A DNA stretch of 64,000 nt, from positions 1 to 64,000 of the forward strand of contig SVSG01000002.1 of the NCBI GenBank assembly GCA_015064415.1, in the 5' to 3' direction. Below are positions 1 through 64,000 of this stretch, piece by piece. A model generated the notes under the pieces. It was given only the letters and a program-made list of their open reading frames with translations, was not told the origin of the DNA and searched no databases. Position 1 is the stretch's first letter. Every line of letters starts with the position of its first letter. This DNA comes from Oscillospiraceae bacterium (lineage in GTDB: Bacteria; Bacillota; Clostridia; Oscillospirales; CAG-272). The position numbers were made by a program, and so were the translations under genes.

Positions 1-33
1 AGTGGTCAAACATGTGGTCAGACCGAGAAATTG

Positions 34-66
34 ATGATTTTTCGGCATTCGGGAGAGCCGAAAAAG
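34..66. terminator. hairpin beyond the tRNA remnant
   Basis: TTTTTCGGC and GCCGAAAAA form an inverted repeat around a loop of about ten bases. The A/T-rich ends make it terminator-like on either strand. It lies downstream of the tRNA-like remnant in that gene's orientation. Confidence 0.4.
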
Positions 67-116
67 TCAGTGTTTTCAAGGGTTTTCAGCGTTTTTGGAA
101 TTTACAACGCAGAGAA

Positions 117-166
117 CGGTGATTGAGACCCGAACGTAGCGCTCTACCAAGCTGAGCCACACCTCG
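117..166 (-). pseudogene. tRNA-Pro(CGG)-like remnant
   Basis: Read on the minus strand, the sequence from 166 leftwards starts like a proline tRNA. There is an acceptor 5' strand CGAGGTG, a D-arm (GCTC...GAGC), an anticodon 5' stem CTACG and a loop TTCGGG with anticodon CGG. The expected 3' stem CGTAG is missing. After the G following the anticodon the sequence is TCTCAATCACCG, which looks like the 3' end of a T-arm plus acceptor from a different tRNA. The result is about 50 nt and cannot fold as a tRNA. A join between two tRNA genes at the shared GTTCGGG is my inference. An intron or insertion in the anticodon loop, with the 3' half beyond the left edge, is the alternative. Confidence 0.45.
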
Positions 167-256
167 ATATTTCGTACCATAATATTATAGCAAAAACGGG
201 CGGGCTTGTCAAGGGCTTTGCGCAAAAAAGAAAAGAGAATAGCGTGGCGATTTTAC

Positions 257-285
257 TTGAACGGGGGCGAAAAGTGTGTTATAAT
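257..285 (+). promoter_or_regulatory. sigma-A-type promoter
   Basis: TTGAAC, a 17-nt spacer and TATAAT, located 30 nt before the start codon at 315. Confidence 0.65.
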
Positions 286-314
286 AGAGAAAGTGAGAAA
301 AAAGGAGGCGGAAC

Positions 315-830
315 ATGACGGAGAACGAGAAGAATATGGCGTTGCGCGCGGGTGCTTCCTTTTGCGCATCCATGCCGAAGGGTGAGGCACTTGGTGCCAT
401 ACTGGAGGCGCTTTCGGCGCGCTATCTTGGCGAGCGCGCGTTGCGCGCGGGGGATGAGGTGCTGCTATTGGGCAATATTACGGCATCGGAGCGGGATCTT
501 CTGCATCGAAACGGCCTGCAGGCGGTATCGGCGGAGAAGGGGCTTGTGCACGCGCTTTCTCCCGCCACGCGCATGGTAATGTTCGGCACCGCCGGGGCGG
601 AGGCGTCCGCCTTGCGGGCGGCGCGCAACTTTTGCAACGACTTTGAGCTATGGCTGATCGTGGATGCGCGAAAGGCACAATTTTGTTGTGAGTTCGACGG
701 GGAAATCTATCCTGCGGCCGCTGTGGGGGATTTCAGCATTGTGTCTGACGAGGAAGGTGAGTATATCGTCACCAGAGATGTGCAGCTATATCGGTTGCTT
801 CCTCAAATCGCCCCAAAAAACAAAAAATAG
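315..830 (+). CDS. hypothetical protein, 171 aa
   Basis: I do not recognise this family. The ATG at 315 follows a strong AAAGGAGG site and a good promoter, so the frame is very probably real. The protein is soluble, with no signal peptide or membrane segment. It is alanine- and leucine-rich in the first 115 residues and has a hydrophobic beta-strand-like stretch (VLLLGNI near residue 48). The C-terminal part is more acidic. The two cysteines near residues 124-125 (FCCEF) are the only clustered ones. It stands alone between a tRNA remnant and a terminator at 906-966, so it is probably monocistronic and context says little about its role. Confidence 0.7.
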   Translation: MTENEKNMALRAGASFCASMPKGEALGAILEALSARYLGERALRAGDEVLLLGNITASERDLLHRNGLQAVSAEKGLVHALSPATRMVMFGTAGAEASALRAARNFCNDFELWLIVDARKAQFCCEFDGEIYPAAAVGDFSIVSDEEGEYIVTRDVQLYRLLPQIAPKNKK

Positions 831-905
831 AAAAACAGAGAAACGCAAACGATATATAATGGAATGATATATGTAATAATTGGAAAATCATGCGTTAAAA
901 ATTGG

Positions 906-966
906 AAAACGCTCTGCGCGGTGAAATTTCCCTGTTGGGCCTCATTGCACAGAGCGTTTTGCGTTT
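906..966. terminator. terminator shared by convergent genes
   Basis: AAAACGCTCTG (906-916) pairs with CAGAGCGTTTT (950-960) around a 33-nt loop. T-rich sequence follows on the plus side. It separates the 315-830 gene from the convergent U32 gene that ends at 973. Confidence 0.65.
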
Positions 967-972
967 TGTTTT

Positions 973-2967
973 TTATATACGTCTTGCGGGGCCTTGAAGC
1001 GGTGCGCCGTTTTGGTAGGCGGCGATCACGCGATCGACCTCGGCGGGGGATTCCAACGTGAAAATATAATGTCCTGCACGGATATCGGCGCGCGCAAGGT
1101 CTGCGCGACGGTCGCTCATCACCGTGGGGCGGCTATTGAGCAGAATATTGCGGTGCGGGGGAAGTTGCAGGATGGGGAAGCGCTCACGGCGGCGATCCAC
1201 CAGAGCGTTTTGCCCTTGCTCGCATTTCTGACAGCTTCCGACCTCCTTGCCCGCGCATTTCTCCAATAGCATCAGCGGAATGCGCCCATATACGATCACG
1301 TCGCGCGCGCCGCGGATGTCACGGATCTGCGGGAGCGTGAGCTCGGGGGAAAGGATGGCGTCCGTGAAGCCGAGGGCAAGCAAGGCGTGCAAGCTTTCGG
1401 TATTGGTGACGTTCAGGCGGAAATCCGCGTGGGGGATAAGCCCCACCTCTTTGACGAGTGCAAGATGTCCGATGTTGCCCACCAGTGCGTGCGTGGCGCC
1501 CGCCTCCTTGGCCTTTTGCAGCTCCGCCTTGATCTGCTCCTTTTCGTGGTCGAAGATGACGGGCGGAACGGTGACGCCGTTGGCGGCGCTGTCATAGGCG
1601 TGCAGGGGGAGGAAGCGAAGCGGGAAGTATGCAAGTGCTGCCTTCGTGATCTGGGTGGCGTGCTCAAAGCGCGCGGAGCGCGGGGGCGCTTCGCCGTTTT
1701 TTTGTTGCGGTGTGCCTTCGGCTTGTGTGGGGAGCGTGCGCGGGAGTGCAGAGAGCTTTTCCAGTGCTTCGCGGCGCAACGCGTTCAGGCGGGAGACGGG
1801 CACCATCAGCCCCTCGTCCAGGGTGATATTCACCGTGGCGGGCACGTACGGGGTGCCGCCCAGCTTGCAAAGGTTCTTTTTGATCATTTCCGCGTCCATC
1901 GGGGCGCGCTCGGCCACAAGGGGCACGTCGCCCGTCACGGTGGCACTGCGGCCGTTTGCCTTTACGGTGAGGGTGAGGGGCTCGTTCCTTTTCATGCTGA
2001 AATCCAGCGTGAGCGGCACCGTGCGCGTCATTTTTTCAAAGGGCGCGAGTGTGCGCGTGCTTTGCTTGTCTTCCTCGGAGCGGTAGCCCATCATGTCCTT
2101 GCCCGTGCGGCCTTGGAAGTAGGCATCGGTGAAGCCGCCGCGCGAGAAAACCGAGGCAAGATATGCCATTTCCTTCGAGGTGGCGGCGCGGCGCTCATCC
2201 AGCAGGCGGCGCCAGACCGATACGACCTCGCGGACGTACTCGGGGGATTTGAGGCGCCCCTCGATCTTGAGGGAATGCACGCCCATCTCGATCAGCTCGG
2301 GCACGTGGGCGGCGAGGGAAAGATCTTTAAGGGAGAGCGGATATTTGCCCGTGGCATCGGGCAGGCGGCAGGGCTGCGCGCACTCGCCGCGGTTGCCGCT
2401 GCGCCCCCCGACAAGCGAGGAGAACAGGCATTGACCGGAGTGCGAAACACAAAGCGCGCCGTGGACGAAAACCTCGGCCTCCAGCTCGCTTTCGGCAAGA
2501 AAGCGGCGGATGTCGGCGGCGGGCGTTTCGCGTGCCAGTACCATGCGCGTGAAGCCGAGCGCTTGCAGTTCCTTGGCGGCCGCGACGTTGTGACCCGAGC
2601 ATTGGGTGCTGGCGTGCAGCTCGAAATCAGGTAGATGGCGGTGGATGGCCGCCGCTGCACCGAGATCAGCCACGATCAGGGCATCCACACCCGCGAGATA
2701 CGCCTCTGTTGCGGCCTCGACGGCGCGGGGAAGCTCACGATCGGTGACAAGCGTGTTCAAGGTGACGTAGGCCTTGGCACCGAAGGCATGGCAGAGCTTG
2801 GCCGCCTCGCGCATCGCCTCGGGTGTGAAGTTGGCTGCGCGCAGACGCGCATTGAAATCGGTGCCGCCGAAATAGACAGCATCGGCGCCCGCATCCAGCG
2901 CGGCGCGCAGAGCATCGGGCGTGCCGGCGGGGGCCAGCAGCTCGGGCAGAGTCAGCTTTTCGGTCAT
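973..2967 (-). CDS. U32 family protein (RlhA/YdcP-like)
   Basis: This 664-aa protein belongs to peptidase family U32. The N-terminus has the family motif LPELLAPAG at residues 7-15, followed by a TIM-barrel-like region with ASTQCSGHNV. A cysteine cluster (CSHSGQCLFS...GECAQPCRLP) lies near residues 175-200, and a final cysteine pair near residue 590 (GSCQKCEQ). The length and the extra DUF3656-like middle part match RlhA of E. coli (about 650 aa), which hydroxylates C2501 of 23S rRNA. U32 members mostly act as Fe-S-dependent RNA or quinone hydroxylases rather than proteases, so rRNA modification is the best guess. It overlaps zapA by 4 nt (ATGA) and is the second gene of that operon. Confidence 0.88.
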   Translation of the reverse strand: MTEKLTLPELLAPAGTPDALRAALDAGADAVYFGGTDFNARLRAANFTPEAMREAAKLCHAFGAKAYVTLNTLVTDRELPRAVEAATEAYLAGVDALIVADLGAAAAIHRHLPDFELHASTQCSGHNVAAAKELQALGFTRMVLARETPAADIRRFLAESELEAEVFVHGALCVSHSGQCLFSSLVGGRSGNRGECAQPCRLPDATGKYPLSLKDLSLAAHVPELIEMGVHSLKIEGRLKSPEYVREVVSVWRRLLDERRAATSKEMAYLASVFSRGGFTDAYFQGRTGKDMMGYRSEEDKQSTRTLAPFEKMTRTVPLTLDFSMKRNEPLTLTVKANGRSATVTGDVPLVAERAPMDAEMIKKNLCKLGGTPYVPATVNITLDEGLMVPVSRLNALRREALEKLSALPRTLPTQAEGTPQQKNGEAPPRSARFEHATQITKAALAYFPLRFLPLHAYDSAANGVTVPPVIFDHEKEQIKAELQKAKEAGATHALVGNIGHLALVKEVGLIPHADFRLNVTNTESLHALLALGFTDAILSPELTLPQIRDIRGARDVIVYGRIPLMLLEKCAGKEVGSCQKCEQGQNALVDRRRERFPILQLPPHRNILLNSRPTVMSDRRADLARADIRAGHYIFTLESPAEVDRVIAAYQNGAPLQGPARRI

Positions 2968-3593
2968 ACGAGATTGGCGTCAGCGTCACCGGGGGTCATT
3001 TGCTCGTATTTTTGGGTGACCTGTTGCTCCTCGGGGGTGATCTCGATGGTGGGGGCCTGCTCGTAATTCTGATAGGTGATGGGGGGCTCGCGCGTTTCCA
3101 CGCACATGCTTGCCAGCTTTTCGCGCAGCTCACGCACCTCGGTCAGCATCGAAAGCACCTGATCGTGCATGCGGTCGGCACGGGAGTTTGCCTCTCCGTT
3201 CTGGCGCATCAGCTTGGCGTTCAGACGGAAGAGCGTGGCGTTGTCGGAAAGCAGCGCGTCGTAGGTGCCGCGCGTGACCTGCAACTCGGCGCGCAGAGCC
3301 TCGTTTTCGCCGCGCAGCATACTTGCTTCAAAATTATCGCCCGTGGGGTCGGCCTTATGTAAGAACTCTTCCAGCTCCTTGATGCGCTCCTCCAGATGGA
3401 TGTTGCGCGTGCAGTAATCCAGCGCGGCAAGCAGAGCGGCCTCGGTACGGGTGCAGTTGTTGGCGGCGGCGGTGGAGATGGCTTGGATCTGTGTATCCAG
3501 TGCGGCAACGGCGGCGTCGATCGTTTCCTGTGTTTCCTCACATACGATATTCATGGGGACGTCGGCCACGGTGACGGAAAATTTTTGCTTCAT
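2964..3593 (-). CDS. zapA: cell division protein ZapA-like
   Basis: Residues 1-90 match ZapA: a short beta strand region (KFSVTVADVPMNIVCEE), then helices containing the typical LAALDYCTRNIHLEERIKEL. ZapA binds FtsZ filaments and bundles them at the division site. At 209 aa it is about twice the usual 85-110 aa. Residues 90-170 are a long predicted coiled coil, and the last 40 are a polar Gln/Glu-rich tail. Such extended ZapA proteins upstream of a U32 gene are common in Clostridia. The start is set by AAAGGAG before the ATG at 3593. A perfect promoter lies at 3668-3696. Confidence 0.85.
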   Translation of the reverse strand: MKQKFSVTVADVPMNIVCEETQETIDAAVAALDTQIQAISTAAANNCTRTEAALLAALDYCTRNIHLEERIKELEEFLHKADPTGDNFEASMLRGENEALRAELQVTRGTYDALLSDNATLFRLNAKLMRQNGEANSRADRMHDQVLSMLTEVRELREKLASMCVETREPPITYQNYEQAPTIEITPEEQQVTQKYEQMTPGDADANLV

Positions 3594-3617
3594 GTTTTGC
3601 TCCTTTCAAGCTTCCTC

Positions 3618-3646
3618 TTGCAAAATGCAAGGTTTTGGTGTATAAT
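3618..3646 (+). promoter_or_regulatory. proB promoter
   Basis: TTGCAA, a 17-nt spacer and TATAAT. Its predicted start near 3653 faces the start of the opposing zapA promoter. Confidence 0.6.
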
Positions 3647-3667
3647 GGGTACAATCGTTCAGTTTCT

Positions 3668-3696
3668 ATTATAATACAAAACGCTGAAATTTTCAA
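3668..3696 (-). promoter_or_regulatory. zapA-U32 operon promoter
   Basis: On the minus strand: TTGAAA, a 17-nt spacer and TATAAT. It lies inside the proB 5' untranslated region, so the two promoters point at each other. Confidence 0.7.
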
Positions 3697-3724
3697 ATAC
3701 TTTTTCAAAGAAAGGGCAAAAAAT

Positions 3725-4507
3725 ATGTCCGTGTTTTCCGAATGCAAAAGAATCGTCATAAAAATCGGTTCCTCGACCCTCACGCACGAGACGGGATCGC
3801 TCAATTTGCGCCGTATCGAGGCGCTGGTCAAAACGCTGTCCGATTTCAAAAACGAGGGCAGACAGGTGGTGCTGGTCTCCTCCGGTGCTGTGAGTGCAGG
3901 TGTGGCCAGAACGGGCAAGGGGCGCCCCACCTGCACCGCCGAAAAGCAGGCGATGGCCGCCGTGGGACAGTGCGAGCTGATGAAGCTGTATTCCAAGCTT
4001 TTTTCCGATTTCGGGCATACCGTTGCTCAGATTTTGCTGACAAAGGACGTCATTGACAACCCCGCGCGCCGCGCCGCCGCGGAGGATACGTTCGGCACGC
4101 TTCTTGCGATGGGGTGCATCCCGATCGTTAACGAAAACGATTCGGTCTCCACCGAAGGGATCAACTTCGGCGGCAACGATACGCTTTCCGCGTACGTGGC
4201 GCTGGTCTGCCACGCGGACCTTTTGATCAATCTGTCGGACGTGGACGGCCTTTATGACAGTGATCCGCGCCGCAACCCGGGTGCCAAGCTGATCGAGCAC
4301 GTGAAGGGCGTGGACGAGCAGATCCTTGCCATGGCGGGCGGGGCGGGTACCGAGCGCGGCACGGGCGGTATGGCGACCAAGCTGCAGGCGGCGCGCATCG
4401 TGCTGGAGGCGGGGATCCCGATGTATATCCTCAACGGCAAGGAGCCGACCATTTTGTACGAGCTTCTGGACGGCCGCCACGTGGGCACCTATTTTTCGAC
4501 GAATTGA
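3725..4507 (+). CDS. proB: glutamate 5-kinase, short form
   Basis: This enzyme phosphorylates glutamate to gamma-glutamyl phosphate, the first step of proline synthesis, in the cytosol. The 260-aa protein is an amino acid kinase fold: VIKIGSSTL near residue 12, VLVSSGAVSAG near 48, the substrate loop VNENDSVS, and GGMATK near the end. It stops after the kinase domain, so the C-terminal PUA domain of the ~370-aa enzymes is absent, as in some Firmicutes. The ORF track starts 30 codons earlier. I chose the ATG at 3725 because the family begins there and the upstream codons overlap the zapA promoter. No proA follows, so the pathway partner is elsewhere. Confidence 0.9.
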   Translation: MSVFSECKRIVIKIGSSTLTHETGSLNLRRIEALVKTLSDFKNEGRQVVLVSSGAVSAGVARTGKGRPTCTAEKQAMAAVGQCELMKLYSKLFSDFGHTVAQILLTKDVIDNPARRAAAEDTFGTLLAMGCIPIVNENDSVSTEGINFGGNDTLSAYVALVCHADLLINLSDVDGLYDSDPRRNPGAKLIEHVKGVDEQILAMAGGAGTERGTGGMATKLQAARIVLEAGIPMYILNGKEPTILYELLDGRHVGTYFSTN

Positions 4508-4550
4508 CCAAAATACCCTGAAACGGTATGAGTTTTTCGAAGCTTTATAA

Positions 4551-4591
4551 AGAGACGGGGCCGCTTTGCACAAGCAGCCCGTCTCTTTTTC
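4551..4591 (+). terminator. proB terminator
   Basis: AGAGACGGG pairs with CCCGTCTCT around an 18-nt loop, followed by TTTTT. Confidence 0.8.
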
Positions 4592-4702
4592 TATGTGTTC
4601 AGGTAATATACTATTTCATGAACAAAACGCAGTGCAAGCAGATCGGGGAAAATGTCAAAACAAGAAAAATACTGCCGTGTTGCATTTTTTTGTGCGAAAT
4701 TC

Positions 4703-4731
4703 TTGACATTTATTCATACATATGATATAAT
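4703..4731 (+). promoter_or_regulatory. consensus sigma-A promoter
   Basis: TTGACA, a 17-nt spacer and TATAAT: a perfect consensus, implying strong expression of the secreted protein at 4801. Confidence 0.8.
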
Positions 4732-4738
4732 TTCCTCA

Positions 4739-4778
4739 CAATCGTTCGTGTAATAGTATATTTTTATGGTAACGATTG
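4739..4778 (+). promoter_or_regulatory. 5' UTR hairpin
   Basis: CAATCGTT (4739-4746) and AACGATTG (4771-4778) can pair at the very 5' end of the predicted transcript, 8 bp with a 24-nt A/T-rich loop. A 5'-terminal stem like this could protect the mRNA from decay. The role is inferred. Confidence 0.45.
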
Positions 4779-4800
4779 AAAAAATTAAAGGAGAAAAAGG

Positions 4801-6573
4801 ATGAAGAGAAAGACTTTACTTGGCTCGCTTTTGACGATCCTACTTTGCCTCACTCTGATCGCGGGCTCGACCTTCGCACTGTTCACCGACAGTGAGACAG
4901 TCGACATCGCAGTCACTGCCGGTAAAGTTGATGTGGACGCAACAGTAACCGCACTCAGCATTCTTTCCTACCCCAAGCTGGTAGAAAAGGATGAGTGGAC
5001 CGAAGTCAACGGCAACGAAGCGACGTTTACGAACGGCGGCGTGGTGACCTACGCCAAAGAGAGCAACAACGCACTGACGCTTGACAGAATCACTCCCGGT
5101 GACGCCGTCAAGGCCGAGATCACGATCCAAAACAAGAGCAACGTGAACGTCAGATACCGTTTGCGTTACTATGCCGAAGCGGACGTAACGCCCGAGGGCA
5201 AGAGCCCGCTGCTGGAGGCGCTGGATATCACACCCGCAGATGCAAACGGCAACAAGCTTGTCTGCAATATGAAGGGGTATACCAAGTGGAGCAGCACCGT
5301 GATCGCTCCTGCAACCACCACTGAAGGTGATGCAGTGACGACTGTGTCTGTGACGATTGAGCTCCCCTATGAAACGGGCAACGAGTATCAGGGCACTTCC
5401 TGCAAGATCTATCTGATGGTTGAGGCGGTGCAGGGCAATGCTGACGTTGTGTGGGACGGCAAGGCCGACACCACTTGGTACAATGATACCGACACGGAAT
5501 TCGTTTTGAATAATGCAAGCCAGTTCGCAGGTCTTGCGGACTTGGTGGATGCCGGCAACACCTTTGAGAACAAGACCATCAAACTGGACGCTGACTTGGA
5601 TCTTGGTGCAACCGACGCAAACGGCGATCCCATTTGCTTTGATCCGATCGGCAGTTACAGAAACGATCAGGCCTTCAAGGGAACCTTTGACGGTCAGGGA
5701 CACAGCATCGTTAATATGAGCCAAAACACCTGGGCGCTGAACAACGGCTATTATTATGGGGATCTTGGACTTGGTTTCTTCGGCAAGGTCGAGGATGCCA
5801 CCATTAAGAATCTTGTCATGGATGGGGCAGAGATCTCCGGCGAATCCGGTCTGTGTGGTACGGTTGCGGCTACCGCTTATGGCAACTGCACCTTTGAAAA
5901 CATTATCGTTGCAAATTCCAACGTTGCTGACTATCAGTACTATGCCGGCGGTGTCGTCGGTTGGGCAAGCGGCGACCACAGATATATCAACTGTGACGTT
6001 GACGCGTCGACGACCATCGCAGGGCAATGGGGAGATTTCAACAATGCTTGCGGCGGTCTTGTCGGTGGTGCCGGCAGTAGCGGTACGTACTATTTTGAAG
6101 ATTGTGACGTTGCCTGCCGCATTGATGCATTCAACGACGTAACTTCCGCTTACGAGTGGTATTCCTACCGTAGATGCGGCATGTTGATCGGTGACACCAA
6201 CCATACGGCTGACGGTAACGCTGTGACAACCGCAGCTGCTCCCAACGTAACCTGCGTGAACTGCACGGTTACTTACGGCGAATGGGCAAACTACACCTAC
6301 TGTGAATTCAATGCGATGGGATATCCCTTTGTCAGAGTGCAGGCGGGTGTGAGCACCGGTGCTTACTCGAATCCCCGTTACGGACATCCCACCGATGCCA
6401 ATGGCAATACGGTCGTGGATGACAACCACGTCCACAATGACGGCGAGAAGCATCATGAGCTGATTGTATTCGACCAGCTCTTTGGTGGTGATAGCGGAGA
6501 TCGCTACTGCACCTATGGTCTTGCTACTCATCCCGGCGTAACCGTTATTTACAATAACAAACCCGCGAACTGA
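4801..6573 (+). CDS. large secreted protein with SipW/TasA-type signal
   Basis: This is a 590-aa exported protein. Residues 1-25 are a signal peptide (LLTILLCLTLIAGSTFA) directly followed by LFTDSETVDIAVTAGKVD. That matches the SipW-dependent signal and N-terminal region of TasA/camelysin-type proteins. Residues 30-215 look like the TasA-type beta domain. From about residue 240 come GLUG-like repeats (AGGVVGWASGDH, CGGLVGGAGSSG, FDGQGHSI), which form beta-helix-like surface structures. TasA relatives build extracellular fibres or act as surface-anchored matrix proteins. No sipW, sortase motif or partner gene lies nearby. The start is fixed by AAAGGAG and a perfect promoter. Its own bidirectional terminator follows. 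Confidence 0.8.
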   Translation: MKRKTLLGSLLTILLCLTLIAGSTFALFTDSETVDIAVTAGKVDVDATVTALSILSYPKLVEKDEWTEVNGNEATFTNGGVVTYAKESNNALTLDRITPGDAVKAEITIQNKSNVNVRYRLRYYAEADVTPEGKSPLLEALDITPADANGNKLVCNMKGYTKWSSTVIAPATTTEGDAVTTVSVTIELPYETGNEYQGTSCKIYLMVEAVQGNADVVWDGKADTTWYNDTDTEFVLNNASQFAGLADLVDAGNTFENKTIKLDADLDLGATDANGDPICFDPIGSYRNDQAFKGTFDGQGHSIVNMSQNTWALNNGYYYGDLGLGFFGKVEDATIKNLVMDGAEISGESGLCGTVAATAYGNCTFENIIVANSNVADYQYYAGGVVGWASGDHRYINCDVDASTTIAGQWGDFNNACGGLVGGAGSSGTYYFEDCDVACRIDAFNDVTSAYEWYSYRRCGMLIGDTNHTADGNAVTTAAAPNVTCVNCTVTYGEWANYTYCEFNAMGYPFVRVQAGVSTGAYSNPRYGHPTDANGNTVVDDNHVHNDGEKHHELIVFDQLFGGDSGDRYCTYGLATHPGVTVIYNNKPAN

Positions 6574-6590
6574 TCAATTTCAGTGCTCGC

Positions 6591-6631
6591 AAAAACCGCC
6601 AAGCCGATTTTTCGGCTTGGCGGTTTTTTTA
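6591..6631. terminator. bidirectional terminator
   Basis: ACCGCCAAGCCGA pairs with TCGGCTTGGCGGT, with AAAAA before and TTTTTTT after. It serves both the secreted protein gene and the convergent ABC transporter operon. Confidence 0.88.
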
Positions 6632-7378
6632 TGCTTTGAAAAAATAGACCTCGTTTTGGTTTTCGTCGGTGGCGCGGTAGCGCGTGAGTCCAAAGACACG
6701 CTCGGGGATGCGGACATTAAGGCACGCTTGCGGCGTGCCGTCAAAGGTGAGCTTGCCGCCCTCCAACAGCAGGACGCGGTCGGCAAGGTCAAGCGCGGCG
6801 GCGAGATCGTGCATGACAAGCAGGATGTGCTTGCCCTTTTCGCGCTCCTCGCGCAAGACGCGGTAGAGCGTCGCGCTGAAGGTGGCATCCAGATAAGTGG
6901 CGGGCTCGTCCAAAAGCAAAACGGGAGTGTTTTGCGCGAGGAGCAGTGCCAGAAAGACCTTTTGGCGCTCGCCGCCCGAAAGCGTTTGCACGGGGCGCGC
7001 GGAGAGCGACTCGATTTCCAGTTTTTCAAGGATTTCTCGTACCGTTTGCCACTCTTTTTCACCCGGACGGGTGCAAAAAGGGGCAAAACCGAGCGCTACG
7101 ACCTCGCGCACACAAAGGGCGGGGGCAGGGAGCTTTTGCGGCAGGAGCGAGAGGAGCTTGGCGCGCTCACGCGGGGCATATGTGACAAGTGAGGTGCCGT
7201 TCAAAAGGATGTTACCCGTATACGCGACCTCACCGAGAGCCGCGTGCAACAGTGTGCTTTTTCCCGCGCCGTTGTGCCCGATCAGCACCGTGATGCCGGG
7301 GGTAAGGGTAAGGGAAAGATCGTTTAAGACCGGCGGCGCGCCGCGATAGGCGACGGAAAGGTGTTGAAGCTCAAGCAT
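6629..7378 (-). CDS. FecE/BtuD-type ABC transporter ATP-binding protein
   Basis: This 249-aa ATPase of an iron-siderophore/cobalamin-type importer powers uptake from the cytoplasmic face. Visible motifs in order are Walker A GHNGAGKST (residues 34-42), a Q-loop (LLPQ), the signature LSGGERQK, Walker B VLLLDEP and the H-loop VMHD. It is the last gene of a four-gene minus-strand operon and overlaps the permease gene by 8 nt. The family covers heme, ferric siderophores and corrinoids. The sequence alone does not settle the substrate. Confidence 0.9.
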   Translation of the reverse strand: MLELQHLSVAYRGAPPVLNDLSLTLTPGITVLIGHNGAGKSTLLHAALGEVAYTGNILLNGTSLVTYAPRERAKLLSLLPQKLPAPALCVREVVALGFAPFCTRPGEKEWQTVREILEKLEIESLSARPVQTLSGGERQKVFLALLLAQNTPVLLLDEPATYLDATFSATLYRVLREEREKGKHILLVMHDLAAALDLADRVLLLEGGKLTFDGTPQACLNVRIPERVFGLTRYRATDENQNEVYFFKA

Positions 7379-8363
7379 GGTGTTTCCTCCCGAGCAGAAG
7401 GGATAGGAAGAAGGGAACGCCCAAAAGGGCGGTGAAGATGCCGACGGGAACCTCCGTGGGGGAAAAGATCACCCGCCCCGCAAGGTCGGCCAGCAACAGC
7501 AAAATGCCGCCACCGATGGGGGAGAGCAATATTTCAAGCCGCGTGCGATTGCGCGCAAGGCGGCGCGCCACGTGCGGCACAAGCAATCCGACAAAGCCAA
7601 GCAAGCCCGCAAAGGAGACGGCGGCCGCGGCTGAGGCAGCGGCACAGATGAGCGCAAGCAAGCGTACACGCCTGACGGGCACGCCAAGCGAGGCGGCAAG
7701 CGTATCACCAAGGCAGAAAAGCTGTAATTTTCCCGCAAGCAAGCATGCGCCGACAAGGCAAAGAAGGATGATCGGCATCGGGAAATAAAGATCCTTCATC
7801 GTGACGCCGCGAAGCCCCCCCACCGAAAAATCGGTATAGGAGGCAAGCACGTCGGCATCCAGCACCGAGAAAAAGGAGATGCCCGCGCCAAAAAGGGCGG
7901 AGAACGCCACGCCGCACAGCACCACGGCGGTCTTGCCCATCTGCAGGCGGCCGGAAAGTGCCAGAATGCAAAGCGCGGTGAGTAGCGCGCCGCAAAAGGC
8001 GGCGAAGGGCAACAGCGCATACAGCGCGGGGAAAAAGGTGAGCGAAAGAATGACGAAAAAGCCCGCACCCGCATTGATGCCAAGAATGTTGGGGGCTGCG
8101 AGGGGGTTGTCCGTTACCTGCTGTAACAGCGTGCCCGCAAGTGCCAGCCCCGCCCCCGCAAACAGCGCGGCAAGGGCGCGCGGCAGGCGGATGGCCGTAA
8201 GGATCAGGGCGGCGTTTTCGCACCCCGTATGCCCGAAAATGGCACCAAAGAACTCTTTGGTGGTGAGATACGTGCTGCCGTGGCGCAGGGAAAGGAGAAA
8301 GGAAAAAAACAACAAAAGGAGCGCACCGCCAAGCACGGCGGCACTCCGCACGCTTTTTTTCAT
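7371..8363 (-). CDS. FecCD-type ABC transporter permease
   Basis: This is a 330-aa integral membrane protein with about ten hydrophobic segments. It carries the FecCD/BtuC family stretch LPRALAALFAGAGLALAGT followed by NPLAAPNILGINAGAG, and the C-terminal cytoplasmic coupling region VPVGIFTALLGVPFF. It forms the homodimeric channel of a FecBCD-type importer. I use the ATG at 8363 rather than the GTG at 8372 because AAGGAG sits at the proper distance from the ATG. It is translationally coupled to both neighbours by overlaps. Confidence 0.9.
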   Translation of the reverse strand: MKKSVRSAAVLGGALLLLFFSFLLSLRHGSTYLTTKEFFGAIFGHTGCENAALILTAIRLPRALAALFAGAGLALAGTLLQQVTDNPLAAPNILGINAGAGFFVILSLTFFPALYALLPFAAFCGALLTALCILALSGRLQMGKTAVVLCGVAFSALFGAGISFFSVLDADVLASYTDFSVGGLRGVTMKDLYFPMPIILLCLVGACLLAGKLQLFCLGDTLAASLGVPVRRVRLLALICAAASAAAAVSFAGLLGFVGLLVPHVARRLARNRTRLEILLSPIGGGILLLLADLAGRVIFSPTEVPVGIFTALLGVPFFLSLLLGRKHHA

Positions 8364-8368
8364 GGCGA

Positions 8369-9307
8369 TCACTCTCCTTTTGTGATTTGGGTAAGGTTGG
8401 CATAGGCCAGTGCCCAGTTGCCGTTCGGCTTATAATGGAACAGATCCTTTTGCAGATAACTGAAGCGGCCGTTTTTCACCGCAGACAGTGCCGCCCAATC
8501 GGCGTTTTTCAGCATTTCGGTGACAAAGGCGCGGGAGGCGTCCTCATCCCCCATCGCGGTGAAAAAGATATAGTCGGGATCGGCGGCAAGGATGGCCTCC
8601 ATGGAAAGGCCGTCCAAAAGCAGGGGCGCATCGTCCGCAATATTGGTGGCGCCAAGCTCCTTCAGCATGGCGGCGGCGAAGTGATCCGCACTGCCCTTCG
8701 GCTTGACGGAGCGCGCCGAGGAGCCCGCCCGAATGAAGAGAATTCTCATACCGTCAAGGGGCTTTTTGGCCAAAACGGCATCAATTTGCGCCTTTTGCGC
8801 GGTGCCGTGCAGCTCGTAAAGCTCGGGGCGGCCCGTAAGGTCGGTACAGATCTTCAAAAGGGCAAGGTACTCCGCAAAGCACTCCACCCGCATTTGCGCC
8901 ACGGGGATGCCTGCCTCACGGCAAAGCGCGGCGGCCTCCACTTGTGCGGGGATGTCGGCAGAAAGGATCACGAAATCGGGCGCTGAGGCGATCAGCACCT
9001 CCGTATTGATCGTTTTGCCCGCGCCGTCATCCACCAAGGTGACCGAGGTGTCGCAAAAGCCGCGATCGACACTCTCACCCACGGTGATGGCAACCTTGCC
9101 CCCCGCAAGCCCCCAGACGTCGGCAAAGGAGGACAGTAAAACAGCCACACGTGTGGGGGTTTTCTTGACCGTGACCGTATATCCCGCGCTATCCGTGAAG
9201 GTATAGCGCGCCTCGGCACTATTGGGGCTGCTTGCCCCCGATGCGCAGGAGGTAAGAAGGAAAAGGAGCGCAAAGAAAAGCGCAAGCGGCTTACAGAGCT
9301 TTTTCAA
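8369..9307 (-). CDS. FecB/BtuF-type substrate-binding lipoprotein
   Basis: This 312-aa periplasmic-binding-type protein is anchored as a lipoprotein: a signal peptide with lipobox LLTSC near residue 21. Its class III binding-protein fold (ITVGESVDRGF..., APDFVILSADIPAQ..., AADPDYIFF) captures the ligand for the permease encoded next. Translation appears to start at a TTG, since AAGGA precedes it and the signal peptide begins right there. The 5' end overlaps the reductase gene by 17 nt. Histidines and tyrosines are scattered, so the ligand cannot be named. Confidence 0.88.
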   Translation of the reverse strand: MKKLCKPLALFFALLFLLTSCASGASSPNSAEARYTFTDSAGYTVTVKKTPTRVAVLLSSFADVWGLAGGKVAITVGESVDRGFCDTSVTLVDDGAGKTINTEVLIASAPDFVILSADIPAQVEAAALCREAGIPVAQMRVECFAEYLALLKICTDLTGRPELYELHGTAQKAQIDAVLAKKPLDGMRILFIRAGSSARSVKPKGSADHFAAAMLKELGATNIADDAPLLLDGLSMEAILAADPDYIFFTAMGDEDASRAFVTEMLKNADWAALSAVKNGRFSYLQKDLFHYKPNGNWALAYANLTQITKGE

Positions 9308-10232
9308 GAATTTCGTCCTTTCTTTGGAGCAGCTCGTCGGAAAGGATCATCTGTTCGGCTTTTTCAAAGCCCACACGCGCGACGGTGTCGGCAAGACGCT
9401 CACCGGCATTGCCTTGGTCGCGGAAGAACAGAATGATCTTTTCGATGACGGCAAGCACCTCGTCCTCGGTTTGGAAAAGACGGGAGAGTGCCGTGCCGCG
9501 TGCGACCTGCTTGCCCCAGCGACCGCCAAGTGTCACACGGAAGCCGCCCTCGTATTCCAGAGCGCCGAGCTTGCACGCGCGCACGCAACGGCCACAGGTG
9601 TTGCAGCTTTCCTCGATCGCGGGTCTGCCGTTCTCCATATGCAGGGTGTGGATGGGGCATGCCTTTTCGCAGGCACCGCAGCCCACGCATTTTTCAGCGA
9701 TCAGCTGAGGTACCCACGCGCCGATCACGCCCACGTCGTTGAGGTCGGGCTTGACACAGTTGTTCGGGCATCCGCCCACGCCGATCTTGAATTTGTGGGG
9801 GAGCTTGACGGCGTGATAGCCGACATAAAAGCGCTCGTGGATCTTCTGGGAAAGACCGTAAGTATCGCAAAGGCCGAACACGCAGGTCGTGCCCTTGCAG
9901 GAAACGACGGGGCGCACGCGCGGACCCGTGCCGCCCACCATCAGACCGTGCTTGGCAAGCTCGATGCAGAAGGGCTGGATCATCTCAAAGGGGATGCCCT
10001 GCACCTCGACGGTCTGGCGGGTGGTGAAGGCGACCTCGCCCTTGCCGAAGCGGCGTGCGGCGTCTGCAATGGCGTACATCTCGTCGGCGGTGATCTTGCC
10101 GTTGCGGGTGATCACGCGGGCGTTGAAGCAGTCCTCGGTGGTCTTGTCGCGCAAAAAGCCGAGCCCCTTGACGCGCTGGATGTCAGCGGCGGGAACGGTG
10201 CATTTGGGATAAATGGTCGGATCGTATTTCAT
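9291..10232 (-). CDS. siroheme/4Fe-4S sulfite reductase-like protein (AsrC-like)
   Basis: This 313-aa protein of the nitrite/sulfite reductase superfamily resembles the single-subunit AsrC type. Residues 10-70 form the ferredoxin-like half domain. CKGTTCVFG and GGCPNNC provide the four cysteines that bind the siroheme-coupled 4Fe-4S cluster. Two further ferredoxin motifs follow (CVGCGACEKACP and CNTCGRCVRACK). The track start is too long. The ATG at 10232 follows AAAGGAGAC and gives the family N-terminus. No AsrA or AsrB partner is present. Instead the gene leads an ABC importer operon, so it may act on an imported tetrapyrrole or metal complex rather than on sulfite. That role is inference. 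Confidence 0.82.
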   Translation of the reverse strand: MKYDPTIYPKCTVPAADIQRVKGLGFLRDKTTEDCFNARVITRNGKITADEMYAIADAARRFGKGEVAFTTRQTVEVQGIPFEMIQPFCIELAKHGLMVGGTGPRVRPVVSCKGTTCVFGLCDTYGLSQKIHERFYVGYHAVKLPHKFKIGVGGCPNNCVKPDLNDVGVIGAWVPQLIAEKCVGCGACEKACPIHTLHMENGRPAIEESCNTCGRCVRACKLGALEYEGGFRVTLGGRWGKQVARGTALSRLFQTEDEVLAVIEKIILFFRDQGNAGERLADTVARVGFEKAEQMILSDELLQRKDEILEKAL

Positions 10233-10265
10233 AAGAAAGTCTCCTTTCGGTTTTTCGTTGCTTTC

Positions 10266-10295
10266 ATTATAACATAGACGCGCGGAAAAAGTCAA
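10266..10295 (-). promoter_or_regulatory. promoter of the reductase-ABC operon
   Basis: Minus strand TTGACT, an 18-nt spacer and TATAAT, divergent from the glycosidase gene. Confidence 0.65.
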
Positions 10296-10369
10296 GAAAT
10301 GGGCGCGTTTCTCTTTACTTTTTTGCAAAAATGTGATACAATGCAGAAAAAGCCATACGGAGGTAGAGT

Positions 10370-13300
10370 ATGCTTTATCCAAAGAAAAACGAACCGGCGC
10401 TTTCAAAGGCGCTTTTTGAAAATCCCACGGCGGAATACCGCGGCACACCCTTTTGGGCATGGAACTGCAAGTTGGAGAAAAAGGAGCTGGAAACGCAGAT
10501 CGAGGGCTTTGCCGAGATGGGCTTTGGCGGCTTTCACATGCACGTGCGCTCCGGACTTTATAACGAGTATCTGGGCGAGGAGTTCATGGACCTTGTGGCA
10601 GATTGCGTGAGCAAGGCGAAAAAAGACAGCATGCTGGCGTGGCTGTATGACGAGGACCGCTGGCCCTCCGGCTTTGGGGGCGGGCTTGTCACCAAGGAAA
10701 AGAAGTATCGCCGCCGCTATCTGATCTTTACAAGGACGCCCTATACCGCCGAGGAGATGGCGTATAACCCTCCCTTTGACAGTAAGGGCGGGGAAATGGA
10801 CATGCACGTGGGGCGCCGCGGCGGGCAGGATAAAACGCTGCTTGCCAGATACGACGTGGTGCAGGACGCCGAGGGGAGTCTTATCTCTTACCGCCGTCTG
10901 GGCGATGGCGAGAGAGCCGTTGGCATCGAGTGGTTTTTGTATGCGGAGACACAGCGTTGCGGCGGTCGCTACAATGGCGAGACCTACGTCGATACGCTTT
11001 CCCGCGAGGCAATGACGCGCTTCGTGGAGGTCACGCACGAGGCCTACCGCAAAAAGATCGGTGAGGAGTTCGGCAAGACCGTACCCTCTATTTTCACCGA
11101 CGAGCCGCAGTTCTCCTTCAAATCGGGATTGCGCTTTGCAAAGGGTGAGGACGATGCCACGATGCCCTGGACCAACGATTTTGACGAGAGTTTCCGCGCG
11201 GCGTACGGCTACTCGATCTTAGACAGAATGCCTGAGGTGTTTTTCGAGCAAGCGAACGGTGCCGTATCGCAGGCGCGCTATCACTTCCACGATCACGTAA
11301 CCGAGAGATTTGTCACGGGCTTTGCCGATACGCTGGGCGCTTGGTGTGACAAAAACGGCATTTTGCTGACGGGGCATATGATGGACGAGCCCACGCTGTC
11401 GGCGCAGAGCCGCTCGGTGGGTGATGCGATGCGCTCCTACCGCTCCTTCAGCTTGCCCGGCATTGATATGCTGTCCGATCGCCACGAATATACCACCGCC
11501 AAGCAGGCGCAATCCGCCGTGCACCAGAAGGGCGACGAGGGCATGATGAGCGAGCTTTACGGCGTGACCACGTGGGATTTTGATTTCCGTGGACATAAGC
11601 TGTACGGCGACTGGCAGGCGGCGCTTGGCGTGACGGTGCGCGTGCCGCACCTTGCGTGGGTGTCGATGGAGGGGCAGGCGAAGCGCGATTACCCCGCCTC
11701 GATCAACTATCAATCCCCGTGGTACCGCGAGTATAAGTATATAGAGGATCACTTTGCCCGTGTCAACACCGCTATGGTGCGCGGATGTCCCGTGGTGCGC
11801 GTGGGTGTGATCCACCCCATCGAAAGCTACTGGATCCATTACGGTCCCTCGGATCAGACGGGCGCGTTGCGCAAAACGCTGGATCAGCGCTTTGCGGACT
11901 TCACCAAATGGATGCTGTTTGGCAGTATGGACTTTGATTTCATCTGTGAGGCAACGCTTCCTCTTTATTGTAAGGAGGGCGGCGCGCCGTTGCAGGTGGG
12001 CAAGATGCAATATGACGTCATTGTGGTGCCTGCGTGCGAGACGTTGCGCGCCACCACGGTGGAGCGCTTGGAGCAGTTCCGGAAGGCGGGCGGTCGCGTG
12101 ATCTTTATGGACAGCGCCCCCGCGCTGGTGGACGCGTTGCCGAGCGAAAAGGGCGCGGAGCTTGCCGCGTGCAGTGAGGTGATCCCGTTTGACGAGAACG
12201 CGCTGCTGCAGTCCCTTGAGGACGTGCGCGAGGTCGAGCTGCGCAACAAGCGCACGGGAATGCTGACCGACGATCTTTTGTATCAGCTGCGCGAGGACGG
12301 CGAGGGCCGTTGGCTCTTCGTGGCGCGCGGCAAGCAGCCGAAGAACTACGACCTTGCCGAGACCGAGAAGGTGCTGATCAAGGTGCGCGGCAGCTACGTG
12401 CCTACGCTTTACGATACCCTGACGGGCAAGACCGCGCCGATGTCCGCTTACCGCGAGGGCGTGTATACCGTGATCCCCGTGACGCTGTATCAGCACGATA
12501 GTGTCCTGATCCGTCTTGCCGTGGGTGAGCCCGTGATGCTGCCCGAGCAAGGGGCAAAGAAGCGCAAAGCGCTGGCGGTGCCCGCAACGGTACCCTTTAC
12601 GCTGGGGGAGCCGAACGTATTGGTTCTGGATATGGCAAGCTGGTCGCTGGACGGCGGCAAGGAGCAGCCGCGCGAGGAGATTTTGCGCGCGGACAGCGCC
12701 GTGCGCGCGGCGCTTGGATACAAGCCCTGGGGCGGCTCTGCCGTACAGCCCTGGGCATTGCCGAGCGTGCCGCCCGCACATAAGGTGTGCCTGACGTATC
12801 AATTTGAAAGCGAGATCGAGGTACCCTTGGCGCTTCTTGGCGTGGAGCGCCCGGAGGGGATGCGCATCACCCTCAACGGCGCGCCTGTTTCCACCGAGGT
12901 AAAGGGCTATTACGTGGACCGCTCGATCAAGACGCTGGCGCTGCCTTCCATTCAAAAAGGAAGCAACGTGCTGGTCATCGAAAAGGAATACGGCGAGCGC
13001 AGCGCGATCGAGGCGATCTACATTCTGGGCGCATTCGGCGTGCGCGTGACGGGCAGCGTGGCAAAGATCGTGCCGTTTCCCGAAACGCTTGGTTTCGCTG
13101 ATATTGTGCATCAGGGCTTGCCCTTTTACAGCGGCAAGCTGGATTATCACTTTGACGTGGAGACCGCAGGCGGCGAGCTTGCCGTCACGGTGCCGCGCTA
13201 TCGCGCTACCGTGCTGCGCATCGGTGCCGACGGGCAAAGCGTTCCCGTGGCGTTCTCGCCCTACACGGCGCACTTGGCGCTCCCTGCAGGCAAGCACCGT

Positions 13301-13483
13301 GTGAGCGTGGAGGCGTATATCCCGCGCACCAACGGCTTTGCGCCGTTGCACAACTGCGACGAGACCTGCGCCTATCAGAACCCTGCGGCATGGCGCACCG
13401 AGGGGGATAAATGGAGCTATGAGTATTGCCTTACCCGTGAGGGAATTCTGGCGGCTCCGCGCTTTGAGGAAATCGAAAAATAA
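10370..13483 (+). CDS. GH106-like glycoside hydrolase (putative alpha-L-rhamnosidase)
   Basis: This 1037-aa protein has no signal peptide, so it probably acts on imported oligosaccharides. The N-terminal 400 residues match the GH106/rhamnosidase-like type: PFWAWN near residue 27, then GFGGFHMHVRSGL and WLYDEDRWPSGFGGG near residue 95, all shared by that family. A glutamine amidotransferase-like middle domain (IVVPACETL...FRKAGGRVIF) follows. The C-terminal 350 residues are beta-sandwich-like, consistent with a carbohydrate-binding jelly roll. Substrate preference cannot be read from sequence. The start is set by CGGAGGTAG eight bases before the ATG. A weak TTTACT-17-TACAAT promoter lies at 10314-10342. 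Confidence 0.8.
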   Translation: MLYPKKNEPALSKALFENPTAEYRGTPFWAWNCKLEKKELETQIEGFAEMGFGGFHMHVRSGLYNEYLGEEFMDLVADCVSKAKKDSMLAWLYDEDRWPSGFGGGLVTKEKKYRRRYLIFTRTPYTAEEMAYNPPFDSKGGEMDMHVGRRGGQDKTLLARYDVVQDAEGSLISYRRLGDGERAVGIEWFLYAETQRCGGRYNGETYVDTLSREAMTRFVEVTHEAYRKKIGEEFGKTVPSIFTDEPQFSFKSGLRFAKGEDDATMPWTNDFDESFRAAYGYSILDRMPEVFFEQANGAVSQARYHFHDHVTERFVTGFADTLGAWCDKNGILLTGHMMDEPTLSAQSRSVGDAMRSYRSFSLPGIDMLSDRHEYTTAKQAQSAVHQKGDEGMMSELYGVTTWDFDFRGHKLYGDWQAALGVTVRVPHLAWVSMEGQAKRDYPASINYQSPWYREYKYIEDHFARVNTAMVRGCPVVRVGVIHPIESYWIHYGPSDQTGALRKTLDQRFADFTKWMLFGSMDFDFICEATLPLYCKEGGAPLQVGKMQYDVIVVPACETLRATTVERLEQFRKAGGRVIFMDSAPALVDALPSEKGAELAACSEVIPFDENALLQSLEDVREVELRNKRTGMLTDDLLYQLREDGEGRWLFVARGKQPKNYDLAETEKVLIKVRGSYVPTLYDTLTGKTAPMSAYREGVYTVIPVTLYQHDSVLIRLAVGEPVMLPEQGAKKRKALAVPATVPFTLGEPNVLVLDMASWSLDGGKEQPREEILRADSAVRAALGYKPWGGSAVQPWALPSVPPAHKVCLTYQFESEIEVPLALLGVERPEGMRITLNGAPVSTEVKGYYVDRSIKTLALPSIQKGSNVLVIEKEYGERSAIEAIYILGAFGVRVTGSVAKIVPFPETLGFADIVHQGLPFYSGKLDYHFDVETAGGELAVTVPRYRATVLRIGADGQSVPVAFSPYTAHLALPAGKHRVSVEAYIPRTNGFAPLHNCDETCAYQNPAAWRTEGDKWSYEYCLTREGILAAPRFEEIEK

Positions 13484-13487
13484 CGCA

Positions 13488-13523
13488 AAGAGCCCTCCCG
13501 CATCATGCGGGAGAGCTCTTTTT
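13488..13523 (+). terminator. terminator after the GH106-like gene
   Basis: AAAGAGC-CTCCCGCAT pairs with ATGCGGGAG-GCTCTTTTT with one internal mismatch. Confidence 0.85.
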
Positions 13524-13530
13524 GCACGTT

Positions 13531-13612
13531 TGGAATAAATATTCAACAATATTCATTGAATTATTCACATTCCCCTCATGCAATTTGTGAAAAAAGCGTG
13601 AATTAAGAATTC
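13531..13612 (+). promoter_or_regulatory. ARG-box-like operators upstream of argG
   Basis: Three sites resemble the ArgR/AhrC box TGAAT-4N-ATTCA. GGAATAAATATTCA (13532-13545) is close to perfect. CATTGAATTATTCAC (13554-13568) holds overlapping half sites. TGAATTAAGAATTC (13599-13612) lies just before the -35 element. Repression by an ArgR-family protein in the presence of arginine is the established role of such boxes. No argR gene is in the window. Confidence 0.65.
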
Positions 13613-13627
13613 TTTTTATAAAAGGGC

Positions 13628-13656
13628 TTGACAGAGATGCAAAAGAGGTGTATAAT
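13628..13656 (+). promoter_or_regulatory. arg operon promoter
   Basis: TTGACA, a 17-nt spacer and TATAAT: perfect consensus, 51 nt before the argG ATG. Confidence 0.8.
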
Positions 13657-13706
13657 AATCAGCGTTGAAATAAATTCACTGCATATTTATGCGAGGAGGC
13701 AGTATC

Positions 13707-14930
13707 ATGAACAAGAAGGATATCAAAAAGGTAGTTTTGGCTTATTCGGGCGGCTTGGACACGTCCATCATCATCCCGTGGCTGAAAGAGAATTATAACA
13801 ACTGTGAGGTCATCGCCGTTTCCGGTAACGTGGGTCAGGCCGACGAGCTGGAGGGCCTGGAGGAAAAGGCCATCAAGACGGGCGCCTCCAAGTGCTACGT
13901 GCTGGATCTCACCGACGATTACGTGGATAACTACATCATCCCCTGCGTGAAGGCAGGCGCGATCTACGAGGAATATCTGCTTGGCACCAGCCACGCCCGC
14001 CCCTGCATTGCAAAGGCGCTGGTTGACGTTGCCATCAAGGAGGGTGCAGATGCCATCGCACACGGCTGCACCGGTAAGGGCAACGACCAGGTGCGTTTTG
14101 AGCTGACCATCAAGCGCTTCGCCCCCGATATGCCCATCATCGCCCCTTGGCGTGAGTGGGATATCAAGTCCCGTGAGGAGGAGATCGACTACGCCGAGGC
14201 GCACAACGTGCCGTTGAAGATCAACCGCGAGACCAACTACTCCAAGGACAAGAACCTTTGGCATCTGTCTCACGAGGGTCTGGACCTTGAGGACACCGGC
14301 AACGAGCCGCAGTACGAAAAGCAGGGCTTCCTTGAAATGGGTGTTTCCCCCATCAACGCGCCCGACACCCCCACCTACGTGGAGCTGGATTTCGAGCAGG
14401 GTGTACCCGTGGCCCTGAACGGTGAGAAGATGAGCGCCAAGAACATCATCTTTGCCCTTAACAAGCTGGGCGGCGAGAACGGCATCGGCCTTCTGGACAT
14501 CGTCGAGAACCGTCTTGTCGGCATGAAGTGCCGCGGCGTGTACGAGACCCCCGGCGGAGCCATCCTTTACAAGGCACACAGCGTGTTGGAAACGCTCTGC
14601 CTTGACAAGTACACCATGCACGAAAAGCAGAAGCTGGCCGTCACCTACGGCGAGCTGGTCTACAACGGCCAGTGGTTCACCACCCTGCGCGAGTCCCTTG
14701 CCGCCTTCGTTGACAAGACCCAGGAGCACGTGACCGGTAAGGTGAGACTGAAGCTTTACAAGGGCAACATGATCAACGCAGGCGCTTGGAGCCCCTACAC
14801 GCTTTATAGCGAGGAGATCGCCACCTTCGGTGAGAGCAACTACAACCAGAAGGATGCAGAGGGCTTTATCAACCTGTTTGGTCTGCCGCTTCAGGTACAG
14901 GCGCTTTCCGAGCAGGGCAAGCTGAAATAA
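13707..14930 (+). CDS. argG: argininosuccinate synthase
   Basis: This enzyme joins citrulline and aspartate using ATP to give argininosuccinate, the penultimate step of arginine synthesis. The 407-aa protein has the PP-loop motif AYSGGLDTS at residues 11-19, the substrate motif [13 protein letters not shown] near 118, and the expected full length. The ATG at 13707 sits behind a strong AGGAGG site. The track's upstream start would include the ribosome site. It is the first gene of a seven-gene arginine cluster directly behind ARG-box-like sites, so it should respond to arginine. Confidence 0.96.
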
Positions 14931-14971
14931 TCGGCGACTGACTCATTTCGAGCGGAACAAAAACATAAAAC

Positions 14972-15004
14972 GGACTGCCGTTCCTCAAAAAGACGCGGCA
15001 GTCC
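14972..15004 (+). promoter_or_regulatory. argG-argH intergenic hairpin
   Basis: GGACTGCCG (14972-14980) pairs with CGGCAGTCC (14996-15004), 9 perfect base pairs. No T-run follows, so it is more likely an mRNA processing or stability element than a terminator. It could set a higher argG than argH level. Confidence 0.55.
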
Positions 15005-15040
15005 TATGGTATTCTTTAAGGTAGATACGGGAGAGCAAGC

Positions 15041-16414
15041 ATGGCAAAAATGTGGGCAGGCAGAACGGCGGGCGAGACCGACCGTTTGGCAGACGATTTC
15101 AATTCCTCGATCCATTTTGACAGCAGAATGTATGCCGAGGACATCAAGGGCAGCATGGCGCACGCCGCAATGCTGGGTGCCAAGGGCATCATCACCAAAA
15201 AGGAGGCCGATACCCTCATTGAGGGGCTGGCGGGCATCCTTTCCGACCTTGACTGCGGCAAGCTGGAATTTGATATGAGCGCAGAGGATATTCATATGTT
15301 CGTGGAGCAGGTGCTCACCGAGCGTCTTGGCGACGTGGGCAAAAAGCTGCACACGGCAAGAAGCCGAAATGATCAGGTGGCGCTGGATTTGCGGATGTAT
15401 CTGCGCGCGGAGCTTGACGAGATCGTGAAGCTTGCAAAGGATCTGATCGCTGCCGTCACCGAAAAGGCGGAGGAGTACGCCGACGTCATTATGCCGGGCT
15501 ACACGCATCTGCAACGCGCGCAACCGATCCTGTTTGGCCATCACCTGATGGCATATGCCATGATGCTGTTGCGCGACGTGGAGCGCCTTGGCGATTGCCG
15601 CAAGAGAATGAATCTTTCGCCCATCGGGTGCTGTGCGCTGGCGGGCACGACCTACGATACCGACCGCCATTTTGAGGCAGGGCAGCTCGAGTTTGACGGC
15701 ATCTGTCGCAACAGCTTGGACGGTGTTTCCGACCGCGATTTCGCGCTGGAGATGCTTTCCGCCCTCTCGATTCTGATGATGCATCTGTCCCGCTTCTCGG
15801 AGGAGGTCATCCTTTGGTGCAGCTGGGAATTCAAATTTGTGGAGCTTTCGGATGCCTACACCACGGGCTCGTCGATCATGCCGCAGAAAAAGAACCCCGA
15901 CATGGCGGAGCTGGTGCGCGGCAAGACGGGACGCGTGTACGGCGATCTGATGGCACTGCTCACCACCCTCAAGGGCATTCCGCTTGCCTACAACAAGGAT
16001 ATGCAGGAGGACAAGGAGAGCATTTTCGACGCGGTGGACACCGTGAAAATGTGCTTGCAGGTGTTTACCGGTATGGTCGGCACGATGCAGGCGAACAAGG
16101 AAAATATGCTGCGCGCCGCGCAAAAGGGCTTTATCAACGCCACCGACCTTGCCGATTATCTGGTGAAGAAGGGGATGCCCTTCCGCAGTGCTTACAAAAT
16201 TTCGGGCGGGCTTGTGGCGTATTGCATCCGTGAAAACACGGTGCTGGAGGAGCTGCCGCTTGCGGTTTACAAAGCGCAAAGCGACCTCTTTGACACCGAT
16301 CTGTACGATGCGATCTCGCTTCGTACCTGCGTGGAAACACGCATTTCCGAGGGCGGTACCTCGCTTGCGTCCGTCAAGGCGCAGATCGCTTACGTAAAGG
16401 AGCAACTGAAATGA
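15041..16414 (+). CDS. argH: argininosuccinate lyase
   Basis: This enzyme splits argininosuccinate into arginine and fumarate. The 457-aa protein is full length for the fumarase/aspartase superfamily, with WAGRTAGETD at the N-terminus, HTARSRNDQVALD near residue 105, THLQRAQP near 160 and the signature loop GSSIMPQKKNPD near 278. The ATG is preceded by GGGAGAG. A hairpin separates it from argG, and it is coupled to argC by a 4-nt overlap. Confidence 0.96.
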   Translation: MAKMWAGRTAGETDRLADDFNSSIHFDSRMYAEDIKGSMAHAAMLGAKGIITKKEADTLIEGLAGILSDLDCGKLEFDMSAEDIHMFVEQVLTERLGDVGKKLHTARSRNDQVALDLRMYLRAELDEIVKLAKDLIAAVTEKAEEYADVIMPGYTHLQRAQPILFGHHLMAYAMMLLRDVERLGDCRKRMNLSPIGCCALAGTTYDTDRHFEAGQLEFDGICRNSLDGVSDRDFALEMLSALSILMMHLSRFSEEVILWCSWEFKFVELSDAYTTGSSIMPQKKNPDMAELVRGKTGRVYGDLMALLTTLKGIPLAYNKDMQEDKESIFDAVDTVKMCLQVFTGMVGTMQANKENMLRAAQKGFINATDLADYLVKKGMPFRSAYKISGGLVAYCIRENTVLEELPLAVYKAQSDLFDTDLYDAISLRTCVETRISEGGTSLASVKAQIAYVKEQLK

Positions 16415-17334
16415 CAAAAGTATTTATTGACGGCTCGGCGGGCACCACGGGGCTTCGTATTCACGAGCGCCTGGCCGCACGTGCCGATCTGGAACTCTTG
16501 ATCCTGCCCGACGAGATGCGCAAGGATCCCGCCGCGCGTGCCGAGATGCTGAAAAGCGCAGACGTTGCCTTCTTGTGCCTGCCCGATGCCGCCGCCATCG
16601 AGGCGGTGGGGCTGGCAGGGGAGAGCAACGTGAGAATGATTGACACCTCCACCGCGCACCGCACCAATCCCGCGTGGGCATACGGCTTTGCGGAGCTTGC
16701 GGGCAAGCGCGAACAGATCGCGGCCTCCTCTCGTGTGGCGAACCCCGGCTGTCATGCCAGCGGCTTTGTGGCGCTGGTCGAGCCGCTTGTGCGCGCAGGA
16801 TTGATCGCCGCCGACGTGGCACTCACGTGTGTGTCCCTTACGGGCTATTCGGGCGGCGGCAAAAAGATGATCGCGGAGTATGAGGACGCGGCGCGTGATC
16901 CGCTTCTGGATGCACCCCGCCAGTACGGCCTTACCCAAACGCACAAGCATCTGCCCGAGATGTGCGCCGTCACGGGGCTTACCGTGGCGCCTGCTTTCTG
17001 CCCCATCGTGGCGGATTTTTACAGCGGAATGGAGGTCACGGTGCCGTTGTTCAAAAAGGATCTGCGCGGTACGGTAGCGGACATCCGCGCGTTGTATGCC
17101 GATCTTTACAACACCAAGCTTTTGCACTACAATGCCGAGATGGGAGAGGGCGGTCTGCTTTCCGCCGCGGCCTTCTCGGGGCGCGACGATATGGAACTTG
17201 GCGTGTTCGGCAACGACGAGCGCGTGCTGCTGGTCTCCCGCTTTGACAATCTTGGCAAGGGCGCATCGGGCGCGGCCATTCAGAATATGAACATTATGCT
17301 CGGCATGGACGAGACCACCGGGCTTTGCGTATAA
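16411..17334 (+). CDS. argC: N-acetyl-gamma-glutamyl-phosphate reductase, short type
   Basis: This NADPH-dependent enzyme reduces N-acetylglutamyl phosphate to the semialdehyde in the ornithine branch. At 307 aa it belongs to the shorter class of ArgC. It has the nucleotide-binding start VFIDGSAGTTGLRI, catalytic cysteine motif ANPGCHASG near residue 112, and HKHLPEM near 186. ATGA overlap with argH gives translational coupling, helped by AAAGGAG inside the argH end. The short type is usually found in proteobacteria and some Clostridia, as here. Confidence 0.94.
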   Translation: MTKVFIDGSAGTTGLRIHERLAARADLELLILPDEMRKDPAARAEMLKSADVAFLCLPDAAAIEAVGLAGESNVRMIDTSTAHRTNPAWAYGFAELAGKREQIAASSRVANPGCHASGFVALVEPLVRAGLIAADVALTCVSLTGYSGGGKKMIAEYEDAARDPLLDAPRQYGLTQTHKHLPEMCAVTGLTVAPAFCPIVADFYSGMEVTVPLFKKDLRGTVADIRALYADLYNTKLLHYNAEMGEGGLLSAAAFSGRDDMELGVFGNDERVLLVSRFDNLGKGASGAAIQNMNIMLGMDETTGLCV

Positions 17335-17345
17335 AGGAGTTAGCT

Positions 17346-18560
17346 ATGAAATTGATCGAAGGCGGCGTTTGTGCCGCAAAAGGATTTGTAGCGGGCGGCG
17401 TGCATTGCGGCATCCGCAAGAACCGCACCAAAAGAGATCTGGGTATGATCATGAGTGAGGTGCGCGCCACTGCGGCCGCCACCTACACCACCAATCTGGT
17501 GAAGGGTGCGCCCCTTACCGTAACGAAAAATCACATTGCCGACGGCTTTGCGCAGGCGGTGATCTGCAACAGCGGCAACGCCAACACCTGCAATGCCAAC
17601 GGCATTGAGATCGCAGAAGGGATGAGCGCGCTGGTCGCCAAGGAGCTTGGCATCGCCGCCGAGGACGTGGTGGTTGCCTCCACCGGTGTGATCGGTCAGC
17701 CCTTGTCGCTGGAGCCAATCGCCGCAGGCATCCCCGTGCTTGCAAAGGAGCTGTCGCGCGAGAACGGCGCACACGCCGCCGAGGCCATTATGACCACGGA
17801 TACCGTGAAAAAGGAGGTCGCCGTAGAGTTTGAGATCGGCGGCAAGACCTGCCGTATGGGCGGCATCGCCAAGGGAAGCGGTATGATCCATCCCAATATG
17901 GCCACGATGCTGGTCTTTATCACCACCGACGCGGCGATCTCTGCCAAGATGCTGCAAAAGGCGCTTTCCACCGACATCAAAAACACCTTCAATATGATCA
18001 GCGTGGACGGCGACACCTCCACCAACGATATGGTGACGGTGCTGGCCAACGGCCTTGCCGGAAATGCCGAAATTACCGAGGACGGTGCGGACTTTGCCGA
18101 GTTCATGAAGGCGCTGAACACCGTGAACGTCCAGCTTTGCCGTATGATTGCGGGGGATGGCGAGGGTGCCACCAAGCTACTGGAATGCAAGGTCAGTGGC
18201 GCTTTGACCGAGGAGATCGCCAAGACCGTGGCAAAGAGCGTCATCTGCTCCAGTCTGCTCAAGGCGGCCATGTTCGGCGCGGATGCCAACTGGGGGCGCG
18301 TGCTGTGCGCCATCGGCTACAGCGGTGCCGCCGTGGACGTGGATCGCGTGGACGTGTCCTTCAAATCCCCGAAGGGCGAGATCGCCGTTTGCCAAAACGG
18401 CGCGGGCGTGCCCTTCTCTGAGGAGAAGGCGAAGGAGATCCTTTTGGAAAAGGAGATCGAGATCGTGGTCTGCCTTGGCGACGGTGCATATGCTACCACC
18501 GCATACGGTTGCGATCTGACGTATGATTACGTTAAAATCAATGGAGATTATAGAACCTGA
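17346..18560 (+). CDS. argJ: bifunctional ornithine acetyltransferase/N-acetylglutamate synthase
   Basis: ArgJ moves the acetyl group from N-acetylornithine back to glutamate. This makes the pathway cyclic and removes the need for ArgA and ArgE, neither of which is here. The 404-aa precursor cleaves itself before the threonine in HPNMATMLVF (near residue 187) to give alpha and beta chains. KGSGMIHPNMATM and TNDMV are clear. The ATG at 17346 follows AAAGGAG. The track's earlier start would overlap the end of argC. Confidence 0.95.
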   Translation: MKLIEGGVCAAKGFVAGGVHCGIRKNRTKRDLGMIMSEVRATAAATYTTNLVKGAPLTVTKNHIADGFAQAVICNSGNANTCNANGIEIAEGMSALVAKELGIAAEDVVVASTGVIGQPLSLEPIAAGIPVLAKELSRENGAHAAEAIMTTDTVKKEVAVEFEIGGKTCRMGGIAKGSGMIHPNMATMLVFITTDAAISAKMLQKALSTDIKNTFNMISVDGDTSTNDMVTVLANGLAGNAEITEDGADFAEFMKALNTVNVQLCRMIAGDGEGATKLLECKVSGALTEEIAKTVAKSVICSSLLKAAMFGADANWGRVLCAIGYSGAAVDVDRVDVSFKSPKGEIAVCQNGAGVPFSEEKAKEILLEKEIEIVVCLGDGAYATTAYGCDLTYDYVKINGDYRT

Positions 18561-18563
18561 TGC

Positions 18564-18597
18564 AAAATAAGCGGCGAATTGCTGCGTTGCTTATTTT
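18564..18597. repeat. hairpin with interspersed motif, argJ-argB gap
   Basis: AAAATAAGC (18564-18572) pairs with GCTTATTTT (18589-18597). The loop holds GCGAATTGCTGCGTTG, which recurs after RNase Y at about 25060-25075 as GCGTATTGCTGCGTTG. This suggests a small dispersed element. It may also weaken read-through from argJ into argB. Confidence 0.5.
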
Positions 18598-18668
18598 CCG
18601 TCAAGGAAGTACTGAAAAAAGAAAAACACCCCGAAACGGTACGAGTTTTTTATAAAAAGAGGAAAATT

Positions 18669-19541
18669 ATGAACATCGAAAATCACTTTTCCAACGCGCA
18701 ACGCGCAGAGGTGCTGACCGAGGCACTTCCCTATATCAAAAAGTTTGTGGGCAAGACCGTTGTCATCAAATACGGCGGCAATGCCATGATCAACGAGCAG
18801 CTCAAGGAGCAGGTGATGGAGGACATTGCCCTTCTGTGGTTGATCGGCGTCAAGATCGTGCTGGTGCACGGCGGCGGCCCCGAGATCAGCGATATGATGA
18901 CAAGACTTGGCAAAAAGCCGGAGTTTGTGGACGGCTTGCGCGTGACCGACAAGGAGACCGTTGACATCGTGCAGATGGTGCTGGCGGGCAAGGTCAACAA
19001 GTCGCTGGTGACGCTCTTGCAAAGCAAGGGCGGCCACGCCATCGGCCTTTCCGGCATTGACGGCGGCCTTATTGAGGCAAAGATCAAGGACGAGCGCCTT
19101 GGCTTTGTCGGCAAGATCACAAAGGTGCGCACTCAGCCCGTGACCGACCTGCTGGAGAAGAATTATATCCCCGTGATCTCCACCGTGGCAAGCGACCGCG
19201 AGGGGAACGTATATAACATCAACGGCGACACCGCCGCCGCGTATATCGCGGGCGCGCTTGGTGCGGAGCGTCTTTTCATGATGACCGACATTGCGGGCAT
19301 CCTGCGCGACAAGGACGATCCCTCCACCCTCATCCCCGAGATCACCATTGAGGAGGCCGCAAAGCTGTATGATGAGGGCGTGATCTCCGGCGGTATGATC
19401 CCCAAGGTGGACTGCTGTATCGAGGCGATCCATAAGGGCGTGAAGAACGTCATCATCATGGACGGGCGCGTGCCGCACTCGATCCTGATGGAGCTTCTGA
19501 CCGACGAGGGCGCCGGTACGATGGTGAAGGGAGACGCGTGA
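18669..19541 (+). CDS. argB: acetylglutamate kinase
   Basis: This enzyme phosphorylates N-acetylglutamate and is often the feedback-controlled step. The 290-aa amino acid kinase fold shows VIKYGGNAM near residue 32, VLVHGGGPEIS near 62, GLSGIDGG, NINGDTAAA near 185 and GGMIPKVD near 243. I moved the start from 18579 to the ATG at 18669, which gives the family N-terminus. The upstream codons run through a repeat-like spacer. It follows argJ after a 108-nt gap, the largest in the cluster, so a secondary promoter is possible. Confidence 0.95.
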   Translation: MNIENHFSNAQRAEVLTEALPYIKKFVGKTVVIKYGGNAMINEQLKEQVMEDIALLWLIGVKIVLVHGGGPEISDMMTRLGKKPEFVDGLRVTDKETVDIVQMVLAGKVNKSLVTLLQSKGGHAIGLSGIDGGLIEAKIKDERLGFVGKITKVRTQPVTDLLEKNYIPVISTVASDREGNVYNINGDTAAAYIAGALGAERLFMMTDIAGILRDKDDPSTLIPEITIEEAAKLYDEGVISGGMIPKVDCCIEAIHKGVKNVIIMDGRVPHSILMELLTDEGAGTMVKGDA

Positions 19542-20707
19542 TGAGCGAGCTGCAAAATCTGGACAAAGCATACGTTGCGAATACCTACGCGCGTTTTCCC
19601 GTGGAGATCGTGCGCGGCAAGGGCTCGAAGGTCTATGATACCGAGGGCAAGGAATATATCGACATGGGCAGTGGCATCGGCGTGACCGCGTTCGGCATTG
19701 CCGACGAGGAATGGAAGAGCGCCGTGATCGCTCAGCTGGACAAGGTCCAGCACACCTCCAATTTGTATTACACCGAGCCGTGCGCGAGGCTCGCAGAGCT
19801 GTTGTGCGGCAAAACGGGTTTGAAAAAGGTGTTTTTCGGCAACTCGGGTGCCGAGGCAAACGAGTGCGCCATCAAGGTGGCGCGCAAGTACGCGGCAGAG
19901 AAAAAGGGCGCGGAGTACAGCACGATCGTGACGCTGCAAAACAGCTTCCACGGCCGCACGCTCACCACGCTTGCCGCCACGGGGCAGGAGCTTTTTCACA
20001 AGCTGTTTCAGCCCCTCACCCCCGGCTTTGTGCACACCCCCGCAAACGACCTTGCCGCAATGGAAGAGATCGTGGCCGCGCATAAGGTCGCGGGCATTCT
20101 GATCGAGTGCGTGCAGGGCGAGGGTGGCGTGATCGCGCTGGATGCGGATTTCGTCAAGGGCGTTGCCGCCATTTGTGCGCGCGAGGACATCGTGTTCATG
20201 GTGGACGAGGTGCAGACCGGCAACGGGCGCACCGGTGAGCTTTACGCCTATATGCACTTTGGCGTACAGCCCGACGTGGTCAGCACCGCCAAGGGACTTG
20301 GCGGCGGCTTGCCGATCGGCGCGTGCCTGATGGGCGAGAAGGTGGAGAGCGTGCTTGGCGCGGGCGACCACGGCTCGACCTACGGCGGCAACCCCATTGC
20401 CGCGGCGGGTGCGTGCAACGTGGTGGCACGGATCGACGAGGCATTGCTTGCCTCCGTGCGCGAAAAAAGCGCATACGTATTTGAGAAAATGCAACACGCA
20501 AAGGGCGTGAAGAGCGTCAGCGGCAAGGGACTGATGATCGGTATCGAGACTGAAAAGCCCGCCGCCGAGGTCGTCAAGGCGTGTATGGCGCGCGGCGTTT
20601 TGTGCCTCACCGCCAAGACCAAGGTGCGCCTTCTGCCCGCACTGAATATCCCGATGGAAGATCTTGAAAAGGCGGTCAAGACGATTCTTGACGTTTGCGC
20701 CGAATGA
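19541..20707 (+). CDS. argD: acetylornithine aminotransferase
   Basis: This PLP enzyme converts N-acetylglutamate semialdehyde to N-acetylornithine, with glutamate as donor. The 388-aa class III aminotransferase has [13 protein letters not shown] near residue 101, FHGRTL near 136, the dimer aspartate motif [12 protein letters not shown], and the PLP lysine in [12 protein letters not shown] near 247. I start at the ATG at 19541, which shares its A with the argB TGA stop, rather than the GTG at 19538. Confidence 0.95.
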
Positions 20708-20718
20708 AAGGAACGCAT

Positions 20719-21702
20719 ATGAATTTGAAGGGTAAGCATTTTTTGAAGCTGTTGGATCTCACCCCCGCGGAAATTGAGGGTCTGCTTGATCTTGCGGCCG
20801 AGCTGAAGGCAAAGAAAAAGGCGGGCGTGCCGCATCGCCTTTGCGAAGGGAAGAGCGTTGCGCTGATCTTTGAAAAGGACAGCACGCGTACGCGCTGCGC
20901 CTTTGAGGTGGCGGCGGCCGACCTTGGCATGCACCCCGTATATCTGGGCCCGTCCGGCTCGCAGATCGGCAAAAAAGAGAGCATCGCCGACACCGCGCGC
21001 GTGCTGGGACGTATGTTTGACGGCATCGAGTACCGTGGATACGGCCAGGCGCTTGTCGAGGAGCTTGCCGCTTACGCGGGGGTGCCCGTGTGGAACGGCT
21101 TGACCAACGAGTTCCATCCCACCCAGATCCTTGCCGACTTCCTTACGATCCGCGAGCATTTCGGTGCGCTGAAGGGCAAGAAGCTGGTGTATCTGGGGGA
21201 TGCACGTTATAATATGGGTAATTCGCTGATGGTGGGTTGCGCCAAGATGGGTATGCACTTTGTGGCGTGTGCCCCCAAAGAATATTTCCCCGATGCCGAG
21301 CTTGTGGCACAGTGCCGTGCGGTTGCCGCCGAAACGGGAGCTACGCTGGAGTTTGTCGAGGATCCCATGAAGGCAACCAAGAACGCAGACGTCCTTTACA
21401 CCGACGTGTGGGTGTCGATGGGCGAGCCGAACGAGGTTTTTGCCAAGCGTATCAAGGATCTTTCCCCCTATCGCGTGACCAAGGAATTGATGGAAAACGC
21501 CGGCCCTCAGTGCCGCTTTATGCACTGCCTGCCTGCCTTCCACGATCTTGGCACCGTGATCGGACGCGAGATCTACGAGAAATTCGGTATTGATTGCATG
21601 GAGGTCACTCACGAGGTCATCGAGGGGCCGCAGTCCATCGTGTTCGACGAGGCGGAGAACCGCATGCACACCATCAAGGCCGTGATGGCCGCAACGCTTT
21701 AA
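20719..21702 (+). CDS. argF: ornithine carbamoyltransferase
   Basis: This enzyme makes citrulline from ornithine and carbamoyl phosphate, supplying argG at the head of the same operon. The 328-aa protein has the carbamoyl phosphate motif STRTR near residue 52, HPTQ near 134, and the ornithine-binding HCLPAFHD near 270. The preferred ATG is 20719, behind AAAGGA. An in-frame ATG at 20704 overlaps the argD stop but lacks a ribosome site. It ends the cluster before a strong terminator. carAB is not in the window. Confidence 0.95.
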
Positions 21703-21713
21703 GCGTATAAAAA

Positions 21714-21767
21714 AGCACCCGAACGGTGAGCTGCTGCAAAGCAGATCGACGTTCGGGTGTGTTTTTA
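21714..21767. terminator. arg operon terminator
   Basis: GCACCCGAACG pairs with CGTTCGGGTGT, with a second small stem (CTGCT/AGCAG) inside and TTTTTA after. It also faces the convergent transporter gene. Confidence 0.85.
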
Positions 21768-22754
21768 GCAAAATATTCCCACAAGACGAAGAAGAAAGCA
21801 GGAAAGGAAGATGGAAAGCGAGGAGACGAGCGTGCTCCATACCACAAGCTGACCGGCAAGTCCCACGTCGCCGCCCATTTCCTGTGTCATCGGCACGCTG
21901 GAAACCGCCACAGGCGTGACAAAAATCGAGATCAGCACCGCAAACTGCGCGGCGGTGAAGGTGTCGCGGAAGAAGAGGTAAGCGATGCCAAGAAACAGGA
22001 GCGGATAGACCACGGTACGCGCCGCCGTGCCGAAGATGATCTCCCGCCGCAGCTCCTTGATGGCAGAGAACTCAAACTGGGCACCCAGCGCCAGCAGTGC
22101 CAGCGGCGTGGCCAGGTTGGAGAGGTAATGCAGGACCTTAAAAAGGGGCGTGATATCGGACAGGCGGAAGTCGATATCCGCCTTGACAAATACCGCGCGC
22201 ATACCAAGGATGGCCAGCGCCAGTGCAATGCTTTGGATCAAGGGGTTTTTCAAAATATCCGTCAGCATTTTTTTTACGTTGGGGCGTCCGCCGTTTCCGC
22301 TGAACAGGGAAAGACTGATGACGCCAAGGACGTTATAAAGCGGAATGACGACGGCGGAAAGGAGCGCGGCTGCCACCACGCCGGCGGAGCCGCAAAGTGC
22401 CTCGGCAAGCGGCACGCCGATGAGCGCGTTGTTAGAGCGGAAGGTGGCTTGCAGCAGCGGACCGCGCCGATCCCGGTGCTTGGTATACAATATGACCAAG
22501 GGCAGGGAAATAAGGAACATCAGAATCGTCGCTGCGGTACCGTAAATAATGTAACCGAGCTGAATGCCCGCAAGGTTGCCGATCTCATAGATGTTGAGAA
22601 AGAGCATGGCGGGTAAAAAGAAGCGGAACACCATTTTGTTCACCGCCCGCGTGACGGTATCGTTCATAAAGCCGGCCTTTTTGATGGCGTAGCCGATGCC
22701 GACCATCACCACAATGGGCATAACGGCGTTCAGGGCAAAAATCAGAGAATCCAT
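21765..22754 (-). CDS. AEC-family transporter
   Basis: This 329-aa membrane protein of the auxin efflux carrier family has about ten hydrophobic segments. Typical features are the N-terminal VMPIVVMVGIGYAIKKAGF, the NKMVFRFFLPAMLF segment and the mid-protein FRSNNALIGVPLA. Bacterial members export or exchange organic acids such as malate or malonate, but no substrate is evident. The start is the ATG at 22754, set by AGGGAGGT. The track start is 23 codons too early. Confidence 0.85.
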   Translation of the reverse strand: MDSLIFALNAVMPIVVMVGIGYAIKKAGFMNDTVTRAVNKMVFRFFLPAMLFLNIYEIGNLAGIQLGYIIYGTAATILMFLISLPLVILYTKHRDRRGPLLQATFRSNNALIGVPLAEALCGSAGVVAAALLSAVVIPLYNVLGVISLSLFSGNGGRPNVKKMLTDILKNPLIQSIALALAILGMRAVFVKADIDFRLSDITPLFKVLHYLSNLATPLALLALGAQFEFSAIKELRREIIFGTAARTVVYPLLFLGIAYLFFRDTFTAAQFAVLISIFVTPVAVSSVPMTQEMGGDVGLAGQLVVWSTLVSSLSIFLSCFLLRLVGIFC

Positions 22755-22779
22755 ACTATACCTCCCTTGCACGCCCTTT

Positions 22780-22808
22780 ATTATAGCACGGCAAGGCGCC
22801 GATTGCAA
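22780..22808 (-). promoter_or_regulatory. promoter of the AEC transporter
   Basis: Minus strand TTGCAA, a 17-nt spacer and TATAAT. Confidence 0.65.
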
Positions 22809-22892
22809 GACAAAAAAGCCCATAATTCGTGCAAAATTTCACACCTGTGTGTCATCCGCTTGTGTGCCTTACAGGGGCAAGAGCAGAGCGCA

Positions 22893-23039
22893 CTCCGTCG
22901 GGGCGTAACGGTGGTGCGCATGGAAGTGCCTTGCTGCGGCGGCATTACAGAAGCCGTGAAAAAGGCGCTGATGGCAAGCGGCAAATTCATCCCGTGGAGC
23001 GTGATCACCATCTCGACGGACGGGCGCGTGCTCGAATGA
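22893..23039 (+). pseudogene. C-terminal remnant of a 4Fe-4S/ATP-binding protein
   Basis: The last 48 codons of the 22767-23039 ORF read VVRMEVPCCGGITEAVKKAL...IPWSVITISTDGRVLE. I recall this as the conserved end of a common clostridial ferredoxin-domain protein of about 250-300 aa. Nothing upstream carries its ferredoxin motifs. The preceding frame is compositionally noise and is overlapped by the transporter promoter. I therefore read it as the tail of a deleted gene, still followed by its terminator. Confidence 0.6.
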
Positions 23040-23066
23040 AAAAAGCACCCGAAAGGGTGCTTTTTT
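23039..23066. terminator. bidirectional terminator
   Basis: AAAAAAGCACCC-gaaa-GGGTGCTTTTTT, a near-ideal symmetrical terminator between the gene remnant and the convergent HPr-like gene. Confidence 0.88.
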
Positions 23067-23082
23067 CATACCGTTATGGCAC

Positions 23083-23313
23083 TTATTTGACAATGAAGCG
23101 ATCCAGCGCGGCAAACAGCTCGTCGGTATCGTCGCTGTGGGCGTTCAGCTTGATGGGGTTGAGAAGATCCAGACTGAAGATGCCCATGATAGACTTGGCA
23201 TCCACAACGTAGCGACCGGAGAGCAGATCAATGTCGATGGGGGAGCGCGCCACGATGCTTACAAACTCCTGCACGTCGGCAATGGTGGAAAGGCGAATTT
23301 CAATGCTTTTCAT
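23083..23313 (-). CDS. HPr-like protein lacking the phosphorylatable histidine
   Basis: This 76-aa protein has the HPr fold. DAKSIMGIFSLDL aligns with the Ser46 region of HPr (KSIMGVMSLG), and the C-terminal helix AALDRFIVK also fits. The His15 motif (GIHARPA) is absent, since the equivalent stretch reads STIADVQEFVSIV. It cannot take part in PEP-dependent sugar phosphotransfer but could be phosphorylated at the serine by HPr kinase, as Crh is in Bacillus. hprK lies 25 kb away in this window. The ATG at 23313 follows AGGAGGG. The track start is 20 codons too long. Confidence 0.75.
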   Translation of the reverse strand: MKSIEIRLSTIADVQEFVSIVARSPIDIDLLSGRYVVDAKSIMGIFSLDLLNPIKLNAHSDDTDELFAALDRFIVK

Positions 23314-23344
23314 AAATTTCCCTCCTTTTTGGGTTTCTGATTTA

Positions 23345-23373
23345 ATTATAACGCGACGGCGCGCTTTTGTCAA
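23345..23373 (-). promoter_or_regulatory. promoter of the HPr-like gene
   Basis: Minus strand TTGACA, a 17-nt spacer and TATAAT: perfect consensus. Confidence 0.8.
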
Positions 23374-23404
23374 GCATTACATTTCACAAAATATGGCAAA
23401 GCCC

Positions 23405-23433
23405 TTGACATTTTCTTTATATAGATGTATAAT
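23405..23433 (+). promoter_or_regulatory. rny promoter
   Basis: TTGACA, a 17-nt spacer and TATAAT, divergent from the HPr-like promoter. It leaves a 75-nt A/T-rich leader. Confidence 0.8.
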
Positions 23434-23508
23434 ATTATAATGTATACAAATGGCAAAAAAAGTTTTGTATATAGAAATTTTAAAAAATGAAAAAGGAGGT
23501 AATTTATT

Positions 23509-25053
23509 GTGATGCCAATATGGTTGTCCATTCTTCTCATCGTTCTGGCGCTTGCCGGCGGTGCAGGAGCTGAGTATGGAATTCGCCGCGTGCTGAACAA
23601 CAAGCGAACGGGCGCCGCCATGACCGAGGCAGAGCGCATCCTGCAGGATGCCGAAAAGAAGGCAGAAGCCCTGAAAAAAGAGCGACTGCTGGAGGCCAAG
23701 GACGAGATCTTCCGCCAGAGAACCGATGCGGAAGCCGAGATCAAGGAGCGCCGCGCAGAGGTCACGCGCATGGAGCGTCGTATCACCCAAAAGGAAGAGA
23801 CGCTGGACCACAAAGCAGAGACCCTGGATCGCAAGAACGAGCTTCTGGATCAGAAGCTGCAGGAAAACGATGCGCTCCGCGAGGAGATCTCCAATGCCCT
23901 GGATGCACAAAAGCAGGTGCTGGAAGGCCTTGCAGGTCTTACCGCTGAGGAGGCCAAGGAAGAACTGATCGAGCGCGTGGAGGGCGAGGTCAAGCACGAG
24001 CTGGCGCAACGCCTGGACGAGCTGGATGCCCAGTTCCGTGAAGAGGCCGACACGAAGGCCCGCAACATCCTGTCCCTTGCCATTCAACGCTGTGCCACCG
24101 ATCACGTGGCCGAGTCCACCATTTCCGTGGTGCAGATCCCGAGCGAGGAAATGAAGGGACGCATCATCGGCCGTGAGGGCCGTAACATCCAGAAGCTGGA
24201 AACGCTTACGGGTGTTGAGCTGATCATTGACGACACGCCCGAGGCGATCACGCTTTCCGGCTTTGACCCCGTGCGCCGCGAGGTGGCACGTCTCACGCTG
24301 GAGAGATTGATCTCTGATGGCCGTATCCATCCCGCCCGCATCGAGGAGACCGTGGAAAAATGCCGCCGTGAGGTGGAGACCGTGGTCAAGCAGGCAGGCG
24401 AGCGCGCCACCTACGAGGTGGGTATCCCGAACCTGCATCCCGAGCTTGTCAAGCTTCTGGGCCGTCTGCGCTACCGTACCAGCTACGGTCAGAACGTGCT
24501 CAAGCACTCCATCGAGGTCGCCTTCCTTGCCGGCATTATGGCAGAGGAGCTGGGCGTCGATGCCGCTGCCGCCAAGCGCGCGGGTTTGTTGCATGACATC
24601 GGCAAGGCGTTCCCCCATGACGTGGAGGGCACGCACGTAGAGCTTGGTGTCAACATTCTGCGCAAGTATAAGGAAAACAAAGAGGTGGTCCACGCCGTGG
24701 AGGCGCACCACAACGACGTAGAGCCCCAGACCGTGATCGCCATTCTGGTACAGGCCGCCGATGCCATTTCCGCATCCCGTCCCGGTGCCCGCCGCGAGGA
24801 TCTGGAAAACTACATCAAGCGTTTGCAGAAGCTGGAGGAGATCGCCACCGGCTTTGAGGGCGTGGAAAAGGCCTTTGCCATTCAGGCAGGCCGCGAGCTG
24901 CGCGTGATGGTCAAGCCCGAGGACGTTTCCGACGAGGGCATGAAGCTGATCGCCCGCGAGATGGCCAAGAAGATCCAGGACGAGGTCAAGTACCCCGGAC
25001 AGATCAAGGTGAACTTGATCCGCGAAAGCCGTGCCGTAGACTACGCCAAATAA
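23509..25053 (+). CDS. rny: ribonuclease Y
   Basis: RNase Y is the membrane-bound endoribonuclease that starts mRNA decay in many Firmicutes. The 514-aa protein has the expected order. One N-terminal membrane segment spans residues 4-22. A charged coiled coil runs to about 200. A KH RNA-binding domain ([19 protein letters not shown] near 217) follows, then an HD metal-dependent hydrolase domain with [10 protein letters not shown] near 363. Start choice: GTG at 23509 is eight bases after AGGAGGT. The ATG one codon later is nearly as good. Confidence 0.95.
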
Positions 25054-25355
25054 TAAGCTGCGTATTGCTGCGTTGTGCCTCGCAGAAGAATTCGACGAAC
25101 ACAAAGTTCGCCATCATCCTTCTGCTGCGGTACGCCTTGCACTACTTGCTTCTTATCCGGCGTGCGCCTTGCTTTTTGCGGTCGCACTTCAAAGAAGTGA
25201 CGTGCTCGGCAAAGCCGAGGACAGGCGCCATTGTGTCGCAGCTGTTCAAAGCTGAACATTCTTAAAAGGCATTTTATTTGGCACAAAACATCGGCAACAC
25301 TGTCGTGTTGCACACGGAAAGCAGATGATCGCATCGCTTTCAAACCTTTTGTTTA
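25054..25355. other. gene-free stretch after rny with small hairpins
   Basis: No credible gene is present. The 66-aa ORF at 25065 lacks a ribosome site and has shadow-like composition. The stretch opens with the GCGTATTGCTGCGTTG motif also seen at 18572. It then holds short perfect inverted repeats (CTTC-aaa-GAAG, GCTCGGC-aaa-GCCGAG). The segment CTTTCAAACCTTTTG near 25338 resembles the tail of the 3' hairpin element family described at 44.8 and 57.3 kb. Confidence 0.5.
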
Positions 25356-25385
25356 TTGACATTTACAACGAATGTGATATATAAA
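25356..25385 (+). promoter_or_regulatory. promoter-like sequence of a candidate small RNA
   Basis: TTGACA with TATATA at 16 nt or TATAAA at 18 nt, followed by no ORF and then a terminator about 65 nt later. Confidence 0.5.
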
Positions 25386-25390
25386 TATAG

Positions 25391-25489
25391 AGCTTCCTTG
25401 CAAATGGCACCCAAGGCATTTAGTGGCCTTATGGTGTGAGAAATAAATGAAAAAGCCCCGCTTGCCTTGTGGCAAGCGGGGTTCTTTTT
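25391..25489 (+). ncRNA. candidate small RNA of about 100 nt
   Basis: Between the promoter-like sequence and a strong terminator there is no coding capacity. There is a well-formed stem: CACC-c-AAGGC (25409-25418) pairs with GCCTT-a-TGGTG around an eight-base loop. The terminator GCCCCGCTTGCC/GGCAAGCGGGG with TTCTTTTT then closes the transcript. The alternative is that the terminator simply serves the convergent lipoprotein gene and the promoter match is chance. Confidence 0.4.
25449..25489. terminator. bidirectional terminator
   Basis: GCCCCGCTTGCC-ttgt-GGCAAGCGGGG has AAAAA on the left and TTCTTTTT on the right. It ends the five-gene minus-strand paralog array and the candidate small RNA. 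Confidence 0.85.
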
Positions 25490-26429
25490 ATGCAATTTGT
25501 CCGTTCACTACGTCAAAGAATACTTGGGCGGTGAAAAAGTATTCCTCCTCCCCTTCCCAATAACATTGCAGGTAAAAAAGATAGCTTCCGTCTGCTAATT
25601 CATACTGATCTGCGGGGTCGGCGGCTACGTTGATCTGAAAGGGGAGTGCCCATGTTTGATTCGGCGGAATACGCGTGATTTCCTCGGGGAACCGCTGCCA
25701 CGTAGAATAGTGCTTGTATCTTGTATTAGCCATTTGAAGCAAAGCGGTATCATATTTGGGGTTATAATCGTTGAGATTCAGAATTTCCACGACGAGCGTT
25801 TTTTCGCCGTGATTATGCAAGCGGTACTCGTAATGAAACAAATGATGCTCGACGTTGGTGATGAAAAGCGACACCTTGCTGCTTTGGAGGCATCCTTCGG
25901 CAAAGTAAAGATCGCTTGGGCGGTCGGCTGGAATTTGGGATCCTTCGATGTTGAAATAGCCCACGAAATAGGATTTGTTTTCTGATCTTTGAATAATGTA
26001 AGTGCCGCTTTTATCCATTCCGGTGCTTTGGTCACCAAGCACCAGACGGTAGCGCCCGGCTGCAAGCGCCCTTGCAGATACGGTGAGACTGCCTTCTCGC
26101 TCGGAGAAAGCCGGAGCCCAAGAATCCCATATTATACCACCGATCAAGGGGTAATACACCCACGTATCGTTTTCCCACTTTTCTACGATGGGCGAAATGT
26201 TCATCATGGCAAGATTGCAGTCATAGCTTGTTTGGTTTATTATGCTGTAATGCAATTTTCCGTCTGCATAATAGATAGAATCCAAAAAGCGCAAAGAATT
26301 TTGCGTGATGCCATCCTTCACGACGGTTTCACCCGGAATCGGCGATGGCTCTTTTTCCACCGGCCCTTGCTGACAGCCGACGGCAAACAGCATGAGCAGG
26401 CAAAGTAAAAAAGCAAGGATGCGTTTCAT
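25488..26429 (-). CDS. tandem paralog 1: lipoprotein with Ig-like domains
   Basis: This 313-aa lipoprotein has a signal peptide MKRILAFLLCLLMLFAVGC with lipobox AVGC. After a Pro-rich spacer comes the family start VVKDGITQN. The first beta domain (about 45-165) has VEKWENDTWVYY and ends in AGRYRLVLGD. It resembles a Firmicutes Ig-like domain that I know as Big_14, from memory. A second beta domain (170-313) holds NVEHHLFHYEYRL and closes with FFDVVNGQIA. It is presumably exposed on the membrane outer face. The function is unknown. It is the last gene of the array. Its signal-peptide DNA is identical to that of paralog 2. Confidence 0.8.
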   Translation of the reverse strand: MKRILAFLLCLLMLFAVGCQQGPVEKEPSPIPGETVVKDGITQNSLRFLDSIYYADGKLHYSIINQTSYDCNLAMMNISPIVEKWENDTWVYYPLIGGIIWDSWAPAFSEREGSLTVSARALAAGRYRLVLGDQSTGMDKSGTYIIQRSENKSYFVGYFNIEGSQIPADRPSDLYFAEGCLQSSKVSLFITNVEHHLFHYEYRLHNHGEKTLVVEILNLNDYNPKYDTALLQMANTRYKHYSTWQRFPEEITRIPPNQTWALPFQINVAADPADQYELADGSYLFYLQCYWEGEEEYFFTAQVFFDVVNGQIA

Positions 26430-26482
26430 AGGTTTCTCCTTTCATAAGGTCGGGTGACGGTCTTTTTATGCAATTTTGCCGT
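26380..26482. repeat. 103-bp direct repeat, copy A
   Basis: The sequence from ACGGCAAACAGCATGAGC to CAATTTTGCCGT is identical to 27393-27495. It spans the signal-peptide codons and ribosome site of one gene, the 36-bp spacer, and the last codons of the next paralog. Confidence 0.9.
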
Positions 26483-27442
26483 CCTTGACCTCAAAGAAGA
26501 TGACAGCGTAAAAGAAGTTTTCCTCATCCCCTTCAAAGTAGCAGGGAAAACGGTAGAGATAGTGCCCGTCTTTGGTGGGAACATATCGGTCGGCGGCATC
26601 TCCGCCCACGTTCGAGCAAAGCGGTATTTTTAAGCTTTCACCCGGCGCGACGGTGCTACCGCCCTCGGGGAAGCGTTGCTGCCAATAGACGTGGTCTAAA
26701 TGCCCCTTTTCCTCATCACGGTACATCATTTCGTCGTAATAATCCGGTTCCAAGGGCGTGATGTCGCTTATGGGAATGATCAAATTTTTATCACCGGTGT
26801 TTTGGATGGAGAATTCGTAAAGGTACAGATGATGCTCGATGGCGGCGAGGGAAAGCGATACGTTTTTGCTTTGATAAACGCCCGCAGCGTAATAAATATG
26901 CGATGGAAAATCGGGATACACGGCGGCTTGCTCTTCGGTAATGGTGAAGTAGCCCACCCAATAATAACGCTCATCACTTCGTGTGACACGTGTGCTACCG
27001 TCAGAATTCATACTGAATATCTCATATCCGCTTACCAAACGATATTTTCCCGGGGTGACGGCTTGCAAATGCAAGGTGCGTGAAGCATCGGCATCTTTGT
27101 GAGCGGCAATCTTTTGCCAGACCTCTCTCGCAGAGCCGGACAGTAAGGGATAGTAAGTCCATTGTTCGTTTTCCCATTTTTCCACGGTGATAGAGTAGGG
27201 ACCGACTCCGCTGTCAACGTCCGTGTTGTTGAAGAACGTATAGTGAATTTTTCCATCGGCAAGGTAGATGTTGTCGATCTTGCGCCCCGTGATCTGGTTA
27301 AGCCCGTCCTCCTTGAAGGTTTCAAGCTTCGTGGTGTCGCATCTCCCACGTTGCTGTCGGGGGGAGTGTTTCCGCTTTCCTCCTGACATCCAACGGCAAA
27401 CAGCATGAGCAGGCAAAGTAAAAAAGCAAGGATGCGTTTCAT
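26466..27442 (-). pseudogene. tandem paralog 2: frameshifted Ig-like lipoprotein
   Basis: The start at 27442 encodes the same signal peptide as paralog 1 (LLMLFAVGCQ) and continues to about codon 36 (NVGDAT). The body of the protein (KLETFKEDGLNQITG onwards, ending FFEVKDGKIA) is in another frame. The track therefore shows a 136-aa ORF and a separate 330-aa ORF. One added base between about 27335 and 27364 restores a protein of about 325 aa. Position 27359-27364 is a G6 run on the plus strand. The body has intact family motifs and no other stops, so the break is recent, phase-variable, or a sequencing error. Confidence 0.75.
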
Positions 27443-27495
27443 AGGTTTCTCCTTTCATAAGGTCGGGTGACGGTCTTTTTATGCAATTTTGCCGT
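27393..27495. repeat. 103-bp direct repeat, copy B
   Basis: Perfect match to 26380-26482, offset 1013 bp. The 1-kb spacing equals one paralog gene. Confidence 0.9.
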
Positions 27496-28447
27496 TCACT
27501 ACGTCAAAGGTGACAACGGCGTAGAAGGGCAGTGCCTCCTCCCCCTCAAAGGCGACGGGGAGCAGATAGCGATACGTGCCGTCCGCAAGCTGATACAGGT
27601 CTTCGGGTACCCCGTGGATGTTGGATTGCAGATAAAGCGTCCATTCCGTATGGGGGGCAATTTTGATCGGCTCCTCGGGGAAGCGCTGCTCGAAACGGTA
27701 ATAACGCTCCGTTTTTCCGTTGCTTGTATAGTACATCTCGTCGCCTTCCGTTGTGAGCGCCTCGGTTCCCTTCATCAGCACCACAAGCGGTCGGTCGCTG
27801 TTGTTTTGCAGGCGGAATTGATAATGAAAAAGGTGATGCTCGACGTTTGCGATAGAGAACGCGACGCTTTTGCTTTGATAAACGTCATCGACAAGGCGTA
27901 CGTCAGGATCGGGATCATAATTCGGCACGTCTGCCTCGGTGATGGTGAAATATCCTACCCAGTAGGTTTTCGCTTCATCGAAGGTCAAGTGTTTGTTGCC
28001 CTTTTCATCTGTGGCGGTGCCTGTGTCACCCGCGATCAAGCGGTAACGCCCCGGCATCAGTTTGCGCGGGTAAATTTGCTTTTTGTAAGATCTTTGGGAG
28101 TTCGCCGCTATGCCATGTTGTTTGTGGCCGAGCGGTTCTCTGTCCACGAAAATCCCTCTTGGATTGAATAAAGCGTGGGTCACCCAGCCGTCCTCGCTCC
28201 AGCGTTCGGCGCGGGGGGATTCCATATGTTCGTCGGTATCGGCATAGACGTCGGTCTCGTTCACGTAGGTGAAGTGCAAGAGCCCCTCTTCAAACGAGGC
28301 GTTGATGTAACACAAGCTGTTTTGCGGGATGCCGTCCTTCACGACGGTGTCACCGGTCACTTGTGGCGTGTTGGGGTCGGATCCTTTTTCGCACCCAACG
28401 GCAAACAGCGTGAGCAGAGCAAGTAAAAGAGCAAGCAAGCGTTTCAT
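27479..28447 (-). CDS. tandem paralog 3: lipoprotein with Ig-like domains
   Basis: This 322-aa lipoprotein has a signal peptide with lipobox FAVGC. The family core follows: VVKDGIPQNSL, then AERWSEDGWVTH, PGRYRLIAGDTG, YWVGYFTITE, YQSKSVAFSIANVEHHLFHYQFRL, and the end VTFDVVNGKIA shared with paralog 1. It is the first gene after the leader/terminator region at 28463-28787 and has no room for its own promoter. Its transcription, and that of paralogs 2 and 1, should depend on read-through of that terminator. Surface location is implied by the signal. The biochemical role is unknown. Confidence 0.82.
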   Translation of the reverse strand: MKRLLALLLALLTLFAVGCEKGSDPNTPQVTGDTVVKDGIPQNSLCYINASFEEGLLHFTYVNETDVYADTDEHMESPRAERWSEDGWVTHALFNPRGIFVDREPLGHKQHGIAANSQRSYKKQIYPRKLMPGRYRLIAGDTGTATDEKGNKHLTFDEAKTYWVGYFTITEADVPNYDPDPDVRLVDDVYQSKSVAFSIANVEHHLFHYQFRLQNNSDRPLVVLMKGTEALTTEGDEMYYTSNGKTERYYRFEQRFPEEPIKIAPHTEWTLYLQSNIHGVPEDLYQLADGTYRYLLPVAFEGEEALPFYAVVTFDVVNGKIA

Positions 28448-28462
28448 AGGTTTCTCCTTTCC

Positions 28463-28497
28463 AAAACAAAAAGCGCATCGGACGGTGTCCGATGCGC
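28463..28497 (-). terminator. attenuator-type terminator before paralog 3
   Basis: In minus-strand RNA, GCGCAUCGGAC-acc-GUCCGAUGCGC is an 11-bp perfect stem followed by UUUUUGUUUU. It ends only 15 nt before the paralog 3 ATG, in the same orientation, so it lies within the leader rather than after a gene. Confidence 0.85.
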
Positions 28498-28752
28498 TCA
28501 GGAATTTCAGCTATGTTATCCCTCTCGGTGTTAATCTCGCGTCCGGGGTTGTCAAGCGTTTCGCTCGATCCGCGATGGCGGATCTGTCCCGCGCGGGATG
28601 GCAGATGAGTGGATGCCGTGGCATCTACCAAGCAGGGTATCTCACCAAAGGTTGGTGAGAACATAAGCATAGCTTTGCGTTTCTGTTGTTTCGCTGTGCA
28701 TCGGACTCACCCCTTTCTGTGATGGCGAGGAGGAGGTTTCCCCCTTGCTTGT
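28498..28752 (-). ncRNA. structured leader RNA with alternative pairing
   Basis: The predicted transcript from about 28752 folds into a chain of perfect hairpins. These are UCUCACCAA/UUGGUGAGA, GAUGC/GCAUC, UCCCGC/GCGGGA, GAUCCGC/GCGGAUC and AGCG/CGCU, before the terminator. The segment GUCCGAUGC (28706-28698) is complementary to GCAUCGGAC in the terminator 5' arm and could form an antiterminator. This is the layout of an attenuator. A stand-alone small RNA is the alternative. Confidence 0.6.
28642..28701 (-). CDS. putative 19-aa leader peptide
   Basis: This is a short ORF, MHSETTETQSYAYVLTNLW, with a ribosome site AAGGGGTGAG four bases before the ATG. Its start codon lies inside the GUCCGAUGC segment that can pair with the terminator arm, and its stop codon lies inside the first hairpin. 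Both positions fit control by ribosome occupancy. There is no strong run of one regulatory amino acid, so sensing of a specific tRNA is not indicated. It is too short for the ORF track. Confidence 0.45.
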   Translation of the reverse strand: MHSETTETQSYAYVLTNLW

Positions 28753-28758
28753 ATTCAT

Positions 28759-28787
28759 ATTATAGCAGAAAGGAGCGGTATTGTCAA
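28759..28787 (-). promoter_or_regulatory. promoter of the leader and paralogs 3-2-1
   Basis: Minus strand TTGACA, a 17-nt spacer and TATAAT: perfect consensus. Confidence 0.82.
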
Positions 28788-28923
28788 GGCGGTGTTGTGA
28801 AGTTTGTGCAACGAAATCAAAATGAAAGCGACTAAAATGTGCAAATTGCCCATTTTTTGCCGAAGAAAACTACTTGACGATAGAAAAATTCTTTGCTTGG
28901 AATGCTTGTAATAGAAAGCTTTT

Positions 28924-29844
28924 TCAATCGAAGTGATCAAAAATGTGGTTGGCTCCGAAGACATTGGGCGGGGCTTGGGGCTCCTCGGTCTTTGTCGCGT
29001 TCTCAAAGTAGTAGGGAATATTGACGCGATAGCGCCCCGTCGGAGGCGGCGCGATCGGCTCCATTGTATAGCGCTCGTTGTAAATGGGGCGCTCCAAATG
29101 AAGCGTTTCACCCGGGGCCACCGTGGTGTCCTCCAATGGCAGCATATAATAATCGTGGGTGCCGATCTGATAGAAATAACCGTTTTGATAGCGGGAAATG
29201 CGGAGGTTGGAAAGCTGTAGGGTCAGCGGGCTTTCGCTGTTGTTCGTAAGAGTCAGCAGCAGCTTTGGCTCGGTGCCGCCGACAAGGGAGGCGGTGAAGT
29301 CCACCTGTGCGTGCTTTTTCACGCCGTTATCGTAGTATACGTATTGGGGCAGAGAGGTCGGGGCTTGCTCCTCGGTGATCTCAAGGTGCCCGATGATATA
29401 GGTCTCATTCTCATCAAAGCGCAGATAGGTGCTGCCGTTTTCGTCCTGCACATAGCGGGTAGAGCCAAAGGAAAGACGGTATTTCCCCGCAAGGCGATCG
29501 GTGTTGGCGGTGACGGAGAAGCTACATTCCTGCTCGGAGAAGGGGGAGAGAACGTATGCCACAGAATGACGCGAGCTCCAAAGAGCAAAGCTGACCCATT
29601 CTTCACCGACCAGTTTTTCAATCGAGGGCTTTTCACCGTAATAAACGCGGCTTCGGGAATGGTTGACCAGCGTGTAATAGACGGTGCCGTTTTCATAGCG
29701 GACGTCTTTGATTTTAACGCGGTCGTTTTGTGTGATCCCCTCAGACACGTAGGTGTTGCCCCTTGTGAAAAAGAGGAAGGCACCAAGGGAAATAAAGAGC
29801 AGGCAAAGCGCAACGGTAACGATCAGGGTTACTTTCTTTTTCAT
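28924..29844 (-). CDS. tandem paralog 4: membrane-anchored Ig-like protein
   Basis: This 306-aa protein has an N-terminal hydrophobic segment (residues 5-27, VTVALCLLFISLGAFLFF) but no lipobox cysteine at its end, so it is probably a signal anchor. The mature part starts with VSEGITQNDR, matching the KDGITQN start of paralogs 1-3, and keeps AGKYRLSFGS, DENETYIIGHLEITE and LLLTLTNNSESPL. It is closest to paralog 5. Long nucleotide tracts near 29280 and 30220 are almost identical. It ends 135 bp before the leader promoter with no clear terminator, so read-through into the leader is possible. Confidence 0.8.
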   Translation of the reverse strand: MKKKVTLIVTVALCLLFISLGAFLFFTRGNTYVSEGITQNDRVKIKDVRYENGTVYYTLVNHSRSRVYYGEKPSIEKLVGEEWVSFALWSSRHSVAYVLSPFSEQECSFSVTANTDRLAGKYRLSFGSTRYVQDENGSTYLRFDENETYIIGHLEITEEQAPTSLPQYVYYDNGVKKHAQVDFTASLVGGTEPKLLLTLTNNSESPLTLQLSNLRISRYQNGYFYQIGTHDYYMLPLEDTTVAPGETLHLERPIYNERYTMEPIAPPPTGRYRVNIPYYFENATKTEEPQAPPNVFGANHIFDHFD

Positions 29845-29873
29845 CGGGTTTCTCCTTTCATTTGCGGTCAGGA

Positions 29874-30782
29874 TCAGTCGGAATGGTTGAATTTACAGTC
29901 TGCGAAAAATAGAGTAGGCAGGATCGGCGGGCCCATGACATCGGGCTCTTCAAATTCATAAGGGATCTTGACACAGTAGCGCCCCGTCGGGGGTGGGTCA
30001 ACGGGAGGCGGGTCGAAAATTCCTTTTGCAAGGGGAAGCTCTGCCGTATAGGTCTCGCCGGGGCTGACGGTCACGTGCTCAGTATCGGGCAATTTGTAGC
30101 CGCAGCTGCTGAAGGTGGCCTGATGATAGCGGAAGATCTCCAGCGCGGAAAGCTGAAGGATGAGCGGCTTTTCGCTGTTGTTGGTGAGGGTGAGCAGGAG
30201 CTTTGGTTCAATGCCGCCGACAAGGGAGGCGGTGAAGTCCACCTGTGCGTGCTTGCGCACGCCGTTGTCCTCATACGCGTTGGCGGGGAGGCGATTGGGG
30301 GATTGCGTTTCGGTGATCTCAAGGTAGCCGACAAGATAGGTCTCGTTCGGGTCAAAGACGGCGAAAACGGCACCGTTTTGGTCCTGCACGTAGCGCTCGG
30401 CACCAAAGGATAGGCGATATGTGCCTGCAAGCGCGTCGGAATTTCGGAAGGAATAGGAGTGCTTGGTCTCGCTGAAGGCGGGCAGGCGCAGGGGGGCACA
30501 GTTGTGACCGGCGGTCTCCACGTTGACCCAGCTGTCGTCGGCCTTCTTTTCCAGAATGACGCATCCGCTCACTTGCACGGCGTGGGGCGTTTCATTGATC
30601 AGGGTGTAGTGGATGCTCCCCTTTTCAAAATAAACGTTTTCCACGCGCAAGCGGTCGTTTTGTGTGATCCCCTCGGAGACGTAGGTCCTGCCCCTTGTAA
30701 AGGCGAGGAAGGCGAAAAGGGAACAAAGAAGCAGACAAAGCACGCCTGCGGCAATCAGAATGATTTTTGTTTTTCTTTTCAT
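29874..30782 (-). CDS. tandem paralog 5: membrane-anchored Ig-like protein
   Basis: This 302-aa protein is the first gene of the array in transcription order. Residues 7-28 (IILIAAGVLCLLLCSLFAFLAF) form a membrane anchor. VSEGITQNDRLR opens the exported part. The first domain carries LEKKADDSWVNVE and AGTYRLSFGAERYVQD, the second HAQVDFTASLVGG and LLLTLTNNSEKPLILQLS. It shares all hallmarks with paralog 4, 29 bp downstream, and is presumably cotranscribed with it. GGAGACC precedes the ATG. No consensus promoter is visible upstream. Confidence 0.8.
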   Translation of the reverse strand: MKRKTKIILIAAGVLCLLLCSLFAFLAFTRGRTYVSEGITQNDRLRVENVYFEKGSIHYTLINETPHAVQVSGCVILEKKADDSWVNVETAGHNCAPLRLPAFSETKHSYSFRNSDALAGTYRLSFGAERYVQDQNGAVFAVFDPNETYLVGYLEITETQSPNRLPANAYEDNGVRKHAQVDFTASLVGGIEPKLLLTLTNNSEKPLILQLSALEIFRYHQATFSSCGYKLPDTEHVTVSPGETYTAELPLAKGIFDPPPVDPPPTGRYCVKIPYEFEEPDVMGPPILPTLFFADCKFNHSD

Positions 30783-30953
30783 GGCGGTCTCCTTTCCTTC
30801 TGTCTATTTCCAATATAGCGGAAAAATATGACAATGAAGGGGTGTATTTTGTAAACATCGCGTAAACGGCGTAAAAATCGGCGGCTCCGTTTTGTGCAAG
30901 ATGCATAAATTTCTGCGGCGGAAAAGCGGATGCGCGCGCACGCATATTTTCCT

Positions 30954-30982
30954 TTGACAAAATCCGTATTTTATGGTATACT
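30954..30982 (+). promoter_or_regulatory. promoter of the DUF512-der-obg-ppa operon
   Basis: TTGACA, a 17-nt spacer and TATACT. Confidence 0.75.
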
Positions 30983-31034
30983 TATATGATAGAATAAGAT
31001 ATAATGCAAAACTATGCCCAAGGGAGGTGAGCGT

Positions 31035-32354
31035 GTGGTTAAGATCACAGAGGTGCTGGCGGGAAGCCGCGCCGAGCGGGCAGGTGTGCAGGCAGGCGAC
31101 GTTCTTGTCGCCATCAATCAAAACGAGATCACGGACGTGCTGGATTACCGCTTTTATCTGACCGAGCGCCGGGTGACGCTGTCGCTGTTGCGCGGGGACA
31201 AGCCGATCGAGACCGTGATCCGCAAGCAGGAATACGACGATATCGGGCTGGAGTTTGAGACCCCGCTGATGGACAAAAAGCATTGCTGTGCCAACAAGTG
31301 CATCTTCTGCTTCATCGATCAGCTGCCGAAGGGCTTGCGTCCCTCTCTTTATTTTAAGGATGACGATTCGCGTCTTTCCTTCCTGCACGGCAATTACATC
31401 ACGCTTACCAATCTCACGGACGCGGACATTGACCGCATCATCAAGATGCACATTTCCCCCGTGAACGTGTCGGTGCACACCACCAATCCCGAGCTGCGCT
31501 GTGAGATGATGAAAAACCGCCGCGCGGGCAAGGTGCTTGCCTATCTTGATCGTCTGGCCGAGGCGGGCATCCGCATCTGCGGGCAGATCGTGCTTTGCCG
31601 CGGCATCAACGACGGGGCACAGCTGCAACGCTCGATGGAGGATCTGGCACGGCTTTACCCCGCGCTTTCCAGCGTGTCGGTGGTGCCTGCGGGGCTGACG
31701 AAATTCCGCGAGGGGTTGTATCCGCTTTCCCCCTTCACCCCGGAGGAGTGCCGCGCGGTGATCGCGCAGGTGAACGCCTTCGGCGAGCGGTGTGAGAAGG
31801 AATTGGGTGCGCGCATCTTCTGTTGTGCGGACGAATTTTATCTGAAAGCGAAATTGCCTCTTCCCGAGGAAGAATATTACGGCGACTATGAGCAGATCGA
31901 GAACGGTGTGGGAATGCTGCGCTCCCTTTATGAGGAATTTGCCGCCGAAATGGACTTCCTTGACGAATATATCCCCGAGAGGGGAATGGAACATCGCCGC
32001 GTGAGCGTGGTGACGGGGAAAGCGGCGGCGCCGATGCTGCGTGCGCTTGCCGAAATGCTTTGTGCCCGTGTACCCGAGCTTGCGGTAGAGGTCATCACGG
32101 TGGAGAACAACTTTTTCGGCCCCGAGATCACGGTGGCTGGGTTGCTTACGGGTAAGGACGTGTGTGAGCAGCTGGCAGGGCGCGATCTGGGGGACGAGGT
32201 GCTTTATCCCGCCACGATGCTGCGTGCCGAGGGAGATCTCTTCCTTTGCGGTATGAGCCCCGCCGAGATGGAAAACAAATTGAAGGTGCCCGTAAGGGCT
32301 GTGAGAAACGAGGGTGCGGCGCTGTGCGCGGCACTGCTTGGTTGTGAGAATTGA
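31035..32354 (+). CDS. DUF512 family PDZ/radical-SAM-like protein
   Basis: This 439-aa protein has an N-terminal PDZ-like domain (EVLAGSRAERAGVQAGDVLVAINQ). A radical-SAM-like centre follows with the cysteine cluster CCANKCIFCFIDQLPKG near residue 85. The rest is the DUF512 domain. The family is widespread in Clostridia and cyanobacteria and typically sits before der. The exact reaction is not established to my knowledge. I chose GTG at 31035 because AGGGAGGTGAG lies four bases upstream. The track ATG at 31014 would place that ribosome site inside the gene. Confidence 0.85.
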   Translation: MVKITEVLAGSRAERAGVQAGDVLVAINQNEITDVLDYRFYLTERRVTLSLLRGDKPIETVIRKQEYDDIGLEFETPLMDKKHCCANKCIFCFIDQLPKGLRPSLYFKDDDSRLSFLHGNYITLTNLTDADIDRIIKMHISPVNVSVHTTNPELRCEMMKNRRAGKVLAYLDRLAEAGIRICGQIVLCRGINDGAQLQRSMEDLARLYPALSSVSVVPAGLTKFREGLYPLSPFTPEECRAVIAQVNAFGERCEKELGARIFCCADEFYLKAKLPLPEEEYYGDYEQIENGVGMLRSLYEEFAAEMDFLDEYIPERGMEHRRVSVVTGKAAAPMLRALAEMLCARVPELAVEVITVENNFFGPEITVAGLLTGKDVCEQLAGRDLGDEVLYPATMLRAEGDLFLCGMSPAEMENKLKVPVRAVRNEGAALCAALLGCEN

Positions 32355-32373
32355 CGAAGTGAGGTGTGTTAGA

Positions 32374-34993
<2,620 letters not shown>

Positions 34994-35004
34994 AAGGAGA
35001 CGCT

Positions 35005-35535
35005 ATGAACATTTGGCACGATATGGATCCCAAGCAGATCACGCCCACCGATTTTTCCGCCCTTATCGAGATCCCCAAGGGAAGCAGCTGTAAGTACGAG
35101 CTGGACAAGTATACGGGTCTTCTTCGATTGGACCGTGTGCTCTATACCTCCACGCACTATCCCGCAAATTACGGCTTTATTCCGCGCACCTATGCCGATG
35201 ACGGCGACCCGCTGGACGTGCTGGTGCTTTGCAACGAGTCGATCTTGCCGATGACCCTGATCCGCGTGTATCCCATCGGTGTCATGCGTATGTTGGATGA
35301 CGGGCACGTTGACGATAAGATCATTGCCATTCCGTTCTCTGACCCCAGCTACAACAACATCCGCTCGATCGACGAGCTGCCCCCGCATATTTTCGACGAA
35401 ATCATGCACTTTTTCAAGGTCTACAAGCAGCTGGAAAACAAGCAGACCGACATCAAGGAGCTGTATGACCGCGAGACGGCGGAAAAGATCGTGAAGGAAG
35501 CAATCGACGGCTACGTGGACAAGTTTTGCAGATAA
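35005..35535 (+). CDS. ppa: inorganic pyrophosphatase, family I
   Basis: This soluble enzyme hydrolyses pyrophosphate to drive biosynthesis. The 176-aa protein is the usual size and has the family I core: EIPKGSSCKYELDK near residue 22, HYPANYGFIPRTY near 50 and DGDPLDVLV near 65, which supplies the metal-binding aspartates. AAAGGAG precedes the ATG, 11 bp after obg ends. It is part of the der-obg run. Many Clostridia use family II or membrane pyrophosphatases instead, so the family I type is worth noting. Confidence 0.95.
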   Translation: MNIWHDMDPKQITPTDFSALIEIPKGSSCKYELDKYTGLLRLDRVLYTSTHYPANYGFIPRTYADDGDPLDVLVLCNESILPMTLIRVYPIGVMRMLDDGHVDDKIIAIPFSDPSYNNIRSIDELPPHIFDEIMHFFKVYKQLENKQTDIKELYDRETAEKIVKEAIDGYVDKFCR

Positions 35536-35549
35536 GGAGAACGACGGCC

Positions 35550-37457
35550 ATGAAGATTTTGTTTGAGAATGCGGCACACCTGCAGGACGGTATTGCGCTT
35601 ATTTGCAAGGACCTTGATATCGAGGTGGTCACGGGCGTGGCTGATCTCTGTGTCAGTGTGCGCGAGGTCGCGGAGCATACGCTTACGGTGACGCGCAACG
35701 GGAGCACCGCCGAGATCGTATACGGCGGCGGAAAGGCACGCTTTTTCCGCGGTCTTGCCACCCTTTGCGGTTGGTATAAAAAGGGAATTAGTGCCAAAAC
35801 GGTATCGGAAAACCCGATTTTTACCTTCAATGGCGCGATGCCGGACGTTTCCAGAAATGCGGTGCTGCGCGTGGAGAGCGTCAAGCTGATGATGCGCAAA
35901 ATGGCGCTGATGGGACTCAATGCTTTTATGCTGTATACCGAGGATACCTACGAGATCGAAGGGCGTCCCTACTTCGGTCATATGCGCGGCAGATACACCA
36001 AGGCGGAGCTGAAGGAATTGGACGCCTACGCCGCAAAGCTTGGCATCGAGCTGATCCCCTGCATTCAGACGCTGGGACACCTTGCCACCCACCTGCGCTG
36101 GCAGGCATCCTCCGCCTACAAGGACACCGCCAACGTGATGCTGGTGGGTGCTGAGGCGACCTATCAGTTGATCGACGATATGCTGAAGACGTGTAAGGAG
36201 TGCTTCCGCACCGATCGTATCCATTTGGGCCTTGATGAGACCAAGGATATCGGTCTTGGCAAGTATCTTTCCAAAAACGGTTACCGCGTGGGGCATGAGA
36301 TCTATCTGGAGCATTTGAACAAGGTTGCCGACATGGCGCTTTCTTACGGCTATCGCCCGATGATGTGGAGTGATATGTTCTTCCGCTTTGCGGGCGAGGG
36401 CATTGAGGGGTATTATGATTATCACCCCGACGTGGTAATGACGGAAGAGATCGCCGCACTTGTGCCCAAGGGTGTACAGCAGGTGTTCTGGGACTACTAT
36501 CGTCCGAGCGAGGATTTTTATGCCGTCAATATCGAAAAACATAAGAAGTATTTTGGCGAGAACGTGATGTTCGCAGGTGCCGTGTGGCTTTGGGGTGGCT
36601 ACTGTCCCCACTTCCGTCGCTCGATCCGCAGCACTTACCCCGCGCTTGAGGCATGCCGTAAGGCAGGGGTCAAGGAAAATCTCACCACGATCTGGCTGGG
36701 CGGTGGCGCCGCACAGGGCCAAATACTGCTGTCGCTGGCGGGACTTGCTTGGTATGCCTCTTATGATTATAAGGGCACGCGCGACGAGCAGGATATCCGC
36801 GAAAGCTTTGAGAATGTTTGCGGCGCTTCTTACGAGGACATCATGGCATGTGAGAAGCCCGCATATCCGCACAATAACTATCGCGGTATTTGCCGCACGC
36901 TGATGCTCAACGATCCGTTGCTTGGCTTGGTAGATGCCCACGTCAAGCAGCATAACGAGACCTGTGCCGTGCCGATGCAGGACTATTATAAGGAAACGAC
37001 CGCAGCCCTTGCTAAGGCGCGCGGAAACGTGGGAGAGTTCACCCTCTCGTATGAGGTGATCTATCGTATTTCCTGCTTGCTGGAGAATAAGGCGGACTTC
37101 GGCGTGCGCCTGAAGGCCGCGTATGATGCCGGGGACCGTGAGGCGCTGGCGGCATTGGTGGCAGAGTGTGACGTGATCATCGAGAAGATCCACGCGCTGC
37201 GCCGCGCACACCGCACGGCGTGGATGACCTACTACAAGCCCTTCGGCTGGGAGGTGCAGGATAATTGCTACGGTGCATTTGTCTCCCGCTTTGACACCGT
37301 GAAGGAGCGCGTTGGCGCTTACCTTGCGGGCGAGATTGCTGTCATTGAGGAGCTGGAGGAGGAGCGCCTTCGCTTGGACGGCCCCAACGACGAAGCGTTT
37401 TCCGGTGTAGTCAACGGTGTTGGCTTTGCGACGCTTTCCACCGCAGGCGTGCTGTAA
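35550..37457 (+). CDS. GH20-like beta-N-acetylhexosaminidase
   Basis: This 635-aa protein has no signal peptide and probably acts on imported amino-sugar oligosaccharides. Residues 1-95 are a small alpha/beta domain. The TIM barrel holds the GH20 catalytic pair in IHLGLDETKD near residue 227, where the Asp-Glu polarises the acetamido group and donates the proton. FGHMRGRYTK and CIQTLGHLATHLRW are substrate-side motifs. The C-terminal 200 residues are helical. N-acetyl-glucosaminidase and galactosaminidase activity cannot be told apart here. The start is the ATG at 35550 after AAGGAG. Confidence 0.85.
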   Translation: MKILFENAAHLQDGIALICKDLDIEVVTGVADLCVSVREVAEHTLTVTRNGSTAEIVYGGGKARFFRGLATLCGWYKKGISAKTVSENPIFTFNGAMPDVSRNAVLRVESVKLMMRKMALMGLNAFMLYTEDTYEIEGRPYFGHMRGRYTKAELKELDAYAAKLGIELIPCIQTLGHLATHLRWQASSAYKDTANVMLVGAEATYQLIDDMLKTCKECFRTDRIHLGLDETKDIGLGKYLSKNGYRVGHEIYLEHLNKVADMALSYGYRPMMWSDMFFRFAGEGIEGYYDYHPDVVMTEEIAALVPKGVQQVFWDYYRPSEDFYAVNIEKHKKYFGENVMFAGAVWLWGGYCPHFRRSIRSTYPALEACRKAGVKENLTTIWLGGGAAQGQILLSLAGLAWYASYDYKGTRDEQDIRESFENVCGASYEDIMACEKPAYPHNNYRGICRTLMLNDPLLGLVDAHVKQHNETCAVPMQDYYKETTAALAKARGNVGEFTLSYEVIYRISCLLENKADFGVRLKAAYDAGDREALAALVAECDVIIEKIHALRRAHRTAWMTYYKPFGWEVQDNCYGAFVSRFDTVKERVGAYLAGEIAVIEELEEERLRLDGPNDEAFSGVVNGVGFATLSTAGVL

Positions 37458-37459
37458 TC

Positions 37460-37487
37460 AAAAGAGGGCATACGTGCCCCCTTTTCT
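37460..37487 (+). terminator. terminator after the GH20-like gene
   Basis: AAAAG-a-GGGCA-tacg-TGCCC-c-CTTTT with one mismatch. Confidence 0.65.
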
Positions 37488-37542
37488 CTGACATTTCGTG
37501 TTTTTTATCGGGTGCCGAGGTGGCACGAAGGATGGTGAATAA

Positions 37543-38217
37543 ATGAAGATAGTTGTAAGGGATAGGCGAAGCAAATGTTTACGGGTAACCGTACAGTTTT
37601 TGCTTGGCATCTTGTGTGTGCTTTTTTTGCCGCTTCGCATAGGGCTTGCGATCGTTTTCTTGTCGCTGGGGCTCGCCGCGATCTGTGGGATTGCGTGGGC
37701 CGTTTTGAAAAAGAGGGCCTTGCGTCAAGTGACCTTTTTCCTTTTCTCGCTTGCGGTCTTTATGCTGTTCTGGCAAATGGTGTTGCTCGGGCGCTATGAG
37801 TTTTTGAGCGGTAAGTCCTTGCCCTTTTGGTTGCCTTGCCTGATCGGTGCCGTGGTTGTGGCGGCAATAGCGGTCATATGGGGGAGGCTCGCTAAGGTCG
37901 GCATATGGTCGGGCATCCCCCTTGCGATGATCTTCGGCGTTTTTGCTTTTGGACTGCTCAGTGGCATGGCGGCGAATATGAATTACGTATACGATACCGC
38001 AGAGCCCGTGCGATACGAAAGCGTGATCTACGTGAAGGATCGGGATATGAATCACAAATCGCCGGACCGTTATACGTTTGATCTGATCGTTGACGGAAAA
38101 AAGATCACCTTGGATGTTTCGCGCGAGGCCTACGAGCGCTACGAGGTAGGAGACACCTTTTCCTTTTTCAAATATCAAGGGGCCTTCCAAGAGCCGTTTT
38201 ATCTGGCGGGATCGTAA
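37543..38217 (+). CDS. hypothetical membrane protein, 224 aa
   Basis: I do not recognise the family. Four or five hydrophobic segments occupy residues 15-150: VQFLLGILCVLFLPLRIGLAI, VTFFLFSLAVFMLFWQMVLL, LPCLIGAVVVAAIAVI and GIPLAMIFGVFAFGLL. The last 75 residues are a soluble, probably extracytoplasmic beta-rich part (RYTFDLIVDGKKITLDV...YEVGDTFSF). That part resembles domains that describe a chemical environment across the membrane only in general shape. The ribosome site is weak (AAGGATGG). It stands alone between two terminators. Confidence 0.7.
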   Translation: MKIVVRDRRSKCLRVTVQFLLGILCVLFLPLRIGLAIVFLSLGLAAICGIAWAVLKKRALRQVTFFLFSLAVFMLFWQMVLLGRYEFLSGKSLPFWLPCLIGAVVVAAIAVIWGRLAKVGIWSGIPLAMIFGVFAFGLLSGMAANMNYVYDTAEPVRYESVIYVKDRDMNHKSPDRYTFDLIVDGKKITLDVSREAYERYEVGDTFSFFKYQGAFQEPFYLAGS

Positions 38218-38247
38218 AATCCCCCCTTACGGTGCGAGTTTATATAC

Positions 38248-38279
38248 AAAAAGGACAGAGCAACGCTCTGCCCTTTTTT
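38248..38279. terminator. bidirectional terminator
   Basis: AAAAAGG-a-CAGAGC-aac-GCTCTG-c-CCTTTTTT between convergent genes. Confidence 0.82.
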
Positions 38280-38282
38280 CTG

Positions 38283-40334
38283 TTATTCGATCAGAAGCAG
38301 CTTGGAGACCTCAAGGTCGGTTTTTACGGTCAAACTCGACCCGTTCCGGGTCCAATTCACGTGCTCGCCCGTGGCGGAGGTCACGTTTTGCACCTTTTTG
38401 TCGCCCACGTTCAGCGTTACTGTCATATCATGGATCTTGATGGGTGGGTAGATGAGCTGCTGGTTGAGCAGGTACAGCTTTTGCACGTCGCCGCTTTGGT
38501 AAACGCTGTGTCGCACGCACTCGGGCGCGTCGGTGACAAGGGCGGGGGTGCCGAGCAGGTGCAGCACCAGATCGGTGAACAGCTTGATGTTATCGTGCAC
38601 CTCGTTGTCCTCGGGCTTGCCCGCGACCCAGATGGCGCGGCCCTTGCCAAAGGTGTTTTCCTGCACGGCCACGAAATCGGTTTTTTGCATGGGCGGGTCG
38701 CTGATGGCGGCGGCGAAGGTGATGCGGTTTTCGGGGCAGCTGAGCGGCAACGTGACGGTGGCAAGCGTTTTGCCCGCATGCGCGGTGGCTTTGATCAGCT
38801 TTTCCTTCAGCATATGCGGGTACTTGGCGGTATAGCGGCCGAAGAGCGCGGGATTTTCGTTTGTGGGGGCGAGATAGCCGGGATCGATGTCAAACACGCC
38901 CGCGTAGTCCACACCGAACACGTCGGAAAGCATAAAGTTGTCCTTATAATGCCCCTCGTCGTCGCGGATCGAGGTATAGCCGCTGGCGTACACCGCGCCA
39001 CCGTTTTTTACGTATTCGCGGATAGCGTCCACCTCTTTTTGCGACAACGCCTCAAGAGAGGAGAGGATCAGCACCTTGTAATTGCCAAGCTCCGCAAGGT
39101 TTTTCTTGGTGATGACGTCATAGTCCAGATGCGCGCGCCCCAGCGCCTTGTCGATCTTGCCGCAACGCTTGAAAAGGGTGCGGGATTTCATCTTGTCGAT
39201 GGGCAATCCGTTTTGCTCGTGCTCGGCGCACGCCTCGAAGTTGAAATAGACCGCGACCTCGCGCAACGCCTTGTCTTCATAGTTGATATAGGGCATATAA
39301 GGCGCAAGCTTTTCGGAAAGCAGGGCGATCTTTTCGTAATAATCGGCATTGAGCGTGCCTGCGGGGTCGATGGCGTCGATCAGCATGAACGCGCCCTGGT
39401 TCATCAGCGCAGAGAAGGCGGTCATCTCGATCTCGCCGAAGGGCTTGTGCATCGTGTGGTACTCCAGCGTGCCCGCACAGCGCCCGATCATGTACTCGTA
39501 GGGCAGGGTGTTCGTCAGCTTTTGGTAAAGGCGCGCGATCACGTTGCCGTCATACAGCCCAAGGTCGGCGTGGAAGTCACCCGAAAGGTAGTCGCACTCG
39601 GCGCAGAACTCCGCGCCCTGCCCGTAAAAGAAGGGATTTTTGATCAGCGCGCTCTGGAAGGAGACGGTAATGTTCGGCTTGATGTCAAGCGCGGTCTTTC
39701 GGATGCGGCGCTGATATTCTGCCACGCACTCGCGCTTGAATTTGAAATACTCCATAAACGCGGGGTCATTGAGGTCGACCACCGTCGGCAACTCGCGCCC
39801 CGTTTTGGCGCGGTATTTTTGCTTACAGCTCTCGCAGAAGCACACGGGCATCCAGATGCCCGTCATGTCGATCCAAAGGCCCTGAATGTCGTAATTTTTG
39901 ACGATCTCGGCGGCGATGCCGTTGATGTAGGTGCGGAACTCCTCATTGTTGATGCAGGGGTTGCCGAAGCGCTCCAGATCGCGCTTGGAGACGCCGTTGC
40001 TGTCGATGACGTTCCAGTCGGGGTGTGCCTCGCACACGTAGGTGCCCCAGGAATTCATATAGCCGATGACGTCCAGCCCGCGCGCGCGGCAGGCCTTGAC
40101 GGTCTCGCCGAAAATGTCGCGCTTTTTTGCAATATTGTGGCGGATACCGACGTTGGTGGGGAAGTTGCAAAGTCCAAGACAGCTGGCGGCCGCCACGTAG
40201 GAGGCGGTGGCACCCGTTTTTTTCATATTGTCGGCATAGACCTCAGGGTCAAATTGCTCGAAAGCGCCCTCCACGTTGGCAATGTGCTGGTCGACCAGCG
40301 TGCGGAAAAAGTCGCGTTTGATCCAGTTTTTCAA
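38283..40334 (-). CDS. GHL6-type glycoside hydrolase with trimerisation-like domain
   Basis: This 683-aa cytosolic protein has an N-terminal barrel of the hypothetical glycosyl hydrolase 6 type. It carries DNMKKTGATASYVAAASCLGL..., LDVIGYMNSWGTYVCEAHPDW and the metal-like CFCESCKQKYR near residue 170. A middle Rossmann-like domain resembles the beta-galactosidase trimerisation domain (YKVLILSSLEALSQKEVDAIREYVKNGG, first part near 430). Members lie in glycan-use loci with unproven substrates. Translation probably starts at TTG 40334, seven bases after GGAGGG. An upstream ATG at 40355 would place that site within the gene. Confidence 0.8.
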   Translation of the reverse strand: MKNWIKRDFFRTLVDQHIANVEGAFEQFDPEVYADNMKKTGATASYVAAASCLGLCNFPTNVGIRHNIAKKRDIFGETVKACRARGLDVIGYMNSWGTYVCEAHPDWNVIDSNGVSKRDLERFGNPCINNEEFRTYINGIAAEIVKNYDIQGLWIDMTGIWMPVCFCESCKQKYRAKTGRELPTVVDLNDPAFMEYFKFKRECVAEYQRRIRKTALDIKPNITVSFQSALIKNPFFYGQGAEFCAECDYLSGDFHADLGLYDGNVIARLYQKLTNTLPYEYMIGRCAGTLEYHTMHKPFGEIEMTAFSALMNQGAFMLIDAIDPAGTLNADYYEKIALLSEKLAPYMPYINYEDKALREVAVYFNFEACAEHEQNGLPIDKMKSRTLFKRCGKIDKALGRAHLDYDVITKKNLAELGNYKVLILSSLEALSQKEVDAIREYVKNGGAVYASGYTSIRDDEGHYKDNFMLSDVFGVDYAGVFDIDPGYLAPTNENPALFGRYTAKYPHMLKEKLIKATAHAGKTLATVTLPLSCPENRITFAAAISDPPMQKTDFVAVQENTFGKGRAIWVAGKPEDNEVHDNIKLFTDLVLHLLGTPALVTDAPECVRHSVYQSGDVQKLYLLNQQLIYPPIKIHDMTVTLNVGDKKVQNVTSATGEHVNWTRNGSSLTVKTDLEVSKLLLIE

Positions 40335-40365
40335 GGGATAGCCCTCCTTTTGCATGATTGCTTTC

Positions 40366-40394
40366 ATTATAGCAAAAGCTTTTTGAAAAATCAA
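40366..40394 (-). promoter_or_regulatory. promoter of the GHL6-type gene
   Basis: Minus strand TTGATT, a 17-nt spacer and TATAAT, giving a short 25-nt leader. Confidence 0.65.
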
Positions 40395-40536
40395 TAGAAA
40401 TTCGGATATTTTGCATGCAGGGCCGCAAGGAGATTTGTTGCTTTGTGAACAATTTGTAAACAATGAAAAAAGCGGTTTTTCTTTTATTTTCGATATGTTA
40501 TAATGAAAATATAAACTTATAAGGAGGTACATATCC

Positions 40537-40761
40537 ATGACTTGGTTTAACAAACAAAGCCGTTTGGTGCAGCTGCTTCTCCTTCTTATCCCCGGCGTCA
40601 ACTGGGTGACGGAGATCGTGGTCAGATGGTCCACTTGGTTGAAGAAGGGCGGCCTGCTCCGTTTGATTATTTGTGTGCTGGTTACGATTCCTTCCGGCGT
40701 CGCATTTGGTCTGCTTGACTTCGTGTGGGTCCTGCTTTTCAAGAAGCTGTTCCTGCAGTAA
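40537..40761 (+). CDS. small membrane protein, 74 aa
   Basis: Two hydrophobic segments (LVQLLLLLIPGVNWVTEIVV and LIICVLVTIPSGVAFGLLDF) with basic connecting residues (RWSTWLKKGG) suggest a two-pass inner membrane protein with both ends in the cytosol. AAGGAGG lies eleven bases before the ATG, and a TATAAT at 40499 is a plausible -10 element. A strong terminator follows directly, so it is a single-gene unit. I do not recognise the family. Confidence 0.75.
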   Translation: MTWFNKQSRLVQLLLLLIPGVNWVTEIVVRWSTWLKKGGLLRLIICVLVTIPSGVAFGLLDFVWVLLFKKLFLQ

Positions 40762-40771
40762 TTTTCCGCAC

Positions 40772-40798
40772 AAAAGCCCGCCTGTTGGCGGGCTTTTG
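40772..40798 (+). terminator. terminator after the small membrane protein
   Basis: AAAAGCCCGCC-tgtt-GGCGGGCTTTT, perfect stem. Confidence 0.88.
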
Positions 40799-40800
40799 TA

Positions 40801-40830
40801 TTGACAAAGTGATTTCGAAGGTGCTATAAT
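40801..40830 (+). promoter_or_regulatory. promoter of the ThuA-RibD-CvpA operon
   Basis: TTGACA, an 18-nt spacer and TATAAT, beginning three bases after the previous terminator. Confidence 0.75.
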
Positions 40831-40860
40831 AAATATAGGATGACAAAAGGGGGAAGGTTT

Positions 40861-41577
40861 ATGTCAATTCGTGTAACAATATGGAATGAGTACGTGCATG
40901 AAAAAAGCCGTCCTGAGGCGGCCGCGCTGTATCCCTGCGGCATTCATGCATTTCTGCGCGACGTTTTGAAAAGCGAGGAGATCGAGGTGACCACCGCTAC
41001 GCTGGAGGAGCCGGAGCAGGGCCTGCCCGATGCGGTGCTGGAGAATACCGACGTGCTGATCTGGTGGGGACACGTGAAGCATCAGCTTGTCGCGGACGAG
41101 CTGGTGGAGAAGATCGAAAAGCGCGTGCACGAGGGCATGGGGATGATCTTTTTGCACTCAGCGCACAAGTCAAAGCCCTTTTGTCGCATCATCGGCACCA
41201 CGGGCAATCTGACTTGGGGGCGCGAGCAACGCTGTGTGCTGTGGAATCTGATGCCCACGCACCCCATCGCAAAGGGCGTGCCTGCGCATTTCGAGCTTCG
41301 CGAGGAGCTTTACAGCGAGCCGTTTTTTGTGCCGAAGCCAGACGATCTGATCTTTTGTACATGGTATGAGGACGGCAATCTGTTCCGTGGCGGTATGACC
41401 TATACGCGCGGTCTTGGGAAGATCTTTTACTTCCATCCGGGGCATGAAATTTGCAATTCTTATTATGATAAAAACGTACAGCAGGTGCTGAAAAACGCGG
41501 TGGCATGGTGCGCGCCCACACGGTACGAGGGATTCGATATCAGCAAGTGCCACAAGCAAACGGAGCCGATCCTATGA
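40861..41577 (+). CDS. ThuA-domain protein
   Basis: This 238-aa protein of the ThuA (trehalose utilisation) family has a glutamine amidotransferase-like fold. Markers are VTIWNEYVHEK at the start, DVLIWWGHVKHQLV near residue 66, MIFLHSAHKSKPF near 94 and GKIFYFHPGHEI near 196. ThuA members are found with sugar oxidation and 3-keto-sugar pathways. The reaction here is not known. AAGG precedes the ATG at 40861. It overlaps the next gene by 4 nt. Confidence 0.88.
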   Translation: MSIRVTIWNEYVHEKSRPEAAALYPCGIHAFLRDVLKSEEIEVTTATLEEPEQGLPDAVLENTDVLIWWGHVKHQLVADELVEKIEKRVHEGMGMIFLHSAHKSKPFCRIIGTTGNLTWGREQRCVLWNLMPTHPIAKGVPAHFELREELYSEPFFVPKPDDLIFCTWYEDGNLFRGGMTYTRGLGKIFYFHPGHEICNSYYDKNVQQVLKNAVAWCAPTRYEGFDISKCHKQTEPIL

Positions 41578-42287
41578 CAAGACCTTACCTGATTTTACAT
41601 ATGCTGATCTCACCGGACGGCAAGATCACGGGAAAGTACATGGAGTACCCCAAAGCGGCGGCGCTTTGTGAGGAATATTATCGCATTCACCGCGAATATC
41701 GCGCGGACGCCTTTCTTTGCGGCAGAGTCACGATGGAGGGCAGCTTTACGGGCGGTGTCAGACCTCCTCTTGAAAAATATGAGGGTGTGCGCCTTCCGCA
41801 TGAGGATTTTGTGGCGGGACGGTATGACTTTTACGCGGTTTCGGTGGACCCGCACGGGCGGCTTGGCTGGTACGGGGCGCAGATCTCGGATGAGGATCCC
41901 GGCTACGACGGGGCGCACGTCATCGAGGTGCTGACCGATGACGTATGCGATGCCTATCTTGCATTTTTGCGCGAAAAAGGTATATCCTACGTTTTTTGCG
42001 GCAAGGATAAGATCGACGTGCCGCTGCTTTGCCGCAAGCTTTTTGAGCTGTTCGGCATTCGAACGCTTCTGGTAGAGGGCGGGGGCCTTACCGATTCGCT
42101 GTTTCTTTCGGCGGAGCTTTTGGACGAGCTCAGTCTTGTGATGGTGCCCGTGATCGACGGGGGTGAGGGCGTCTCGCTGTTCGAAAAAAAGCAGGGTGGG
42201 CTTTTGGCCTTTGAAATGGAGAAAGCACTGGCGCTGCCCCACGGCGGGCTTTGGTTGAATTATAAGAGAAAAGAGGAGGAATTCTGA
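41574..42287 (+). CDS. RibD C-terminal/DHFR-like reductase
   Basis: This 237-aa protein matches the RibD C-terminal reductase fold: LHMLISPDGKITG at the start, DAFLCGRVTMEG near residue 45, VLTDDVCDAYLAFLREKGISY, and the NADPH-binding LLVEGGGLTDSLF near 165. No deaminase domain is attached, and no riboflavin genes are near, so it is probably a stand-alone NADPH reductase with an unknown substrate. The ATG overlaps the ThuA stop (ATGA), implying coupled translation. Confidence 0.82.
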   Translation: MTRPYLILHMLISPDGKITGKYMEYPKAAALCEEYYRIHREYRADAFLCGRVTMEGSFTGGVRPPLEKYEGVRLPHEDFVAGRYDFYAVSVDPHGRLGWYGAQISDEDPGYDGAHVIEVLTDDVCDAYLAFLREKGISYVFCGKDKIDVPLLCRKLFELFGIRTLLVEGGGLTDSLFLSAELLDELSLVMVPVIDGGEGVSLFEKKQGGLLAFEMEKALALPHGGLWLNYKRKEEEF

Positions 42288-42862
42288 TGATAACGTTGGA
42301 TTGGATCGTATTGGGAGTTGGACTTGCGCTGTTGTTGTTTGGCGGCATGCGCGGCTTTGGAAAAGTACTTAAAGGGATCGTAAGCGGCTTTGTGGGCAAG
42401 CTGTCAGCAGGTGCGATCGCCTATTTCCTTTACGGTGTGGTGCTGGATTGGCCGATCGTGCAACGTCTGACCACCCTGCTGGTGGACAAGCTGAGCGCAA
42501 ACGGGAACTGGATCTGCAAGCTGCTGTTGGCGATCCGTATTGATATGATCGTACTGGCGGCGGCGCTGTTCTTGCTGGTTTTCTGGCTGATCAAATTGCT
42601 GGCGGCCATCCTGGCGGGGATTGCAGAGCTCCCGCTGCTTGGGCTTGTCAACCATCTGTGCGGTGCCTTGCTGTTGCTGGCTTACGCGTGCGTGTGGGCG
42701 TTGGTAATTTTCCAGCTCAGCGCGTGGATCTTCGGCACGCAGGGCGGGCTTTATCCCTTCCTTGAGGGAAGCAAGATCGGTTTGCAGTACGTTTACCTGC
42801 ACAACCCGCTGAACTCTATTTTCGAAACGATCAAGCACTCGCTTGGTGCACTGGGCGGCTGA
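42287..42862 (+). CDS. CvpA-like membrane protein
   Basis: This 191-aa membrane protein has four hydrophobic segments and the CvpA-type opening LDWIVLGVGLALLLFGGMRGFGK. In CvpA this is followed by three more helices, as here (IRIDMIVLAAALFLLVFWLIKLLAA and LLGLVNHLCGALLLLAYACV). CvpA relatives affect colicin release and envelope homeostasis by unclear means. TGATG overlap with the preceding gene and AGGAGG upstream place it third in the operon, which then ends at a strong terminator. Confidence 0.75.
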   Translation: MITLDWIVLGVGLALLLFGGMRGFGKVLKGIVSGFVGKLSAGAIAYFLYGVVLDWPIVQRLTTLLVDKLSANGNWICKLLLAIRIDMIVLAAALFLLVFWLIKLLAAILAGIAELPLLGLVNHLCGALLLLAYACVWALVIFQLSAWIFGTQGGLYPFLEGSKIGLQYVYLHNPLNSIFETIKHSLGALGG

Positions 42863-42878
42863 TACCGCAACAATCAAA

Positions 42879-42913
42879 AACGCTTTTCCCGCCGGCGGGA
42901 AAAGCGTTTTTTG
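42879..42913 (+). terminator. operon terminator
   Basis: AACGCTTTTCCCGC-cg-GCGGGAAAAGCGTTTTTT, 14 bp perfect. Confidence 0.9.
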
Positions 42914-43016
42914 TTGCACTGCGCTTAAAATGTTAAAACACGGAAAAATAAAAGTATGCGGAAAAGCTATGTTTTGATGTTAGTAAAAATATTTTTCCGT
43001 TTTTGGAAAAAACATA

Positions 43017-43045
43017 TTGACAAGCGGAGAAAAATGGTGTATAAT
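43017..43045 (+). promoter_or_regulatory. recA promoter
   Basis: TTGACA, a 17-nt spacer and TATAAT. An imperfect palindrome TTTTTCC-gttttt-GGAAAAA sits just upstream. I see no Firmicutes LexA box (GAAC-4N-GTTC). Confidence 0.78.
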
Positions 43046-43077
43046 GGTGCCAACACGAAAAAACGGAGGATCATCTA

Positions 43078-44211
43078 ATGGCAAGCAAAGCATCCGCAAG
43101 CAAGAAAAACGTAGTGCCCGTGGGCGGCGTGGACGCCGCAGAAAGAAAGAAGGCGCTGGAGACCGCGCTCAAGCAGCTGGAGCGTGATTACGGTGCGGGC
43201 ACCGTGATGAAGCTGGGCGAAAACACCCACATGGAGGTACAGGCCGTGCATACGGGATCGCTCGCGCTGGATATGGCGCTGGGCATCGGCGGCGTGCCGC
43301 GCGGCAGAATTATCGAGATCTTTGGCCCGGAATCCTCCGGTAAGACCACGGTAGCGTTGCATATCGTGGCCGAGGTACAGAAGATCGGCGGACAGGCGGC
43401 GTTCATTGACGCGGAGCACGCGCTGGATCCCGTTTACGCCAAGGCGCTTGGCGTGGACATCAACAATCTGCTGGTTTCTCAGCCCGATTGCGGTGAGGAC
43501 GCGCTGGATATCACCGAGGCGCTGGTGCGCTCGGGTGCTGTGGACGTGGTGGTCATCGACTCGGTGGCGGCCCTGGTGCCCCGTCAGGAGATCGAGGGCG
43601 ATATGGGTCAATCGCAGGTGGGCGTGCAGGCGCGCTTGATGTCGCAGGCCATGCGCAAGCTCTCTGCGGTCATTTCCAAGAGCAACGCCGTGGTGATCTT
43701 CATCAACCAGCTGCGCGAAAAGGTCGGCGTGATGTACGGCAACCCCGAAACGACCACGGGTGGCCGCGCGCTGAAGTTCTATGCCTCTGTGCGCATCGAC
43801 GTGCGCAAGACCGAGCAGCTCAAGAACGGCAACGATATTTACGGTAACCACGTGAAGTGCAAGATCGTGAAAAACAAGGTGGCGCCCCCCTTCAAGGTGG
43901 CTGAGTTTGATATTCTTTACGGCAAGGGCATCTCCCGCGCGGGCGAGCTGGTCGATATCGGTCTTGCTCTGGACGTTATTCAGAAGAGCGGCTCTTGGTT
44001 CTCCTATAACGGCGAGCGTCTGGGTCAAGGCAAGGATAATATCCGCAAGCTGCTGGAAACGGATGCCGCGCTCTTTGCCGAGATCGAGGAGAAGATCCGC
44101 ACCAACTTCAAGGCCGTGATCGACGGCGGCGAAGAGACCTTTGATATCGAGGAGGACGAGGAGGAGGAATTTGACCTTCGCGCCCTTGGTATGGACGACG
44201 ACAATGGCTGA
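43078..44211 (+). CDS. recA: recombinase A
   Basis: RecA is the ATP-dependent strand-exchange protein and the SOS coprotease. The 377-aa protein is complete, with Walker [10 protein letters not shown] at residues 83-91, Walker [12 protein letters not shown] near 158, loop L1 [17 protein letters not shown] and L2 [30 protein letters not shown] (first part near 213). The last 20 residues are strongly acidic, as expected for the self-regulating tail. It starts at ATG 43078 behind CGGAGGA. recX overlaps its 3' end by 8 nt. Confidence 0.97.
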
Positions 44212-44839
44212 TTACAGCAAGCTTTTACACGTGCGCGCCGCCGATGGCGGCGCGCGTCTGTTTCTATCGGTGGAGACCTCTTTGGCGGGCGAGGTGCAAA
44301 AGCAAACGCTTTGTGTGTTCGCCTCGCACCTTGATCGCGTGCCCTGTGTGGGGCCGATCGACGGGGAGACGCTTGCCCATTTGCGGCGCGAGCACGCGCT
44401 GTGCGCGGCGTTGGACACGGGTCTGCGCTCGCTGTCGGCGGGGGGCGGCTCCCGCGTACAGCTGACGCAAAAGCTCTGCGCGCGCGGTGTTGCGCGGGAG
44501 CTTGCCGACGAGGCCGCTGACGAGCTTTCCGCGCGCGGTTATTTGCAGGAGCGCGAGAACGCGCTTGCCGCCGCCGCACGCGACCTGCGCAAGCTGTGGG
44601 GGGATCGTCGTATTCTGGCCGATCTGCGCGCCAAGGGCTACGGTGACGAGGCGCTTTGCGCCGTGCGCGAGTACCTTGCACAGCAGGATGGCACCGCGCG
44701 TTGCGTGCGTTTGTTGGAAAAAAAGCGCATCCGGACTTTGGATGCACAGGATGCAGACAAGCTGATCGCCTCTTTGATGCGCTACGGCTACACCCGCACC
44801 GAGATCCGCGAGGCTCTGCGAAGGAGCGTGGAAGGGTAA
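44204..44839 (+). CDS. recX: RecX-family regulator
   Basis: RecX binds RecA filaments and limits their extension. The 211-aa protein is a row of three-helix repeats with family features [31 protein letters not shown] and [20 protein letters not shown] (near residue 125). The N-terminal 60 residues are an added beta-rich part, common in clostridial RecX. The ATG at 44204 lies inside the last codons of recA (AATGGCTGA), so the pair is cotranslated. A repeat hairpin follows 8 nt after the stop. Confidence 0.88.
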
Positions 44840-44847
44840 GGAAAGAC

Positions 44848-44900
44848 GGGGGAAACTTTTGAAAAAATTCCCCCCGCCGCCCCCCCTTTCAAAACCTTTT
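44848..44900 (+). repeat. 3' hairpin element, copy 1 (after recX)
   Basis: The arms are GGGGGAA and TTCCCCC, with an imperfect inner part CTTTTG/AAAAAA. The tail is GCCGCCCCCCCTTTCAAAACCTTTT. It begins 8 nt after the recX stop, in the recX orientation. Copies 2-4 at 45257, 57354 and 58577 have the same layout. Confidence 0.75.
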
Positions 44901-44960
44901 GGTCGGGGAAAATGATACAAGCGTACAGAGGTATGTTTGTCGCAAGCAATTTTACAATAA

Positions 44961-44988
44961 AAAATCCCGCCGTTGGCGGGATTTTTAT
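44961..44988 (+). terminator. terminator in the recX-rlmH gap
   Basis: AAAATCCCGCC-gtt-GGCGGGATTTTTATT, a strong stem and T-run 120 nt after recX. Confidence 0.85.
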
Positions 44989-44999
44989 TATGAGATGTT

Positions 45000-45256
45000 T
45001 GTTACGGATACAGATCGTCGAGGCCGCCGATCCCTACAAAGTGAGTGCGACGCCGTTTACGCATCGCGGATGGCGGACGGTCGGGGACGCCCGTCCCTAC
45101 AAGGCGAGCACATCAAGGAAGATAGAAGGGAAAAACATAAGATCCTTGCTACCCCAATGGCTGTTTGCTATGTTTTCGTAGGGACAGGCGTCCTCGACTG
45201 TCCGAGCAGCGCAATGGTGTTAGCGCAAACCAAGCGGTGACACGCCCTTCCTTTCT
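45000..45256. repeat. gene-free repeat island between recX and rlmH
   Basis: No credible gene is present. It holds one copy of the REP-like unit GCATCGCGGATGGCGG with its hairpin (GGACGG...CCGTCC) near 45061-45105. A partial second unit lies near 45176-45210 (CGTAGGGACAGG). It is bounded on both sides by inward-facing copies of the 3' hairpin element. Confidence 0.6.
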
Positions 45257-45313
45257 GTGTAAAAGGTTTTGAAAGGGGGTGTGGGGGAGGACTTTATCAA
45301 AAGTCCTCCCCCC
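45257..45313 (-). repeat. 3' hairpin element, copy 2 (after rlmH)
   Basis: On the minus strand: GGGGGAGGACTTTTgatAAAGTCCTCCCCC, a fully paired stem, then CACACCCCCTTTCAAAACC. It starts about 14 nt after the rlmH stop, in the rlmH orientation. Confidence 0.78.
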
Positions 45314-45327
45314 ACAAAAGCACCTTT

Positions 45328-45807
45328 TCATTTATGATACTTCGACCCGTGCAGGATGGAAAGCGAGCGGTAGACGGTCTCGAGCAGCAGCACGCGCATC
45401 AGCTGATGCGGGAAGGTGAGTGCGGAGACGGAAAGGCGGTAATCGGCGGTCTTTTTGACGCGCGGGGAAAGGCCGTGCGAGCTACCGATCACAAGGCACA
45501 GATCCGAGGAGCGGGACATTGCATCCTCCAGCAGTGTCGCGAGCTGCTCGGAGGAGCGGGACTGCCCCTCCACGCAAAGCGCGACGGTGAAGGCGCGCGC
45601 GGGGATGGCGGCAAGGATAGCGTCCGCCTCCTTTTCCAGCACGGCGGATATTTCCGCTGCGGACGGGTTTTCGGCCACACGTCCCTCTTTTAATTCGACA
45701 ATTTCGACCTTGGCGTAAGCGCCGAGGCGTTTTTCATATTCGGCCACGGCCTCGCGTAAATAGCTTTCCTTCAGCGTGCCGACGGTGATCAGCTTGATAC
45801 GTAGCAT
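45328..45807 (-). CDS. rlmH: 23S rRNA pseudouridine-1915 N3-methyltransferase
   Basis: RlmH is a small SPOUT-class methyltransferase acting on helix 69 of 23S rRNA. The 159-aa protein is the expected size, with IKLITVGTLKESYLREAVAEY at the N-terminus. The knotted SAM site is LVIGSSHGLSPRVKKTADYR near residue 105, followed by LTFPHQLMRVLLLE and the end SKYHK. The ATG at 45807 after GAGGT gives the family start. The track start is 31 codons too long. It is the last gene of a minus-strand run with the MBL protein 8 nt upstream. Confidence 0.95.
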   Translation of the reverse strand: MLRIKLITVGTLKESYLREAVAEYEKRLGAYAKVEIVELKEGRVAENPSAAEISAVLEKEADAILAAIPARAFTVALCVEGQSRSSEQLATLLEDAMSRSSDLCLVIGSSHGLSPRVKKTADYRLSVSALTFPHQLMRVLLLETVYRSLSILHGSKYHK

Positions 45808-45814
45808 AAGTACC

Positions 45815-46594
45815 TCACAGCTCTGTGATTTGGGCGGGGCTTGCGGCAGAAAGGTGGACATCCGTGCCCGCAAGGGCGGCGCGCACCTCACCGAGCGCAA
45901 GCTCGGGCAGGTTGTTGATCTCGGAAAGGTGGGCCAGCATCAGCCGCTTCATGCCGTGTGCGGCCAGGCGCGTGGCAAAGGCGGCACACTCCGCGTTGGA
46001 CAGGTGCCCGTTGCGGGAGGCGATGCGGCGCTTGAGATCATAGGGGTAGGGCCCCTCCATCAGCATTTGCTCGTCGTGGTTGCACTCCAGCACCACCGCC
46101 TCGCAGCCAAGCAACCCCTCCTCCACGGAGGCGGTGACGCGGCCAAGGTCGGTTGCATAGCCGACGGTGTGCGTTTTTTCTTCGTCCTCGACTGCGATAC
46201 GGTAGCCAACGCTTTCGGCGCTGTCATGCGGCGTGAGGAAGGAGGTGAAGCAAAACGGCCCTACGTGTTCCTCAAAAAGCGGCGGATGGATGACAAGGCA
46301 CTCGCGCAACGGCTCGGTCGCGCGGGGATAGAGCTTTTGCGCGGAGCTCTCGGTGATATGTACCGGTACGGGGTGATGCTTGACAAAAACGTCCAGCGCG
46401 GCGGTGTGATCGCGGTGCTCGTGCGTGAGAAAGATGGCGCTGATGGCATCGGGGGAGGTGCCGACGTCACAAAGTGCCTTGCAAAGGCATCTGGCAGAGC
46501 GGCCCGCATCGATCAGCACGGCGTGCTCGCCCGCGCGAAGCAGCGCCGCGTTGCCGTCCGAGCCGGAGTATAATAATTTGAGAGAATATTTCAT
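45815..46594 (-). CDS. metallo-beta-lactamase fold hydrolase (YycJ/WalJ-like)
   Basis: This 259-aa protein has the MBL metal-binding set: LTHEHRDHTAAL near residue 60, further His/Asp in YATDLGRV and ECNHDEQML, and AHLSEINNLPE near the end. It resembles YycJ/WalJ, a predicted 5'-exonuclease linked to the WalKR locus and often found next to rlmH in Firmicutes. That fits its position here 8 nt before rlmH. The WalKR genes themselves are absent. The start is ATG 46594, where the family sequence (LKLLYSGSDGNA) begins. The ribosome site is weak, with a TGATATG junction to the gene upstream. Confidence 0.85.
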   Translation of the reverse strand: MKYSLKLLYSGSDGNAALLRAGEHAVLIDAGRSARCLCKALCDVGTSPDAISAIFLTHEHRDHTAALDVFVKHHPVPVHITESSAQKLYPRATEPLRECLVIHPPLFEEHVGPFCFTSFLTPHDSAESVGYRIAVEDEEKTHTVGYATDLGRVTASVEEGLLGCEAVVLECNHDEQMLMEGPYPYDLKRRIASRNGHLSNAECAAFATRLAAHGMKRLMLAHLSEINNLPELALGEVRAALAGTDVHLSAASPAQITEL

Positions 46595-46595
46595 A

Positions 46596-47006
46596 TCAGC
46601 GGAACAGATCGAGCACGAACAGATCGAACGTGTCGACAAGGAAGGTGATGACAAGCGGGAAGATGATCAGCATCATCCATTTGGACTTTTCCAGCCGACG
46701 GTTGCCGTCGGCCAAAAACTCCTCTTTTTCCTGCAAGGTCATGGTGTCGGGGAGTTGTTCTACGGTCACGTTTTTGCGGTACAAAAAGCGGTTGTAGATG
46801 AGATAGCCCAGCACGAAGCCGACGAGCAGTGCCATGTAAAGCAGCATCACACAGAAGGAATAAAAGGTTTCATCCGTGAGCTCTGCATAATATAAAAGCA
46901 CCTTGTAAACGCCGAAAAAGAGCACCGTGTTGAGGATAAGGATCAAAAAATAGCGCAGGTTTTTCTTGTCCTTCAAGGGGGAAGGCGGGGGTGTTTGTTC
47001 CTTCAT
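46596..47006 (-). CDS. hypothetical membrane protein, 136 aa
   Basis: Three hydrophobic segments are present: FLILILNTVLFFGVYKVLLYY, FCVMLLYMALLVGFVLGYLIY and WMMLIIFPLVITFLVDTFDLF. The N-terminus is proline-rich and a 35-residue polar loop (VEQLPDTMTLQEKEEFLADG) precedes the last segment. The family is not recognised beyond similar clostridial proteins upstream of YycJ-like genes. It directly precedes and probably couples to the MBL gene. Confidence 0.75.
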   Translation of the reverse strand: MKEQTPPPSPLKDKKNLRYFLILILNTVLFFGVYKVLLYYAELTDETFYSFCVMLLYMALLVGFVLGYLIYNRFLYRKNVTVEQLPDTMTLQEKEEFLADGNRRLEKSKWMMLIIFPLVITFLVDTFDLFVLDLFR

Positions 47007-47048
47007 GATTTTTCCTTTCCTATGTCATTAGTGGCACAACGGTATGAG

Positions 47049-48329
47049 TTATCCGATGACGGTGGCACCGATCCCGCGCACGCGGAGCACGGTGCAGGCG
47101 CCCTCACCGAAGATGCCGTCCATCCGTGCTTTCAGCTCATCGCAGCGGGCGGCAGGGCAGAAGAGTTGAATGGTGCCCGCAAAGCCGCCGCCGTGTACGC
47201 GGAAGGCACCGCCATGCGTTTTGACAAATTGCTCGGCAACGAAAAGCGCCAGCGACAGTCCTTGCTGCTGCGGGTGCGCGGGGGAGTAGACGTTTTGCAG
47301 ATATTGGAACGAGGAGCGGCCGGAGGCAATCACGTGGGCGAAAAAGGCGTCAAGATCGCCTTCGCGCAACGCCGTTTTCTGGCACAGGACGCGCTTGTTT
47401 TCCTCAAAAAAATGCAGGGCGCGCAAAAGAGCGCGGTCCCCCAGCTTTTCGCGCAGTTCTGCAAGGCGCGCGATCAGCGCCTCCTCGCTCGCTTCGCGAA
47501 GAACGGTGGCGCCAAGCTCCTTGGCGACGGCGTGCATTTCGGCGGGAACGGCGGCGTAATCGGGGGTGAGATCGGCGTGATTGCCGCCCGTATTTACGAT
47601 GCAGAGCTCAAAGCCCGCAGCATTCATGTCAAAATCGAGCTTTTCGATCACGGGATCTTCCGCATCTGCAAAATCAATGGCGATGATGCCGCCCGTGACG
47701 GTGGCAAGCTGATCGAGAAGCCCGCAGGGCTTGCCGAAAAATTCGTTTTCGGCGTATTTGGCGATCTTGGCAAGCTGCACGCTGTCCACGCGTCGCTCGT
47801 TGTAAAGCACGTTCTGGATGTGCGCGACCATGATCTCAAAGGCGGCGGAGGAGGAAAGGCCGGAGCCCTTCGGCACGTCCGAGGTCGTGTAGGCATCAAA
47901 GCCGCCTGCCGCAAATCCCGCGCGCAGAAAGCCCTGCGCCACCCCTGCGATAAGGGCCTCGGAGCTGGCAAATTTTTCGGGGATGGGGGCGGTGTAGGCG
48001 GAGAGATCCACCTCGTCCCCGGCAAAGCCCTCGGACTTCAAACGGACACACGTACCCGTGTTTTTTGAGACAACGGCAATGATATCGGCGCTGATCGCGG
48101 CGGCAATGGCAAGACCGCGATTGTGGTCGGTGTGGTTGCCGGAAAGCTCGCTGCGGCCGGGCACAGAGAGCAATAAGATCTCACGCTCGGCTCCGTAAAG
48201 GTCGGCAAACGCGCGAACGGCGTTTTGATAGCGGGGGCGTGCGGCGGGCAGTGCCGCGCCGTACAGTGCAGAAAGGCACGCGTCAAGCGTGCCGTCCTGC
48301 AATTTTTTCAATGCTTGTGTGCAGTTCAT
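47049..48329 (-). CDS. galK: galactokinase
   Basis: This enzyme phosphorylates galactose at C1 for the Leloir pathway. The 426-aa GHMP kinase has the galactokinase signature PGRSELSGNHTDHNRG near residue 58, the phosphate loop VPKGSGLSSSAAFE near 150, and the C-terminal motif VHGGGFAGTIQLF near 380. It is slightly longer than the usual 390 aa because of an N-terminal helix. galT and galE are not in the window. It lies between hprK and a membrane protein, all on the minus strand, so it may be under HprK-linked catabolite control. Confidence 0.9.
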   Translation of the reverse strand: MNCTQALKKLQDGTLDACLSALYGAALPAARPRYQNAVRAFADLYGAEREILLLSVPGRSELSGNHTDHNRGLAIAAAISADIIAVVSKNTGTCVRLKSEGFAGDEVDLSAYTAPIPEKFASSEALIAGVAQGFLRAGFAAGGFDAYTTSDVPKGSGLSSSAAFEIMVAHIQNVLYNERRVDSVQLAKIAKYAENEFFGKPCGLLDQLATVTGGIIAIDFADAEDPVIEKLDFDMNAAGFELCIVNTGGNHADLTPDYAAVPAEMHAVAKELGATVLREASEEALIARLAELREKLGDRALLRALHFFEENKRVLCQKTALREGDLDAFFAHVIASGRSSFQYLQNVYSPAHPQQQGLSLALFVAEQFVKTHGGAFRVHGGGFAGTIQLFCPAARCDELKARMDGIFGEGACTVLRVRGIGATVIG

Positions 48330-48342
48330 GTTGATCCTTTCT

Positions 48343-49275
48343 TTATTCCAAGCCCATCTGTCCCATCAGCTTGCGGTTGAATTCCTCAGCGGTATTATAC
48401 CCCATTTTCTTCTGGCGGTGGTTCATGGCAGCAATTTCCAGAATAATGGCAAGGTTACGGCCGGGCTTGACGGGGATGGTGATGCTGGGGATCTCGATGC
48501 CGAGGATGTCCATGGTCTGATTGTCCAGCCCCAGACGGTCGTACATTTTTCCCTGCACCCAGGGCTCCAGATTGATGACAAGGTCAATGGCCTCGGAATT
48601 TTTGACGGCGCCCATGCCGAAAAGGCGGCGCACGTCCACGATGCCGATGCCGCGCAGCTCCACATAGTGGCGGATGATGGCGGGTGCCTCACCGACCAGA
48701 CGCTTGGCGGAAACGCGCTTGATCTCCACCGCGTCGTCCGCGATCAGACGGTGGCCGCGCTTCACAAGCTCGATGGCGGTCTCACTTTTACCGACGCCGG
48801 AGTCACCAAGCAGCAAAATACCCTCACCGTATACCTCGACCAGTACGCCGTGGCGCGTGATGCGGGGGGCGAGCTGGACGTTCAGAAAGGCGATCAGCGC
48901 CGCCATAAAGGGGCTTGTCTTTTCGCGGCAGACGAAAAGCGGCACGCCGTAATTTTCAGCGGCGTCAAGCATGTAGGGGAAGGGGGTGAGCCCTGTGGAG
49001 AGTATCACGGCAACGGGGCGGTGGCGGAAGAAATCCTCCAGCTTGGCGTTGCGCTTGGATTCGGACTGCTCCTGCAGATATCGATACTCCGTGGTGCCCA
49101 CGATCTGCACGCGGGTGGGATCAAAATTTTCAAAAAAGCCGGTGAGCGGAAGGCCCGGGCGGTTCACCTCGGGGTTGGAGATCACCAGCTCCTCGGGGTC
49201 GGCGGGGGTAAAGACCGTTTCCAGCTTGAATTCGGTGATCAGGCGGGAAAGCGGGATGCTGTATTGCTCGTGCAT
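48343..49275 (-). CDS. hprK: HPr kinase/phosphorylase
   Basis: HprK phosphorylates HPr-type proteins on Ser46 using ATP or pyrophosphate, and removes the phosphate when sugars are scarce. It is the sensor of Firmicutes catabolite repression. The 310-aa protein has the N-terminal lobe and the catalytic Walker A GDSGVGKSETA starting at residue 155. After it come IADDAVEIKRV, the family signature ELRGIGIVDVRRLFG and a C-terminal MNHRQKKMGYNTAEEF. The ATG at 49275 follows AAAGGAGG. A plausible substrate, the Ser46-only HPr-like protein, is encoded at 23083-23313. Confidence 0.95.
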   Translation of the reverse strand: MHEQYSIPLSRLITEFKLETVFTPADPEELVISNPEVNRPGLPLTGFFENFDPTRVQIVGTTEYRYLQEQSESKRNAKLEDFFRHRPVAVILSTGLTPFPYMLDAAENYGVPLFVCREKTSPFMAALIAFLNVQLAPRITRHGVLVEVYGEGILLLGDSGVGKSETAIELVKRGHRLIADDAVEIKRVSAKRLVGEAPAIIRHYVELRGIGIVDVRRLFGMGAVKNSEAIDLVINLEPWVQGKMYDRLGLDNQTMDILGIEIPSITIPVKPGRNLAIILEIAAMNHRQKKMGYNTAEEFNRKLMGQMGLE

Positions 49276-49309
49276 GGCGTTGCCTCCTTTGTGGAGATGA
49301 TATGTCATT

Positions 49310-49338
49310 ATTATAACATACACTTTGCTATTTGAAAA
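49310..49338 (-). promoter_or_regulatory. hprK promoter
   Basis: Minus strand TTTTCA, a 17-nt spacer and TATAAT. The -35 element is weak. Confidence 0.5.
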
Positions 49339-49429
49339 GGGCTTTTTTGATTTTTCTTGCGCGCACGTGTTCACAGTATGTTCACAAGTACGTGTTATAC
49401 TGTTTTAAATTATAAAAAAGGAGCCGAAT

Positions 49430-50623
49430 ATGAGCAAAAAAAATCCGGCGCGTTATCTGGCGCTTTTGCTTGTTTTTCTGACGTTGCTCTCTCTTGGCGG
49501 CTGTGCCGGTTCGACGGTACGCCCCTCCTCCAATGCAAACGAGGTGGTCGCAACGGCTGGGGAGACCGATATTTTATATGACGAATATTACTATCTTGCC
49601 ATGTCGCGTTTGCGCGAGCTGAAGGAGGCGTACAAGGACGAGCCGCTCTCCGAGGAGGCGCTGCGCGCCGAGGTGGAGGCCTTTTTGCAGGAGAATCTGC
49701 TGAACAAGTCGCACGCGCTGATCGAGATCGGCCTTTCCTACGGCATCGACATTGAAAAGGGAGAGATCGCCGAAAACGTGCAGGCGCACATGGACGGTAT
49801 TCTGGCCGATACCTTTGCGGGGGACCGCGACGCTTACGTGGAAAGTTTGAATGCGAATTATCTGACCGATCGCTACGTGCGCACGGTGGTGGCGGTGGAG
49901 AACTATCTGAGCGTGGAGATCATCAAGGCCATGCTGGAGAAGGGCGAGCTGGATGACTCGGACGAGGCGGCACTGAATTTTTTGCGCGGTGAGGATTTCA
50001 TCCGCGTAAGACAGGTCGTGATCAAGGAGCAGATCATCGGCGGGAAAACCATCATGAGCATGGAGCAGGCGAAGGCCAAGGCGGAAAAGCTGCGCGAGAG
50101 CGTGGTGACTGCCACCGACCGTGAGGATGCCATGCGCACGGCCATACAAAGCAGTCTGGACGTGACGGACACCACGGGCGACGGCATTTATTTTGCGCGC
50201 GGCGAGATGGAGGAGAGCTTTGAGCAGGCGGCCTTCTCGCTTGCCGAGTATGACGTGAGCGAGGTGCTGGCGGTGGACGGCGGCTATTGCTTTGTGATGC
50301 GCTTGCCGAAATCCGAGGATTATCTTTTGAAAAATCTGGAAAACCTGAAGGGAAAGACCTATTACATCGTGCTCAACGAAAAGGTGCAGGCAAAGCTTGC
50401 CGCGATGAAATTGGAGATGACCTCCTTTGGAAAATCACTGGATCCCCTGGATCCCGAGCCCATCGACGCCGCGGGCGGTGAGGGCATTGTTGCGGTGATC
50501 GTTTGCGTGTCGATCCTTTTGCCGGTGATCGCGGGCGTGTTTGTGGTGCGCGTGCTGCTGTTGCGCCGCAACGTGAAAAAGGGTGTGCTCCCGAAGCAAA
50601 GAAAAAAGACGAAAAAAGGATAA
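49430..50623 (+). CDS. PpiC-like foldase lipoprotein with C-terminal anchor
   Basis: This 397-aa exported protein has a signal peptide and lipobox LGGCAG near residue 22. SurA-like helices with EDEPL... and NLLNKSHALIEIGLSYGIDI follow. A parvulin-like region near 185-295 carries IRVRQVVIKEQ, DGIYFARGEMEESFEQAAFSL and VDGGYCFVMRL. It ends with a second membrane segment (VAVIVCVSILLPVIAGVFVVRVLLL) and a basic tail, unusual for PrsA-type foldases. It probably helps fold exported proteins. Upstream, GTTCACA occurs twice, 11 bp apart, ahead of a TATACT (49396). Confidence 0.75.
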   Translation: MSKKNPARYLALLLVFLTLLSLGGCAGSTVRPSSNANEVVATAGETDILYDEYYYLAMSRLRELKEAYKDEPLSEEALRAEVEAFLQENLLNKSHALIEIGLSYGIDIEKGEIAENVQAHMDGILADTFAGDRDAYVESLNANYLTDRYVRTVVAVENYLSVEIIKAMLEKGELDDSDEAALNFLRGEDFIRVRQVVIKEQIIGGKTIMSMEQAKAKAEKLRESVVTATDREDAMRTAIQSSLDVTDTTGDGIYFARGEMEESFEQAAFSLAEYDVSEVLAVDGGYCFVMRLPKSEDYLLKNLENLKGKTYYIVLNEKVQAKLAAMKLEMTSFGKSLDPLDPEPIDAAGGEGIVAVIVCVSILLPVIAGVFVVRVLLLRRNVKKGVLPKQRKKTKKG

Positions 50624-50631
50624 AAAGCGCG

Positions 50632-50668
50632 AAAGGGACGGCGGAAAAACTTCCGCCGTCCCTTTTTT
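50632..50668 (+). terminator. terminator
   Basis: AAAGGGACGGCGGAA-aaac-TTCCGCCGTCCCTTTTTT, 15 bp perfect. Confidence 0.9.
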
Positions 50669-50675
50669 ACGGTTA

Positions 50676-50704
50676 TTGACAAAATAAAGAAAGTATAGTA
50701 TACT
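50676..50704 (+). promoter_or_regulatory. promoter of the dCMP deaminase operon with palindrome
   Basis: TTGACA, a 17-nt spacer and TATACT. The -10 element sits inside the perfect palindrome TATAGTATACTATA (50694-50707), which could be an operator. Confidence 0.7.
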
Positions 50705-50756
50705 ATATTCTGTATAATTATATGCGTGCGCGCATTTATGGAAAGGAAGAGCTTTT

Positions 50757-51242
50757 ATGCAGCGTGTTTCCAAAGAGAATTACTATCTGGACATTGCCCA
50801 GACCGTGGCGGAGCGTGCCACGTGCCTGCGCCGTCGCTTCGGCGCGATCATTGTGAAAAATGACGTCATCGTTTCCACCGGATATAACGGCGCCCCCCGT
50901 GGGCGCAAGAACTGCTCGGATCTCGGCTTTTGCTACCGCGAAAGGATGCAGATCCCGCGCGGCGAGCGCTACGAGCTGTGTCGCTCGGTGCATGCCGAGC
51001 AGAACGCCATCATCGCCGCCCCCCGCGATCAGATGCTGGGCGCTACCCTGTATATGGCCTGCACCCTGCCCGACGGCACGCTGGAGAGCGGGTGTAACAG
51101 CTGTATGATGTGCAAGCGCACCATCCTCAACGCGGGCATTTCCACCGTGGTGGTGCGGGACACGCCCACCGAATACCGCGTCATCAACGTGATCGACTGG
51201 ATCGACGACGACGATTCGCTGAGCGGAAAGTTCGGGTACTGA
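50757..51242 (+). CDS. comEB: deoxycytidylate deaminase
   Basis: This enzyme deaminates dCMP to dUMP for thymidylate synthesis. The 161-aa zinc protein has the deaminase motif VHAEQNAI near residue 80 (zinc His and catalytic Glu) and the second zinc motif GCNSCMMCKRTIL near 115. It also has the dCMP-type N-terminus SWDxYYLDIA-like NYYLDIAQTVAERATC. A further cysteine group (NCSDLGFCYRERM) may bind a structural zinc. It heads a run of plus-strand genes through tsaD. Confidence 0.92.
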   Translation: MQRVSKENYYLDIAQTVAERATCLRRRFGAIIVKNDVIVSTGYNGAPRGRKNCSDLGFCYRERMQIPRGERYELCRSVHAEQNAIIAAPRDQMLGATLYMACTLPDGTLESGCNSCMMCKRTILNAGISTVVVRDTPTEYRVINVIDWIDDDDSLSGKFGY

Positions 51243-51243
51243 G

Positions 51244-51852
51244 ATGAAAAAGATCGGCTTTTTGTGCATGCTTTTGCTTGCCGCTTTTCTGCTTGTCGGC
51301 TGCGGTGCGCGCTTTGAGGCGACCAAGACGGGGTACACCGACACCAAAACGGACCGCCATTACACGGCGCTCTCCTCCGCCTTTGAGGCGGCCGCGGGCG
51401 GCGAAACCGTGGGGGAATACGAGGATGAGGAATACGGCCGCGTGGTGAGCTTCCGCGTGATCCCGAAGGCGGATGCCGCACGCTTTCTCACGGACGGATA
51501 CGGTTTTGTGTACTGTGCGGACGAGAGCGAGCCCGATGTGAAAAGCTGGCGCGTGAAGGCGATCCTTGTGTGTGAGGAGGACGCCATCAGCGTGGAGAAG
51601 AACCGCCTCACCGACGAGGGCGTGATCGCGCAGATCCAGACCCTTTGGTTTGAGGGGGAGGAGGGCGACCGCCCGATGGAAAAGGCAACGCACGTCCGCC
51701 GCTTGAAGCTGGCGAGCGACGATTGCCCCGGCATTTACTATTGCTTTAATTATTACGTTTACGAGGATGGGACGGCCTGCTTCTACGACGCGGAAAGTCG
51801 CCGCACGGTGATGCTGCCCACAGAGCTTGTGGCCGCGATCCCGATCATCTGA
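51244..51852 (+). CDS. hypothetical lipoprotein, 202 aa
   Basis: The signal peptide MKKIGFLCMLLLAAFLLVGC ends in a clear lipobox (LVGC), so the protein is lipid-anchored outside. The mature part is mixed alpha/beta with YTDTKTDRHYTALSSAFEAA, GRVVSFRVIPKADAARFL and a Tyr-rich YYCFNYYVYEDG near residue 165. I do not recognise the family. It starts 2 bp after comEB ends and is followed 11 bp later by the phosphatase gene, so it is cotranscribed. Confidence 0.75.
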   Translation: MKKIGFLCMLLLAAFLLVGCGARFEATKTGYTDTKTDRHYTALSSAFEAAAGGETVGEYEDEEYGRVVSFRVIPKADAARFLTDGYGFVYCADESEPDVKSWRVKAILVCEEDAISVEKNRLTDEGVIAQIQTLWFEGEEGDRPMEKATHVRRLKLASDDCPGIYYCFNYYVYEDGTACFYDAESRRTVMLPTELVAAIPII

Positions 51853-51863
51853 AAGGAGTGCGT

Positions 51864-52394
51864 ATGGACACACAGCAAGTCATGGAAAAGCAATGCGACA
51901 ACGCGGGGCAAGCCCCCCGTCGGATCCTGTTTGTCTGTACGGGCAACACCTGCCGCTCCCCGATGGCCGAGGCGCTTTTGAAGGATCGCGCCCGCCCGCG
52001 CGAGGTCTGCTCGGTGGGGGAAAGCACCGACGTGCCCCCCTTTGAGGTCAGCTCGGCAGGGCTTTACGCAAGTGAGGGGGCACCCATAACCCCCGCGGCG
52101 GCCGAGGCGCTCGCACAAGCGGGCGTGGTGGCCACGCCGCAGAATAATTACCCCGCGCATGCGGCGAAAAACGTGAGCGCGGAGCTGGTGGCGTGGGCAG
52201 ACGAGATCGTGGGGCTTACCGCCGCGCATGCGATGGAGCTTTTGATGCGCTTTCCGCAGGCGGCAACCAAGATCCGCACGCTGCCGATGGATATTGCAGA
52301 CCCTTACGGTGGGGATGCCGAGGTGTATCGCCTGTGCCTTACACAGCTGCGCTACGCGCTGGAGCTGGCCTATTTCACGGAGGGTGAGGCATGA
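51864..52394 (+). CDS. low-molecular-weight phosphatase, arginine-phosphatase-like
   Basis: The P-loop ILFVCTGNTCRSPMAEALL near residue 23 defines the LMW phosphatase family, and the general-acid loop DIADPYGG lies near 146. The threonine in CTGNTCRS is the residue that, in YwlE of Bacillus, favours phospho-arginine. Tyrosine phosphatases have isoleucine there. YwlE reverses McsB protein arginine phosphorylation. An 18-residue N-terminal extension and an insertion (EVCSVGESTDVPPFE) make it 176 aa, longer than the usual 150. AAAGGAG selects the ATG at 51864. Near YwlE-type genes the TsaC/TsaD neighbourhood is typical. Confidence 0.85.
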   Translation: MDTQQVMEKQCDNAGQAPRRILFVCTGNTCRSPMAEALLKDRARPREVCSVGESTDVPPFEVSSAGLYASEGAPITPAAAEALAQAGVVATPQNNYPAHAAKNVSAELVAWADEIVGLTAAHAMELLMRFPQAATKIRTLPMDIADPYGGDAEVYRLCLTQLRYALELAYFTEGEA

Positions 52395-52834
52395 CGGCGC
52401 AGCGCTTGGAAAAAGAGCATCTGGCGGCGGTGGCCGCACTGGAGCGCGAGACCTTCAAGAACCCTTGGAGTGAGCAGGCGCTGGCATTGCTTTGCGGCGA
52501 GATGGCCACGGGCGTGGTCGTGATGGACGGCGCGCGCGCCGCCGCATACGGCGGCATGATGTGCGTGGCGGGAGAGGGACAGATCACCAATATCGGCACC
52601 TCCCCCGACTATCGCAGGCGCGGTCTTGGCACGGCCGTGATGGCCGCCTTGATCGCGGAAGCCCAAGCGCGTGGCCTTTGTGAGATCTCGCTGGAGGTGC
52701 GTGAGAGCAACGTGGCGGCGATCGCACTGTATGAAAAATTCGGATTTCGCATGATGGGGAAGCGTCCCCGCTTTTACACCAACCCCACCGAGACGGCGTT
52801 TGTGATGCTGCTTGCACTCGGCGGGGCAGAATAA
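52391..52834 (+). CDS. rimI: ribosomal protein S18 N-acetyltransferase RimI-like
   Basis: This 147-aa GNAT acetyltransferase has ERETFKNPWSEQAL at the N-terminus, the acetyl-CoA loop DYRRRGLGTAVMAAL near residue 75, and SLEVRESNVAAIALYEKFGF near 100, all RimI hallmarks. RimI acetylates the N-terminus of S18 and often sits beside tsaD, as here. It overlaps the phosphatase gene by 4 nt (ATGA) and ends 11 bp before tsaD. tsaB and tsaE, the usual partners, are not present. Confidence 0.9.
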   Translation: MTAQRLEKEHLAAVAALERETFKNPWSEQALALLCGEMATGVVVMDGARAAAYGGMMCVAGEGQITNIGTSPDYRRRGLGTAVMAALIAEAQARGLCEISLEVRESNVAAIALYEKFGFRMMGKRPRFYTNPTETAFVMLLALGGAE

Positions 52835-52845
52835 CGGAGAAAGCT

Positions 52846-53868
52846 ATGTATATTTTAGGAATGGAAAGCTCTTGTGACGAGACCTCTGCCGCCGTGGTGC
52901 GCGCAAAGGACGGGCGTCTTGAGATCCTTTCCAATATTGTGGCATCGCAGATCGAAACCCACCGTCTGTACGGCGGCGTGGTGCCGGAGATCGCCAGTCG
53001 CGCCCATATCGAGGCCGTGACGGGGATCACCCGCGAGGCGCTGGAGGGGGCGGGGATCTCGCTTTGTGACGTGGGGGCCGTGGCGGTCACTGCGTTCCCG
53101 GGCCTCATCGGCGCGTTGCTTGTCGGCGTGAATTTCGCCAAATCCCTGGCATTTGCCAATCATATCCCGCTGGTGGCGGTCAACCATATCAAGGCGCACG
53201 TGGCGGCGGCCTATCTTTCCTGTGAGGCGCTGAAACCGCCCTTTCTTGCCGTGGTGGTGTCGGGGGGGCATACCTCGATCTACGACGTGCGCGATCCGAT
53301 CGATTTTGAGGAGATCGGCGCCACGCGCGACGATGCCGCAGGCGAGGCGTTCGATAAGATCGGCCGTGTGATCGGGCTGCCCTATCCCGGTGGGGCCGCA
53401 CTGGACAAGCTGGCCTACGAGGGGGATGCGCATGCCATCAAGCTCCCCTCGCCCGCGCTTGGAAAGGACACGCTGGACTTTTCCTTCAGTGGCCTCAAGA
53501 CGGCGGCGCTGAATTACATCAATCATTGCAATCAGCAACAGCTTGAGGTGCCGCGCGCGGACCTTGCCGCCTCCTATACCGAGGCGATCGTCGCGGGCGT
53601 TGCCGCGAAGGCCGAGCAGGCGTTGTTGCAGACGGGCCGCAAAACGCTGGTGCTGGCAGGGGGCGTTGCCGCCAACTCGCATCTGCGTCGCCGATTGGAG
53701 AGCGTGTGCGCGGCACACGGCGTCAGCATGTGCGTGCCGCCCCTGTCGCTTTGCGGGGATAACGGTGCGATGGTGGCCGCGGCGGGCTATTTTGAGTATG
53801 AGGCGGGGCATTTTGCCGCGACCGACCTCAACGCCTCGGCGCAAGACCCCGCCAACTGGCGTGTTTGA
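52846..53868 (+). CDS. tsaD: tRNA N6-adenosine threonylcarbamoyltransferase
   Basis: TsaD transfers threonylcarbamoyl to A37 of ANN-reading tRNAs, working with TsaB and TsaE. The 340-aa protein has the family opening ILGMESSCDETSAAVV, the metal-binding NHIKAHVAAAYL near residue 110, VVVSGGHTS near 138, and the nucleotide-binding GAVAANSHL-like GGVAANSHLRRRLE near 270. It starts at ATG 52846 after GGAG. The 335-bp gap after it carries the DnaA-box cluster. Confidence 0.95.
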   Translation: MYILGMESSCDETSAAVVRAKDGRLEILSNIVASQIETHRLYGGVVPEIASRAHIEAVTGITREALEGAGISLCDVGAVAVTAFPGLIGALLVGVNFAKSLAFANHIPLVAVNHIKAHVAAAYLSCEALKPPFLAVVVSGGHTSIYDVRDPIDFEEIGATRDDAAGEAFDKIGRVIGLPYPGGAALDKLAYEGDAHAIKLPSPALGKDTLDFSFSGLKTAALNYINHCNQQQLEVPRADLAASYTEAIVAGVAAKAEQALLQTGRKTLVLAGGVAANSHLRRRLESVCAAHGVSMCVPPLSLCGDNGAMVAAAGYFEYEAGHFAATDLNASAQDPANWRV

Positions 53869-53945
53869 GCTTTGTCAAGCCCTTTTTGCCCTTTTTTGCA
53901 AAAAAATATAATTTCGGCGTTTTGGATAAACTTGAAAAAAATAAG

Positions 53946-54130
53946 TTTTCCACATGACTTTTCCACAGCTTTGTGGAAAAGCCGCCCCTTTTACACATCT
54001 ATGTAAAGATTTACGGGCACTTTGTGAAAAAAAGATGCAAAAAAAGCAAAAAGAAGCAAAATAAAAGCCTTTTTCTGTGGAAAAGCTTGTTGAAACTGTG
54101 GATAAGTGCGTCTGTCAACTCTGTGGAAAA
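53946..54130. promoter_or_regulatory. cluster of six DnaA boxes
   Basis: TTTTCCACA occurs at 53946-53954 and 53959-53967. Its reverse TGTGGAAAA occurs at 53972-53980, 54076-54084 and 54122-54130. The perfect box TTATCCACA (as TGTGGATAA) lies at 54097-54105. Boxes 2 and 3 form a perfect inverted repeat. Between the two groups lies an A-rich tract (about 54024-54068). The rest of the 335-bp tsaD-rex gap is A/T-rich without an ORF. Multiple 9-mers of this type mark origins or DnaA-titrating/regulating clusters. Confidence 0.75.
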
Positions 54131-54203
54131 CCGCAGATGTGTCAAAAATGACTGTTTCAAGGGGTATTGTGCAAAACCACAAAAGGCATTGTGAGGATGA
54201 AAA

Positions 54204-54881
54204 ATGGAAGAGAAAATGAAGAAAAACGAACAGAAGACGGCACATAAGACAGAATACGTCAGCCCCGCCGTCATCAAGCGCCTGCCGCGCTATTTTCGCT
54301 ATCTGCGCGAGCTGATCCGTGAGGGCACGATGCGCGTCAGCTCCAGCGAGCTTTCCGCAAGGATGCATATGACGGCCTCTCAGATCAGACAGGACCTTAA
54401 CTGCTTCGGCGGCTTCGGTCAGCAGGGGTACGGCTATAACGTGCAGTACTTATACACCAAGATCTCCGAGCTTCTGGGCGTGGGAGAGGGCTATTCCGCC
54501 ATCATCGTGGGGGCGGGAAATCTCGGCCGCGCGCTGATTCGCAACTCCATGTTTGAAAAGCGCGGCGTGGACGTCATTGCCGCCTTTGACGTGGACCCGC
54601 AACAGATCGGGCGAAAGCTGGACGGGGTCGTGGTGCGCTCTATGGACGAAATTGCGGATTTTTGTCAACGGCACACGGTGGATATCGCCGTGCTGACCCT
54701 GCCCAAGGAGTCCACCGCAGACGTGGTGCGCACGCTTTCCCGCGCAGGGGTGCGCGCGTATTGGAATTTTACCAGTACGGACCTGCAGGACATTGACCCC
54801 ACGTGCATTGTGGAGACCGTGCATCTGGGAGATTCGTTGATGACGCTGAGCTACCGCTTGCGGAGCAAGGAGGACGTATGA
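54204..54881 (+). CDS. rex: redox-sensing transcriptional repressor Rex
   Basis: Rex senses the NADH/NAD+ ratio and represses fermentation and electron-transport genes when NADH is low. The 225-aa protein has an N-terminal winged helix (VIKRLPRYFRYLREL...SSSELSARMHMTASQIRQDL) with the Rex recognition stretch LNCFGGFGQQGYGYNV. The Rossmann domain contains AIIVGAGNLGRAL near residue 98. The first 18 residues are a charged extension. It is the first gene of rex-dnaD-dnaI and lies behind the DnaA-box cluster. GAGGAT precedes the ATG. Confidence 0.95.
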   Translation: MEEKMKKNEQKTAHKTEYVSPAVIKRLPRYFRYLRELIREGTMRVSSSELSARMHMTASQIRQDLNCFGGFGQQGYGYNVQYLYTKISELLGVGEGYSAIIVGAGNLGRALIRNSMFEKRGVDVIAAFDVDPQQIGRKLDGVVVRSMDEIADFCQRHTVDIAVLTLPKESTADVVRTLSRAGVRAYWNFTSTDLQDIDPTCIVETVHLGDSLMTLSYRLRSKEDV

Positions 54882-55837
54882 AGATCGGCTTTTGCTTTGG
54901 AGAGCGCGTAGCGGTTTTGCCCGCCGCCATCACGGCGCATCTGGACAAGGCATCCAAAAAGGACATTCAAATTTTGTTGGAGCTGGCGGCGGAGCCGCTG
55001 AGCTTCCATGATTTCGCCGCCGCCTGTGCGGGCGTTGCCGCCCGCGTGGGGTGCAGCACGGCAGAGATCGACGCCGCCGTTGCCTTCTGGCGCGGAACGG
55101 GCGTGCTTACCATTGGGGAGGCGGAGGCCCCCGCGACCGAGCCCGCCGCCACCAGGCAGACAAGCGCGGTCGCGCCGCGCGTGCTGTCGGACAAGGGGCT
55201 GCCCACCTACAGCACGGAGGAGCTTTCCGACATTCTTTCCCAGCGCGCGGAGCTTGCACAGCTGTTGGACGATTGCCAGCAGGTGTTCGGCAAGATCTTC
55301 AACACGGGCGAAATTGCCATCATTGCGGGGCTTCTGGATTATCTCGGCCTTGACGGCGAGTACATTTTGCTTTTGCTGACGCATTGCCGCAATATGGAGA
55401 AAAAATCCTTACGATACGTGGAGAAAATGGCGATCACGCTGCATGACGAGGGCATCCACGGCGCAAGAGAGCTGGAAACAAGATTGCAGAATATCGAGCT
55501 GATGGCCAAGGCCACGGGCCGCGTGCGTGCCATTTTCGGCATTACCGCCCGCGCACTGACCTCTAAGGAAAAGGGATTGCTGGAATCCTGGATCTGCAAG
55601 ATGAAGTTTGATGACGTGATGATCACGCGTGCTTACGAGATGACGGTGGACGCCATCGGCAAGCCGTCGATGCCCTATGCCAACAAGATCTTGGAGCGCT
55701 GGTTTGCGGACGGATATCGCACGATCGCGGACGTGGACAAGGCGCTTGACGAGTACAAGAAAAAGAAAAATAACGGATCCAGCTTTGACGTGGATGAGTT
55801 TTTCGAGGTGGCCTTGCGCCGCACCTACAAGGACTAA
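54878..55837 (+). CDS. dnaD: DnaD-domain replication initiation protein
   Basis: DnaD remodels DNA at the origin and recruits the helicase loader after DnaA. The 319-aa protein has an N-terminal DnaD-type winged-helix region (residues 15-85), a variable linker, and two C-terminal DnaB/DnaD domains. These carry IFNTGEIAIIAGLLDYLGLDGEYILLL (start near residue 143) and the YANKILERWFADGYRTIADVD motif near 270, which resembles the YxxxILxxW core of that domain. The ATG overlaps the rex stop (ATGA), so expression is coupled to rex. Confidence 0.88.
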   Translation: MKIGFCFGERVAVLPAAITAHLDKASKKDIQILLELAAEPLSFHDFAAACAGVAARVGCSTAEIDAAVAFWRGTGVLTIGEAEAPATEPAATRQTSAVAPRVLSDKGLPTYSTEELSDILSQRAELAQLLDDCQQVFGKIFNTGEIAIIAGLLDYLGLDGEYILLLLTHCRNMEKKSLRYVEKMAITLHDEGIHGARELETRLQNIELMAKATGRVRAIFGITARALTSKEKGLLESWICKMKFDDVMITRAYEMTVDAIGKPSMPYANKILERWFADGYRTIADVDKALDEYKKKKNNGSSFDVDEFFEVALRRTYKD

Positions 55838-55846
55838 GGAGCAGTT

Positions 55847-56824
55847 ATGGCATACAACAGAGAAAATTACGCCCGTATCCGTACGGAGTTTCAAACGAAA
55901 TATATGCTGGCAGAGGAGGAGGCCGCGCGCCGCACCGAGGCGTTGCACCGCAAATCTCCCGATCTGCGTGCGATCGACCGCGCACTTTCCCAAACGGGCA
56001 TCAAAATTGCCATGGCCGCGCTGGGCACGGGCGAGGAGTACAAGGAAAAGCTTGACGCCGTGGAGAAGGAAAACATGGAGCTGCAGGCCCGCCGTGCCGC
56101 GATCCTTGCACAGCTTGGCTATCCTGCCGACTACACCAAGCCCCCGTATGAGTGCGAGAAGTGCAACGACAGCGGCTTTGTCGGCACGAAAATGTGCGAT
56201 TGCATGCGCCGCGAGCTGGTGCTGGCGGCGTTTGAGAGCTCGGGCATCGGGTCGCTTTTGCGCACGCAGAGCTTCGACAGCTTCAAGCTTGACTATTATC
56301 CCGCAGGGGAAACGCGCGATCTGATGCAGAAAAATCTGTCGCTCTTGCGCGAGTACGCGGAGGAGTTTTCACCGCAGTCGGACAGTCTTATTTTCTGCGG
56401 CCCCACGGGGCTTGGCAAAACGCATCTTTCCACGTCGGTGGCGCGTCGCGTGATCGAGCGCGGCTTTGATGTGTACTACACTACCGCGTTGCAGATGTTT
56501 GCGGATTTTGAGCACGCGCGCTTCGGCACGGATATGGGCATGCAGACCACCGTTTCCCTGGAGCGTTATACCTCCTGCGAATTGCTGATCCTGGATGATC
56601 TTGGCACCGAGGTGACCAACCAGTTTACCAATTCCTGCCTGTACCTTGTGATCAACGAGCGCATCAATAAGCACCTGCCCACCATCATCAACACCAACCT
56701 GACGGGCAAAGAGATCAAGCAAAGATATACCGACCGTATCGCCAGCCGCATCCTTGGGGATTTCAGACCGTTTTTGTTTGCGGGGACGGATATCCGCCGT
56801 TTGAAATTGAGCGAAAAAGCATAA
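55847..56824 (+). CDS. dnaI: helicase loader DnaI/DnaC-like ATPase
   Basis: This AAA+ protein loads the replicative helicase at origins and stalled forks. The 325-aa protein has an N-terminal helical part, a zinc-binding set CEKCNDSGFVGTKMCDC near residue 102, Walker A FCGPTGLGKTH near 180, Walker B LLILDDLGTE near 246, and an arginine-rich end (DRIASRIL). The layout matches DnaI of Bacillus, where the N-terminal zinc domain contacts the helicase. It starts 9 bp after dnaD behind AAGGAG. Confidence 0.9.
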   Translation: MAYNRENYARIRTEFQTKYMLAEEEAARRTEALHRKSPDLRAIDRALSQTGIKIAMAALGTGEEYKEKLDAVEKENMELQARRAAILAQLGYPADYTKPPYECEKCNDSGFVGTKMCDCMRRELVLAAFESSGIGSLLRTQSFDSFKLDYYPAGETRDLMQKNLSLLREYAEEFSPQSDSLIFCGPTGLGKTHLSTSVARRVIERGFDVYYTTALQMFADFEHARFGTDMGMQTTVSLERYTSCELLILDDLGTEVTNQFTNSCLYLVINERINKHLPTIINTNLTGKEIKQRYTDRIASRILGDFRPFLFAGTDIRRLKLSEKA

Positions 56825-56827
56825 AAA

Positions 56828-56867
56828 ACGCGTACCGTGTGCACACTAAACACGGTACGCTATTTTT
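56828..56867 (+). terminator. terminator after dnaI
   Basis: GCGTACCGTGT-9 nt-ACACGGTACGC followed by TATTTTTAT. It ends 18 nt before the next start codon, so that gene may be expressed by read-through or from an unseen promoter. Confidence 0.8.
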
Positions 56868-56885
56868 ATGAGAGGGGGAACTGAC

Positions 56886-57344
56886 ATGTCAGTGACGAAG
56901 GAAAAAAAGATGGCCGACGAGGCGTATTTTATGAGCGAGATCTATAAAAACACCAAGATGGGATCGGATGCCATCATCAATTTGTTGCCCTGCGTGCGGG
57001 ATGACGCCATGCGCAGTGCGATGACAAGACAACTGGACGGGTATGAAAAGTATGCCGCCCGCGCCGCCAAGCATCTGGAGGAGGAGGGGATCTGCCCCAA
57101 GGAGGAAAACTGGTTCGCGCGGATCTCCGCGCGCATCGGGATGGCCTTCAACACGATGGTGGATTCCACGGGCAGCCATATCGCACAAATGATGGTCGAG
57201 GGGTCGAATATGGGTGTTACCGATCTTACCAAGCTGCTCAATACCTTCGAGCCGCGCGGCAGCGCCACCGAGGCCGTGCGCCTCGCGCACGAGGTGCTGG
57301 AGTTTGAACAGCATAATCTTGAGGTTATGAGAAGGTATTTGTAA
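56886..57344 (+). CDS. hypothetical helical protein, 152 aa
   Basis: The protein is almost entirely alpha-helical, with four predicted amphipathic helices (EAYFMSEIYKNTKMGSDAII, RSAMTRQLDGYEKYAARAAKHL, ARIGMAFNTMVDSTGSHIAQMM, AVRLAHEVLEFEQHNLEVM), like a ferritin-type four-helix bundle. The metal-ligand pattern of ferritins is not complete. Similar proteins are common in Clostridia without a known role. It has GAGGGGG before the ATG at 56886. A copy of the 3' hairpin element starts 9 nt after its stop. Confidence 0.75.
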   Translation: MSVTKEKKMADEAYFMSEIYKNTKMGSDAIINLLPCVRDDAMRSAMTRQLDGYEKYAARAAKHLEEEGICPKEENWFARISARIGMAFNTMVDSTGSHIAQMMVEGSNMGVTDLTKLLNTFEPRGSATEAVRLAHEVLEFEQHNLEVMRRYL

Positions 57345-57353
57345 GGGCGCGAG

Positions 57354-57410
57354 TGGGGGCAACCTTTTGCGAAAGGTTGCCCCCACACCCCCATCCAAAA
57401 GCTTTTGCAC
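57354..57410 (+). repeat. 3' hairpin element, copy 3
   Basis: GGGGGCAACCTTTTgcgAAAGGTTGCCCCC is fully paired, followed by CACACCCCCATCCAAAAGC. It is in the orientation of the gene ending at 57344. Confidence 0.78.
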
Positions 57411-57437
57411 AGGAGGGAAGGGCGGGTAGCCGCTTCG

Positions 57438-57509
57438 CTTGCGAAATATCTTGAAGGTGTGCTTAAATATCAAAAAGTGCCAAAACGGTATGAGAAAACG
57501 GCAGTTTTT
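57438..57509 (+). repeat. 72-bp dispersed repeat, copy A
   Basis: The unit runs from CTTGCGAAATATCTTGAAGG through AAAAAGTGCCAAAACGGTAT to GGCAGTTTTT. It matches 58465-58536 with few substitutions. Its core (GTGCC-AAACGGTATGAG) recurs at about five other sites in the window. Confidence 0.7.
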
Positions 57510-57529
57510 GTTGCGGAACGCTTTGTGCA

Positions 57530-58060
57530 CGGATGGATATATATCGCATATGGCGGTGTAGGGCGAGGGCTTGCTCCCGCCGGATATGTATCGCGGATGA
57601 CGGGCGAACAATGGTCGCCCCTACGGGTTTGTGCATAGCCGTTTTGTGCATCGCAAAGACTACTCACCCACCGCTTACGCGGTCCCCCCTCCCTCACAAG
57701 GGAGGGACTACTGTAACCCATTCTTTTCACAACAGACGGAACGTTTTAGGAAATTTCAAACAAAAGTGAAATTTTACCGTCTATTGAAGAAAGCGAAAAC
57801 GTTGTTTGTCCCTCCCCAATGCAGGCTGTCCTCGCCCACGCAAAGCGTGATGCGAGCACGTCGACACTCCGCTACGCGTCGGTCGCGGGAGGGTGGCACC
57901 CGTAGGGTGACGGGTGAGGATGCTCTGGCGCGAAGAATTTTGTGCATACCCGCCGTTTGTGCATCGCGGATGGCGGGCGATTTGGCTCGCGAAGCGAGGT
58001 GGGGAATGACCCCTACGGTTTGTGCGCTGTTTTCAAAAACAAAAAAATTTCTCTTTTTTG
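57530..58060. repeat. repeat-rich gene-free stretch
   Basis: No gene is supported. The ORFs listed here are short and overlap on all frames. REP-like units with GCGGATGACGGGCGA...TCGCCCCTACGGGTTTGTG lie at 57587-57640 and 57955-58022. Palindromes ACCGCTTACGCGGT and CCCTCCC-tcacaa-GGGAGGG lie at 57673-57712. The stretch 57825-57920 holds more short GC-rich inverted repeats. Confidence 0.6.
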
Positions 58061-58063
58061 CGT

Positions 58064-58276
58064 CATCCTGAGCGAGCGAACAAACGCGAGCCGAAGGATC
58101 TCGCCCGCGCAAAGCAAGCGCGGGCGCGGTGTGTATGCGCCAAACTCCTGCATTAAATGTTACTTTGCGTGCATGGAACTGCAACGCTTTTACTTAGATC
58201 CCGCAACGGCTTCGCCTTGCGGTTTGCTCGCTTGCTTCGCTGCACCTCGCAAACTTCGACTGCGCTCAGGATGACA
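58064..58276. repeat. MITE-like inverted-repeat element
   Basis: TCATCCTGAGCGAGCG at the left end mirrors GACTGCGCTCAGGATGA at the right end, about 210 bp apart. Internal fragments GAAGGATCT and AACTTCGACTGCG are typical of a widespread REP/MITE type seen in many bacteria. There is no transposase inside. Confidence 0.55.
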
Positions 58277-58280
58277 CGGA

Positions 58281-58444
58281 CGGTTATGCATCGCGGATGG
58301 CGGGTCATTCGTGAATGACCCCTACGGGTTTGTGCGCAGCCGGTTATGCATCGCGGATGACGGGCGACCAATGGTCGCCCCTACGGATCTGTGCGAAGCC
58401 GTTTTGTGCATCGTGAATGACCCCTACGAGTTTGTGCGCAGCCG
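58281..58444. repeat. tandem array of 60-bp REP-like units
   Basis: There are three units with a 60-bp period, beginning at 58281, 58341 and 58401. Each starts with about GCATCGCGGATG, then a hairpin, then CCCCTACGGGTTTGTGCGCAG. The hairpin arms differ but stay paired: GGTCATTC/GAATGACC in unit 1, GGGCGACC/GGTCGCCC in unit 2. Unit 3 is shortened. Confidence 0.75.
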
Positions 58445-58464
58445 AGGATGCGGAAAGCACTTTG

Positions 58465-58536
58465 CTTGCGAAATATCTTAAAGGCGCGCTTAAACATCAA
58501 AAAGTGCCCGAACGGTATAAGAAAACGGCAATTTTT
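58465..58536 (+). repeat. 72-bp dispersed repeat, copy B
   Basis: Second copy of the unit at 57438-57509, reading CTTGCGAAATATCTTAAAGG to GGCAATTTTT. Confidence 0.7.
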
Positions 58537-58576
58537 AACAAAAAAGGATGCGCATTGAACACGCATCCTTTTCATT

Positions 58577-58634
58577 GTGTAAAAGGTTTTGGAAGGGGGT
58601 GCGGGGGAGCCCTTTTTTCAAAAGGGCTCCCCCG
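58577..58634 (-). repeat. 3' hairpin element, copy 4 (after the KDG-kinase-like gene)
   Basis: On the minus strand GGGGGAGCCCTTTTgaaAAAAGGGCTCCCCC is fully paired, then GCACCCCCTTCCAAAACC. It lies 18 nt after the stop of the 58652-59674 gene in that gene's orientation. Confidence 0.78.
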
Positions 58635-58651
58635 CCACACATGCCTTTCCC

Positions 58652-59674
58652 TTATCTCTGCACGCGGCCGCTGGCGTCGCCGCCGGCGAGGTTCTCGACC
58701 TCGGCGACGGACATCATGTTGTAGTCGCCCTCGATCGAGTGCTTGAGGCAGCTTGCCGCCACGGCGAACTCGATGGTGCGCTGGGGGGCAAAGTCGTTGA
58801 CGAGAGAGTAGATGAGGCCTGCACCGAAGCTGTCGCCACCGCCCACGCGGTCGACGATGTGCATCGAATACTTCTTGCTGAAGTACGCGGTGCCCTCGGT
58901 GTAAAGCATAGCGGACCAGTCGTTGTCGTTGGCAGATTTGCTCTCACGCAAGGTGATGGCCACGCCCTTGAAGCCGAAGCGGTCGGTCAGCTTTTTTGCC
59001 ACTGAGATGTAGCCGTCGCGGTCAAGCTTGCCGCCGTAGATGTCGGTGTTGTCGGCCTCGATGCCGAACACGTCCTTGGCGTCCTCTTCGTTTGCGATGC
59101 AGTAATCGACGTAGGTGCACAGCTTGCCCATGACCTCGCCTGCCTTTTCCTTGCTCCAAAGCTTCTTGCGGTAGTTGAGGTCGCAGGAAACGGTGATGCC
59201 GCGTGCCTTGGCGGCCTTGAGGGCCTGCTCGGTGATGGTAGCCATATTGTCGGAAAGTGCGGGGGTGATGCCGGTGAAGTGGAACCATTCTACACCCTCA
59301 AGGATAGCATCCCAGTCGAAATCGGCGGGATCGGCCATCGCGATCGCAGCGTAGGCGCGGTCGTAAATGACCTTGGAGGGGCGCTGGCTGGCACCCTTTT
59401 CACAGTAGTAGATGCCCACGCGCTCACCGCCGCGGACGATCTTCGAGGTGTCCACGCCGAACTTGCGCAGGGAATTGACGGCCATCTGACCGATCTCGTG
59501 CTTCGGGAGCTTGGAAACGAAGGCGGCATCCACGCCGTAGTTGGCAAGGGAAACGGCCACGTTTGCCTCGGCACCGCCGAAGGTGGCCTCAAACTTTTCT
59601 GATTGCACAAAGCGCAGATACCCCTCGGGGGCAAGGCGGAGCATCAGCTCGCCAAAGGTAACGACTTTTTTCAT
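58652..59674 (-). CDS. 2-keto-3-deoxygluconate kinase-like PfkB sugar kinase
   Basis: This 340-aa PfkB-family kinase has the first signature FGGAEANVAVSLANYG near residue 32 and the catalytic signature DRVGGGDSFGAGLIYSL near 275, with the base Asp. The opening VVTFGELMLRLAPEGYLRF and the ERVGIYYCEKGASQRPS stretch are characteristic of KdgK, which phosphorylates KDG in uronate and pectin breakdown. No KDPG aldolase follows. The adjacent beta-helix proteins fit a uronate-related role. GGAGGAAAA precedes the ATG. Confidence 0.85.
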   Translation of the reverse strand: MKKVVTFGELMLRLAPEGYLRFVQSEKFEATFGGAEANVAVSLANYGVDAAFVSKLPKHEIGQMAVNSLRKFGVDTSKIVRGGERVGIYYCEKGASQRPSKVIYDRAYAAIAMADPADFDWDAILEGVEWFHFTGITPALSDNMATITEQALKAAKARGITVSCDLNYRKKLWSKEKAGEVMGKLCTYVDYCIANEEDAKDVFGIEADNTDIYGGKLDRDGYISVAKKLTDRFGFKGVAITLRESKSANDNDWSAMLYTEGTAYFSKKYSMHIVDRVGGGDSFGAGLIYSLVNDFAPQRTIEFAVAASCLKHSIEGDYNMMSVAEVENLAGGDASGRVQR

Positions 59675-59715
59675 ATTTTTCCTCCAGAACCCGTAAAAAC
59701 GGGGAATTCAAAATC

Positions 59716-59744
59716 ATTATAACACCTTTTTTTTGATTTGTCCA
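59716..59744 (-). promoter_or_regulatory. promoter of the KDG-kinase-like gene
   Basis: Minus strand TGGACA, a 17-nt spacer and TATAAT. Confidence 0.7.
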
Positions 59745-59836
59745 TAACTTTTTTGATTTGTTTGATGTCATTTTGCACTATCTTGCTCTCGGACGCGCGT
59801 ATTTGAAATTTTATACCGAAAGATCAGGGTTTGTGG

Positions 59837-59866
59837 TTGACACGCCCTTGGAAATTGTGTTAGAAT
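59837..59866 (+). promoter_or_regulatory. promoter of the first beta-helix/PHP gene
   Basis: TTGACA, an 18-nt spacer and TAGAAT. A GC-rich self-complementary stretch (GCGCGCCGCGGGCGCGG) follows in the leader. Confidence 0.6.
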
Positions 59867-59927
59867 GGATAAAAAGCGCGCCGCGGGCGCGGTTTCGGCA
59901 TTTTTGCTTTCAAAGGAGGAAGAGTTT

Positions 59928-62180
59928 ATGTTGCCATTGCCTAAGGGTTATTATGCCGTTGCGGCAGATTTTGAAAATGCCCCGAAGGATCAATTTACAT
60001 ACAAGGGCGTGTGCTATGCCGTTGAGGAGGGCGTGAATCTGTTTGCCACAGCACCGGAGGCGGATGCCGTTGCCAACGAGATCCCCGAAACTGTGCTGGA
60101 GGGCTTAAATTACGAGAAATTTGACGCCCCCGTGCTGCTGTTTTCCGTGGGTACGCACCGCATCGATAACCTCAACCCCACAAGCTCGCGCTATCTGCTG
60201 GGTGAAAAGGCGGGCGTGAACCCAAATCTCACTCCCGCGCAATTTGGGGAGCTGCCGCCCCTGAACCCCGAGCGCGCCGATGCCGAAAGCGAGTCGATCA
60301 TGTACGGCGGCAACGCTGCGGGGAACATCCGCCCGCAGGATGCCTCGGTGGAGCTCTTGGTGATCGACGGCTTCTATAACCAAAAGGCGCGGCTGTTCGA
60401 CCGCCGCATCAATGCCACGGGTAAGTGCTTTGTGGCCCAGAAAAATATCGTCTATATCGGCCCGTGGGGCAAGCTGCACAACCTCTTTTCGGGCAGCCGC
60501 CAAGGGTACGATCTGCAGCGTGAGGTGCTTTTACAAAACGTGCGCTTTGAGCACTACGCGGGCAAGGGCCACGGCGGCGTGTTCGCGTATATGTCCACGC
60601 AAAAGGCCACGTTTGACAATCTTGTCTTCCACGATACCGACGTGGTGTTCGGCTTTACCGAGATCTCGCGCAACACCTCGGCCTGCCCCGCCAATCTGGA
60701 ATGCGCGGAGATCTGTATCAAGGATTGCTATTTCGGCGAGATGCGCGGCGAGAACGGCGTGATGGTCAATTTGCAGCAGCGCCCCGATCGAAGCGTGAAA
60801 ATGACGGTAGAGCGCTCGGTGTTCCGCAACGCATCGCTTGTCGGTGACTCGCCCTTGAATTTCCATATGGCAAACGAAAATTGCGCCCTTACGGTGTCGG
60901 AGTGCCTGTTTGAGGACACCCGTGGCGCGGATGCCGCGATCACCCTCTTTGACGGGGAGGGCGCCGTGCTGAAGGGGTGCGAGCTCAAGGGCTTTGCGGC
61001 AGAGTGCCGCACCCAGCCCTCCTGCGTGCGAGAGGCGCCTGCCTCCATCCTTTTGCAGGAGGAGGATTTTGAAAGCGGTACCGAGGACAGCCACGTGATC
61101 GTCGGCACGAAGCATGCGGATTTCAGCGATCTTGCCGCCTGCTATGAGGGCTGTAACGTCTATCGCGGCGACCAGCACGTGCACACCTCGTGCGGCGGGC
61201 GCAGTGACGGCAAATTCCCGATGTCGGATTGGGTGGCGCGCATGGACGAGCTCGGCGTGGATTTCGTGGCGGTCGTGGACCACCGCCAGATGCGCGGATT
61301 TTTCCTGCCCGAATGGAATGAGGAGCGCTTTATCATGGGCTCCGAGCCGGGCACGAGTTTTTTGGAGCCCCACGGCTGTACGCACAGCAGCGGCTTCCAT
61401 TACAATATGCTGGTGCCGCATCCGTACGGCCTTGCGATGATACTGGCCAATTTCCCGGAATTTGAATTTCGGGGTGACGAGCTGACGGGTACGTTCAGCT
61501 ATCCCAAATTCACCCGCGAGCGCTTTCTCGAGCTCAGCGAGTACGTTCACTCGATCGGCGGTATGATGGTGCACGCGCACCCCAAGATGATCATGGCCGC
61601 CGACGATCCGCTTGCCTACTATTTCGGGGAGCATTCCTTCATCGAGACGGTGGTCGGCTCCTACGCTACGGCGTATTCCTTCAAGAGCCATCAGCTCTGG
61701 GTGGATATTCTGGCGCGCGGCAAGCACGTGTACGCGTCGGTCGGATCGGATTCGCACCGCGATCCGAGCAACGGGGCGGTGGCGACCTTCTATTCAAAGG
61801 AGCGTCACGTTCGCACCTTCTTCCCCCAGATGCGCGCGGGCAACTTCACCGCAGGCGCCGTGGGCATTCAGATGTGCGTGGACGGTCAACCGATGGGCAG
61901 TGAGCTTGCCTATCGCGAGGGGCAGGTGCTGAAGATCCGCGTGGGCGATTTCTTCGCGCCCGTGTTGAAGGACGACAACGCGTACGAGCTGCGCGTGTAT
62001 AGCGACAAGGGATTGGTGTATTCCTCGCTGTTTGACGGCAAGGAGCCCCAGTATCTTGCCATCAGGGCACAAGCGCGCGCGTTCTACCGCGTGGAGGTGC
62101 TGGATCTGGTGGCGCACCGCCGCATTGCCGCGGGCAACCCGATCTGGTTGGATAAAGAAGAAACGGCGGAAGCCGAATGA
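59928..62180 (+). CDS. beta-helix/PHP fusion protein 1
   Basis: This 750-aa cytosolic protein has no signal peptide. Residues 1-390 look like a right-handed parallel beta-helix: regularly spaced short strands with VLLQNVRFEHY, TFDNLVFHDTDVVFG, EICIKDCYFGEM and LTVSECLFEDTRG. Residues 410-660 are a PHP metal-dependent phosphoesterase domain with DQHVHTSCGGRSDG (from 415), VVDHRQMRG, VHAHPKM near 549 and GSDSHRDPS near 606, so the metal ligands are intact. The last 80 residues are beta-rich. The substrate is unknown. The ATG at 59928 follows AAAGGAGG. The track start is 21 codons too long. Confidence 0.78.
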   Translation: MLPLPKGYYAVAADFENAPKDQFTYKGVCYAVEEGVNLFATAPEADAVANEIPETVLEGLNYEKFDAPVLLFSVGTHRIDNLNPTSSRYLLGEKAGVNPNLTPAQFGELPPLNPERADAESESIMYGGNAAGNIRPQDASVELLVIDGFYNQKARLFDRRINATGKCFVAQKNIVYIGPWGKLHNLFSGSRQGYDLQREVLLQNVRFEHYAGKGHGGVFAYMSTQKATFDNLVFHDTDVVFGFTEISRNTSACPANLECAEICIKDCYFGEMRGENGVMVNLQQRPDRSVKMTVERSVFRNASLVGDSPLNFHMANENCALTVSECLFEDTRGADAAITLFDGEGAVLKGCELKGFAAECRTQPSCVREAPASILLQEEDFESGTEDSHVIVGTKHADFSDLAACYEGCNVYRGDQHVHTSCGGRSDGKFPMSDWVARMDELGVDFVAVVDHRQMRGFFLPEWNEERFIMGSEPGTSFLEPHGCTHSSGFHYNMLVPHPYGLAMILANFPEFEFRGDELTGTFSYPKFTRERFLELSEYVHSIGGMMVHAHPKMIMAADDPLAYYFGEHSFIETVVGSYATAYSFKSHQLWVDILARGKHVYASVGSDSHRDPSNGAVATFYSKERHVRTFFPQMRAGNFTAGAVGIQMCVDGQPMGSELAYREGQVLKIRVGDFFAPVLKDDNAYELRVYSDKGLVYSSLFDGKEPQYLAIRAQARAFYRVEVLDLVAHRRIAAGNPIWLDKEETAEAE

Positions 62181-62185
62181 TCCCC

Positions 62186-62224
62186 TGCGCGGGTGCACGC
62201 ACGTGCACCCGCGCATTTTAATTT
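62186..62224 (+). terminator. terminator between the two beta-helix/PHP genes
   Basis: GCGCGGGTGCAC-gcac-GTGCACCCGCGC, 12 bp perfect, then ATTTTAATTT. Confidence 0.85.
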
Positions 62225-62245
62225 GATAAAATATCACAAAAAGGG

Positions 62246-62274
62246 TTGACACGTCCGAAATGCTATGTTAAAAT
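62246..62274 (+). promoter_or_regulatory. promoter of the second beta-helix/PHP gene
   Basis: TTGACA, a 17-nt spacer and TAAAAT. Confidence 0.7.
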
Positions 62275-62280
62275 GGCACT

Positions 62281-62302
62281 AAAGTGGCCAAAGTGCACTT
62301 TT
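62281..62302 (+). promoter_or_regulatory. palindromic operator candidate
   Basis: AAAGTGgccAAAGTGCACTTT: the perfect 12-bp palindrome AAAGTGCACTTT plus one extra direct half site, lying just after the predicted transcription start. Confidence 0.4.
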
Positions 62303-62330
62303 ATTCTATATTCCAATGGAGGAAATTGCT

Positions 62331-64000
62331 ATGCTGCAGCTGCCCAAGGGGTACTATGCCGTACAGTCGGACTTTGAAAATGCCCCCAAGGATCAATTTA
62401 CATACCGCGGTGTGACCTATGCCGTCGAAGAGGGCGTCAACCTGTTTGGCACGCCGCACGAGGCCTGCGCCGCCGCCACCGAGACCCCCGACACCGTGCT
62501 GGAGGGCCTGCCCTACGAGAGCTTTGCTTACCCCGTATTGCTCTTTTCTACGGGCGAGCACCGCATTGATAAGCTGGGGATCACGGCACCCTGCATCTGG
62601 CTTGGCGAAAAGGCGGGCATCTCCCCCAACCTGCCCGCGCCGGAGAAGACCGAGGCACCCCTTTTCAACGAGGAGCGCGCCACGGAGGAAACCGAAAGCG
62701 TCATTTACGGCGGTTACTGGTACGGTGCCATGCGCATCACCGGCCCCGCTGTGCCGTTTTTCATGATCGACGGCTTCTATATGAAGAAATCCCGCTTCTA
62801 CGACAGCCGCCCCACGGGCGAGTGCGACACCGAGATCGTGGTGCGCAACGTCTATCATACCTCCCCCTGCCTGCACACCATCTATTCCTTTGACGGTCTG
62901 CGCGCCGAAAGCCCGATGCACCGCAGCGTTCTTTTTGAGAACGTGAGACTGCAAAAGGACTTCGACGAGCTGGGCTACGGGCGTCTGTTTATGTCCTTTG
63001 CCTCGAACAAGGTCACCTTCCGTAATCTTTGCATCGACGGCACCACCCAGCTCTTTGGCTTTACCACCATTTCCCGCGCCTCCAGAAACCTGGCAGGGAA
63101 CAGTGAGCTTAGCGAATGCACCTTTGAGGATTGCTATATCGCGGGCCTTGGCGGCGAGAACGGCATTGCCTTCAGCTGTATGGGCGCCGTAGAGCGCGGC
63201 TTTGTGATGCGCGCCACGAACTCCGTTTTCAAGAATGCGGCAAGAGTGGGCGAGGCCGCCTTCCAGCCCAATTTGGAGAACGACAAGTGCCGTCTCACGT
63301 TGACGGACTGCTATGTGATCGACACGCGCGGCGGCGCAAAGGCCGCTGTGGCCATTCACGGTAAGGGCGAGAACGTCCTGCTTGAAAATTGCACGGTCGA
63401 GGGCTATGAGACCGAGGTCATGCACGTGACCCCGCCCCCCACGAAGGCACCCGATTTTGTGAAGAGCACCCGTCGCTCCCGCATGACCAAGACCGCTGAC
63501 CCGCACCGCGTGATCGGTACGGACAAGGCGGATTTCACGGCGTTGGACGCGTATTACGAGGGCTGTAACCCCTATTACGGCGATCTGCACACCCACTCGA
63601 ACAGTGGCGGAACCAGCGACGGTAAGACGCCGCTTGCCGATTGGGTACCCAAGATGGATGAGCTTGGCATGGACTTTGCCGTGATGGTCGACCACCGTCA
63701 GATGCGCGGCTACTTCCTGCCCGAGTGGGATGACACCCGCTTCCTTTACGGCACCGAGCCCGGTGCAAGCTTTACCGACCTTGCACACCTGCCCAACAAC
63801 ACCTTCCACTATAATATGATCTTCCCGCACAAGTACGGCCTTGCCATGGTGCTGGCGAACTTCCCCGAGTTCAAGTTCCAGGGCGACGAGCTGACCGGCT
63901 CCTTCACCTATCCCAAGTTCACCAAGGAGCGCTTTATCGAGCTGAATACCTACATCCGCTCGATCGGCGGTATGCTGGTGCACGCGCACCCAAAGCTCCT
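62331..64000 (+). CDS. beta-helix/PHP fusion protein 2 (3' end outside window)
   Basis: The ATG at 62331 behind GGAGG opens a frame of 556 codons that runs off the right edge, so the ORF track does not list it. It opens like protein 1 (LQLPKGYYAV-SDFENAPKDQFTYRGV) and keeps the beta-helix part. The PHP motifs seen so far are DLHTHSNSGGTSDG near residue 419, MVDHRQMRGYFLPEW and LVHAHPK at the end. It is a tandem paralog with its own promoter and a candidate operator, so the two copies may be induced by different signals. Confidence 0.8.
   Translation, partial: MLQLPKGYYAVQSDFENAPKDQFTYRGVTYAVEEGVNLFGTPHEACAAATETPDTVLEGLPYESFAYPVLLFSTGEHRIDKLGITAPCIWLGEKAGISPNLPAPEKTEAPLFNEERATEETESVIYGGYWYGAMRITGPAVPFFMIDGFYMKKSRFYDSRPTGECDTEIVVRNVYHTSPCLHTIYSFDGLRAESPMHRSVLFENVRLQKDFDELGYGRLFMSFASNKVTFRNLCIDGTTQLFGFTTISRASRNLAGNSELSECTFEDCYIAGLGGENGIAFSCMGAVERGFVMRATNSVFKNAARVGEAAFQPNLENDKCRLTLTDCYVIDTRGGAKAAVAIHGKGENVLLENCTVEGYETEVMHVTPPPTKAPDFVKSTRRSRMTKTADPHRVIGTDKADFTALDAYYEGCNPYYGDLHTHSNSGGTSDGKTPLADWVPKMDELGMDFAVMVDHRQMRGYFLPEWDDTRFLYGTEPGASFTDLAHLPNNTFHYNMIFPHKYGLAMVLANFPEFKFQGDELTGSFTYPKFTKERFIELNTYIRSIGGMLVHAHPKL

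Follow-up and report, generated by a model that had tools for sequence, protein, structure and literature searches.

A widely recurring DnaA-box array behind tsaD in Bacillota, a probable DnaA-titrating locus outside oriC

Why do six binding sites (boxes) for DnaA, the initiator of chromosome replication, lie together between tsaD and the rex-dnaD-dnaI genes of a clostridial genome, and what would DnaA do there? The window analyzed here is a 64,000 nt stretch from an Oscillospiraceae bacterium (CAG-272; GCA_015064415.1, contig SVSG01000002.1, positions 1-64,000); the full contig is 151.8 kb long and belongs to a draft genome of 2.25 Mb that is 81% complete. A sequence-only reading of this window described six boxes within 185 bp, did not consider a chromosomal origin the first choice, favored a DnaA-titrating or DnaA-regulated cluster, and pointed to a similar cluster near gcp (tsaD) in Bacillus subtilis. 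All six 9-mers of the form TTWTCCACA are present as described, at 53946-54130, between the tsaD stop at 53868 and the rex start at 54204, so that the array begins 77 bp past the tsaD stop. Profile matches confirm the identity of the neighbors, namely tsaD, rex, dnaD and a dnaI-type loader gene, all on the forward strand (Table 1).

Table 1. Genes and sequence elements of the tsaD-rex region (window coordinates)
Feature	Coordinates	Strand	Evidence
tsaD (gcp)	52846..53868	+	TIGR03723 match above cut-off
DnaA box 1, TTTTCCACA	53946..53954	+	exact match; 13 bp from box 2 in 19/19 genus members, at most 1 mismatch
DnaA box 2, TTTTCCACA	53959..53967	+	exact match, genus alignment, genus spacing
DnaA box 3, TTTTCCACA, perfect inverted pair with box 2	53972..53980	-	exact match, genus spacing
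Variant box TTTTACACA, fits TTWTNCACA	53989..53997	+	exact copy not conserved (genus alignment)
Variant box TTTTTCACA, fits TTWTNCACA	54023..54031	-	not conserved (genus alignment)
A-rich tract, tandem repeat with ~10-bp period (AAAAAGAAGC), between half-arrays	54029..54061	no strand	
DnaA box 4, TTTTCCACA, 104 bp from box 3	54076..54084	-	exact match, genus spacing
Weak DnaA box, top strand TGTTGAAAC, abuts box 5	54088..54096	-	genus alignment; same module in other families
DnaA box 5, TTATCCACA	54097..54105	-	exact match, genus alignment
DnaA box 6, TTTTCCACA	54122..54130	-	exact match, genus alignment
Variant box TTTTGCACA, inside TTGTGCAA motif	54168..54176	-	genus alignment
rex, redox repressor	54204..54881	+	Pfam PF06971 and PF02629
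dnaD-type primosome gene	54878..55837	+	Pfam PF07261 DnaB_2
dnaI/dnaC-type helicase loader	55847..56824	+	Pfam PF01695, PF00308

The perfect inverted pair noticed previously consists of boxes 2 and 3 (arms 53958-53967 and 53972-53981), and the A-rich tract is likewise found where it was reported, between the two half-arrays; its phased A-tracts (54029-54061) could bend DNA. A search with the general consensus TTWTNCACA finds nine boxes in the tsaD-rex gap, i.e., the six numbered boxes and the three variant boxes of Table 1 (53989+, 54023- and 54168-), and these three, along with the weak box at 54088-54096, were overlooked in the first inspection. The weak box reads TGTKGGAAN in relatives and, abutting box 5, gives a three-box module with steps of 12 and 9 bp that is kept in the genus. 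The TTGTGCAA motif (54167-54176) ahead of rex is kept by most genus members and might be bound by DnaA or else form half of a Rex operator.

A scan of related gaps had been proposed at the outset. Each of the 19 tsaD-rex gaps examined in the genus has the six boxes at fixed spacing, whereas the DNA between them diverges. In the 19 aligned gaps, the commonest base has an average share of 98% in box columns vs 59% in the remaining intergenic columns. The box spacing in the genus is 13, 13, ~104, 21 and ~26 bp. The long spacer measures 103-105 bp in 17 genomes, and the other two have 93 or 94 bp, about one helical turn less; boxes 5 and 6 are 25-27 bp apart, or 17 bp in two genomes; and the loci L050 and L053 contain a one-mismatch site at 84/85 bp, ahead of box 4, with box 4 itself at 104/105. 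Because the spacers change by about 10 bp with nothing in between, these few events suggest that helical phase may matter. The sequence of the A-rich tract is not conserved in the genus; the distance between the half-arrays is.

That the boxes are an artefact of chance or AT composition, or else an RNA element (terminator or riboswitch) mistaken for boxes, is hardly credible. The whole 64 kb is expected to contain 0.79 TTWTCCACA matches (mean of 100 window shuffles), no shuffle reached six, and 18.5 kb of sequence 3' of alaS, taken as a control from 30 genomes in the phylum set, contain 0 boxes. The motif itself is not in excess genome-wide (81 occurrences in 2.25 Mb vs 78 for the reversed control); the tsaD-rex array is the sole such cluster in the draft genome, with at most two boxes per 500 bp elsewhere. 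A hairpin could form from boxes 2 and 3; however, no terminator-like site and no Rfam match at the gathering score were found, which led to the rejection of an RNA element, and the inverted pair is missing from most arrays of other families. Numerous boxes on either side of an A-rich tract might also bring to mind a chromosomal or accessory replication origin, but such an origin is very improbable at this site. The GC skew along the entire 151.8 kb contig does not switch at the array, with positive blocks on both sides and a single, distant 8 kb block that is marginally negative, and the DnaA-trio pair (TAGTAG/CTACTA) occurs in none of the 19 genus tsaD-rex gaps. The dnaA gene is on another contig, C28, where a complete oriC was found: the dnaA-dnaN gap has four boxes and holds TTTTCCACAGTTTCCACACCCCCTACTACTATTACTACTAAATTATT, which combines boxes, a run of C, the trinucleotide repeats of a DnaA-trio and AT-rich sequence in the order reported for origins of Firmicutes (PMC7561715). 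The array shares with the Bacillota oriC (dnaA-dnaN) the same boxes and their head-to-tail arrangement but differs in having neither a DnaA-trio nor a skew switch and in not being located beside dnaA or dnaN. The initial preference against an origin is thus upheld, and the origin hypothesis was rejected on account of the skew and of the oriC located elsewhere.

Beyond the genus, TsaD was searched for in relatives, in the class and the phylum, and in a second class centred on G317, which is taken to be Bacilli from its place in a single-gene FastTree of TsaD; most of the genomes sampled across Bacillota are drafts, and taxa outside the named loci are carried as codes. A scan for exact 9-mers within 600 bp 3' of the tsaD stop identifies at least three boxes in 112 of 325 usable loci, partly chosen by match score, compared to 0.0 expected from dinucleotide shuffles; altogether, the 325 regions contain 566 boxes vs 23.4 in the shuffles. 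Three or more boxes at a locus are seen in 61 of the 157 sampled Bacillota family codes, some of them in the presumed Bacilli, and 80, about half, have no box behind tsaD. The density of boxes is 2.9-3.9 per kb behind tsaD vs 0.14-0.19 per kb in tsaD and the upstream DNA (0.99 vs 0.14 per kb for the 80 named loci, mostly from gut Clostridia). Named examples include Brevibacillus reuszeri (L324), B. fulvus (L345) and Kroppenstedtia guangzhouensis (L338), with 4, 3 and 5 boxes behind tsaD, respectively. The pattern of two same-strand boxes has 31 matches in 20 complete genomes vs 3 for the reversed control, most of these genomes having been picked for boxes already seen behind tsaD, so that the count shows the rarity of the pair elsewhere and not an unbiased rate; 10 of the 31 matches are directly behind tsaD, in seven genomes, and others are at or near dnaA.

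One orientation of the boxes dominates (68 vs 2 families or named loci), and a triple with spacing of 9 + 42-45 bp is present in 15 families of different classes vs 0.55 with randomised positions (maximum of 4 in 500). The orientation bias and the triple argue for common descent or a common constraint. The array is nevertheless patchily distributed, with boxes absent behind tsaD in Lachnospiraceae, many Oscillospiraceae and Clostridium loci, and since the trait changes about 42 times on the TsaD tree (vs 73 when shuffled), loss or independent gain of the array appears to be frequent. A fixed distance from oriC was rejected because the tsaD-dnaA distance does not distinguish genomes that have a cluster from those that lack one (Mann-Whitney p 0.36). 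The genes behind the array, as read from their translations by eye, are rlmB-like, CBS-domain, transglycosylase, GntR, radical-SAM, ABC-F (ydiF-like) and others; rex-dnaD downstream of tsaD was found only in the window's own family, and several families of the G317 class have a convergent ydiF as the neighbor, as in B. subtilis. With neighbors this variable, a fixed downstream partner gene was rejected as well, and because the downstream genes differ, the array follows tsaD rather than a regulated gene.

In B. subtilis, ywlC, which we take to be tsaC, is a second t6A gene bordering a DnaA-box cluster. The first is gcp (tsaD), and the cluster there, to which the sequence-only reading had pointed, is real (PMC4447404), the shared placement being far wider in Bacillota than had been guessed. 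The gcp(tsaD)/ydiF region belongs to the DnaA-box clusters that lie outside oriC (Okumura 2012, as cited in PMC5295017 and PMC13220808) and is the fourth-listed DnaA-binding region in vitro, with the two oriC regions first (Smith & Grossman 2015, PMC4447404). It has 10 boxes, binds ATP-DnaA with a Kd of 0.15 uM, favors the ATP form 16-fold at 55 nM, and separates ATP- from ADP-DnaA more strongly than oriC does (PMC4447404). Deletion of six B. subtilis clusters together causes early initiation, which is partly relieved by one restored cluster (PMC5295017; PMC13220808); because the strong effect requires deletion of all six (PMC5295017), a single cluster may have a small effect. Like gcp/ydiF, with its ~10 consensus boxes within 300 bp, the array has several boxes within ~300 bp at the tsaD 3' end and outside oriC. 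It differs in its ++- / --- inverted layout of mostly TTTTCCACA boxes and in being located ahead of the co-directional rex-dnaD-dnaI genes and not between two convergent 3' ends. The datA, DARS1 and DARS2 loci of Escherichia coli, which tune initiation, are also DnaA-box clusters outside oriC but differ in location and in their helper-protein dependent nucleotide switching. The E. coli tsaD was rejected as a counterpart given that no boxes are found near it.

The best explanation, to which we assign a probability of roughly two in three, is that the array titrates DnaA, as a DnaA-box cluster outside oriC that has been kept widely and corresponds in position to gcp(tsaD)/ydiF. Titration is the best reading because the array follows tsaD and because of the B. 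subtilis data on binding, non-regulation and the six-cluster deletion; of the two readings initially preferred to an origin, a titrating or a regulated cluster, the former is the better supported. Several DnaA molecules would bind cooperatively on head-to-tail boxes (spacings of 9, 12, 21 and 42-45 bp), the two half-arrays would work together from the same face of the DNA as a single complex, and binding at the array would lower free (ATP-)DnaA and so restrain re-initiation at oriC; perhaps, then, titration is effected by a phased multi-DnaA complex, and the tsaD-linked arrays would share descent. A pure gene-dosage timer might require a set distance from oriC; the distance between tsaD and dnaA is variable (0.07-0.48 of the chromosome), which counts against this explanation.

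Array-bound DnaA might instead repress or activate the rex-dnaD-dnaI operon, a feedback of DnaA on its own initiation partners that was suggested from the window sequence. Box 6 ends ~74 bp upstream of the window's rex (78-116 bp upstream in the majority of relatives), much of the family has dnaD or rex-dnaD downstream of tsaD, and most of the other B. subtilis clusters are sites where DnaA regulates genes (PMC8203912). The array resembles the promoters that DnaA regulates in B. subtilis (sda, ywlC, yqeG and dnaA) in that DnaA boxes are upstream of a gene; unlike at those promoters, a search of the sigma-70 consensus type detects no sigma-70-like promoter in 53800-54260, and Bacillota retain the array even at places without a gene start downstream. 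Elsewhere, tsaD-linked arrays precede unrelated or convergent genes, and with the longest downstream ORF being convergent in 17 of the 63 loci outside family code f1, the role that the arrays share cannot be control of an adjacent gene's promoter. Furthermore, the gcp/ydiF cluster sits between two 3' ends (PMC4447404) and is absent from the list of directly DnaA-regulated B. subtilis genes (PMC8203912), and the genome G031 (L070) keeps tsaD-rex-dnaD without any boxes there. Taken as the main function of the array, promoter control is therefore unlikely: DnaA control of dnaD and dnaI is not supported as a general role, and control of rex-dnaD-dnaI is a possible secondary hypothesis that is limited to the window's family, a role in the genus included. 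It is also conceivable, albeit with quite low probability, that the array is not a passive sink but a DnaA-nucleotide switch, similar to datA (DnaA-ATP hydrolysis) or DARS (ADP release). The fixed geometry and the spacer changes of about one helical turn suggest a defined nucleoprotein complex, and gcp/ydiF discriminates ATP- from ADP-DnaA beyond oriC (PMC4447404); against this, the datA and DARS loci as well as IHF are reported to be absent from B. subtilis, where the control of DnaA is attributed to oligomerisation and not to nucleotide state (PMC13220808; PMC5295017), and E. coli tsaD has no boxes nearby.

Titration by a tsaD-linked cluster can be extended to a more speculative scenario, which we hold tentatively and at somewhat below even odds: an ancestral DnaA-control locus would have been fixed behind tsaD early in Bacillota, kept as a helically phased complex through changes of neighbors, and later also wired to dnaD-dnaI in the window's family. 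If this is true, the locus would be a phylum-wide counterpart of datA and DARS. Most of what is known about the extra-oriC clusters of B. subtilis comes from the six-fold deletion, and they are often regarded as minor; recurrence at tsaD in 61 of 157 families, with fixed geometry, implies a site under selection. The tsaD-linked array thus offers a comparative handle on the restraint of DnaA in Gram-positive bacteria that lack Hda, SeqA and datA, and its distribution predicts which lineages rely on the cluster and which have lost or moved it. No earlier report of the tsaD-linked conservation was found among open papers.

Several observations were made alongside. In G031, where the tsaD-rex gap has no boxes, eight TTTTCCACA boxes are located between gyrB and gyrA (contig C38; L434:534-1119), and this cluster opens with the same ++- motif as the tsaD array, with spacing of 13 and 12. 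It is possible that the gyrB-gyrA cluster is a relocated array, and this one genome suggests that the array can move independently of dnaD. In the window, interspersed repeats at 57364-58637 are mostly outside recognised genes, and diverged copies are present at 45.2 kb of the window, on contig C16 and on C28, which is also the contig with dnaA. The region 59865-63995, together with L103, contains a tandem family of large related ORFs with ~70% DNA identity between copies, the first of which has no Pfam match. Adjacent similar ORFs at 26299-30741, with 74-88% DNA identity over parts, represent a local gene family.
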